Below are positions 1-39,294 of a DNA stretch of 39,294 bases, piece by piece. A program made the position numbers and the translations under genes. The notes beneath the pieces were generated by a model. It was not told where the DNA came from, made no database searches, and worked only from the letters and a program-made list of their open reading frames with translations. Source of the stretch: Planctomycetia bacterium (GTDB taxonomy: Bacteria; Planctomycetota; Phycisphaerae; Phycisphaerales; SM1A02); the NCBI GenBank assembly GCA_005790565.1, contig SXUJ01000010.1:1-39294 (forward strand), written 5' to 3'. The stretch's first letter is position 1. Every line of letters starts with the position of its first letter.

Positions 1-564
1 GACTTCCGCAATGTCATCCTGATCATGACTAGCAACCTTGGCGCGGATGTCATCAAGGGTGGCGCGTCGTTCGGCTTCGGCAAGCGCGCGGAAGTGCAAG
101 ACTACGAGAAGATGAAGAAGGCGCTCATGGGCGAAATCGAGAAGTTCTTCCGTCCGGAATTCATCAACCGCGTCGACGATGTGATCGTCTTCCGCCCGCT
201 CTTGAAGGACGATCTCAACACCATCATTGAGTATGAACTCAGCAAGGTCCGCAAGCGCCTCGAGGAGAAACAGCTGCGACTGAGCATCGATCAGTCCGCG
301 AAGGACTTCCTTATCGAGAAGGGCTACAACCCAGACTACGGCGCGCGACCGCTCCGTCGTGCATTGGGAACCTACATCGAAGATCCGCTCGCCGAGAACC
401 TCCTGATGGGTGAGTACAAGGCTGGTGACGAGATTCTCTGCACGCGCAAGGAAGGCGCGGACTACCTCGCCTTCACCGTGGCGGTGACCGCTCTTGCGGA
501 AGCCATTCCCGATGCAGGAACGAATGGTGAGGAACCAAAGGTCCTCGCCGACAACGCCCACTGA
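1..564 (+). CDS. clpC: ClpC-type AAA+ unfoldase, C-terminal part (5' end outside window)
   Basis: This is the C-terminal 187 codons of a Clp/Hsp100 ATPase; the reading frame is open from base 1, so the gene starts before the window. The visible part begins at the end of the second AAA+ module with the sensor-1 stretch IMTSNLGA. It continues with RPEFINRVDDVIVFRPL, which holds the arginine-finger region, and YGARPLRRAL, the sensor-2 GAR motif of the D2 small domain. The FGF and RPEFINR context and the short acidic tail fit ClpC or ClpB; mcsA and mcsB at 17.7-19.3 kb favour ClpC, which delivers substrates to ClpP. ClpB cannot be excluded because the N-terminal domain, middle domain and the ClpP-binding loop are outside the window. 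The stop TGA is followed by a hairpin at 590-615. Confidence 0.85.
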   Translation, partial: DFRNVILIMTSNLGADVIKGGASFGFGKRAEVQDYEKMKKALMGEIEKFFRPEFINRVDDVIVFRPLLKDDLNTIIEYELSKVRKRLEEKQLRLSIDQSAKDFLIEKGYNPDYGARPLRRALGTYIEDPLAENLLMGEYKAGDEILCTRKEGADYLAFTVAVTALAEAIPDAGTNGEEPKVLADNAH

Positions 565-589
565 ATCGAACCCAATTCCAACTTCACTC

Positions 590-615
590 CACCGGCGTCC
601 TGAAGGGCGCCGGTG
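590..615. terminator. Hairpin between convergent genes, probable terminator
   Basis: CACCGGCGTCC and GGGCGCCGGTG can pair around a TGAA loop, giving an 11-bp stem with one T-G pair. The hairpin lies 26 bases after the clpC stop and 46 bases before the 3' end of the minus-strand lipoprotein gene. There is no clear T-run on either side, so it is a weak intrinsic terminator or an mRNA 3'-end stabiliser. Confidence 0.45.
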
Positions 616-660
616 TTGCGTTGCGAACACGCATTGGCGCGCCACGGCCGTCGCGCATCC

Positions 661-1341
661 CTACCAGATCCCCCCCAGTTTCAATCCATCTGGCTCGGTG
701 ATGATCTCGACCGTCTTGAGTTTGAACTCCGCGCCCTTCGCAATCTGGGGCGAGAGTTCGATCGTCATGCACCCACCCCCGTGATTGCGCATCACCGCAC
801 TCGAACTTGAGAGGCCGAAGCTCATGCGATTGAGGAGCATCAGTGCGTCGCCTCGATGGCGCACGCACCACTCAACAAACTGATCCTGCGCCGCCGTCGC
901 GTTCTCGCCTCGCGCGTACGAGGCAGCCTCTGCACGATTCCTCACCCCCGAAGCGACGAGTTGCTGCCAGAGCTCCACATACCGCTCATCACGCAGGCAT
1001 GCCATTGTGTTGGCGACCACATGCGCAGGAATCATTGCGCGAAGTTGCACCGTCCCATCCTCGCGTTGCTCCCATGGCGCGAATGCCTTGGCATCCGCGT
1101 CAAGCGAAATCAAAGGTGCATCACCACGCTGCTCGGCCTTGATTTGCGCGAATTCTTCTTCACTCACGAACTTCAGGATGCGGCCATCCGGAAGCACCAC
1201 TTCATCAGGCACCTCCGCTCCGCCTTCGCGCATGTAGGCCGCGACCGGTCGATAGACGATGCGAGGCTGCGAACACCCCGACCCGAAGAGCATCACGCAA
1301 CTCCATCCGAGCAAGCACGACGCGAGGGCGCGGCTGTTCAC
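661..1341 (-). CDS. Putative lipoprotein of unknown function, coupled to nadB
   Basis: I do not recognise a family for this 226-aa protein. I chose the GTG start at 1341 because it overlaps the nadB stop as GTGA, a usual sign of translational coupling; an upstream in-frame start at 1401 would lie deep inside nadB. The N-terminus is a short signal peptide, with LGWSCVMLFGSGC ending in a lipobox-like SGC, so it is probably lipidated at that cysteine. The mature part has YRPVAAYM, then a charged middle, and near the C-terminus GGGCMTIELSPQIAKGAEF, which looks like beta structure. No catalytic motif is visible. It is the last gene of a minus-strand set running TolB-like, nadB, this gene. The link to NAD synthesis is only positional. 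Confidence 0.7.
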   Translation of the reverse strand: MNSRALASCLLGWSCVMLFGSGCSQPRIVYRPVAAYMREGGAEVPDEVVLPDGRILKFVSEEEFAQIKAEQRGDAPLISLDADAKAFAPWEQREDGTVQLRAMIPAHVVANTMACLRDERYVELWQQLVASGVRNRAEAASYARGENATAAQDQFVEWCVRHRGDALMLLNRMSFGLSSSSAVMRNHGGGCMTIELSPQIAKGAEFKLKTVEIITEPDGLKLGGIW

Positions 1342-3011
1342 GCGGGGACTCCGACACTCCCACGCGGGGTGACCATTGGTTCGGACTGATGCCGCTGCCA
1401 CACGCTGTGCGCAAGATATCGATCGAGCGTCGCGGGGAAGTCGGTTCGCGTGTGCGTACCACGCGACTCTTCACGCCACGACGCCGCGCGAGCGACGAGT
1501 GCACCAGCCGTCAAGAGATTCTGTAGTTCCCACCCCTGCTCATCATCGAAGATCTTGTCGAGCGAGTACCGCGACCAGAACGCGATCATGTCGAGCGCAC
1601 CTTCGAGTCCCGCGCCGGTGCGCACAATGCCCACATTGCGCCACATCGCACTGATCAGGCTCGCACGAGAGTCGGCAAGGTCGAGTTCAGCGCGACCACT
1701 CGGGCGAATATCACTCACAATGCGTGCTGGAATTCGTTGCTTGGGTTCGAGCGCAGCGGCCGCGCCCGCGCGGCGGCCGAAGACGAGTCCCTCAAGAAGC
1801 GAGTTGGATGCCAATCGATTCGCGCCATGCAATCCGTTCCACGCCGCTTCACCGGCGGCGAAGAGTCCATCCACACTCGTTCGACCATCGAGATCCGTGA
1901 CCACCCCGCCGATCGTGTAGTGCGCGGCCGGCGTGACCGGAATCAGATCACGCCCTGGATCGATGTCGTAACCGGCAAGCATGCGCGCAAGGCCAGGAAA
2001 TCGCGCTCGGAATCCTTCCGTTCCCATCGCCTTGGCATCAAGGAACACGCAGGCATCCGGCGCACGCGCGAGGTGCTCAATGATTCCGCGACTTACGATG
2101 TCGCGAGGCGCGAGCTCCGCGAGCGGATGCAAACCTTCCATAAACCGGCGCCCACTACGATCGACGAGTTTCGCGCCCTCTCCGCGCACCGCTTCCGAAA
2201 TCAGGCTACGAGGCGCACCCGCGATGTACAGCGCCGTTGGATGAAACTGCGCGAACTCCATGTCCGCAATCTGTGCGCCCGCGCGCCACGCCATCGCGAC
2301 GCCGTCCCCGGTGGCGATGCGTGAGTTTGTGGTCTCTCGCCAGAGTTGGCCAACGCCTCCGCTCGCGAGAACGACCGAACGAGCCCAGATGATCTGCAGA
2401 CCATACTTCGGGTGATGCGTGATCGCGCCAAGCACCCGTTCCTCTCCACCCTTGCCCTGTCCCGCCGTCAACAGATCGAGCGCGAAACATTGCGCAAAGA
2501 TGCGAATCGCGGAAGCCGTGCTCGTCGCCGACAACAGCGTGCGGGCGAGCTCCTTCCCAGTCGCGTCGCCATCGCTGTGCACAATCCGGCGTCGGTGATG
2601 TCCGCCTTCGCGCGCAAGCGAGAGCGCGCCATCGCGGTCGCAATCAAAGCGCATACCGTGCTCTGCAAGAAACGCAATCGCGCGAGGCCCTTCAGCGACG
2701 AGCGCTTCGACGGTCGCACGCGTGCAAAGGCCAGCGCCGGCAACCATCGTGTCTTCCACATGTTCGCTGGCGGAATCCTCGGGTGACAACACCGCCGCAA
2801 TACCTCCCTGCGCCAGGGCGGTGTTTGAACGGTCGAGCGCACCCTTCGCGAGCACAATGACCTCGCCACTCGCGCTCGCTTCAAGCGCGGCGCGCAAGCC
2901 AGCGACGCCGCCGCCGATGACCAGAACATCCGTAAAGATCTGGGGCAACAACTGCGACCGGAACGGAATCAGGTAACGACGATCGGAGAATGAGTCACTG
3001 GCGTACTGCAC
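1338..3011 (-). CDS. nadB: L-aspartate oxidase (quinolinate/NAD biosynthesis)
   Basis: L-aspartate oxidase oxidises L-aspartate to iminoaspartate with FAD; NadA then condenses it with dihydroxyacetone phosphate to quinolinate. The 557-aa protein has the FAD dinucleotide-binding motif VIGGGVAGLRAAL near residue 31. It then has ALAQGGIAA, characteristic of the fumarate reductase/NadB flavoprotein group, and HYTIGGVVTD. Near the C-terminal third is the FAD-contacting GLFAAGEAAWNGLHGANRLA followed by SNSLLEGLVFG. The GTG start at 3011 gives the lead YLIPFRSQLLP before the FAD fold; no better ATG exists upstream. The 3' end overlaps the following lipoprotein gene by four bases, and the upstream TolB-like gene ends 9 bases away, so the three are probably co-transcribed. 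No nadA or nadC is in the window. Confidence 0.93.
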   Translation of the reverse strand: MQYASDSFSDRRYLIPFRSQLLPQIFTDVLVIGGGVAGLRAALEASASGEVIVLAKGALDRSNTALAQGGIAAVLSPEDSASEHVEDTMVAGAGLCTRATVEALVAEGPRAIAFLAEHGMRFDCDRDGALSLAREGGHHRRRIVHSDGDATGKELARTLLSATSTASAIRIFAQCFALDLLTAGQGKGGEERVLGAITHHPKYGLQIIWARSVVLASGGVGQLWRETTNSRIATGDGVAMAWRAGAQIADMEFAQFHPTALYIAGAPRSLISEAVRGEGAKLVDRSGRRFMEGLHPLAELAPRDIVSRGIIEHLARAPDACVFLDAKAMGTEGFRARFPGLARMLAGYDIDPGRDLIPVTPAAHYTIGGVVTDLDGRTSVDGLFAAGEAAWNGLHGANRLASNSLLEGLVFGRRAGAAAALEPKQRIPARIVSDIRPSGRAELDLADSRASLISAMWRNVGIVRTGAGLEGALDMIAFWSRYSLDKIFDDEQGWELQNLLTAGALVARAASWREESRGTHTRTDFPATLDRYLAHSVWQRHQSEPMVTPRGSVGVPA

Positions 3012-3020
3012 GGGGAATCA

Positions 3021-4139
3021 TCACTTGGTTGTCGATGGCACATTCGGCGCGAGATACGGCGCGAGATACAGTTGGCTCGACTTGCCTTCATTGCGCTGAC
3101 CAGTCCACAGCAGCCACTTGCCATCGGGAGAGAACGCTGGAAGTACATCTGCCCCTCCCGCCTCCGTCACGCGTCGGCGCATCGCAATTCCGCCCGGCGC
3201 GGTGGGAAGCAAGATCTCAAAGACTTCGTAATTACTGTGGCCAATCTCGCTTGATGCGTAGACGATCGACTGTCCATCGGGGCGAAAGAACGGACACCAA
3301 TTCACATGTTCATTGGCCGTCAGTTGTCGCTCGTTCGTCGCGCCATTGAGCGCGCCATCACTCGTGAACACGAGATCCGCAATGTAGACTTGCAGCAAGC
3401 TGTCGCCATTGCGATCCGAGCGATAGACGATTTGCTTTCCGTTGGGAGAAAAGAATGGACCGCCGTCGTAGCCCTTCGCCATCACAAGAGGCGTGCGGAC
3501 ACCAGTCTTCAGATCCCGAACAAAAATGTCGCCTTCACCAGTCTCGAGGGAACAGAACAAGAGGAATCGACCATCGGGCGAAATGCTTCCCTCCGCCACG
3601 TACGCCTGCGCGTTTCCCTCAAGGATGTGCAACGGAGCTGCCGTTCCATCCGCCTCGGCGAGATCCACTTCGACGATGCGCATCTCGCGAGGAAAACTCC
3701 ACCGGTACCGGCTGGTCCCTCGCTGATATCCCGGTGCTTCCTCGGCGACCGGTGGCGTGAGCGTGGATGCGAAGAGAAGCGTGTTCGGTTTCGTGGGATG
3801 AAACCAACCGCAGGTGTTCGCCGAACCCTTGGGGCTCACGCGCGTGATGTTGGTAATCCCTGTCGGCTGCTGCTTTGCGTCAAACTCGAGATCCGCAACA
3901 AACATCGAGTAGAAGTCGTCCGCGACCGCGCCCTCGGCGGGTCGTTCAATCGCCTGAAAGACGATCTTTCTTCCATTGGGGGAAAAATAGTTCTCTCCGG
4001 CCTTGAGGAACCGCTCTGGATTCGTCAGTTGCAGCGCCGGACCGACGCCAGGCTCCGGCGCGGGAGTTTGCGGTGGCACCCCAAACACACGCACGAAACA
4101 CAGAACAGACGCGAGCCAAAAAGGAGCAACGACGAACAT
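3021..4139 (-). CDS. TolB/PD40-type beta-propeller exported protein
   Basis: The protein has 372 aa from ATG 4139; a GTG eight codons upstream is possible but would add charged residues before the signal peptide. The signal peptide is MFVVAPFWLASVLCFVRVFG, after which comes a proline-rich linker. The rest is a run of WD40-like/PD40 propeller blades, seen as repeated phrases of the type FSPNGRKIVFQA, SPDGRFLLFCS, FSPNGKQIVYRSDRNGD, FRPDGQSIVYASS and FSPDGKWLLWTGQRN. This matches the TolB C-terminal propeller family, whose members scaffold periplasmic or outer-membrane complexes; the precise role is unknown. There is no peptidase domain after the propeller, so it is not a dipeptidyl peptidase. 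It starts 24 bases from the divergent pseudouridine synthase gene and ends 9 bases before nadB. Confidence 0.82.
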   Translation of the reverse strand: MFVVAPFWLASVLCFVRVFGVPPQTPAPEPGVGPALQLTNPERFLKAGENYFSPNGRKIVFQAIERPAEGAVADDFYSMFVADLEFDAKQQPTGITNITRVSPKGSANTCGWFHPTKPNTLLFASTLTPPVAEEAPGYQRGTSRYRWSFPREMRIVEVDLAEADGTAAPLHILEGNAQAYVAEGSISPDGRFLLFCSLETGEGDIFVRDLKTGVRTPLVMAKGYDGGPFFSPNGKQIVYRSDRNGDSLLQVYIADLVFTSDGALNGATNERQLTANEHVNWCPFFRPDGQSIVYASSEIGHSNYEVFEILLPTAPGGIAMRRRVTEAGGADVLPAFSPDGKWLLWTGQRNEGKSSQLYLAPYLAPNVPSTTK

Positions 4140-4163
4140 GGGTCGACTAGTGTACCCACGCAC

Positions 4164-4814
4164 ATGTATGGCTCAGGCTACAACATTCTCTACTCCGACG
4201 AGGAAATCGTCATCTGCGACAAGGCGTCCGGGTTACTGACCGTTCCCGGAATCGGACCGAGCAAAGCCGATTGCCTGATTTCCCGCGTGAAGAGCCAGTT
4301 TCCCGATGCGCGCATTGTGCATCGGCTCGACATGGACACCTCCGGCGTGCTCGTGCTCGCGCGCAACGCTGACTCTCATCGTGAACTTTCGCGGCAGTTT
4401 GAATCGCGGGAAACGGCGAAGTTCTACCTCGCCGTTGTCGATGGGTCGCCCAAACTGGACGACGGCGAAGTCGATCTTCCACTGCGAAAGCAAGCGCAAG
4501 GCACCGCGATTCACATCGTTGATTTCGAACTCGGCAAGCCCAGCGTTACTCGTTGGCGCGTCCTCGAACGATATCCATCGGAGAGACTCGGTCGCCCGAC
4601 CACACTCCTTGAACTTGAGCCAAAGACCGGTCGGAGTCATCAACTGCGCGTGCACTTGAAGGCGATTGGACACCCAATCGTCGGTGACCACTTCTACTCA
4701 CCCAATGAAGTGGCGATCCTCACGCCGAGATTGATGCTCCACTCCGCACGCCTTGAGTTCACACATCCGGTCTCGAAAGATCGCGTGTCGTTTGCCGCCG
4801 CGCAGCCCTGGTGA
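4164..4814 (+). CDS. RluA-family pseudouridine synthase without S4 domain
   Basis: This 216-aa enzyme isomerises uridine to pseudouridine in rRNA or tRNA. The catalytic motif is HRLDMDTSGVLVLARN, with the catalytic aspartate at about residue 56. The second core motif is LLELEPKTGRSHQLRVHLKAIGHPIVGD. There is no N-terminal S4 RNA-binding domain; translation starts directly at the catalytic fold (YNILYSDEEIVICDKASGLL). Both the size and the lack of S4 resemble RluA or TruC more than RluC or RluD. The open frame continues upstream of 4164, but that region is the reverse of the TolB-like gene, so ATG 4164 is preferred. Target nucleotide cannot be read from sequence. It ends 8 bases from the convergent M1 peptidase gene. 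Confidence 0.88.
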   Translation: MYGSGYNILYSDEEIVICDKASGLLTVPGIGPSKADCLISRVKSQFPDARIVHRLDMDTSGVLVLARNADSHRELSRQFESRETAKFYLAVVDGSPKLDDGEVDLPLRKQAQGTAIHIVDFELGKPSVTRWRVLERYPSERLGRPTTLLELEPKTGRSHQLRVHLKAIGHPIVGDHFYSPNEVAILTPRLMLHSARLEFTHPVSKDRVSFAAAQPW

Positions 4815-4822
4815 ATCCGCCG

Positions 4823-7456
<2,634 letters not shown>

Positions 7457-7523
7457 CTTCGCGATGATACGAAAGCCCTGATCCTTTCGCCGTATCTGCC
7501 GCAAACGCAATGGACTTCCACTC

Positions 7524-9584
7524 CTACCCAAAGAGCGCGGCGCGAACGCCGCGATCCTTCAGACGCTTTCCGGAAATCCCCGCGCCATGTGCGCTGAGAA
7601 AACGACCGATGGCCATGATTGGGAAGTACAGGCGGTATAGGTGGTACCGAAGGTAGAAGACGCGTGGGAAACCAGTTCCGGTGAACGCCGCCTCGGACCA
7701 ACTTCCTGACGCGTCTGAATCGGGATTCGTGATCGGGTCCATCGCACTCGCATCATCGAGTTGGGTTCGACAAAGCCAATCGATTGCGCGCCGCGCGTCG
7801 AGGTCATCCTTTCCGAACACCTCAAGCAACAGCATGGCGCCCCACGCAGTTTGGCTCGCGGTCGACACGCCTTGGCCCTTCCTCGACGCGTTGTCATACG
7901 CCGCGCAACTTTCGCCAAAGCTCCCGTCCGATTTCTGCACAGACTTGACCCACGCGCCCGCGCGCTGCACCCAGGGCTCGGACGCGCTCACGCCGCAACG
8001 AAGTGGACCGATGACCGCTTGCCAAGTTCCGTAGAGATAGTGGACCCCCCATCGACCAAAGAAAGATCCATCCACCTGCTGATGGGCGGTGATGTACGCG
8101 ATCGCGTCGCGCACGCTCGCGTGCTCGCCATGCATGCCATGCCACGCAAAACACTCAAGAACTCGTCCAGTGATGTCCGGGCAGGAAGGATCCTGCATCG
8201 CATTGTGATCGGCAAAGGGCACGCACTCGAGTATCGGCCGATGCTCGGTTCGATCAAACGCTGCCCAACCGCCATCGTCGTTCTGCATCTTGAGGAGCCA
8301 TGCGACGCCGCGGGAACTCGCTGCCTTCGCGTGAAGGTCTCCGGTTCGGTACAGCGACATCGCGACCATCGCGGTGTCATCGCAATCGGGGTAGAACGCG
8401 TTGTTGTATTCAAAGCACCATCCGCTTGGATGCCCATCGGCATGGAGGTTGGAAGCCCAATCCCCTCGATGCATGCACTCCTTCGATCGCAACCACGCGG
8501 ACGCGCGCTGCACAACCTCGTCGGTCGCATCGAATCCGCAATCCGCGAGCGCGCTCAAGGCAATGCCGGTATCCCAGACCGGAGAGAAGCATGGTTGCAC
8601 GCGCAATGGCGCCTCAGGACCAACCCCGACTCGCACGATGAGTGCGTCAAGATCCCGTTCCGCCCGCACGACGAGAGGATCACTCCGTGCATATCCCATC
8701 GCGTGCAGCACGATTTGCCAATACACCATCGGTGGGAAAATCGCGCCCAATCCGTCGGTTGCGGCTGCGCCATCTTGTCCCGCCCTTGCATGCATCCACG
8801 CAAATGCCCGATTGACCGATCCCTGCCGCCAGGCAAACGGACCAAACCGGTGCGCCCACTTCAGCAAACGATCGACCTTCAAGAACCTCGCTCCCCACGC
8901 GCCCTTGATTCGCCGCGTCGCTTTCATCCGATGACGAGCAACATGATCCACGAAGAGTTCATCGATGCAGAGCGCCGAAGGGAGCACGCGCGTCGGTCGG
9001 CGCATTGAAACAATCGCGAGCGGGAGAATCATCGTGCGACTCCACGCGCTCACCTTCTCAAGGTGAAAGAAGCACCACTTCGGCAAATCGATGATTTCCG
9101 GCGGAATGCACGGCACCGCGTCCCAAGAAATCTGCCCGAGTGCCGCGAGATAAAAATTCGTGAAGGAGTTGCATGACTCCGCGCCTCCTGCTTGGCGAAT
9201 GCGTGCACACGCCCGCTGCATGTGTGGATCGGAGGGAGCATCACCAAACAGTTTCAAACAGAAGTACGCCTTGACCGTCGCCGAAAGATCCATTGGCGCA
9301 TCGGGATACGCGCCCCACGAACCATCTCCGCGCTGCTGACTGCGAAGGTACGCAACCATGCGCTGAAGCAAATCCGCGCTCGAGCCGTCCGCAAGCGGCG
9401 CTGACTCTTGCGCGAGGATCCACTTCATCAAGAGGTACTCGCTCTGCAGGATCGAATCCCCCTCGAGTTCGCCCCGCCAATGTCCATCCGACCGCTGCAG
9501 TCGTGTCAACGCATCCACAGCCCGCTCGAGGTGCGTTTCCATTTGCGCAATCGAATCCCGTGACAAAGCATCAGAGGGGTGCAT
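7524..9584 (-). CDS. shc: Squalene-hopene cyclase
   Basis: This enzyme cyclises squalene to hopene or hopanol, the first committed step of hopanoid synthesis, at the membrane. The 686-aa length fits the family. The protonating DXDD motif is DCDD at residues 400-403 (YPDCDDTAMVAMSLY). Repeated QW motifs are visible: QRSDGHWRGE near the N-terminus, QQRGDGSWGAYPDAP, MQNDDGGWAAFD, QQVDGSFFGRWG and QKSDGSFGESCAAYDN near the C-terminus. ATG 9584 gives MHPSDALSRDS and lies 11 bases after the stop of the upstream Gfo/Idh gene, so the two are probably one transcript; the frame stays open to 9887 but that part overlaps the oxidoreductase. No other hopanoid gene (hpnC, D, E or H) is present in the window. 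Confidence 0.93.
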   Translation of the reverse strand: MHPSDALSRDSIAQMETHLERAVDALTRLQRSDGHWRGELEGDSILQSEYLLMKWILAQESAPLADGSSADLLQRMVAYLRSQQRGDGSWGAYPDAPMDLSATVKAYFCLKLFGDAPSDPHMQRACARIRQAGGAESCNSFTNFYLAALGQISWDAVPCIPPEIIDLPKWCFFHLEKVSAWSRTMILPLAIVSMRRPTRVLPSALCIDELFVDHVARHRMKATRRIKGAWGARFLKVDRLLKWAHRFGPFAWRQGSVNRAFAWMHARAGQDGAAATDGLGAIFPPMVYWQIVLHAMGYARSDPLVVRAERDLDALIVRVGVGPEAPLRVQPCFSPVWDTGIALSALADCGFDATDEVVQRASAWLRSKECMHRGDWASNLHADGHPSGWCFEYNNAFYPDCDDTAMVAMSLYRTGDLHAKAASSRGVAWLLKMQNDDGGWAAFDRTEHRPILECVPFADHNAMQDPSCPDITGRVLECFAWHGMHGEHASVRDAIAYITAHQQVDGSFFGRWGVHYLYGTWQAVIGPLRCGVSASEPWVQRAGAWVKSVQKSDGSFGESCAAYDNASRKGQGVSTASQTAWGAMLLLEVFGKDDLDARRAIDWLCRTQLDDASAMDPITNPDSDASGSWSEAAFTGTGFPRVFYLRYHLYRLYFPIMAIGRFLSAHGAGISGKRLKDRGVRAALFG

Positions 9585-9595
9585 CGAATCGTGGC

Positions 9596-10870
9596 TCAGA
9601 ATTTGTCGAGTTCGCGAATGGGAACGGCGCGGTGTTCGCGCGCGCTGCGGATCGCCGCCTCCAAGACGCACTGGGTCTTCAGCGCATCTTCGAAGTCCGG
9701 CAGCGGGACGATACTCGCACCGCCGCCAAGCACCGCGGCAATGTCGGCAGCCTGACTCACGAAGCCATGCTCGTAGCCGACGACATGCGCGGCGGGCCAG
9801 TAGTGACCACCATACGGATGACTCGCATCGGTACACATGATCCGACTCCAGCCGCGAAGCTTGGCCTCGAGCGTGTGATCCCACCACTGCAGTTCATTCA
9901 TGCGCTCGAAGTCGAACTTCACGCTGCCATATTCACCGTTGATTTCGATCATGTTGCGATTCTGATTGCCCGTCGCCAAACGCGTCGCCTCAAAGCTCGC
10001 GATTGCGCCATGCTTGAATCGCGCGAGAAAGAGGACCGCATCATCAACCGTCGACTTGCCCGAACGCTTCGCCGATGCCTTGTTCCCCTTCAACTTCTTG
10101 CTCGCGCCGAGCGCCTCTGTGTTCGCCGCGACAATTGCGCGTTCTTTGATGAAGGTCTCTTCGATCGCGCCCACGACGTCCACAATCTCATCCCCGGTGA
10201 TGAATCGAGCCATGTCGATCAAATGCGCGTTGAGATCGCCATGCGCACCAGAACCGGCTTGATCCGACTGAAAGCGCCAAAGCAGTGGCGTGTCTGGTCC
10301 ACCCCAATCTTGGAGATAGCTCGCGCGAACATGGAAGATGCGCCCAAGCTTCCCCTCCTTCACCAATCGGTGCGCAAGGGCGACGGCGCCGCAACGGCGA
10401 TAGTTGAACCACACGAAGGTCTGGATGCCCTTCTTTTTCGCCGCACGCGCAGCAAGCACCATGCGCTTGGCGTCGGCGAGTGTGCTTGAAAGCGGCTTCT
10501 CACACGCGACATGCTTGCCGGCTTCAAGACTGGCAATCGACATTTCTGCATGAAGGTGATTCGGCGTCGAAACATCAACGAGATCAACATCCCCGTCCTG
10601 CAAGACCTCGCGCCAGTCCGTCGACGCGCGCGACCAACCCCAACGCTGCGCGAAAGCATCAGTCTCGGCGGCGTTCCGCCCCGCAGCCACGATCATGCGT
10701 GGTGGGCGCTTGAGTTCGAAGAACTGCGCGCACTTTCCCCATGCGTTGGAGTGCGCGCGGCCCATGAATTTTGTTCCCAGCAGTGCGACGCCAAGCCCGA
10801 GGCGTGTCGAAGTCGACGCTTGCCCAACGGGACTTGGATGCGGACTGGTTTGCCTTGCCTTCTGCGACAT
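9596..10870 (-). CDS. Gfo/Idh/MocA-family NAD(P)-dependent oxidoreductase (paralogue 1)
   Basis: Family members oxidise or reduce sugars and related substrates with NAD(P). The 424-aa protein begins with a polar tail of about 27 residues, then the Rossmann motif GVALLGTKFMGRAHSNAW (GxGxxG-like, with GTKFMG). The family signature follows: VDVSTPNHLHAEMSIASLEA and GKHVACEKPLSSTLADAKRM, with the conserved EKP lysine. The C-terminal part contains GAHGDLNAHLIDMARFITGD, which carries the probable catalytic His/Asp region. ATG 10870 is the most plausible start; the frame is open to 10918. It sits 11 bases upstream of squalene-hopene cyclase and so is probably co-transcribed with it. The substrate is unknown and a role in hopanoid side-chain chemistry is only a guess from position. 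Confidence 0.88.
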   Translation of the reverse strand: MSQKARQTSPHPSPVGQASTSTRLGLGVALLGTKFMGRAHSNAWGKCAQFFELKRPPRMIVAAGRNAAETDAFAQRWGWSRASTDWREVLQDGDVDLVDVSTPNHLHAEMSIASLEAGKHVACEKPLSSTLADAKRMVLAARAAKKKGIQTFVWFNYRRCGAVALAHRLVKEGKLGRIFHVRASYLQDWGGPDTPLLWRFQSDQAGSGAHGDLNAHLIDMARFITGDEIVDVVGAIEETFIKERAIVAANTEALGASKKLKGNKASAKRSGKSTVDDAVLFLARFKHGAIASFEATRLATGNQNRNMIEINGEYGSVKFDFERMNELQWWDHTLEAKLRGWSRIMCTDASHPYGGHYWPAAHVVGYEHGFVSQAADIAAVLGGGASIVPLPDFEDALKTQCVLEAAIRSAREHRAVPIRELDKF

Positions 10871-11028
10871 GCTGATACTCCAAATTCGCTGAACTGCCGC
10901 AACCACGACAGGCTCCATCCGTTCGAGGTTGGCGAAGCGTAGAGTTTACGAGATCCGTATGCTAAACGCCGATTCTTGCGACATCGAGCATCGCCCTCTC
11001 CGGGTCCACCTTTGATTGAGACGCACTT

Positions 11029-12387
11029 ATGACTGATAGCAACGCATCGCCATTCGCCTCGACCGCTCCCTCCACCTCCGCCCAACTCGCGGCAAGAATG
11101 GTCAACCTCGAAAATGCGCTCGGTGTGGAACTCGCGCGCGCACGCAGCGAGGCACGCCGCTGGAAGGGTGTCGCGATCGCGATGACGACGCTCCTTTGCA
11201 CGGGATTCCTCGGTTTCTCCCGCATGGATCAGGAGGTTTCTCCTCTGCTGCAGACGCGGCGACTCGAAGTGGTTGACAGTCAGAATCGCGTGGTGTTCCT
11301 CGCCACGGCCGCTCCCGATGGAGGACGGCTCGACCTATGGAACAAGAGTGGGCAGAATGTGCTTCGTGCGAGCGCAACGATTGGCGGCGGCGACTTGGCG
11401 ATTTGGAACTCCAACGGAGACCTCGCCATGGCCGCGTCTGCTGCGCGCGCAGGTGGTCGCGTCGAAGTTTCCACCGCAGGTCGCGGAAGCGCGACACTTG
11501 CGTCCAACGATGAAGGCGGTGCGATCGCATTGAGCAATGCGCGCGGGCACGCGGTCTTCGGCGCGAGTGCGAGCTCCGCTGGGGCCGCGCTGCGCATTGG
11601 TGACGGAGAGAATCGTGATGCGATGGTCCTCGGTTCGGGCGCAGATGGTGGAAGTCTCGCCATCAGTTCCGCAAAGGGCGGCATCGTCGGGCGAATGCGC
11701 GCGGGCGTGGATGGCGCGGAGTTCGATCTCGCATCCCCCGATGGTGCGCGCCGGATCGCGGCACGCGCCAATGTCGCTGAGTGCTTTGTTCTCGCGGGCG
11801 ATCAGACAGGAGCAGCACGGCTCGCCACCGATAGCGAAGGCGCAACGGTTGGAGTGCTGAGCACCAGTGGGCAGTCGCTGGTCGAACTCGAAGGCAGCAA
11901 GGAAGGCGGCGCGCTGATTTGCCGCACAACCAACGGCGATGCACTGCTGTTCGCGGGAGCGACCGCGGGGGAATCGACCGGCGGAACATTCCAACTCTTC
12001 AACTCGGCCAAGGTCCCCGTCTTCGCGGTTGCCGCCAATGCCGACGGCGCGGGACGATTCGCCATCGCAAGTGGCGAAGGCAACGCCGTCATCGTGGCTG
12101 AAGGTGGCAAGGATGACGGAGCGTCCCTCCTACTCGCCCGAAACGGCAAGCGTGCCGTCACACTCGTTTCCGCACCGACTGGAGGTTTGATTTCGATTTC
12201 AAATGCGACCGGTGCTCCGGTGGTCGCCGCAGGCGTTGCGGCGGACGCGCCGGGCGGCGCGCTCGTCCTTCGGAATGCGCAAGGTAAGGACCTCGCGCGC
12301 ATCGGCACGAATGAAAAGGGATCAGGTGATCTCGTCATCTTCAACGCCGATGGGACGGAGAAGAAGAGCTTCGCCGCCTCCCGCTGA
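11029..12387 (+). CDS. Single-pass membrane protein with about 16 short beta-type repeats
   Basis: No enzymatic family is recognised in this 452-aa protein. Residues 20-46 are amphipathic, residues 47-64 (VAIAMTTLLCTGFLGFSR) form one membrane segment, and from about residue 78 to the end the chain is a run of 21-25-residue repeats. The repeat has the loose form L-x-V/I-x-N-x-x-G-x-x-V-x-x-A-x-A, four variable residues, then G-G. Examples are RLDLWNKSGQNVLRASATIG, DLAIWNSNGDLAMAASAARA, ALVLRNAQGKDLARIGTNEK and DLVIFNADGTEKKSFAASR. The alternating small and aliphatic residues with glycine turns suggest a beta-solenoid or stacked beta structure exposed outside the cytoplasmic membrane. It starts 158 bases from the divergent oxidoreductase and ends 29 bases before the tandem-thioredoxin gene, so the latter two are probably one operon. 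Confidence 0.8.
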   Translation: MTDSNASPFASTAPSTSAQLAARMVNLENALGVELARARSEARRWKGVAIAMTTLLCTGFLGFSRMDQEVSPLLQTRRLEVVDSQNRVVFLATAAPDGGRLDLWNKSGQNVLRASATIGGGDLAIWNSNGDLAMAASAARAGGRVEVSTAGRGSATLASNDEGGAIALSNARGHAVFGASASSAGAALRIGDGENRDAMVLGSGADGGSLAISSAKGGIVGRMRAGVDGAEFDLASPDGARRIAARANVAECFVLAGDQTGAARLATDSEGATVGVLSTSGQSLVELEGSKEGGALICRTTNGDALLFAGATAGESTGGTFQLFNSAKVPVFAVAANADGAGRFAIASGEGNAVIVAEGGKDDGASLLLARNGKRAVTLVSAPTGGLISISNATGAPVVAAGVAADAPGGALVLRNAQGKDLARIGTNEKGSGDLVIFNADGTEKKSFAASR

Positions 12388-12416
12388 GTTTGTCTCCACC
12401 AAATCAGGATTCAACT

Positions 12417-13538
12417 ATGGTTCTCCAATCGACCGCGCTCGTCCTCCTCACGCTCCTTTCGAACCCCGCGCTGCAGGATGGCGTTGCCGCACCGATCCCA
12501 ACGCCAAGCAGCGGCGCGCCCGCAAGCGACGTCTTTCCGGAATCGTGGTTCTGGCGCATCGGCAACACTGCGCAGAAGCACCTCGAGATGACAGGGAAAC
12601 CTGCACCTACGCTTGAATTGAAGGAATGGCGCGGAGAGGCGCAAGACCTCTCCAAACTCAAGGGAAAGGTCGTGGTGATCGATTTCTGGGCGACTTGGTG
12701 TCCGCCTTGCCGCGCCGCGATTCCAGAGAATGTCTTGATGGCAAAAGAGCTTGGCGAGAAGGGCCTCGTTGTGATCGGTGCGCACGAACCGAGCCGAGGC
12801 GTAGAAAAACTCGACGCGATGATCGCCGAGAAAGCGATGACGTATCCCAACGCAGTTGCCACCCCCGCGACGATCGCGGCGTGGAATGTTTCGTTCTATC
12901 CCACCTACGCGATCATCGATCGCGCGGGCATCGTTCGCGCAATCGGCGTGCAACCAGAGTTCGTTCGCCGCATCGCCGAACGCCTCCTCTCCGAGGATGC
13001 TCCGAGTAGTGTGAAGCCAACCAGTCCTGCTCCGGCGGTCGCCCCTCCGGCATCGGCAACCCGACCGGACGGCGCTCAACTTGAGGGCGACACCGCGCAT
13101 CGAAAGTTGATGGACAAACTCACCGCGCTCGACACTGCGCCCGCTCTCGACGTGGATGGATTTGTCAATGGCGCTGCAGTCACCCTCGAATCCCTCAAGG
13201 GCAAGATCGTCGTGCTTGATTTCTGGGCCACCTGGTGCCCGCCATGCATTGCAAGCATTCCAAAGAACAACGCACTCGCCGAGAAGTACGCGATCGATGG
13301 CGTCGTCGTCCTCGGTGTTTGTGCGAAACGAGGCAGCGAAAAGATGGTCGCGACCATCAACGAACGAAGCATCGCCTACCTCTGCTGCATCGACGCTTAC
13401 GGAAAGTCGGCGAAGGCCTACGGCAACGACGGGTTTCCTGACTACCACATCATCGGGCGCGATGGGCGAATCTTCGCCGCCGATGTGAAGAACGCAAGCG
13501 TAGAGGATGTCCTCAAGCTCGCCATCGCCGCGCACTGA
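12417..13538 (+). CDS. Exported protein with two TlpA-like thioredoxin domains
   Basis: The 373-aa protein has a signal peptide (MVLQSTALVLLTLLSNPAL) followed by two thioredoxin-like domains of the TlpA/ResA/AhpC-TSA type. Domain 1 has LKGKVVVIDFWATWCPPC with Cys95 and Cys98; domain 2 has LKGKIVVLDFWATWCPPC with Cys274 and Cys277. Both contain a later cis-Pro region (FYPTYAII in the first, FPDYHII in the second). The domains are joined by a linker rich in Pro, Ala and Ser. Such proteins reduce disulfides, for instance of apocytochromes c, or carry out thiol chemistry in the periplasm. ATG 12417 is used because it starts the signal peptide; the frame is open from 12390. It follows the repeat protein by 29 bases and ends 8 bases from the convergent Gfo/Idh gene. 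Confidence 0.87.
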   Translation: MVLQSTALVLLTLLSNPALQDGVAAPIPTPSSGAPASDVFPESWFWRIGNTAQKHLEMTGKPAPTLELKEWRGEAQDLSKLKGKVVVIDFWATWCPPCRAAIPENVLMAKELGEKGLVVIGAHEPSRGVEKLDAMIAEKAMTYPNAVATPATIAAWNVSFYPTYAIIDRAGIVRAIGVQPEFVRRIAERLLSEDAPSSVKPTSPAPAVAPPASATRPDGAQLEGDTAHRKLMDKLTALDTAPALDVDGFVNGAAVTLESLKGKIVVLDFWATWCPPCIASIPKNNALAEKYAIDGVVVLGVCAKRGSEKMVATINERSIAYLCCIDAYGKSAKAYGNDGFPDYHIIGRDGRIFAADVKNASVEDVLKLAIAAH

Positions 13539-13546
13539 ATGGGAGG

Positions 13547-14542
13547 CTAGGCAATCGCGCGAAGTTCTCGATCGAGAAGATCCTGCGTCTTCGCCGCTTC
13601 GAACATCGAGACTGGCGCTTCAAGCGAGCCCGCATCAATCGCATTCAGAAGTGCGCACACTTCGCCGTCGTATCCCGTTCCGGCCGCGACCGTGACCGCG
13701 TCTTCGACACCTCCAACACGCAGCACAAGCTCCCGCTCACGACCGAGGCGGAAGTCGATCGTTCCCCGTTCACACTCCACGACGGCGGACATGACGAACG
13801 CGAAGTCTGGATCATCGATCCACGCACCCTCCGCAGTCACCCGCAATCCGCCCGCGAATCCATACTCGGCGACGATGTGACGCCGACTACCCGTCGCGCG
13901 CACGGACGATGGTTCACCGAACGCAGCGCGCACAAAGTCCGCGTCGTGAATATGCAGATCAATCGCGGCACCGCCGGACCGCGCGTCATCAAGGTAAAAA
14001 TTCTGGCTCCAGCGCGGGGCCTGCCCCATCCGCTGAAACCGAGCACGCAGAGGAAGCCCAAACCGCGCTGCGCGAATCGCGTCTCGCATCCAAACCCAAC
14101 TCGGCCAGAACCGCATGCAATGCGCGGGCATCGCAAGAAGTCCGCGTTCGCGAGCAGCTTCGCCGATCGCGCGAATCGCGGCTGGATCGAGCGAGACGGG
14201 CTTCTCGACGAGCACATGCTTTCCCGCCGCGAGCGCTGCGAGCGCAAGTTGCACGTGCGAATCGGTCGGCGTCGTGATCGACACGAGATGGATGGACCGA
14301 TCGTCGAGCAACGCCTCCACGCAGGGTGCCTGCTGCGCCGACGCGAGCGCAATCGCCGCGCCCGCACTTCCAGTCTCAATGTTGTTGGCTGCAGCCACCG
14401 CCGCGAGCGCGTTGGGGTTCTGATCAAAGACCGATACGATGCGTGCACGCCCACTCGCCGCGTAGGCCGCCGCGTGCGTTCGACCCATGAATCCGAGGCC
14501 AATGAGACCCACGCCGATTTGTGCTGGCGAGTTGGCAGGCAT
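13547..14542 (-). CDS. Gfo/Idh/MocA-family oxidoreductase (paralogue 2)
   Basis: The 331-aa protein has the Rossmann motif GVGLIGLGFMGRTHAAAYA immediately after the start, then VSITTPTDSHVQLALAALAA and GKHVLVEKPVSLDPAAI, the conserved EKP signature of the family. GAAIDLHIHDADFVRAAFG contains the expected catalytic His/Asp stretch. ATG 14542 (MPANSPAQIG) is chosen; the frame remains open to 14668 but that stretch is inside the neighbouring 139-aa gene. It is probably a sugar or inositol dehydrogenase-like enzyme, substrate unknown. It is the last gene of a minus-strand operon, 23 bases after the 139-aa unknown gene. It differs from the paralogue at 9.6-10.9 kb in length and in its N-terminus. 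Confidence 0.87.
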   Translation of the reverse strand: MPANSPAQIGVGLIGLGFMGRTHAAAYAASGRARIVSVFDQNPNALAAVAAANNIETGSAGAAIALASAQQAPCVEALLDDRSIHLVSITTPTDSHVQLALAALAAGKHVLVEKPVSLDPAAIRAIGEAARERGLLAMPAHCMRFWPSWVWMRDAIRAARFGLPLRARFQRMGQAPRWSQNFYLDDARSGGAAIDLHIHDADFVRAAFGEPSSVRATGSRRHIVAEYGFAGGLRVTAEGAWIDDPDFAFVMSAVVECERGTIDFRLGRERELVLRVGGVEDAVTVAAGTGYDGEVCALLNAIDAGSLEAPVSMFEAAKTQDLLDRELRAIA

Positions 14543-14565
14543 GGGTGAATCCAATGCAGTCGCAC

Positions 14566-14985
14566 TCAAACGATGGGTTGAAAAGTCGCGCCCGACTCGA
14601 CATAGAAGTTCATCAGCGCGCCGAGTTCCATTTCCGCCGCCGCCTGCGACGCAGTCAAGGACACCCACATCGGGACGATCGCTTCAATGAGCAGCGCGTT
14701 GCCCGCAAGGTCGATCTCTCGAATCTTTCCCTGCACGATGCGAGGCGAACCGATCAGCGGTTCTATGAATTCACCCCCGCCGTGCGCGTGATGCATCTTC
14801 TGCGCGCGAGCTCGAATGTTGCCCTCAATGCGAGAGCCAACCGCGACAGGGCACGCGGTCTTCGCCGGAAGGTCAAAGGTCAGCGCGTACTCGGTCGACA
14901 CGGGACGGATGACGATGCACCCACCAGCGGCACGAAGTAACTCCGCTCTACAAATCGTCGGAAAACGAGGGCTCTCTACAGTCAT
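14566..14985 (-). CDS. Unknown conserved-looking 139-aa protein
   Basis: I do not recognise the family. The start ATG at 14985 overlaps the pabA/trpG stop as ATGA, a strong sign that the gene is real and translationally coupled. The protein is mixed: CIVIRPVSTEYALTFDLPAK, then PVAVGSRIEGNIRARAQKMHH, an H-rich patch (MHHAHGGGEF), then IREIDLAGNALLIEAIVPMWV, which looks like beta strands of an OB or barrel fold. There is no signal peptide or membrane segment, so it should be cytoplasmic. The His-His and HAH residues could bind metal, but that is speculation. It lies between the glutamine amidotransferase and the Gfo/Idh enzyme and the three probably share a transcript. Confidence 0.7.
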   Translation of the reverse strand: MTVESPRFPTICRAELLRAAGGCIVIRPVSTEYALTFDLPAKTACPVAVGSRIEGNIRARAQKMHHAHGGGEFIEPLIGSPRIVQGKIREIDLAGNALLIEAIVPMWVSLTASQAAAEMELGALMNFYVESGATFQPIV

Positions 14986-15617
14986 GGGGACAGAGTGTAG
15001 CGAGGAGCCGAGCGGAGAAAATTCTCCATGAGCTTCGGACCCTCAAGGGTCAGAAAACTCTCGGGATGAAACTGCACTCCGTCCATCGGGGCACTTCCCT
15101 CGGGAGCTTTCCATCGAAGCGCCATGACTTCACCCCGCGCGGTCCACGCGCTGACTTCAAACTCTGCGGGTACCGTCGCGCGATCCACGACGAGCGAGTG
15201 GTATCTCGTGGCGATAAATGGATGCCCGAGTCCCGCAAAAATCCCACGGCCATCGTGTTCAAGGGGACTCGTCTTGCCATGGACGGGAATGTCGTTGCGA
15301 CGCACGAGCATGCCGTGGCAATCGCCAATCGTTTGGTGCCCCAGGCACACGCCGAGGATGGGAATCCTGCCCTTGAAACGACGGATCAGCGCCGCGGAAA
15401 TCCCCGCTTCCTTGGGAGTGCAGGGGCCAGGGGAAATCACGAGGTACTCAGGCTGCAGCGCTTCGACTTCCTCGACGGTGATGCGATCATTTCGCACCAC
15501 CGTCACGGCGAGCGATCCATCTAACTCACCAAACCTCTGGACAAGGTTGAAGGTGAAGGAGTCGTAATTGTCAATCAAGAGCAGCACGGCGCGGATCGTA
15601 GCGGAATCGATCTTCAC
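14982..15617 (-). CDS. pabA: Glutamine amidotransferase subunit, PabA/TrpG type
   Basis: This class I glutamine amidotransferase supplies ammonia to aminodeoxychorismate or anthranilate synthase. The 211-aa protein has LLIDNYDSFTFNLVQ at the N-terminus. LVISPGPCTPKEAGIS follows, then the catalytic cysteine in GVCLGHQTIGD and the His-Glu pair in GVQFHPESFLTLEG. The GTG at 15617 opens the longest frame; a second GTG at 15587 would give the usual short lead VLLLIDNYDSF, so the true start is uncertain by ten codons. No pabB or trpE is nearby, so folate and tryptophan roles cannot be told apart; one protein often serves both. It lies in a minus-strand operon: DUF1444-like, this gene, 139-aa unknown, Gfo/Idh. 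Confidence 0.9.
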   Translation of the reverse strand: MKIDSATIRAVLLLIDNYDSFTFNLVQRFGELDGSLAVTVVRNDRITVEEVEALQPEYLVISPGPCTPKEAGISAALIRRFKGRIPILGVCLGHQTIGDCHGMLVRRNDIPVHGKTSPLEHDGRGIFAGLGHPFIATRYHSLVVDRATVPAEFEVSAWTARGEVMALRWKAPEGSAPMDGVQFHPESFLTLEGPKLMENFLRSAPRYTLSP

Positions 15618-15626
15618 CCCGCGCGC

Positions 15627-16415
15627 TTACGCAGCGGTGCCGGCAACGCCATCACGAGTGACGAAGAACAGATCCTTCGTGATGGGATACGGCAAGCGCC
15701 TAAAGTCCTCTTGCACTCGTTCGCGCAGGCGATCCAAGAACGGCTCCGGACCTTGGCTGATCGCGAGAAAGGTATCGCGCGAGGGCGTCGCGACCCAGAA
15801 ATCTCCGTGCAATTCTCGCTTCAATCGACCGTGCAAGCGCCCAAGAAGCAAGCGCGCGGCGTCGTATCCATCCTGTTGACTCACGATCGCGGCGCGTCCG
15901 CCTGCGGCGTTGTCGAGAATCTTGATCTCCAGTTCAGGAGTGTACTTCGCGAGGTTTTCACGCGCAATCAACTCGAGATCCTCAGGCTGCATGCCCCAGC
16001 GAATCATCTGCTCCGTCGTGATCGAAACCGTGAGTTGAGGAAGGTCAATGACGAACACGATAACTGTGCCGTTCACGAACGGCACATGCGCGACCTGCTC
16101 AGGATCGAGATGCTCGAAAATCGATTCGGGCTGAATGCGCGGCATGATGCGCGCGCGGGCAACAGCGAGTGGAAGTGGCGCGCCCGAAAGTTGGTCGCCT
16201 TCCATCAATCGCTCAAGGTAGCCCTGGACAATCTCCGCGCCGTGGTCTGGATCGCGAAGGACCATGCGATAAAGATTCTCAAGTCCGAGGTGACGCCCAT
16301 CGAGCAAGAGATGCAGCGGACCCGTGAGTTGTGCGACTCGTTCTGGATACGATCCGCGGAGGAGTTCGACCACGGCGTCACTGAAAGCATGCGGTTCAAT
16401 CGGCATTGAGGACAT
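15627..16415 (-). CDS. DUF1444 (YtpQ-like) protein
   Basis: This 262-aa protein is cytoplasmic and has no signal peptide. The match to the DUF1444/YtpQ family comes from the shared layout VIVFVIDLPQLTVSITTEQM, then IRWGMQPEDLELIARENLAK, where an acidic, Y/I-rich strand is followed by a helix ending in ENL; the function of that family is unknown. ATG 16415 is preferred because GGGAG lies 6-7 bases upstream, giving a good ribosome site; ATG 16406 is a minor alternative. The longer frame to 16793 is implausible because it crosses the 276-bp divergent region. It is the first gene of a minus-strand operon continuing with pabA, whose start follows within 10 to 40 bases. The family call is moderate; the gene itself is well supported. 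Confidence 0.72.
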   Translation of the reverse strand: MSSMPIEPHAFSDAVVELLRGSYPERVAQLTGPLHLLLDGRHLGLENLYRMVLRDPDHGAEIVQGYLERLMEGDQLSGAPLPLAVARARIMPRIQPESIFEHLDPEQVAHVPFVNGTVIVFVIDLPQLTVSITTEQMIRWGMQPEDLELIARENLAKYTPELEIKILDNAAGGRAAIVSQQDGYDAARLLLGRLHGRLKRELHGDFWVATPSRDTFLAISQGPEPFLDRLRERVQEDFRRLPYPITKDLFFVTRDGVAGTAA

Positions 16416-16691
16416 GGGATCTCCCTTCGTCAGAAGAAAACAGCACAGGGATCGGAGTGGCGTGCGCTTGCGTCGAGCGCGCTTGGTTCCTCCGAACCGG
16501 CTGCTCATAAACCTCTTCGGACGGATCCCCCACTCGCGTTCTCGGGAACTCTCGAAAATCTCGAATTCCGTGCTTGCTTTTTGTGCAAAAAATTCGCATT
16601 CCCTGGGAACCGCGAGGCGGAAGCGCACCTGCGCGAAGGCGTACACTCCGCGTTCGCTTCCATCCCGCACGCACTGCACGGCTCCTCCTCG

Positions 16692-17540
16692 ATGGCTCAC
16701 GACGCAATTCACGCCGCACTTCTCGCTTGGTTTGCATCCGCGCAACCCAAGCCGCTCCTTGTAATCGCTGGCCCATGCGTCATCGAAGATCAAGCGACAA
16801 ATGACCTCATCGCGTCGACCCTCTGCAGGGTTTGTGACGAACTGAAATTCTCTTTGGTCTTCAAAGCGAGTTTCGATAAAGCGAATCGCTCAAGCGTGCA
16901 CTCCAGACGCGGACTCGGCATCGAGCGCGGACTCACCGAACTCGCGCGCATCCGCGAGAAATTCCAGGTGCCGGTGACAACGGACGTGCACGAACCATCG
17001 CAAGCGGCCATCGCCGCCTGCAGCGTCGACCTCTTACAGATTCCAGCGTTCCTATGCCGCCAGACCGACCTCCTCGTCGCGGCCGCAACAACCCGACGCC
17101 CCGTGAATGTGAAGAAGGGGCAGTTCATGTCCCCGCAAGAAATGGAGAATGTGCTCGTCAAACTGAGAGAGGGCGGATGCGCTTTTCCCATGCTCACGGA
17201 ACGGGGAACTTTCTTCGGCTACAACCGACTCGTCAACGATTTCATCGGGGTTGGTGACCTCATGGATCTCGGCGCTCCGGTGTGCTTCGATGCCACGCAT
17301 TCGACGCAACTTCCGGGCGGGAGCGGAACGGCAACGGCGGGGCGACCCGAACGCGCTCCCCTCCTTGCGCGAGCGGCGATTGCTGCGGGCGTCGACGCCA
17401 TCTTTCTTGAATGCCATCCCACACCGGCGTCAAGCGCATCCGACGCCGCAACGATCCAGCCGCTCGCCTCGGTGGAACAACTCCTTCGATCGCTCGCCGC
17501 AATCCGTCGAGCGATTGAGAGTTCGTCCGCTGCGATTTGA
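16692..17540 (+). CDS. kdsA: 3-deoxy-D-manno-octulosonate 8-phosphate synthase
   Basis: KdsA condenses phosphoenolpyruvate and D-arabinose 5-phosphate to KDO 8-phosphate for the lipopolysaccharide inner core, in the cytoplasm. The 282-aa protein has LLVIAGPCVIED near residue 24, FKASFDKANRSSVHSRRG, and the two KDO-synthase blocks KKGQFMSPQEMEN and LTERGTFFGYNRLVNDF. DATHSTQLPGG, IFLECHPTP and ASDAA follow. Cys29 in AGPC, His in DATHS, Glu in FLECHP and the later Asp match the four metal ligands of the metal-dependent class, so this is probably a metallo-KdsA; the E. coli type has Asn in place of that Cys. ATG 16692 starts a sensible N-terminus; the open frame upstream to 16581 is not family-like. 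It implies LPS or a KDO-containing glycan in the outer membrane. Confidence 0.92.
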   Translation: MAHDAIHAALLAWFASAQPKPLLVIAGPCVIEDQATNDLIASTLCRVCDELKFSLVFKASFDKANRSSVHSRRGLGIERGLTELARIREKFQVPVTTDVHEPSQAAIAACSVDLLQIPAFLCRQTDLLVAAATTRRPVNVKKGQFMSPQEMENVLVKLREGGCAFPMLTERGTFFGYNRLVNDFIGVGDLMDLGAPVCFDATHSTQLPGGSGTATAGRPERAPLLARAAIAAGVDAIFLECHPTPASSASDAATIQPLASVEQLLRSLAAIRRAIESSSAAI

Positions 17541-17664
17541 TCCGCAGTTGGTTCTCCAAAAGTGTGGACGGACTGCGTCGTGCGGATACACTCACTCAGG
17601 CACGGGGCAACCTTGGACGCAGTGCGTCGAAGGCACTCCGCGCCTGCGTGTGTAAAGGAACGAA

Positions 17665-18219
17665 ATGGCTCGCCGCTGCGATCATTGCGACCAACCTGCG
17701 ACCGTGCACGAGACCCTCATCAAAGATGGAGTCGCGCAGGAGATCCATCTCTGTGCGGAGCACGCGCGCGCGCACGGATTTGTGATTCCTGGAAGCGGTG
17801 GCGCGACCGTCAACATCTCACAACTTCTCAACGCGGCCCACGCCGCGAACCCAACATCCCGTCGCGCCGCTCCCCGCCCCGCCAAGACCTGCGCCTCTTG
17901 CGGCATGACCGTCACAAACCTGCAAGCGACTGGACTGCTCGGCTGCCCCGAGTGCTACGGCGTCTTCGAAGAACTCCTGAGCGGGCTCATTGCTCGAGCG
18001 CAAGGCGGGGCTTCGGTCCATGTCGGACGGCACCCTGAGAAGGCCGCGTCGAGCATCGATCGAGCCGCGCTCCGCAATCGCCTCGCGAAAGAACTTCGCG
18101 ACGCAGTCAGTCGCGAGGAGTACGAGCGCGCGGCTCGACTGCGCGATCGCCTCTCTTCGCTCGGAACTCCCGAAGCGGATGACCTCGATCCGAACTTCGA
18201 TGCGTCAAGCCAGTCCTAA
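17665..18219 (+). CDS. mcsA: McsA, zinc-finger activator of protein arginine kinase
   Basis: McsA is a small zinc protein that activates the McsB arginine kinase and helps ClpC. The 184-aa protein has the expected layout. Zinc-site residues are Cys5, Cys8, Cys30 and His33 (CDHC, CAEH), then Cys76 and Cys79 (CASC) and Cys94 and Cys97 (CPEC). A C-terminal UVR helix pair lies at about residues 137-165 (LRNRLAKELRDAVSREEYER and LRDRLSSLGTP). AAGGA lies 5 bases before the ATG. The McsB gene follows after 39 bases. In Firmicutes the usual order is ctsR, mcsA, mcsB, clpC; no ctsR is visible here. The first zinc site reads CxxC...CxxH rather than four cysteines, a small variation. The downstream mcsB makes the assignment firm. 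Confidence 0.88.
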   Translation: MARRCDHCDQPATVHETLIKDGVAQEIHLCAEHARAHGFVIPGSGGATVNISQLLNAAHAANPTSRRAAPRPAKTCASCGMTVTNLQATGLLGCPECYGVFEELLSGLIARAQGGASVHVGRHPEKAASSIDRAALRNRLAKELRDAVSREEYERAARLRDRLSSLGTPEADDLDPNFDASSQS

Positions 18220-18258
18220 CGCTATGACCCGACACGCCTGCACGCTCCACAACGCTTG

Positions 18259-19305
18259 ATGATGCACCACGCCGATGACCCAACCGTCCCTTACGACAGC
18301 GACACTCCTCTCGGAGATGTCGTGCTTTCGAGCCGTGTTCGATTGGCGCGCAATCTCAGCGGGTACCCCTTCGTCAACCGTGCGTCACCCGATCAGTTGT
18401 TGGAGATTGTGCACCGTGTCCAAACCACGCCGATGGGCGGCGCGTTCGCATCGGGTACGCGCTGGATCAACTTGCAGTCAAGCGATGAGACCGATCGCAA
18501 ATTGCTCTTCGAACGCAATCTCATTTCCAAACATTTCTCCGAGGGAACCCACCCCCGCTGCGTCGCGCTGAGTACGGATGGATGCGCGAGCATCATGGTC
18601 AATGAGGAGGACCACCTGCGCGCGCAGATGTTCGCGGGTGGATTCCGACTGCACTCGCTCGTGGCGGCGATGACGCAACTCGATCGTTCTCTCGAACAAT
18701 CGCTCGACTACGCATTCCATCCGCGGTTTGGCTACCTCACCGCCTGCCCGACCAACCTCGGGACGGGTATTCGCATCAGCGTCATGCTGCACCTCCCTGC
18801 GCTCCGGATTCTTGATGAACTCGAAAAAATGCGCCGCTCGGCCAAAGAACTGAAGTTGGCGGTGCGTGGCATCCATGGAGAAGGAAGCGACGCACTCGGC
18901 GAACTGTTTCAAATCTCCAATCAAGTCACGCTTGGCCGGAGCGAAGACGACCTCCTCGAGGAGTTTGCGGGTGTGATTGTCCCACAGATCGTCGAGTATG
19001 AACGACAGGCGAGACTGCGCATCATCGAGACAGACACGGCGGCTGCCTCCGATCGTGCCCATCGCGCGGTAGGCATCCTGCGGAGCGCTCGGCTCTTGTC
19101 GCTTGAAGAAGCGTTCAAGTACCTCTCTCGTGTGCGACTCGGCATCGCCCTAGGGGTCGTCGAAAAGATCCCGCTCTCGACAGTCAATCGACTGCTCTTT
19201 GAAGTGCAGCCCGCGCACCTCGCGCGCATCCTGACACTCTCGCCGACCGCGCGAGGCGATGATCGCGCGGCTCGCGCCACACATGTGCGCAGCACGCTTG
19301 AGTGA
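18259..19305 (+). CDS. mcsB: McsB, protein arginine kinase
   Basis: McsB phosphorylates arginine residues of proteins, marking them for ClpC-ClpP degradation. The 348-aa protein has the guanido-kinase fold: VLSSRVRLARNLSGYPFVNR near residue 22, NEEDHLRAQ at about 115-123 with the catalytic glutamate, and the ATP:guanido signature CPTNLGTG with the reactive Cys163. GIHGEGSDALGELFQISN and LGRSEDDL follow. TTG 18256 and a second ATG at 18262 are alternative starts. At the C-terminus, where Firmicute McsB has an R-D-x-x-R-A phosphoarginine-binding motif, this protein has D-R-A-A-R-A (residues 335-340); alignment is needed to decide whether the pocket is altered. It lies 39 bases after mcsA and ends 15 bases from the convergent SpoIIE-type gene. 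Confidence 0.93.
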   Translation: MMHHADDPTVPYDSDTPLGDVVLSSRVRLARNLSGYPFVNRASPDQLLEIVHRVQTTPMGGAFASGTRWINLQSSDETDRKLLFERNLISKHFSEGTHPRCVALSTDGCASIMVNEEDHLRAQMFAGGFRLHSLVAAMTQLDRSLEQSLDYAFHPRFGYLTACPTNLGTGIRISVMLHLPALRILDELEKMRRSAKELKLAVRGIHGEGSDALGELFQISNQVTLGRSEDDLLEEFAGVIVPQIVEYERQARLRIIETDTAAASDRAHRAVGILRSARLLSLEEAFKYLSRVRLGIALGVVEKIPLSTVNRLLFEVQPAHLARILTLSPTARGDDRAARATHVRSTLE

Positions 19306-19320
19306 CACTCTGTTTCGTGA

Positions 19321-20568
19321 CTACGCGGCGCGCCGTTGCACACTCTCCTGCGTGCGTGGACCGGCGAACAAGACCAGGAGCGTCACATCATCCTCAGGGT
19401 GAAGTGATCCGGCATGCGCGTCAAGCTCCGCTGTGAGGCGTTCAATCACTTCATCCGCGCTCGACGCGCCACTCGCTGCGGCGAAGGCGCGCGGATGACC
19501 AGGCCCGTCCGCGCCGTAGAGCGCCTGCTCAACACCATCGGAGTAAAACACCACCGCATCGCCCTCTTCGAGGACGACCGACGCTTCGACGTACTCCTCT
19601 TCCGGAAACACGCCGAGCAAGCCGCCAGGCATCTCGAGCGACCTCGGAAGTTCTCCCGCACGCATCAGAAAACACGCCGGATGACCTGCGCTCGCGAGGC
19701 GCAGCGTGCGCGAAGAGAAGTCGAGCAATGCCGCGACTGCCGTTGCAAATCGGGTGGTGCCGCGCTGGTGCTCGATGAGATTGCGGTTGAGGCGATCGAG
19801 CGTTTCTCCCGGCCCGAGGATTCGATGTGATGTGCCATCGCGTTCAGTCAACTCGACCGATCGGGCGACCGCCATTCCGAGCAAGGCCGCTGGCACACCA
19901 TGCCCTACGGCATCCGCGATGAAAATCGAGACTGCACTCTGATCGAGTGGCTTGATGTTGAAGACATCGCCACTCACGCCTGCGAGCGGGCGAAAGAGCG
20001 TCGCAACCTGAAACCCATGATCGAGGTCTTGGTGGAGCGGAAGAAAGTCTCGCTGCACCATGGCAGCCATCTGAATCTCCTCCTCGCGAGAGTCGAGTTC
20101 TTCTCGCAGATTTCCGAGTACCCGGGTGACCAGTGCCAACTCTTGTGTCGCGGCACGCCGAGCCTGCGCGCAACGCAAGACGCCTCGGATCATTCCCACA
20201 AGGACAGCCGGCGGATCGTCCGGCGAACACACGAGCGCGTCGTGATGCGCCACCACATCAGGCGCAAGCCTGGCGACCAGAATCACTTCCGGCGCAGCCG
20301 TTGGATCGATGGAAGCAAGCACCAAATCCAGAGCCGCGCTCGGCGTTGCGTCTGCGACGAGGATGACCGCATCGCAACGAAGCGATGCGGTTGCGCAGGC
20401 ATGCAGCGCCATGTGTGAGATGGCTGGGGTCTCTTGCGGCGACGAAACTGCGAATCCATCATCGAGCGCCGCGCGAAGTATCAGCGACTGCTGCAAGCAT
20501 TCGCTCGCAGACACGACAACCACCGAACCACCACGGGCGCAGGAAACGAAACCACGCGTGTGTGCCAA
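19321..20568 (-). CDS. SpoIIE/PP2C-type serine phosphatase with N-terminal receiver-like domain
   Basis: This protein is 415 aa from the TTG start at 20568, which I prefer because CCTCCT (AGGAGG on the coding strand) sits six bases away at 20575-20580. The C-terminal half is a PP2C/SpoIIE phosphatase: RDFLPLHQDLDHGFQVATLF, GVSGDVFNI with the metal Asp, IADAVGHGVPAALLGM with the second metal Asp, and ending HPEDDVTLLVL. Such proteins (RsbU-like) dephosphorylate anti-sigma-factor antagonists. The first 130 or so residues, containing VVVVSASECLQQSLILRAA and DAVILVADATPS, look like a degenerate response-regulator receiver. A short helical linker (REELDSREEEIQ) joins the halves. No partner anti-sigma or STAS protein is adjacent. 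McsB is the convergent neighbour, and DUF192 lies 133 bases upstream. Confidence 0.87.
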   Translation of the reverse strand: MAHTRGFVSCARGGSVVVVSASECLQQSLILRAALDDGFAVSSPQETPAISHMALHACATASLRCDAVILVADATPSAALDLVLASIDPTAAPEVILVARLAPDVVAHHDALVCSPDDPPAVLVGMIRGVLRCAQARRAATQELALVTRVLGNLREELDSREEEIQMAAMVQRDFLPLHQDLDHGFQVATLFRPLAGVSGDVFNIKPLDQSAVSIFIADAVGHGVPAALLGMAVARSVELTERDGTSHRILGPGETLDRLNRNLIEHQRGTTRFATAVAALLDFSSRTLRLASAGHPACFLMRAGELPRSLEMPGGLLGVFPEEEYVEASVVLEEGDAVVFYSDGVEQALYGADGPGHPRAFAAASGASSADEVIERLTAELDAHAGSLHPEDDVTLLVLFAGPRTQESVQRRAA

Positions 20569-20574
20569 ACTGAA

Positions 20575-20580
20575 CCTCCT
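20575..20580 (-). promoter_or_regulatory. Ribosome binding site supporting a TTG start
   Basis: The coding-strand AGGAGG is a perfect Shine-Dalgarno and lies six bases before TTG 20568 of the SpoIIE-type gene. No other in-frame start within the first 15 codons has a comparable site; the longer frame begins at GTG 20604 without one. It argues that translation begins at TTG. Confidence 0.6.
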
Positions 20581-20648
20581 GCGCCTTCGGACTTCCTCAC
20601 GCACGCGATGCAGCGGACGACTGCACGCGTTTCATCAACGAAATGACG

Positions 20649-20666
20649 GCGACGCGTTCGCGTCGC
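20649..20666. other. GC-rich inverted repeat between DUF192 and the phosphatase gene
   Basis: GCGACGCG and CGCGTCGC are perfect inverted copies with two bases between them. The repeat sits in the 133-bp gap downstream of the DUF192 gene. No T-run follows on the minus strand, so terminator status is doubtful; a protein-binding palindrome or mRNA end structure is equally possible. Confidence 0.35.
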
Positions 20667-20701
20667 GGGCAGCACTCAAGACTCCAGAGGAATGGATCGG
20701 C

Positions 20702-21223
20702 TCAATGAGGAAGCGTCTTGAGACGCTCTCGATCCAATTCCAGCATCGTCCCCGCCTTCACTCCCAGTCGCGCAAGCGATCCTGGCGGCACTTCGATGAC
20801 ATACCGTGCCGGGCTCACGCTCGGATAACGCGGCAATCGAGCGCTGTACTCCGCGACGCTCTCGCCCGCTCCCTGCGGTGCCTCCTTGGGCATCGTGTAG
20901 ACGCTCACGACACGGCCGAGGGGGCTCACATACGCGATGTCAAGGTCGATGACGCACCCGTACATCCAGAAACTTCGCGGCGCTGCATCGGGGAATATGA
21001 ACAGCATGCCGCCGTCCGGCGGCAGGGCCGCGACACCGCCGAGCCCCTTCTGTCGTTGAGCGTCGGTCAGTGCCAAGCGCAAGTGAAAAGTCTCTCCACC
21101 GAGCACGACATCCTCGAGCACGGGCTCGGTCGGCGAAGAGGACTCGCCCGGCGCGCACGCCCAGAGGCTACACGCAAGAACGGCGGAGACAAGAAGCGTG
21201 ATCGTGCGTTGCAATCGGAACAT
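20702..21223 (-). CDS. DUF192-family lipoprotein
   Basis: The 173-aa protein begins MFRLQRTITLLVSAVLACSL and has a lipobox-like LWAC, so it is a probable lipoprotein. The DUF192 fold is clear from LTDAQRQKGLGGVAALPPDG, GMLFIFPDAAPRSFWMYGC and IDLDIAYVSPLGRVVSVYTM. The family is common in bacteria and archaea, with a small beta-barrel fold, and its function is not settled. ATG 21223 was chosen because it starts the signal sequence; the longer open frame to 21457 overlaps the divergent gene region. The proposed start is 107 bases from the divergent pterin carbinolamine dehydratase gene. The next gene on this strand, the SpoIIE-type phosphatase, is 133 bases downstream, so they may or may not share a transcript. 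Confidence 0.83.
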   Translation of the reverse strand: MFRLQRTITLLVSAVLACSLWACAPGESSSPTEPVLEDVVLGGETFHLRLALTDAQRQKGLGGVAALPPDGGMLFIFPDAAPRSFWMYGCVIDLDIAYVSPLGRVVSVYTMPKEAPQGAGESVAEYSARLPRYPSVSPARYVIEVPPGSLARLGVKAGTMLELDRERLKTLPH

Positions 21224-21330
21224 GCGTGAGATCCTATGAAACCCATGAACGGGGGCAAATGTCGCGCGCAGCGTATCCGTGCGAGCGCATCGCTGCCCAC
21301 GCAAGAATCGAGACCGTAGAATGCGACGCC

Positions 21331-21642
21331 ATGACTCCCGTCCAAAGCAGTTCGAACCCGCAGCGGCTTGACGAACCTGAGATCGAACGACGGTTGCAAT
21401 CACTCCCCGAGTGGTCGCACGCAGGAGATCAACTCCAACGAACTTTCGTGTTCGCAAACTTCCTCGAAGCGATGCGCTTTGTGAATGCGATCAGTACGCG
21501 CGCGGAAGCTGTGCAACATCATCCCGACATCCTCGTCCGTTGGAATCGAGTGACGCTCTCCCTCTCCACCCATGATGCGGGCGGCATCAGCGCGAAAGAC
21601 TTCGCCTTCGCGAGCGATGTCGATCAATCCCTTGGCACCTGA
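21331..21642 (+). CDS. Pterin-4a-carbinolamine dehydratase (PhhB/DCoH-like)
   Basis: The 103-aa protein has the size and motifs of pterin-4a-carbinolamine dehydratases. AEAVQHHPDILVRWNRVTLS contains the conserved HHP, then LSTHDAGGISAKDFAFASDVD holds the later His and the conserved GxSxxDxxxA. The N-terminal part EIERRLQSLPEWSHAGDQLQ and the central FVFANFLEAMRFV are typical. The enzyme dehydrates the 4a-hydroxy-tetrahydropterin formed by aromatic amino-acid hydroxylases, recycling the pterin; bacterial homologues also occur without a hydroxylase. No phenylalanine hydroxylase gene is in the window. ATG 21331 gives a standard length; the frame upstream to 21226 is not conserved-looking. It ends 17 bases from the convergent riboflavin synthase gene. 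Confidence 0.87.
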   Translation: MTPVQSSSNPQRLDEPEIERRLQSLPEWSHAGDQLQRTFVFANFLEAMRFVNAISTRAEAVQHHPDILVRWNRVTLSLSTHDAGGISAKDFAFASDVDQSLGT

Positions 21643-21659
21643 GCACACTCGCGGCGAAC

Positions 21660-22295
21660 TCACTCCATCCGTGCGGGCGCAGAAAGACTCGCGCGCGCAC
21701 AAAGGACCTTGTCGACAAGTTTGGCCAAGTAGTCCGCTTCCAGATTCACCCGCGTCCCGACCACCCAATCACGCAGCCGCGTTCGCGCGAGCGTCTCTGG
21801 AATCAAACACACATCGAACACCAATGCGTCGCTTGTGCGTTCGTGCACCTTTGCGATCGTCAGCGACACACCGTCGAGGGTGATCGACCCTTGTGGAATG
21901 ATTGCCGTGGCGACAGCGTCGAGCCCGGCGAGACTCACGCGATACTCTCCGCTCGAATTCACGATCGCGCGCACCACCGCGACCCCATCGATATGCCCGA
22001 GCACGAAGTGACCGCCGAGCAGCGTGGTTGCGTTCGCGCTCGGCTCAAGGTGTACGACAGCACCGGGGCGCAGGTCCGCAAGCGTCGTCAGTGCGAGTGT
22101 TTGCGAGATCACATCGAAGCAGATTGCTGACGCTGAGGCGGCAACCAATGTGAGGCAGCATCCTTGGACCGCAATCGATGCGCCGAGTTCCGACACCGGG
22201 AACCCCGGCGATGGCGCGACGACGAGCCGCCGACCGCTCGAGTTCGCTTCGTTCGAGAGAACCGTGCCGAGTGATTGAATGAGTCCCGTGAACAC
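21660..22295 (-). CDS. ribE: Riboflavin synthase, alpha chain type
   Basis: This enzyme dismutates two 6,7-dimethyl-8-ribityllumazine molecules to riboflavin and a pyrimidine. The 211-aa length and the start MFTGLIQSLGTV are diagnostic. Two homologous lumazine-binding barrels are visible: the first with ELGASIAVQGCCLTLV, the second with AIIPQGSITLDGVSLTIAKV. FVLGHIDGVAVV lies between them. A C-terminal helix with LRDWVVGTRVNLEADYLAK allows trimerisation. No other rib gene is in the window. The start is 141 bases from the divergent PQQ-like propeller gene, and the 3' end is 17 bases from the dehydratase gene. The symbol ribE follows usage for the alpha type; the same enzyme is called ribC in E. 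coli. Confidence 0.93.
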   Translation of the reverse strand: MFTGLIQSLGTVLSNEANSSGRRLVVAPSPGFPVSELGASIAVQGCCLTLVAASASAICFDVISQTLALTTLADLRPGAVVHLEPSANATTLLGGHFVLGHIDGVAVVRAIVNSSGEYRVSLAGLDAVATAIIPQGSITLDGVSLTIAKVHERTSDALVFDVCLIPETLARTRLRDWVVGTRVNLEADYLAKLVDKVLCARASLSAPARME

Positions 22296-22436
22296 CCTTT
22301 GAGCGTAGCGCGACTGCTCTCATGGCGTCGATTCGGCTCGAATCCTCCCCCCCGCTACGCTCGTGTTCAACCCCGAATGCACCCGCTTCGGTTACCTTGT
22401 ATCCCTTCGATCCCCTCGCTGGCTTTGAGAACCACC

Positions 22437-23714
22437 ATGACTGCCCGAGACCCCCACTGCGCCATTTCCAAAACCCTGCTCCTCACCGCCATGCTCGCCA
22501 CCGGCGCACATGCACAGTCGGACGCAGGTCTCGCATCCAAGTCCGGCGCGGAGGCTGTGGCGGCGGTCAAGGCAAGTGTGGAAGCGCTCTACCTCGTGAC
22601 CCCCGACGCAGCGCAAAGCCTCGACACGACTGTTGGCTGGCAGACCCGCCTCCTGCTCACGGGTGACCTTCGCGCCACACGCGTCTGGTCGAGCGCGCAC
22701 GGGATTTTCGTGGGCAACACGCGCAACGAATTGACGATGCTCCGCGCGCATGACGGAACTGTAGTTTGGTTCTCGTCAGGCGCACCCACCAGCGACACGA
22801 TTCTCGCGGTGCAACCCACGCAGGTCCCATTCGCGAACTCCGCCGTGGATCGCATCGCGGTTGCCACGAACACTTGCGTGTATCTCGTCAGTCCGGTGGA
22901 TGGCAAGTTGCACTCGCCAGTCCCGTTGACGGTGAAGCAACCCGTCCACCGCACACCTTCGACCTCGCCCGTCGCAACTTCCTCCGCGTTTGTTTGGGGT
23001 ACGCGAAGTGGCATCGTCTGCTGGCATCGCTTCGCGACCGGTGCAGAAGTGAATGCCAAGACGATTGGCGCGTCGATTGTCGCGAAGCCAACGCTTTACG
23101 CCGACCACTGCGTACTTGTCGGAACCACCGACGGATTCGTGGCTGCGCTCGACGCCACGGATGGGTCAAGCTACTGGCGGACGAAGCTCGGCAAGGGCGT
23201 GCGCGCGCCTATCGCGGCCGCGAATGACACCGCAATCGTCGCATCGCAAGATCAGTATGTGTACGCCTTCGACATCCGCAGTGGCGCGAAGTTGTGGAGC
23301 TATTTCACCGAGAGTTCGCTCGAAACTCCGCCGTTCGCAACGGATGAAGTCGCAGTCCAATTCGTTCCGACCGAGGGACTCCTATGCTTCGAACTCCGAG
23401 GCGCAGGACACCCCGGCGGTGTCGTGCGATGGAAGAAGGAAGGGCTTGGGCTTCCGGTGCTCACCGCGCACGGACAGGAACTGTTCCTGTGGGACCCCGT
23501 CCGCCGACAAGTCGTCGTTCTTGATCTCTCCAACGGCGCGATCGCGCGCACCATCGCGCTTCCTCAGGTGGAGTGGATCGAAGCGGATCGCCTTCTGAAG
23601 GGGGACTTCGTCGTCTGGAACACCGACGGACGCGTCGAGTACCTCGCTCCTCGCGTACAAACGGCGGCGACGAAACCCACAGGTTCCACCGCCGCAAGCG
23701 CCGTGAGCCCGTGA
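22437..23714 (+). CDS. Exported PQQ-like beta-propeller protein
   Basis: The 425-aa protein has a signal peptide (TLLLTAMLATGAHAQ type, cleavage after AHA) and a beta-propeller of PQQ-like blades. Repeated blade phrases include TMLRAHDGTVVWFSSGAPT, GFVAALDATDGSSYWRTKLG, YVYAFDIRSGAKLWSYFTES and VVVLDLSNGAIARTIALP. This is the PQQ_2/BamB-like superfamily. The protein is probably periplasmic. ATG 22437 is used because it begins the signal peptide; the frame opens at 22275 in the divergent gene region. The following purH gene starts 64 bases later. There is no methanol-dehydrogenase-type catalytic site visible, so an enzyme role with PQQ is not supported; a scaffold or assembly role is more likely. 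Confidence 0.83.
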   Translation: MTARDPHCAISKTLLLTAMLATGAHAQSDAGLASKSGAEAVAAVKASVEALYLVTPDAAQSLDTTVGWQTRLLLTGDLRATRVWSSAHGIFVGNTRNELTMLRAHDGTVVWFSSGAPTSDTILAVQPTQVPFANSAVDRIAVATNTCVYLVSPVDGKLHSPVPLTVKQPVHRTPSTSPVATSSAFVWGTRSGIVCWHRFATGAEVNAKTIGASIVAKPTLYADHCVLVGTTDGFVAALDATDGSSYWRTKLGKGVRAPIAAANDTAIVASQDQYVYAFDIRSGAKLWSYFTESSLETPPFATDEVAVQFVPTEGLLCFELRGAGHPGGVVRWKKEGLGLPVLTAHGQELFLWDPVRRQVVVLDLSNGAIARTIALPQVEWIEADRLLKGDFVVWNTDGRVEYLAPRVQTAATKPTGSTAASAVSP

Positions 23715-23778
23715 TGATGCGAGTCGTTGACGCGCGGGGCTCCCTGAGGAGTCGCCTTCGAAGGAGAGGCCGAGCAAC

Positions 23779-25377
23779 ATGAGTGAGTTCGTACCGATTC
23801 GGCGGGCACTTGTCTCTGTCTCGGACAAGACCGACATTGTTCCCTTTGTCCGCGCGCTTGTGAGTCACGGGGTCGAGATTGTCTCTACCGGCGGTACGGC
23901 GACGGCGCTTACCGCCGCAGGCATTCGCGTGCGATCGATCGACCAACTCACAGGTTTTCCGGAGATGCTCGATGGTCGCGTGAAGACGCTGCACCCAAAG
24001 GTGCATGGAGGATTACTCGGCCGCCGCCATGTCGAGTCGCATGTCGAAGCGATGCGCGCACACGGCATCGAGCCGATTGACCTCGTGTGTGTGAATCTCT
24101 ATCCCTTCGAGCGCACCGTGCGCGACATGAGCGTAGAAGAAGAACACGCGATTGAGCAGATCGACATCGGCGGCCCTTCGATGCTTCGCTCGGCCGCAAA
24201 GAATTTCGAATCAGTGCTCGTCATCACGGATCCCTCGCAGTACGACCGCGTCGCGAGCAGCTTGAAATCGCACGACGGCTGTACGCCGCTCGAACTCCGT
24301 CGAGAGTTTGCGGCGTTGACATTTGCACGCACGGCGGCGTATGACACCGCGATCGCGGCGTGGATGGCGAGTCGCATGCTTCGCCAGGAGCGATTCCCGC
24401 CAGTGCTTCGTCAAGGATTCACTCGGCACCTCGAACTTCGATATGGCGAGAATCCGCACCAACTCGCAGCCGCCTACGCGGATCCGGCCGCCAACGGTCC
24501 GAGTGTCCTCCGCGCCGAGCTCCTTCACGGCAAGCCTCTCTCCTACAACAATCTTCTCGACGCTGCTGCCGCGCTGGAACTTGTGCAAGACCTCTCGGAG
24601 ACTTTCCCCGCCCAGGATGCAGCGGCGATTCTCAAGCACACAAATCCATGCGGATGCGCCGTGGCGAGATCCCAACTCGAAGCCTTCGAACGCGCCTACG
24701 CTGGCGACCCCCTCGCCGCGTACGGTGGCATCCTCGCGTGCAATCACACGCTTGATGACACGACCGCGGCATCCATCATCGAGGGCGAAAAGTTTCTCGA
24801 AGTCATCGTGGCGCCCGACTTCCATCCCCGGGCGGTCGAATTGCTCTCGCAACGCTGGAAACTCGTCCGCCTGCTCAGCGTTGGCGCGATCAAGCCGGCA
24901 ACCGGGATGCCGACTGCGTGGCGCTCGATCCCGGGCGGAATGCTGGTGCAAGATCAGGATCGACTGCCGGTCATGCTTGATGGATTTCAGCATGTCGCTG
25001 GTCCGAAGCCCCTTGACTCGACACTCGCCGATGCAGCAATGCTTACGATTGTCGCGAAGCACCTGAAGTCCAACGCAGTCTGCATCGGGCGTGCAGGCGA
25101 ACTCTGGGGTGCGGGCGCGGGTCAAATGGATCGGGTCGCGAGTTGTCGGATTGCGATTGCGAAGGCGAGCGCTCGCTTGGCGCAAAATCATGAGTGCGTC
25201 GTCGCGGCCGGCGATGCGTTTTTTCCCTTCGCCGATGGTCCAAAGCTCCTCATCGACGCCGGCGTGCGATGCATCGTGCACCCAGGCGGATCCAAGCGGG
25301 ATCAAGACACCTTTGATCTTTGCAATCAACACGGCGTCACCTGTCTCACCACGGGAACGCGGCGATTTCGGCACTAA
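23779..25377 (+). CDS. purH: Bifunctional AICAR formyltransferase/IMP cyclohydrolase
   Basis: PurH carries out the last two steps of IMP synthesis. The 532-aa length is normal. The N-terminal IMP cyclohydrolase (MGS-like) domain is seen in ALVSVSDKTDIVPFVRALV, IVSTGGTATALTAAGI, GFPEMLDGRVKTLHPKVHGG and IDIGGPSMLRSAAKNFESV. The C-terminal transformylase domain has ELRYGENPHQLAAAY, LSYNNLLDAAAALELVQDL, ILKHTNPCGCAVA and DAFFPFADGPKLLIDAGV, with the HPGGSKRDQ end. AAGGAG lies 12 bases before ATG. It follows the propeller gene by 64 bases and precedes nuoC by 29 bases; co-transcription with nuoC is possible but there is no functional link. Confidence 0.96.
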   Translation: MSEFVPIRRALVSVSDKTDIVPFVRALVSHGVEIVSTGGTATALTAAGIRVRSIDQLTGFPEMLDGRVKTLHPKVHGGLLGRRHVESHVEAMRAHGIEPIDLVCVNLYPFERTVRDMSVEEEHAIEQIDIGGPSMLRSAAKNFESVLVITDPSQYDRVASSLKSHDGCTPLELRREFAALTFARTAAYDTAIAAWMASRMLRQERFPPVLRQGFTRHLELRYGENPHQLAAAYADPAANGPSVLRAELLHGKPLSYNNLLDAAAALELVQDLSETFPAQDAAAILKHTNPCGCAVARSQLEAFERAYAGDPLAAYGGILACNHTLDDTTAASIIEGEKFLEVIVAPDFHPRAVELLSQRWKLVRLLSVGAIKPATGMPTAWRSIPGGMLVQDQDRLPVMLDGFQHVAGPKPLDSTLADAAMLTIVAKHLKSNAVCIGRAGELWGAGAGQMDRVASCRIAIAKASARLAQNHECVVAAGDAFFPFADGPKLLIDAGVRCIVHPGGSKRDQDTFDLCNQHGVTCLTTGTRRFRH

Positions 25378-25406
25378 GTTTTCACTCCGATACACTCTTG
25401 AACCCA

Positions 25407-25961
25407 ATGGCTACGCCGACTCTCGATCACCCCTCGCTCCCTATCGTCAAGGCAGCATTCCCGTCCGTCCGCTTCCTTGCGACAAGTTTCCGCGACATGA
25501 CCGTGCTCGTCACGCCGCCTGAGCATCTGCACCCCGTGCTTCGGTTTCTGCGGGACACGCCCTCTTGCGACTACAACTTCCTCATCGATCTGTTTGGCGT
25601 CGACTACTTGGATTATCCGGTGGCGCAGCCCGCGCGCTTTGCCGTGGGATACCAACTCCTCTCGCATCGGCATGAACAGCGCATTGTGGTGAAGGCGTAT
25701 CTCGATCCAACGGTTGACACGAGCGGAATCGCCGTGGATGCGGCGCTCGAACTCCCGAGCGTGTGCGACTTGTGGCCGGGTGCGGAGTGGCCAGAACGCG
25801 AAGTGTTCGACATGTTCGGTATCCGATTCAAGAATCATCCCGACCTGCGGCGCATTCTGCTTTGGAAGGACTACCCCGCGCATCCACTTCGCAAGGATTA
25901 CCCCCTGCGCGGCCGTGGCGAGCGCGAGCACTTCGCCGTCCTCGATCGCGAATCACGGTAG
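25407..25961 (+). CDS. nuoC: NADH-quinone oxidoreductase subunit C, solitary
   Basis: NuoC is the 30-kDa peripheral-arm subunit of complex I. The 184-aa protein has FLIDLFGVDYLDYPVAQPAR and FAVGYQLLSHRHEQRIVVKA. The family signature follows in SVCDLWPGAEWPEREVFDMF, GIRFKNHPDLRRILLW, KDYPAHPLRKDYPLRGRG. ATG 25407 follows purH by 29 bases; the frame opens at 25320 inside purH. What is odd is the setting: nuoB normally precedes and nuoD follows, but here purH is upstream and a repeat region plus divergent thymidine kinase are downstream. Either the nuo genes are scattered in this organism, or this copy is a second, displaced one. The protein itself shows no sign of decay. Confidence 0.93.
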   Translation: MATPTLDHPSLPIVKAAFPSVRFLATSFRDMTVLVTPPEHLHPVLRFLRDTPSCDYNFLIDLFGVDYLDYPVAQPARFAVGYQLLSHRHEQRIVVKAYLDPTVDTSGIAVDAALELPSVCDLWPGAEWPEREVFDMFGIRFKNHPDLRRILLWKDYPAHPLRKDYPLRGRGEREHFAVLDRESR

Positions 25962-25994
25962 ATCGTAAGCGCGTCCTTTGAGCGCGTCCTTTGC

Positions 25995-26099
25995 GCGCTC
26001 GCGACTTGGAATCTGCGCCAAGCCGCAGATTCCCTCGCTCGCGAGTCTTGAGCGCTCGCGACTTGGAATCTGCGCCAAGCCGCAGATTCCCTCGCTCGC
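25995..26099. repeat. Two tandem copies of a 48-bp palindrome-containing element
   Basis: The sequence GCGCTCGCGACTT followed by a hairpin and CTCGCTCGC occurs at 25995-26042 and again at 26052-26099, a 57-base period with a nine-base spacer. Within each copy GGAATCTGCG pairs perfectly with CGCAGATTCC around a six-base loop (26008-26033 and 26065-26090). Flanking CTCGCGA and TCGCGAG at 25999-26047 can extend the first stem. Just before, an 11-base phrase GCGCGTCCTTT occurs twice (from 25970 and from 25982). This resembles a REP-type dispersed intergenic element; a role as 3'-end structure for nuoC or tdk mRNA is possible. Confidence 0.8.
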
Positions 26100-26144
26100 T
26101 TTCGACTGCGCCGGGGCATCGACCCGAGGCGGACTTCGTGGTCG

Positions 26145-26687
26145 TCAACGGGCGCTCGGAGTGAAACACCCCGCGCAACGCGGCGCGTACTGTTCGTGAC
26201 CTCCAACGCTGATCCGTTCGCGCGACGCGAAGAGGCGCTGCGTGTGCGTTGACGGATTGCCACACGCCGAGCAGATCCCAGTCATCCGGACGATTTCATC
26301 CGCCATCGGCAGCAGCGCGTGAAATGGATCGAAGGGATCCCCGAAATGGTCGATGTCGCATCCGCTCACGATTATGCGCAGGTCCAATGCGAGGACCTGC
26401 GCCACGAGATTCACCGTTGGCGCTCCGAAGAAGTGCACCTCGTCTATGGCGATGACCTCCGTGCCGTTGGCAAGCGCGAGCACCGCCCGCACGTCCTCGA
26501 CCGATTGAGCAGCGAGCCGCGCTCCGTAGTGCGTGCAAATCGCGTCGCGCGCGTAGCGATCGTCGCATGTCGGTTTCACAACAACCACGCGCCGCTGCGC
26601 GCCGCGCGCAGCTTCCACGCGTCGGATGAGTTCAGTCGTCTTCCCAGAAAACATCGGCCCACAAATCACTTCGAGGCGACCGCTCAT
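26145..26687 (-). CDS. tdk: Thymidine kinase, type II (TK1-like)
   Basis: Thymidine kinase phosphorylates thymidine to dTMP in the salvage route. The 180-aa protein has the P-loop GPMFSGKTTEL right after the start, VVVVKPTCDDRYA, the Walker-B-like IAIDEVHFFGAP, and GCDIDHFGDPF. The zinc-finger pair is CSACG and CAGC, and the lid has ISVGGHEQYAPRCAGC. All are hallmarks of the TK1 family. ATG 26687 starts MSGRLEVICGPMF; in-frame ATGs at 26702 and 26708 and a longer frame to 26747 are alternatives. It faces the tRNA-Arg gene divergently, with about 60 bases between, and its 3' end abuts the palindromic repeats after nuoC. Confidence 0.94.
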   Translation of the reverse strand: MSGRLEVICGPMFSGKTTELIRRVEAARGAQRRVVVVKPTCDDRYARDAICTHYGARLAAQSVEDVRAVLALANGTEVIAIDEVHFFGAPTVNLVAQVLALDLRIIVSGCDIDHFGDPFDPFHALLPMADEIVRMTGICSACGNPSTHTQRLFASRERISVGGHEQYAPRCAGCFTPSAR

Positions 26688-26748
26688 CCGCGCAGTTTCC
26701 ATGCGCATGACACGAGTTCGAGGTTCCTCATACGATCCGCACCGCACA

Positions 26749-26822
26749 GTCCCGGTAGCTCAGCTGGATAGAGCAGCGGCCTTCTAAGCCGCAGGTCGAT
26801 GGTTCGAATCCATCCCGGGACG
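26749..26822 (+). tRNA. tRNA-Arg (anticodon TCT)
   Basis: The 74-base cloverleaf is complete: acceptor GTCCCGG with CCGGGAC and discriminator G, D stem GCTC/GAGC, anticodon stem GCGGC/GCCGC around loop CTTCTAA with anticodon TCT, and T stem GATGG/CCATC around TTCGAAT. No CCA is encoded. It reads AGA and, by wobble, AGG codons. It is divergent from tdk. Confidence 0.96.
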
Positions 26823-26849
26823 GTTTCTCGGCGCAACATCGTTGCACAC

Positions 26850-27896
26850 TCAACTCATCCGTTCAAGGCGAGTCACCCGCCCATTGGGCACCCACTCCAC
26901 CACGAGAATCGAACCGTCCGCAAGGAAAGTTGCGGAATGCGGATGGACAAACTTCCCTGGAATGAAGGCTTCACGCGCGGCGCCACGCAATGAGGTTGGA
27001 TCGCCGTCGCAGAGTGAGGCGACCGGTTCATTGTTCTTCCCCAACAGCGTGACAACGCTCGAAAGATCGGGGACAAGGAGGAGATCACCGCGTGTCTTGA
27101 AGTGACAGGGTTGGCGCATGCCTTGCGTCACGAAGGACACATGCTTCCACGGCTCGCCCGCGGCGGCTGGCGCGAAGTACTGAATGCGTCGATTCGCGCG
27201 ATCGGCAATCGCAAGCAGTCCCCGTCGATCATCCCACCACAGCCCATGCGGTTGCGCGACCTGTCCGGGCGCCGATCCACTTCCGCAAATCGTTTCTTTG
27301 TACACGCCATCCTTTGTGTAACAGTGCACAAAACTCTTCCCGTATCCGTCCGCCACGAAAATGTCACCCGAGGGGCAGAAGGCGACATTCGTCGGGTTCC
27401 AGTCGTTCTCATTCGCGTAGATTTGCGCGGACGAAAACTTGGCGTCCAGAGCGGCGCCCTTCTCCCACAAGATCTTCCCGTCGAGCGTGGACTTCGCGAG
27501 GCGTCGACGATTCACATCGCAGTGGTAGAGAAACTCCCCACCGTCCTCCGTGCGAATGTCGAGTCCGTGTCCGCCGCCCTTGAACTCTGGGCACATGGAC
27601 CGCACAAACTTCCCCTCGCCCGTGAAAACATAGATCGCATCATCTTTGGTCGCGCTCGCGCCCACGGTGTGCGAGATGAAAATGTTTCCTGCCTTGTCCT
27701 GCGCCACGCCATGCGTGTCGCCCCACGCAAGTCCCTCTGGTGGCATAAGCCAGTCGTGTTGCACGCGATAACGGTAGTCACCAGTGCCGGTGATGACTTC
27801 ACCGGCGAGCAGCGCGCTTGCGAACGCATTCGAGAACGGCAATACCGCCGCGAGTCCTGCGGCAGTCTGAAGAAACGCGCGTCTTGGGGAGTCCAT
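26850..27896 (-). CDS. Tat-exported NHL-repeat beta-propeller protein
   Basis: The 348-aa protein begins with a twin-arginine signal (SPRRAFLQTAAGLAAVLPF), so it should be exported folded. The body is a six-bladed NHL/SMP-type propeller: THGVAQDKAGNIFISHTVG, NPTNVAFCPSGDIFVADGYG, QPHGLWWDDRRGLLAIADRA and HPHSATFLADGSILVVEWVP are blades. No catalytic residues of peptidylamidoglycolate lyase can be confirmed. ATG 27896 is preferred over GTG 27899; AAAGG lies eight bases upstream. It follows the cytochrome-LRR gene by 12 bases on the same strand, so they form one operon. The family is frequent in planctomycetes with poorly known function, possibly in substrate binding or cofactor handling outside the membrane. 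Confidence 0.84.
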   Translation of the reverse strand: MDSPRRAFLQTAAGLAAVLPFSNAFASALLAGEVITGTGDYRYRVQHDWLMPPEGLAWGDTHGVAQDKAGNIFISHTVGASATKDDAIYVFTGEGKFVRSMCPEFKGGGHGLDIRTEDGGEFLYHCDVNRRRLAKSTLDGKILWEKGAALDAKFSSAQIYANENDWNPTNVAFCPSGDIFVADGYGKSFVHCYTKDGVYKETICGSGSAPGQVAQPHGLWWDDRRGLLAIADRANRRIQYFAPAAAGEPWKHVSFVTQGMRQPCHFKTRGDLLLVPDLSSVVTLLGKNNEPVASLCDGDPTSLRGAAREAFIPGKFVHPHSATFLADGSILVVEWVPNGRVTRLERMS

Positions 27897-27908
27897 CACG
27901 AGAGCCTT

Positions 27909-29483
27909 TCAAGGAGTTGCTGCGGGTGGCACGGGAGCTGGGGGCGGCGTTGGAATTGGATTCGGAGGAAGGAGCGGGGTCGAGGGCTTCGCGAGTGGGA
28001 GATCCCCGGAGATCACTTCGATACGCGCGTCGAGTGCAAGCGTCTTCGCATCCTCGTCCGTGATATTGCTCTGCCAAACATACACGCGCTTGAGTTTTGG
28101 TTGACTTTGCAGCCATGCGCGAAGCGCGGTGGTGACTTGCGTGGAAACCAAATTCACCGACTCCAGATTGGGAAGCACTCCCAACGCCTGCACGCCTGCA
28201 TCGCCCACCATGGTGTGATCGAGTCGGAGTCGCTCCACAAGCGGTAACTGGCCAATGCGAATGAGCATCGCATCCGAAAGCGCGGTATTCGCGAGGTTGA
28301 GATGCGCGATGAGCGGCGCGGCGTCGTGCAGAAGCGCAGCGTCCCCATCGGTGAGTGGGGGCTCGACGCGACTCGCGTTGATGTCGTAGAGCGGACTGCC
28401 CGCCGCGAGTGGTTGCACCAGTACGCCGCGTTTCGCGAGTGCCTCCGCCGCGCCGACCGCGCGCACACGAATCTTCTCGTCAATCGGCGGAACGACACCA
28501 ATCGTGCTCGCATAACCCAGCGCGGTCAGCGCACTGCTCGAGATGCCCGTCGCCGAACCTCCCGCAGGGGCGTGGGAGTTCGCATCAACGGTCGCGGGAT
28601 ACGCGGCGCCTGCCGCGATCCAGCCTCGAATGGCATCCGTCTCTGCCTGCGTCAGCGCGTCGCCTTTGGGGGGCATCGCGTCGGGGTCGTCGCGCTCCAT
28701 CAGGACGCGCTCGAGCAAGGCACTCTCCTCGGGGTGTTCAGGAACGACTACCCATTCACCCTCGTCCGCTGCGAACAGCCACGCCCGCGAATCTAGGCGC
28801 AGACCGCCCTTCTGCTTGTTGGGACCATGGCATTCGAAGCAGCGGGCGGACAGGATAGGAAGCACCTTCTCCACGAACTCCGCCTCGGTTGGGCTCAATG
28901 GCGTGGAGCGTGCGACCTCGATTGCGGTCGTGGATTGCGACTGCTCTGTTCCACCCTTTCCTCCAAGCAGCGCGTTCAGGAAGAACCCCTCGCCGTACAC
29001 CAAGTCTCCACCGAGATGACCGGCCAGTCCAACCGCAATCGCCGTCACAAACAAGCTTCCACGAAAGTACAACGAAGGGCGACGAGCATGAGCCGCCGAA
29101 ACCACGCGCTGTGCGTCGAGTGCTCGACACTTCCAACCCCACAGTGCGAGCACGCAGAGCAGCACTGTCGACGCAACTCCAATCCAACGGTGAAAGAAGA
29201 GCGTGTCGCCACCATCATCCCCGTACTGATACGACGCGAACACCCATCCGCTTCCCACCGCTAAGAGGGACGCGACCGCCGCGAACTGGATAAGTGGAAC
29301 GGTGATCGGCGAGATTCCCGTCCGACGCTGCAGCATTCGCCAACACTCCACAAGTGCGGCAATCACCGCGAGGGCGATGGGAAAATGGAGAATGAGCGGA
29401 TGGAGCCTTCCGAGCGCCATCCAGAAATCTGGAGAACTCTCCGCGAGCAAGGACGCCATGGAAGTCAGGGGTGCAGCGGTCAT
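27909..29483 (-). CDS. Membrane protein with cytochrome c and leucine-rich repeats
   Basis: The 524-aa protein has about four N-terminal membrane segments (HPLILHFPIALAVIAALVE, PLIQFAAVASLLAVGSGWVF and two more), resembling the DUF2231 domain. The haem-binding CFECH site follows within ILSARCFECHGPNKQKGGLR, typical of the planctomycete cytochrome c (PSCyt1-like) group, with DPDAMPPKGDALTQAE providing a likely Met axial ligand. After a linker come LRR-like units (LNLANTALSDAMLIRIG, LRLDHTMVGDAGVQALG) and a proline-rich tail. It probably transfers electrons or anchors an extracytoplasmic complex. ATG 29483 is used; GTG 29543 and ATG 29459 are alternatives. Its partner is the NHL gene 12 bases downstream. 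The leader has a strong intrinsic terminator (29552-29596). Confidence 0.83.
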   Translation of the reverse strand: MTAAPLTSMASLLAESSPDFWMALGRLHPLILHFPIALAVIAALVECWRMLQRRTGISPITVPLIQFAAVASLLAVGSGWVFASYQYGDDGGDTLFFHRWIGVASTVLLCVLALWGWKCRALDAQRVVSAAHARRPSLYFRGSLFVTAIAVGLAGHLGGDLVYGEGFFLNALLGGKGGTEQSQSTTAIEVARSTPLSPTEAEFVEKVLPILSARCFECHGPNKQKGGLRLDSRAWLFAADEGEWVVVPEHPEESALLERVLMERDDPDAMPPKGDALTQAETDAIRGWIAAGAAYPATVDANSHAPAGGSATGISSSALTALGYASTIGVVPPIDEKIRVRAVGAAEALAKRGVLVQPLAAGSPLYDINASRVEPPLTDGDAALLHDAAPLIAHLNLANTALSDAMLIRIGQLPLVERLRLDHTMVGDAGVQALGVLPNLESVNLVSTQVTTALRAWLQSQPKLKRVYVWQSNITDEDAKTLALDARIEVISGDLPLAKPSTPLLPPNPIPTPPPAPVPPAATP

Positions 29484-29551
29484 CGCACTGAAATGTACCG
29501 CGACCTCAAAATGCCGAGTGTGGGTCGGAAGGTCGACCGCCACTCGATGCC

Positions 29552-29596
29552 AAAAAACCGACCGCGGGGTTCGTTCCGCCGAAACCCCTACGGTCG
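29552..29596 (-). terminator. Strong intrinsic terminator, minus strand
   Basis: On the minus strand CGACCG pairs with CGGTCG. Inside it, GGGGTT pairs with AACCCC and CG with CG around GCGGAA, followed by G and six T (29557 to 29552). The hairpin ends 68 bases upstream of the cytochrome-LRR start and no gene precedes it on this strand for over 500 bases. It would terminate a small RNA, or act as an attenuator in the leader of the operon. On the plus strand the hairpin lacks a following T-run. Confidence 0.65.
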
Positions 29597-30109
29597 TCCC
29601 TTTAGGACAAGGAAAGCCAGTTGTCGCGACTCATCCCAGAAGAGAGTCAGCAGTCGGATCGCGGATCCGATGGCTATCTGCAATGCGCACTGCGTTCACC
29701 GTGATTCGAACGATGGACTCAAGAAATGGCGCGTCACAACTGCTCGTACGCGAACAAACATCCTGTTCGGAGTACTCCGAACAAGATCATTCCGCACGCC
29801 CTTCAACCACACTCCGGAATCACGCCTATGGAAACAGGCGCACCCACGCCGAATTTGCCACGAGCGTGGACGAAGTCAAGTGATCTGAGGATTCTTTGCA
29901 GAGACCATGCACGATTCTCTCGCGAGAACGGTCCGGTGCTTCGGATTTCCGCAATTGCGGTGGGATCTGAGGGCTTTCGTAAGTCCGTGAACCACGAAGG
30001 GTTTCGTCAATTACGAATATGTTCGCTCGACTCTAGCGCATCGCGTGGTACTCGATGTAAGTTCACCGAACCACGCCTCGGCGGTGTTCGACAACGCGAA
30101 GTTTCTCAT
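29597..30109. other. Intergenic region without a convincing gene
   Basis: Between the divergent cytochrome-LRR gene (start 29483) and the beta-helix gene (ATG 30110) lie 626 bases, of which this is the part past the terminator. Only short open frames occur, and those longer than 100 codons extend over the antisense of the neighbouring genes. The region holds a 20-bp perfect palindrome (29764-29783) and the inverted pair TTCGTAA (29976-29982) and TTACGAA (30011-30017). A regulatory region or small RNA gene is possible; I recognise no known RNA family. Confidence 0.5.
29764..29783. promoter_or_regulatory. 20-bp perfect palindrome, candidate operator
   Basis: TGTTCGGAGT is followed directly by its reverse complement ACTCCGAACA, giving ten-base arms with no spacer. 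The site lies in non-coding DNA 280 bases from one start codon and 327 from the other. It has the shape of a dimeric regulator site; the factor is unknown. Confidence 0.45.
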
Positions 30110-31579
30110 ATGCAACGTTCCTATCTCCGTACGGCGCTTCCATTCCTCGCCATCCTCTCCCTCGGAGCGCCTTCATTGGCAGCGACGAGATAGGTCAATG
30201 TTGGGACCACCTCCGGTTTGAACAACGGAACAAGTTGGACGGATGCGTATCAAGGCGCGGGAGGCCTCGCGACAGCACTCGCGGCGAGCGTGAGTGGCGA
30301 CCAGATCTGGGTTGCCGCCGGGGTCTACAAGCCAACGACAACGACGACCCGCACCATTTTCCTCACGCTCAAATCGGGCGTGGGAATCTACGGCGGATTC
30401 AGCGGGATGGAAGGCAAGCTCGCGCAGCGAAACTGGGAAGCAAATCCCACGATCGTCACCGGCGATCTCCTTGGGAATGACAACGGCGCGCTCAATCTCA
30501 CCGACAACAGCTACCACTGCTTTGTCGGGAGCGGCGCCGCCGCAACGGCCATTCTCGATGGATTCACGATCAAGGGCGGCTACGCCAATGGCGCAACGGC
30601 TTCAAACTACGACAAGGGCGGCGGCATCTTGATCGTCGGGAGCGGGAACCCGACCGTGCGCAATTGCAGTTTCATTGGCAATCGATGCACGTTCGGCGGT
30701 GGTGCGGGATACATCTTCACCGCAGGGGCGACTTTCACCAATTGTCGGTTCGAAAGCAACGTTGGCGGTTCCTACGGCGGCGCGTTTGACATGAATGCGG
30801 TCACGGGAACATTCGATCGCTGCGTCTTCCTTGGCAACACGGCCGCTCGCGCGGGGGCGCTTGAGAGCTACGGCTCAAGCGTGACCAAGGTGACCAACTG
30901 CGTTTTTAGCGGAAACTCCGCGACGGGAAGCAATGGTGGCGGCGCGATGTGGATTGGAACGAGCAGCGCGTGCACCATTCGCAATTCCACCTTTGTCGCA
31001 AATTCTGCAACCACACTCGCTGGCTGCCTCATCAACACCAGCGGCACAAGCACGATTTCGAATTGCATTCTCTGGCAGAACACGGGCCCCGGCGGCATGA
31101 CGTCAGCGAACCAACTCACGAATTCTGGCGGCAGCACAACGGTCTCCTACTCGATCGCGCAGGGCGGACTCGCAGGCACCGGAAACCTCAACACCGACCC
31201 ACTCTTCGTGGACGCTCCCACGCGCAACTTTCAGTTACAGCTCACCTCGCCGGCGATTGACTCGGGATCAAACGCGATGGTTCCCGCTGGAACCATCCTC
31301 GACCTCGCGAGTGCGCCGCGCTTTGTTGATCTTCCCACCGTCGTGGACACGGGCGCGGGAATCGCCCCAATCGTTGACCGGGGTGCGTTTGAAGCGCAGT
31401 TGCTCGCGCCTCCGATCTGCCCCGCCGATCTCGACTCCAACAACCTCGTCGACGCCGCCGACCTCGCGATTCTTCTCGGCGCATGGGGATCCACTGGAAA
31501 CGCCGACTTCGACGAAAACGGAACAGTCGACGCCGCCGACCTCGCCGTGTTGCTCGGCGCGTGGGGCAGCTGCAACTAG
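30110..31579 (+). pseudogene. Secreted beta-helix protein with dockerin-like tail, interrupted by in-frame TAG
   Basis: From ATG 30110 the frame encodes a clear signal peptide (RTALPFLAILSLGAPSLAA), then TAG at 30191-30193, and then continues in the same frame without further stops to 31579. Joined, it is 489 codons. After the stop come VNVGTTSGLNNGTSWTDAYQ and a run of right-handed parallel beta-helix repeats (GGGILIVGSGNPTVRNCSF, GGAMWIGTSSACTIRNSTF). The end CPADLDSNNLVDAADLAILL and GNADFDENGTVDAADLAVLL carries two dockerin-like calcium loops. In homologous proteins a Tyr often precedes VNV or VDA, so TAG may be a mutated TAT or TAC. TAG is an ordinary stop in this window (nuoC, ileS). Either a recent nonsense mutation, a sequencing error or readthrough explains this. 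Confidence 0.75.
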
Positions 31580-34401
31580 GCAACGCCGACGGCGAGCGCG
31601 TCGCGGTCACTGAGCATCCCGCCATCACTGCGGAGCCGCACGCTTGCGTCGCGCCGCCAACTTCGCTCGCAGCGCGGCTGCGCGCGGAGATCCTCGACCT
31701 GCACGGGGGAACTTGATTCCTCCGCACTCAACCGCACTCGGCTCACGCCAAACACATCGGCGAGATCGGCAAGGAATGGCCGCAACGCACCGGCACCATC
31801 GGGAAGGATGAGCCCCGCGTCGAGTTTGTTCTCAAGCCCCGATGCCTTGGCAACCTCGAGTGCCCTTCCCACACGATCTTCGAGCGCAAACACCGTGCTC
31901 CACCGCGAATCCGCCACGACCTGCAGATCGCAATACTGTTCCCGCATGATGCACGCGGACTCACTTCGCGTCAGCACGCGCCACGCTTCATCGGCGGTGT
32001 GTGGAAGGATCGGTGCAAGCAATCGGCAAAGCGTCGCGGCGGCGGTGTACATCGCACTCTGCGCCGCGCGGCGGCGCGGGGCATCGGGCGCGTCACAGTA
32101 CAAACGATCCTTGGTCGCCACGCAGTAGCCGGCGCTCAAAGTATCGTTGCAGAAGTCAAAGATCGCGCGTGTGCCATCGCGGAATTGAAATGCCTTGTAC
32201 GAAGCGCGCACCGAAGATTGGAGCGTCGCGAGTTCCGACAGCATCCATGCTTCGAGAGAGTCAACGCGATGTGCAGCTGGTTCGATGGCATGCACTGATC
32301 GATCAAAGTCGTCGAGATTCGACAAGAGGTATCGGAGGGTGTTACGCACCTTGCGATACGCCTCGCCAGCGACATTGAAATACTCCATGTCCATCCGGAT
32401 GTCGTTCTCGTAGTCGATCGAACTCGTCCACCACCGCGCGACGTCCGCGCCATGCTCCTTCATCACCGCTTCAACTTCGATGGTGTTCCCGAGCGACTTC
32501 GACATTTTCTTCCCCTCGCGATCCACGATGAAGCCGTGCGTCACGAGGCGCTTGAACGGGGCAACTCCGGTCGCGCCCAATGCCGGAAGCAGCGAGAGCT
32601 GGAACCACCCGCGATGCTGATCCGATCCCTCGAGATATGCCTCACTCGGGTAACCCAGGCCGCGAGCACGGAGCACCGCGTTCCACGAACTGCCCGCTTC
32701 GAACCAGACATCAAAGATGTCGTAGAGCTTGGTGATCGCCGCAACATCGAGCCCCTTCGGCGCATCAGGATCACTCGCGGCGTTGTAGTGGGAGAGCAAC
32801 TCTGCCGGAGTCTCCATGAACCAGCAGTCACTTCCCTTCTCCGCGACGCGCGCAGCGATCGCGCGCACGCTCGCCGCAGTGAGAAAGATGCTGCCATCTG
32901 CCTGTCGGAATGCGGGAATCGGCAGTCCCCACGCGCGCTGCCGCGAGAGACACCAGTCAGGGCGCGACTCAAGCATGCCGCGCATGCGATTGCGTCCCCA
33001 GTCGGGAACGAACTCAATCTGCTGATCGACGGCTTCGATCGCCATGGTGCGCAGACTCTTCTTGTCGCGCTTCGTTGGGCGATCCACGGAGATAAACCAT
33101 TGCTCGGTCGAGCGAAAAATCACCGGAGTCTTCGATCGCCAATCATGCGGGTAAGAATGGCTGAACTTGTGGTCGTAGAAAAGATGCCCACTCTCGCGCA
33201 GACGCTCGACAACTTCAGGATTCGCGTCCCAAATGAGTTTTCCGACAAGCCACGCCGGCACGCTGTCGTCGTAAGTCCCGTCTTCTCGCACCGGGCAATA
33301 CGCCGCAAGGCCCTCCTTCAGGCCAGTTCGATAATCGTCCGCTCCGTGACCAGGTGCGGTATGCACAAGCCCCGTGCCATCTTCGAGCGTCACATAGTCC
33401 GCCGCGACGATTCGACCAATTCGGTCGCAGAAGGGATGGCGGTATTGCATCCCGAGCAGTTGTTCGCCGTCGACCTCCGCCAGACGCACGATTGTTTCCA
33501 CTCCAGCCTTCTGCGCGACGCGATCGACGAGTTCACTCGCCACAATTGAGGTCGCTCCGTCCATCGTCACCAGCGCGTACCGATTGCGAGGGTGGACGGC
33601 GATGGCGAGATTTGCCGGAAGCGTCCACGGTGTCGTCGTCCAAATCATGAACGACGGCGTGACATCGAGCTCGCAGCCAAAGATCGCCTCGAGCTTCTGC
33701 CGATCCGTTGCCTCGAAGTCCACATACACCGAGTGATCAATCCGATCCTCGTACTCAAGTTCCGCTTCCGCGAGCGCGGTCTTGTTCGCGATCGACCAAT
33801 GCACAGGCTTGAGCGCGCGGTAGACCACATCCTGTTCGAGCAGAAGCGCGAAGACCTCCAGCACCTTCGCTTCAAACTCCGGCATCATCGTGAAGTACGG
33901 GTGCGCGTAATCCGCGAGCGTCAGCAAGCGCTTCATCTGCGTTGTCTGCAGGTCGATGAACTTCTTCGCGCTCGCGGCGCACTCTCGACGAATCGCCATC
34001 CGTCGCGCATCTGGTTCGAGACCATCGATCTTGGCGCCCTTCCCCTTCTCATGGAGTTCCGTCATCACCTTGTGTTCAATCGGGAGCCCGTGGGTGTCCC
34101 AACCAGGGACATAATGCACACGATGGCCCTCCATCAGCGCCGCGCGCACGACGAAGTCCTTCAGCACCTTGTTGAGAAGGTGCCCCGCATGAATGTTCCC
34201 GTTCGCGTAGGGAGGCCCATCGTGGAAGACGAATGGTGTGCTGTCACTCCGCAGCGCAAGGAGTTGCGCTTGCAGATCCATGCCGTCCCAGCGTTTCATG
34301 GAGATCGGCTCCGACTGCACCAAGTTCGCCTTCATCGCGAACGCGGTCTTCGGAAGGCGAACGGTTTCCTTGTAGCTGCGAGGGCTGCTTGCGTCGGTCA
34401 T
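31576..34401 (-). CDS. ileS: Isoleucyl-tRNA synthetase, degenerate C-terminal zinc site
   Basis: IleRS charges tRNA-Ile. The 941-aa protein has HAGH at residues 71-74 (the HIGH motif), VPGWDTHGLPIE, the editing (CP1) domain with WTTTPWTLPANLAIA, the class Ia KMSKSLGN motif near residue 632, and the anticodon-binding domain. Bacterial IleRS often ends in a zinc finger CxxC-x16-CxxC. Here the spacing is exact but the residues are Cys911, Ser914, Ser931 and Asp934 (RCERSW ... LSDRD), so zinc binding is probably lost. ATG 34401 is chosen; the longer frame to 34461 adds a non-conserved lead. The stop shares the bases CTAG with the convergent beta-helix gene. It starts 122 bases from the divergent methyltransferase gene. 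Confidence 0.96.
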   Translation of the reverse strand: MTDASSPRSYKETVRLPKTAFAMKANLVQSEPISMKRWDGMDLQAQLLALRSDSTPFVFHDGPPYANGNIHAGHLLNKVLKDFVVRAALMEGHRVHYVPGWDTHGLPIEHKVMTELHEKGKGAKIDGLEPDARRMAIRRECAASAKKFIDLQTTQMKRLLTLADYAHPYFTMMPEFEAKVLEVFALLLEQDVVYRALKPVHWSIANKTALAEAELEYEDRIDHSVYVDFEATDRQKLEAIFGCELDVTPSFMIWTTTPWTLPANLAIAVHPRNRYALVTMDGATSIVASELVDRVAQKAGVETIVRLAEVDGEQLLGMQYRHPFCDRIGRIVAADYVTLEDGTGLVHTAPGHGADDYRTGLKEGLAAYCPVREDGTYDDSVPAWLVGKLIWDANPEVVERLRESGHLFYDHKFSHSYPHDWRSKTPVIFRSTEQWFISVDRPTKRDKKSLRTMAIEAVDQQIEFVPDWGRNRMRGMLESRPDWCLSRQRAWGLPIPAFRQADGSIFLTAASVRAIAARVAEKGSDCWFMETPAELLSHYNAASDPDAPKGLDVAAITKLYDIFDVWFEAGSSWNAVLRARGLGYPSEAYLEGSDQHRGWFQLSLLPALGATGVAPFKRLVTHGFIVDREGKKMSKSLGNTIEVEAVMKEHGADVARWWTSSIDYENDIRMDMEYFNVAGEAYRKVRNTLRYLLSNLDDFDRSVHAIEPAAHRVDSLEAWMLSELATLQSSVRASYKAFQFRDGTRAIFDFCNDTLSAGYCVATKDRLYCDAPDAPRRRAAQSAMYTAAATLCRLLAPILPHTADEAWRVLTRSESACIMREQYCDLQVVADSRWSTVFALEDRVGRALEVAKASGLENKLDAGLILPDGAGALRPFLADLADVFGVSRVRLSAEESSSPVQVEDLRAQPRCERSWRRDASVRLRSDGGMLSDRDALAVGVA

Positions 34402-34523
34402 GGCATGCGCGGGGAGAAGAAAGGAATGGCAGAGAGTAGGCGTTGTCGCCGAGAGTGCCACAGGATATCAGCGACAACCTTCTGCTTCATGCGCCCCCCC
34501 GCCTGAAGCCGATCTTGAGCAAC

Positions 34524-35726
34524 ATGCTTGATGGCGCGAAAACTCAGGAGAGCATCGGCTCGCTGCGGGTCACTTCTGACCGCGCAAGCGTGGTGGTCCA
34601 CAAGCCATGGGTGAGCGAGACGGACGCTGCATCACTCGGCTCTGCATTGGCTCGGCAGCCTGGCGCAGTTGCGGCCATTGGCGGCTTCCGACTTCGAAAT
34701 GGGACCATCCTCTCAGGAGGTGACTTTCTTCTCCACCCAAAGGGACTTCATTTTCGACTTCGAGGTGCGCCCGCCGCGGCCGCGCGATTTGGATGCGAAT
34801 GTGATTGCATCGCCGATGGTGCCGTCGCCATTCGACGAGGCGCGTTCGATGTCACGCAAGGCCGAACGCTCCTCGCGGGAGATTTTGAAGACCTGACGAT
34901 GACCGCGCTCACGCTTGGCATCCGCCGAGCACTCGGCGCGAGCGTCCGCATCGTGACGCTTCCGGATCTCCTGCTCGACCAACAAGATCCCGAACTCTCG
35001 ATTTCCTCCCATGCTCGCAACGCATTCTCGCGCGAATTCAACCTTGACCCGCTCGCTGCGGAACTCAGCGCGCTCCATGACATCGAGTTTGCATGGGCGC
35101 GTTGGAATGCGTCGTTATGGGGGCGACCGGGCGACTTCTCAAAATACACCGAGCGAGGCGCATATCACTGGACGAGCTATGCCTCGCACGCGCCGTTCAA
35201 ACAGCGCGCGGATTCCATCGCGCAACTCCTCCTCAGCACACTCGCAAAGGGCGCCGTGAAGGGCCCCATTCTCGATGTGGGTGCCGGCGATGGGCTTTTC
35301 AGTTGGCTCCTCGCACAGTCGGAGTATCCCGTTGAAGGAATCGAACGAGAACCGAATGCCGTCGCCGCGGCCAACGCTGAACTTCAGTCGCGCAACGCGC
35401 GAGCGCATGTCAAGCTCGGTGATGCCGAGGCGCTCGACGCGCCGGATGGATCATTCGCCGCCGCGCTCTTGGCGGATGTGATCGAACACCTTGGAAGTCC
35501 GGTGAAAGCGTTGCGCGAGATTCGTCGGGTCCTCAAGCCTGGCGGCATCCTGCTCGTCGTCACTCCGTCGTGGCGCTTCGGAAGTTCACCCGATCCTGTG
35601 CATCACCTTGAGGAGTATCGAATGGACGAACTCCTCAGGCAACTAGGGGCTTGTGGATTCTCTGTCCGTGAGAGTGGCGCAATCAAAGGCCAGTACGACG
35701 ACCTCGTCGCGGTCGCGACGCGCTGA
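34524..35726 (+). CDS. Partial GT2-like domain fused to a SAM methyltransferase
   Basis: The 400-aa protein has two parts. Residues 45-155 resemble the second half of a family-2 glycosyltransferase: GAVAAIGGFRLRNGTILSGG, then CIADGAVAIRRGAFDV (the mlirR-like step) and AGDFEDLTMTALTLGIRRA, where ED recalls the catalytic ED. The nucleotide-binding first half of a GT-A fold is missing or much reduced. Residues 240-400 are a class I methyltransferase: GPILDVGAGDGLFSWLLAQ (motif I), LLADVIEHLGSPVKALREI and VLKPGGILLVVTPS. It may modify a glycan or a lipid. ATG 34524 is used; TTG 34443 opens a longer frame with unconvincing sequence. The gene is divergent from ileS and convergent with the 59-aa gene 17 bases away. 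Confidence 0.82.
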   Translation: MLDGAKTQESIGSLRVTSDRASVVVHKPWVSETDAASLGSALARQPGAVAAIGGFRLRNGTILSGGDFLLHPKGLHFRLRGAPAAAARFGCECDCIADGAVAIRRGAFDVTQGRTLLAGDFEDLTMTALTLGIRRALGASVRIVTLPDLLLDQQDPELSISSHARNAFSREFNLDPLAAELSALHDIEFAWARWNASLWGRPGDFSKYTERGAYHWTSYASHAPFKQRADSIAQLLLSTLAKGAVKGPILDVGAGDGLFSWLLAQSEYPVEGIEREPNAVAAANAELQSRNARAHVKLGDAEALDAPDGSFAAALLADVIEHLGSPVKALREIRRVLKPGGILLVVTPSWRFGSSPDPVHHLEEYRMDELLRQLGACGFSVRESGAIKGQYDDLVAVATR

Positions 35727-35743
35727 CGCGCGCGACGGTGGCG

Positions 35744-35923
35744 TTACGGATGCTCACCGGGCTTCACGACTTCATCGAGGTACTGCTGAAACTCGCCCAT
35801 CTTGTAGGAGATAAAGCAGAACGCGTGATAGATCGCAAAATACTCGGCATCGGTGAGGTCCTTTTCGAGATCGTTGCGTTGCCGATTCAGTTCCGCGAGC
35901 ACGGTTTCCACTTTGATCTTCAT
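35744..35923 (-). CDS. Small 59-aa protein of unknown function
   Basis: The gene is short but convincing. ATG 35923 is preceded by GAGGG four bases upstream, and the frame runs 59 codons to TAA. The protein begins MKIKVETVLAELNRQRNDLE, a likely coiled-coil or amphipathic helix. A second helix follows with AEYFAIYHAFCFISYKMGEF, rich in aromatic residues. It has no signal peptide. It starts 17 bases after the ZIP transporter stop (35941), on the same strand, so it is probably the second gene of that operon. I do not recognise a family; a regulator or accessory protein of metal transport is only a guess from position. Confidence 0.65.
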   Translation of the reverse strand: MKIKVETVLAELNRQRNDLEKDLTDAEYFAIYHAFCFISYKMGEFQQYLDEVVKPGEHP

Positions 35924-35940
35924 AGGTCCCTCAAACTCCC

Positions 35941-36948
35941 TCAGTCGTGTGAATGACCCGCATGCGGATCGGTCGGATCTTCCGCCTCATGGTCGTGCGA
36001 ATGCGACTGCTGTGCAACATGGGACTCCACCCGAGCGATCACAATGGAAACCGCCAAACCACACAGCAGCGCCACACTCAAAGCGATGCGATCGTGGCGG
36101 TGAAACTGCAGCTCTGGGAGCAAATCACTCGACGCGATGCACACGAAGGTTCCGGCCGCAAATGCCAGCGCATAGGGCAGGAGCACAGACTCGTATCCTT
36201 GCGCGCCGAGCATAAATGCGATTGCCCCGATCGGCACGACGAGTGCGAATCCGATGTTGATGAGGTGTGCCTGTGCGCTCGACCTTCCGCTCGCGCGCGC
36301 AAGCGTGATCACCGTCATAGAGTCAAACGGCTTGTGCAACACGATGACGAGAAAAGTCCCGAGTCCAGCGATCGTGCCCGACCCACCGGTCGCAAGATCT
36401 GCGAGCACCGCTGCGGCGAGGGCGACCCCTTCGAGGAAACTGTGAAGCGACATGCCAACGGTTGCACCAATCCAAGAGGTTTCCCGAACCCGTTGCCTTG
36501 CATGATCATGGGGCTTCCCGCGCGCGGCGGAGGCCGGAGGCGCGTGATGATGTCCGTCACAGCAGGCGTCGTGTTCGTGCGCGGCTTCGAGTGACTCGTG
36601 CTGGTGATAATGGAACAGTCGCTCGAGCAGGAACATGATCGCGAAGCCGGCGAGCATCGCGAGCATCACTCCGTCGAGATTCGAATGCAGTAATCCGTGT
36701 GCGTCGTGTCCGCCCGCCGGATCTCCACCAAGCGCGGGCTCGAGCGCCAGCATGACTGCGTGCGGCAAGAGGTGAAGGAAACCGACACCCAACATCACGC
36801 CCGCGACAACGCTCAGTGCGATTTGCAATCGACGATGACCAAGTTTCAATGCTGTCGCCAACGCGCCGCCCGCGACCGATGCGACGCAGATGAGCGCAAC
36901 GAAGATGCCGAGCATGGCGTACCGTGGATCGAGCGTTGGTGATTGCAT
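35941..36948 (-). CDS. ZIP-family metal transporter
   Basis: The 335-aa protein is an eight-helix ZIP transporter, importing zinc or another divalent cation across the membrane. The first segments are GIFVALICVASVAGGALATA and LQIALSVVAGVMLGVGFLHL, with LLPHAV. The metal site is MSLHSFLEGVALAAA in the fourth helix and VLHKPFDSMTVITLA in the fifth, here with HKPFD where many homologues have HExPH or HKIPE. A cytoplasmic loop is very rich in His (HYHQHESLEAAHEHDACCDG) and the C-terminus is too (HSHDHEAEDPTDPHAG). ATG 36948 is chosen; the frame extends upstream to 37197 only because it is antisense to the tRNA-Ala gene. The 59-aa gene follows on the same strand. Confidence 0.88.
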   Translation of the reverse strand: MQSPTLDPRYAMLGIFVALICVASVAGGALATALKLGHRRLQIALSVVAGVMLGVGFLHLLPHAVMLALEPALGGDPAGGHDAHGLLHSNLDGVMLAMLAGFAIMFLLERLFHYHQHESLEAAHEHDACCDGHHHAPPASAARGKPHDHARQRVRETSWIGATVGMSLHSFLEGVALAAAVLADLATGGSGTIAGLGTFLVIVLHKPFDSMTVITLARASGRSSAQAHLINIGFALVVPIGAIAFMLGAQGYESVLLPYALAFAAGTFVCIASSDLLPELQFHRHDRIALSVALLCGLAVSIVIARVESHVAQQSHSHDHEAEDPTDPHAGHSHD

Positions 36949-37035
36949 AGGGCGTTGCGGGTGAAGGGTAGCCGCAGTCACCATTCCCGTTGCCTCCCCC
37001 CTGCGCATCGGATATAGTTCGCCCCCCGAAGTGTT

Positions 37036-37108
37036 GGGGTGGTAGCTCAATTGGCAGAGCGCCTCGGTCGCATCGAGGAGGTTGTGAGTTCGACTCTCAT
37101 CCACTCCA
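37036..37108 (+). tRNA. tRNA-Ala (anticodon CGC)
   Basis: The 73-base cloverleaf has acceptor GGGGTGG pairing with CCACTCC, discriminator A, D stem GCTC/GAGC, anticodon stem CCTCG/CGAGG around loop GTCGCAT with anticodon CGC, and T arm with TTCGACT. The third acceptor pair is G-T, the G3:U70 identity element of alanine tRNAs, which confirms the call. It reads GCG. Confidence 0.96.
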
Positions 37109-37115
37109 CTTCTTG

Positions 37116-37145
37116 AAAACTCCCCATCTTCGATGGGGAGTTTTT
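37116..37145 (+). terminator. Intrinsic terminator of tRNA-Ala
   Basis: AACTCCCCATC pairs with GATGGGGAGTT around TTC, and the T-run (37141-37145) follows at once. It lies eight bases after the tRNA. The 5' A-run gives a T-run on the minus strand too, so it could work in both directions. Confidence 0.88.
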
Positions 37146-37209
37146 CATATCCGGCACCGAACAAGCCGCAAGATTCTTTCTCGGCAGCGATCCACATTAG
37201 ACTTCGTGC

Positions 37210-39294
37210 ATGTCTGCGACGGGCGAATCCTCCCCCTCAAGTGCGACCGCCTACGCGCAGCACTTCCACTCGCCCGCGATGCGGCAGTACGCAGCGTGCA
37301 AGGCCGCGCACCCCGAATGCGTCCTCTTCTTTCGAATGGGCGATTTTTACGAGATGTTCGCGGAGGACGCGATCGTCGCACACAAGGCACTCGGCATCAC
37401 GCTCACCGAGAGGACGAAGGGACTCCCCATGGCGGGGGTTCCCTACCACTCCGCCGAACCGTACCTTCGAAAGATGGTCGCGCTCGGCCATCGCGTCGCC
37501 GTCGCGGAGCAACTGCAAGACCCCAAGGACGCGAAGGGAGTGCTTGAGCGAGCCGTCACTCGCGTCCTCACGCCGGGCACCCTTGTCGACGACTCGCTCC
37601 TCGACGCATCGAGCGCATGCACAACCGTCGCCGTCGCGTTCGGCACTGCGTCCGCGAGCATCGCATCGATCGAACTCTCCACCGGTGCGTTCGAGATCAT
37701 TGATGTGCCGTTGCACTCGCTTGCCGACGAACTCGCCCGACTCGCCCCCGCTGAGATTTTGTATGCCGAAGCTCGGGATGGAGAAATCTCTCCGCACATC
37801 GCTCCCCTCAAAGCCGCCTCAACCCCACTCACGGCGCGACCGAGTTGGTACTTCCGATTGACCGACGCGACGGAAGTGCTGAAGGCGCAGTTTCGCGTGG
37901 CCAATCTCGAGGGTTTCGGGTTTTCCGCCCAAGATCCGGCTCTCGGCGCGGCGGGCGCGGTCCTGCGCTACATCCTCGAAACGCAGCCCAGCACCACTCC
38001 GAACGCGCGGGTCTTGACGCATCTTGCACCGCCCAAACGCCGCGTGGAGGGAAGCACGCTCGCCATCGACGCGACAAGCCTGCGCTCGCTTGAGATTGAG
38101 CGCACCATGCGGTCGCTCGACAGTTCACTTGGTCTCTTGAGCGTCTTTGACGGACTTCGCACGCCGATGGGCAAGCGCCTCCTCCGAGACTGGCTCTGCT
38201 TCCCACTCGCGGAGGCCGAGAAGATCGTGGCTCGGCAGCGGACGGTTGCAGCGTTCATCGAAGTCGAACAATTGCGTGACGCCACCGCGACGCTCCTTGA
38301 GTCGATTGCGGATGTGCAACGCATTGGTGGTCGCGTTGCACTTGGTCGCGTCACGCCGCGCGACCTTGCTTCACTCGCTCGCTCGCTCGTCGAGGCGGAC
38401 GCGCTACGAGACATTGTCACGAGTCACGACGCCCTGGTCAGCTACTCGAGCGCTGCAACGGCCCTTGCCGTCCTCCTCGTTCCATACGGGAAAAAGCTGA
38501 AGCACATGCTCGTCGATTCCCCCCCGCTCACGGTGACTGACGGTGGTGTGTTTCGCGATGGCGTGGATGCACCTCTTGACGAACAGCGCCTTCTCCAACG
38601 CGACGCGAGCGCCTGGCTTGCGAAGTACCAAGCGCAGCTCTGTGCGGAGTCGGGCATTCCGAACCTCAAGATTGGATTCAACAATGTCTTTGGCTACTAC
38701 ATCGAGCTCACGACAGCGCAGAGCGTGCATGCCCCTGAGCACTTCACTCGTCGACAGACACTTCGCAACGCAGAGCGCTACATCACCCCAGAACTCAAAG
38801 ATTTTGAGGAGAAGGTGCTGCGCGCGCAGAGCCGGGCCGTGGAACGAGAGAAAGAACTCCTCGGGCAACTGCTCGGCGAAGGCCTTTCCGTCGTGCGAAG
38901 CATGCTCCACTTTGGCGAAATCGCCGCAGAGATTGACGCACTCTATGGACTTGCTGCGGCCGCGCAGCGGAATCGTTGGACTCGACCGGAGATTGTGCCG
39001 TACCCGACGGTGCAGTACACCGACGGCCGCCATCCTGTTCTTGAGCGAATGCTGGGCACGAGATTTGTTCCCAACGACCTCACTCTCGGCGCGGTCGAGA
39101 AATCCAGTTCACACGGCACGCTCGCGCTGATCACCGGTCCCAACATGGCGGGCAAGAGCACCTTCATTCGACAGACGGCGCTCATCGCGCTGCTTGCGCA
39201 TGTTGGCTCGTTCGTTCCCGCAGAACGGGCAACCATTGGACTCCTCGATCGCATCTTCACGCGCATCGGCAGCGCCGATGAATTGCATACCGGC
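37210..39294 (+). CDS. mutS: DNA mismatch repair protein MutS (3' end outside window)
   Basis: MutS binds mismatches and, with ATP, starts repair. The frame from ATG 37210 is open to the end of the window, 695 codons; about 150-190 residues should be missing. The mismatch-binding domain has FFRMGDFYEMFAEDA with the Phe-x-Glu motif, then LTERTKGLPMAGVPYHSAE. The lever and clamp regions contain RRVEGSTLAIDATSLRSLEI, LGLLSVFDGLRTPMGKRLLR and GFNNVFGYYIELT. The ATPase begins with TDGRHPVLERM and the Walker A motif GPNMAGKST at residue 643, and the sequence ends in FTRIGSADELHTG just before the family's RSTFMVEM-type segment. Walker B and the HTH dimer region are outside. It follows tRNA-Ala and its terminator. 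Confidence 0.95.
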   Translation, partial: MSATGESSPSSATAYAQHFHSPAMRQYAACKAAHPECVLFFRMGDFYEMFAEDAIVAHKALGITLTERTKGLPMAGVPYHSAEPYLRKMVALGHRVAVAEQLQDPKDAKGVLERAVTRVLTPGTLVDDSLLDASSACTTVAVAFGTASASIASIELSTGAFEIIDVPLHSLADELARLAPAEILYAEARDGEISPHIAPLKAASTPLTARPSWYFRLTDATEVLKAQFRVANLEGFGFSAQDPALGAAGAVLRYILETQPSTTPNARVLTHLAPPKRRVEGSTLAIDATSLRSLEIERTMRSLDSSLGLLSVFDGLRTPMGKRLLRDWLCFPLAEAEKIVARQRTVAAFIEVEQLRDATATLLESIADVQRIGGRVALGRVTPRDLASLARSLVEADALRDIVTSHDALVSYSSAATALAVLLVPYGKKLKHMLVDSPPLTVTDGGVFRDGVDAPLDEQRLLQRDASAWLAKYQAQLCAESGIPNLKIGFNNVFGYYIELTTAQSVHAPEHFTRRQTLRNAERYITPELKDFEEKVLRAQSRAVEREKELLGQLLGEGLSVVRSMLHFGEIAAEIDALYGLAAAAQRNRWTRPEIVPYPTVQYTDGRHPVLERMLGTRFVPNDLTLGAVEKSSSHGTLALITGPNMAGKSTFIRQTALIALLAHVGSFVPAERATIGLLDRIFTRIGSADELHTG

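Follow-up and report, generated by a model that had tools for sequence, protein, structure and literature searches.

An in-frame TAG codon that parts a likely signal peptide from the body of a conserved beta-helix protein is very probably the result of a one-base change from a tyrosine codon, reflecting either an allele that lost its function very recently or an error in the consensus sequence. It lies in the window, the whole 39,294-nucleotide stretch of DNA from an uncultured planctomycete analyzed here, and a recent null allele is about as likely as a consensus error to be its source. A single base change would have turned the Tyr codon just past the signal peptide into TAG within an otherwise intact and conserved gene for a secreted protein with a beta-helix and a dockerin-like end. 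If the TAG is real, ribosomes would stop at it after 27 residues, presumably with release factor 1; the product would be a leader peptide of no use, and the exported protein would probably be lost.

The interrupted gene and its relatives

The gene and its convergent neighbor are arranged as follows.

30110..30190, plus strand: leader of 27 codons that resembles a signal peptide on visual inspection (MQRSYLRTALPFLAILSLGAPSLAATR)
30191..30193, plus strand: in-frame TAG, at a site that codes for Tyr, Phe, His, or Arg in relatives
30194..31579, plus strand: right-handed beta-helix frame of 461 codons, then a C-terminal dockerin-like repeat pair (Pfam, NCBIfam)
31576..34461, minus strand: ileS, convergent neighbor (TIGR00392, E 5e-238)

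The original prediction placed signal peptide and mature domain in one frame, separated by nothing but this TAG, with no further stop in the remainder. Both points are borne out, as the codon at 30191-30193 shares its frame with the ATG at 30110 and with the 461-codon frame downstream (30194-31576), which has no further stop along its length and closes at the TAG at 31577-31579. At this end the beta-helix gene shares the four bases CTAG (31576-31579) with ileS, and within them TAG is the stop of each gene.

The downstream frame matches the Pfam family Beta_helix (PF13229) at 46.1 bits, above the gathering cut-off of 25.9 bits (E 5e-12). The match to Dockerin_1 of Pfam is under the cut-off (E 0.041), and the curated cut-offs of two NCBIfam families are not reached, with 20.8 versus 29 bits for dockerin_GC (NF041540) and 23.5 versus 25 bits for choice_anch_Q (NF041518). 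The dockerin-like end has 69 matches in the same genome, mostly to that end only. TGA stops inside three of these dockerin-like matches (L009, L024, and L029) were set aside as gene ends followed by chance alignment. A promoter scan of positions 29500-31700 found none, with 0.3 expected by chance, and a search of the literature by titles gave nothing on the locus, nor on dockerin proteins of planctomycetes with a stop behind the signal peptide.

At the TAG site, a sense codon is present in all 14 of the distinct related loci that were tabulated, a stop in none of them, and each has a similar leader in the same frame. Tyr, which had been put forward as the common residue at this position in relatives, occupies it in 8 of the 14 loci, and the expectation is thus mostly right; the others have Phe (4 loci), His (1 locus), or Arg (1 locus). 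The table held 16 rows besides that of the window gene, from which L162 and L163 were dropped as coming from the same genomes as L032 and L031; its scope leaves aside L038 (Arg before VD), L170 (without the N-terminal part), and weaker or partial matches (L039 onwards and L172 onwards). Each of three other genomes of the genus has one full-length uninterrupted orthologue, with 87, 85, and 78% identity over the mature protein, and a single orthologue is present in four of the four genomes of the genus examined, our own included. Other genera and named assemblies contain orthologues that are more distant, and a VNV or VDA start is common to most orthologues. The combination of an in-frame TAG with the downstream frame is not chance, because the orthologues continue without a break across the site, where they have a sense codon. 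Judged from these sequences, Tyr is the probable immediate ancestor of the TAG: TAC or TAT is a single step away, and the Phe codons of two congeners are two steps away.

The 461 codons were compared one-to-one with those of the three congeneric orthologues, which are of equal length and align with zero gaps. For the nearest relative the pairwise dN/dS is 0.065, with dS nearly saturated at 1.37. With G001 as the outgroup, the bootstrap median of dN/dS is 0.064 on the gene's own branch (95% range 0.035-0.106) and 0.063 on the sister branch (range 0.032-0.207); with G002 as the outgroup, the point estimates are about 0.056 and 0.082, respectively. On the own branch 29 non-synonymous and 45 synonymous changes could be placed, against 20 and 31 on the sister branch, and 180 were not placed. 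The data show no relaxation of constraint since the lesion, the ratio on the own branch being close to that on the sister branch, a result that a gene still read through would give equally. As a rough guide, since dS is saturated, constraint lost for more than about one twentieth of the branch should have raised the ratio beyond the range observed. The frame still looks constrained on its own branch, and therefore the stop is very recent, or not real, or harmless.

Decoding of TAG

The use of TAG as a normal stop by ileS, and with it the argument against genome-wide recoding, had been part of the original prediction. ileS does end on TAG (31578-31576, minus strand), as do 9 of the 29 listed frames of the window, the beta-helix gene included, and 110 of 504 frames with a length of 200 codons or above, taken longest first, in a 767,694-bp sample. 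The prediction cited nuoC as well, a name that came up for none of the 14 window frames scanned. A search of the genome with the release-factor family gave four places, among which L091 is an RF1-type protein with a PAT motif and L090 an RF2-type protein with an SPF motif; we take PAT to mark RF1 and SPF to mark RF2. Genome-wide recoding of TAG is rejected on this stop usage, ileS among it, together with the RF1-type protein.

A search for an amber suppressor tRNA had been proposed as a check. None of the 32 tRNA places found by a family search, all read by ARAGORN, has the anticodon CTA, although the same set is also without tRNAs for Tyr, His, Asn, Lys, Cys, and Ile, and an amber-reading tRNA could have escaped it likewise. 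These six tRNAs are absent from the 32 places even though the assembly has a completeness rating of 100%. A pattern for a CTA tRNA gave 9 hits and no CTA tRNA gene, four of the hits lying in loci without a tRNA and the others in tRNAs for Arg, Leu, Met, and Glu. With a pattern for tRNA-Tyr there were 12 hits, and the 8 of these (in 7 loci) that were read by ARAGORN include no tRNA-Tyr; the other 4 were left unread. Suppression was rejected on stop usage, RF1, and the tRNAs, of which the set is in part missing, and nothing found supports a special decoding of TAG.

Isolated stops elsewhere in the assembly

A codon-score scan for lone stops over 1,134,448 bp of the assembly (about 43%) gave 38 candidates, the window TAG included. 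As controls, 1,090,882 bp of the congeners G003 and G001 gave 46 candidates; the codon table was trained on each congener in one run, and another run used our own table for both. The frames were then read through the stop and scanned with Pfam for all 37 other candidates of our genome and for 34 of the 46 control candidates, in frame, the 12 left unscanned being plain gene junctions on reading. Of the 37, the following 4 have a Pfam domain that spans the stop.

L134 18827-18829 (plus-strand coordinates), contig C8 of assembly G000, gene on the minus strand: mutL, TAA
L149:2203-2877: gene of a HepT-like RNase, interrupted in frame by a lone TAA at 2692
L160:5507-6334: Mrr-type gene (Mrr_N) with an in-frame TAA
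L274:6419-6850, minus strand: frame of a GDSL hydrolase, interrupted in frame by TGA and changed in its GDS motif

Among the 34 control candidates a domain spans the stop once, in a chemoreceptor coil adjoining a DinB gene, which looks like a gene junction and is doubtful as a lone stop. With the window TAG counted, lone stops of all three kinds thus occur in the assembly, at unrelated places. The contrast with the controls, suggestive and not a test, suggests that the assembly carries more stray stops than its relatives, through real decay, base errors, or both. By eye, the Mrr-type gene seems to lose its frame later on and is probably a decayed defense gene, and the GDSL hydrolase, with its altered GDS motif, is probably truly decayed. 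A direct comparison of frames between genomes for nonsense changes and frameshifts was too noisy, owing to antisense frames and leader regions (at least 238 raw flags in one direction, for example); among the matches listed, mutL and the window gene alone stood out by eye, to which we attach little weight.

In mutL the TAA stands in place of the conserved Glu of the KELVEN (ATPase) motif, and the codon after it is also changed, being Asn in the nine relatives compared. A search of 25 genomes gave 24 mutL matches over the cut-off, with a stop inside the gene only in our own genome and in none of the congeners. The stop may make the lineage a mutator if it is real, or be a local base error if it is not. 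A real stop would be of more interest than the beta-helix TAG, as the lineage would probably lack mismatch repair. Loss of mismatch repair is expected to give transitions. A mutator origin does not explain the window TAG, because TAC or TAT to TAG, like GAA (as in G003) to TAA in mutL, is a transversion.

Competing explanations and known systems

The assembly is fragmented and contains several isolated stops, of which the window TAG is one, and the gene that it interrupts is kept by the lineage. A nonsense allele that is real, whether fixed or polymorphic, and that affects a non-essential secreted protein has in our estimate an even chance of being the explanation. The assembly contains further apparently decayed genes, and with so many proteins that share the dockerin-like end (69 matches, most to that end only) the loss of one may be tolerated; this reading has to contend with the single orthologue in all four genomes of the genus and its strong constraint, which indicate that the gene matters to the lineage. 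A consensus base error, with a TAG that comes from sequencing, assembly, or strain mixing and a sense codon in the living cell, is a serious possibility that we place somewhat short of even. It draws on the fragmentation of the genome into 177 contigs and on mutL of the same assembly, where the codon after the TAA for a conserved Glu also carries an unusual base change and where, of the 24 genomes with a match over the cut-off, ours alone has a stop. It draws as well on the 4 domain-spanning stops here versus 1 doubtful case in the congeners. Two of these four, in the Mrr-type and GDSL genes, look truly decayed by eye, and real lesions therefore probably occur in our genome too. The original prediction had left open a recent lesion, an assembly error, or readthrough or suppression; the sense codon in 14 of 14 relatives, the lack of relaxed constraint, and four more isolated stops in unrelated genes speak for the first two, and the third finds no support in the data.

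Programmed or tolerated readthrough of the TAG, setting the amount of exported protein, is very unlikely. A tidy in-frame stop after a signal peptide does resemble readthrough, the stop standing a few residues past the likely cleavage site and the remaining frame being intact and constrained, yet this stop is one of several scattered through a fragmented assembly, and caution is due. There is no positive evidence for programmed readthrough: the 14 tabulated relatives are all free of a stop at this codon, the genome has an RF1-type protein, no suppressor tRNA was found in the 32 tRNA places and 9 pattern hits of an incomplete search, and the other four isolated stops, each a TAA or TGA, lie at unrelated places. 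The more specific idea that a real TAG is partly read as an amino acid by a near-cognate or suppressor tRNA, and acts as a switch on the amount of secreted protein after the export signal, is highly improbable. A restart of translation downstream, giving a cytoplasmic protein, is an extremely remote prospect; a frame of 453 codons does start at a TTG (30218, for example), but its product would drop both the signal peptide and the VNV or VDA start common to most orthologues.

Among known systems, the secreted beta-helix proteins with a GC-type dockerin or choice-of-anchor Q (NF041540 and NF041518) resemble the window gene in having a beta-helix followed by two Asp-rich repeats that end in LLGAWG, and the same genome has many matches to this C-terminal end; unlike the members of these families, the window gene scores under both curated cut-offs. 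UAG suppressor tRNAs and pyrrolysine are known routes of amber suppression and readthrough. Such systems share with the window gene an in-frame TAG followed by a conserved frame, whereas here the genome has an RF1-type protein, no CUA tRNA was found in it, and no tabulated relative has a stop at the site. The window stop, unlike that of a recent nonsense pseudogene proper, may not exist in the living cell. In all else, the one stop in an otherwise intact frame, the uninterrupted orthologues in congeners, and constraint that is not yet relaxed are those of a recent nonsense pseudogene, and the case is an ordinary nonsense lesion.
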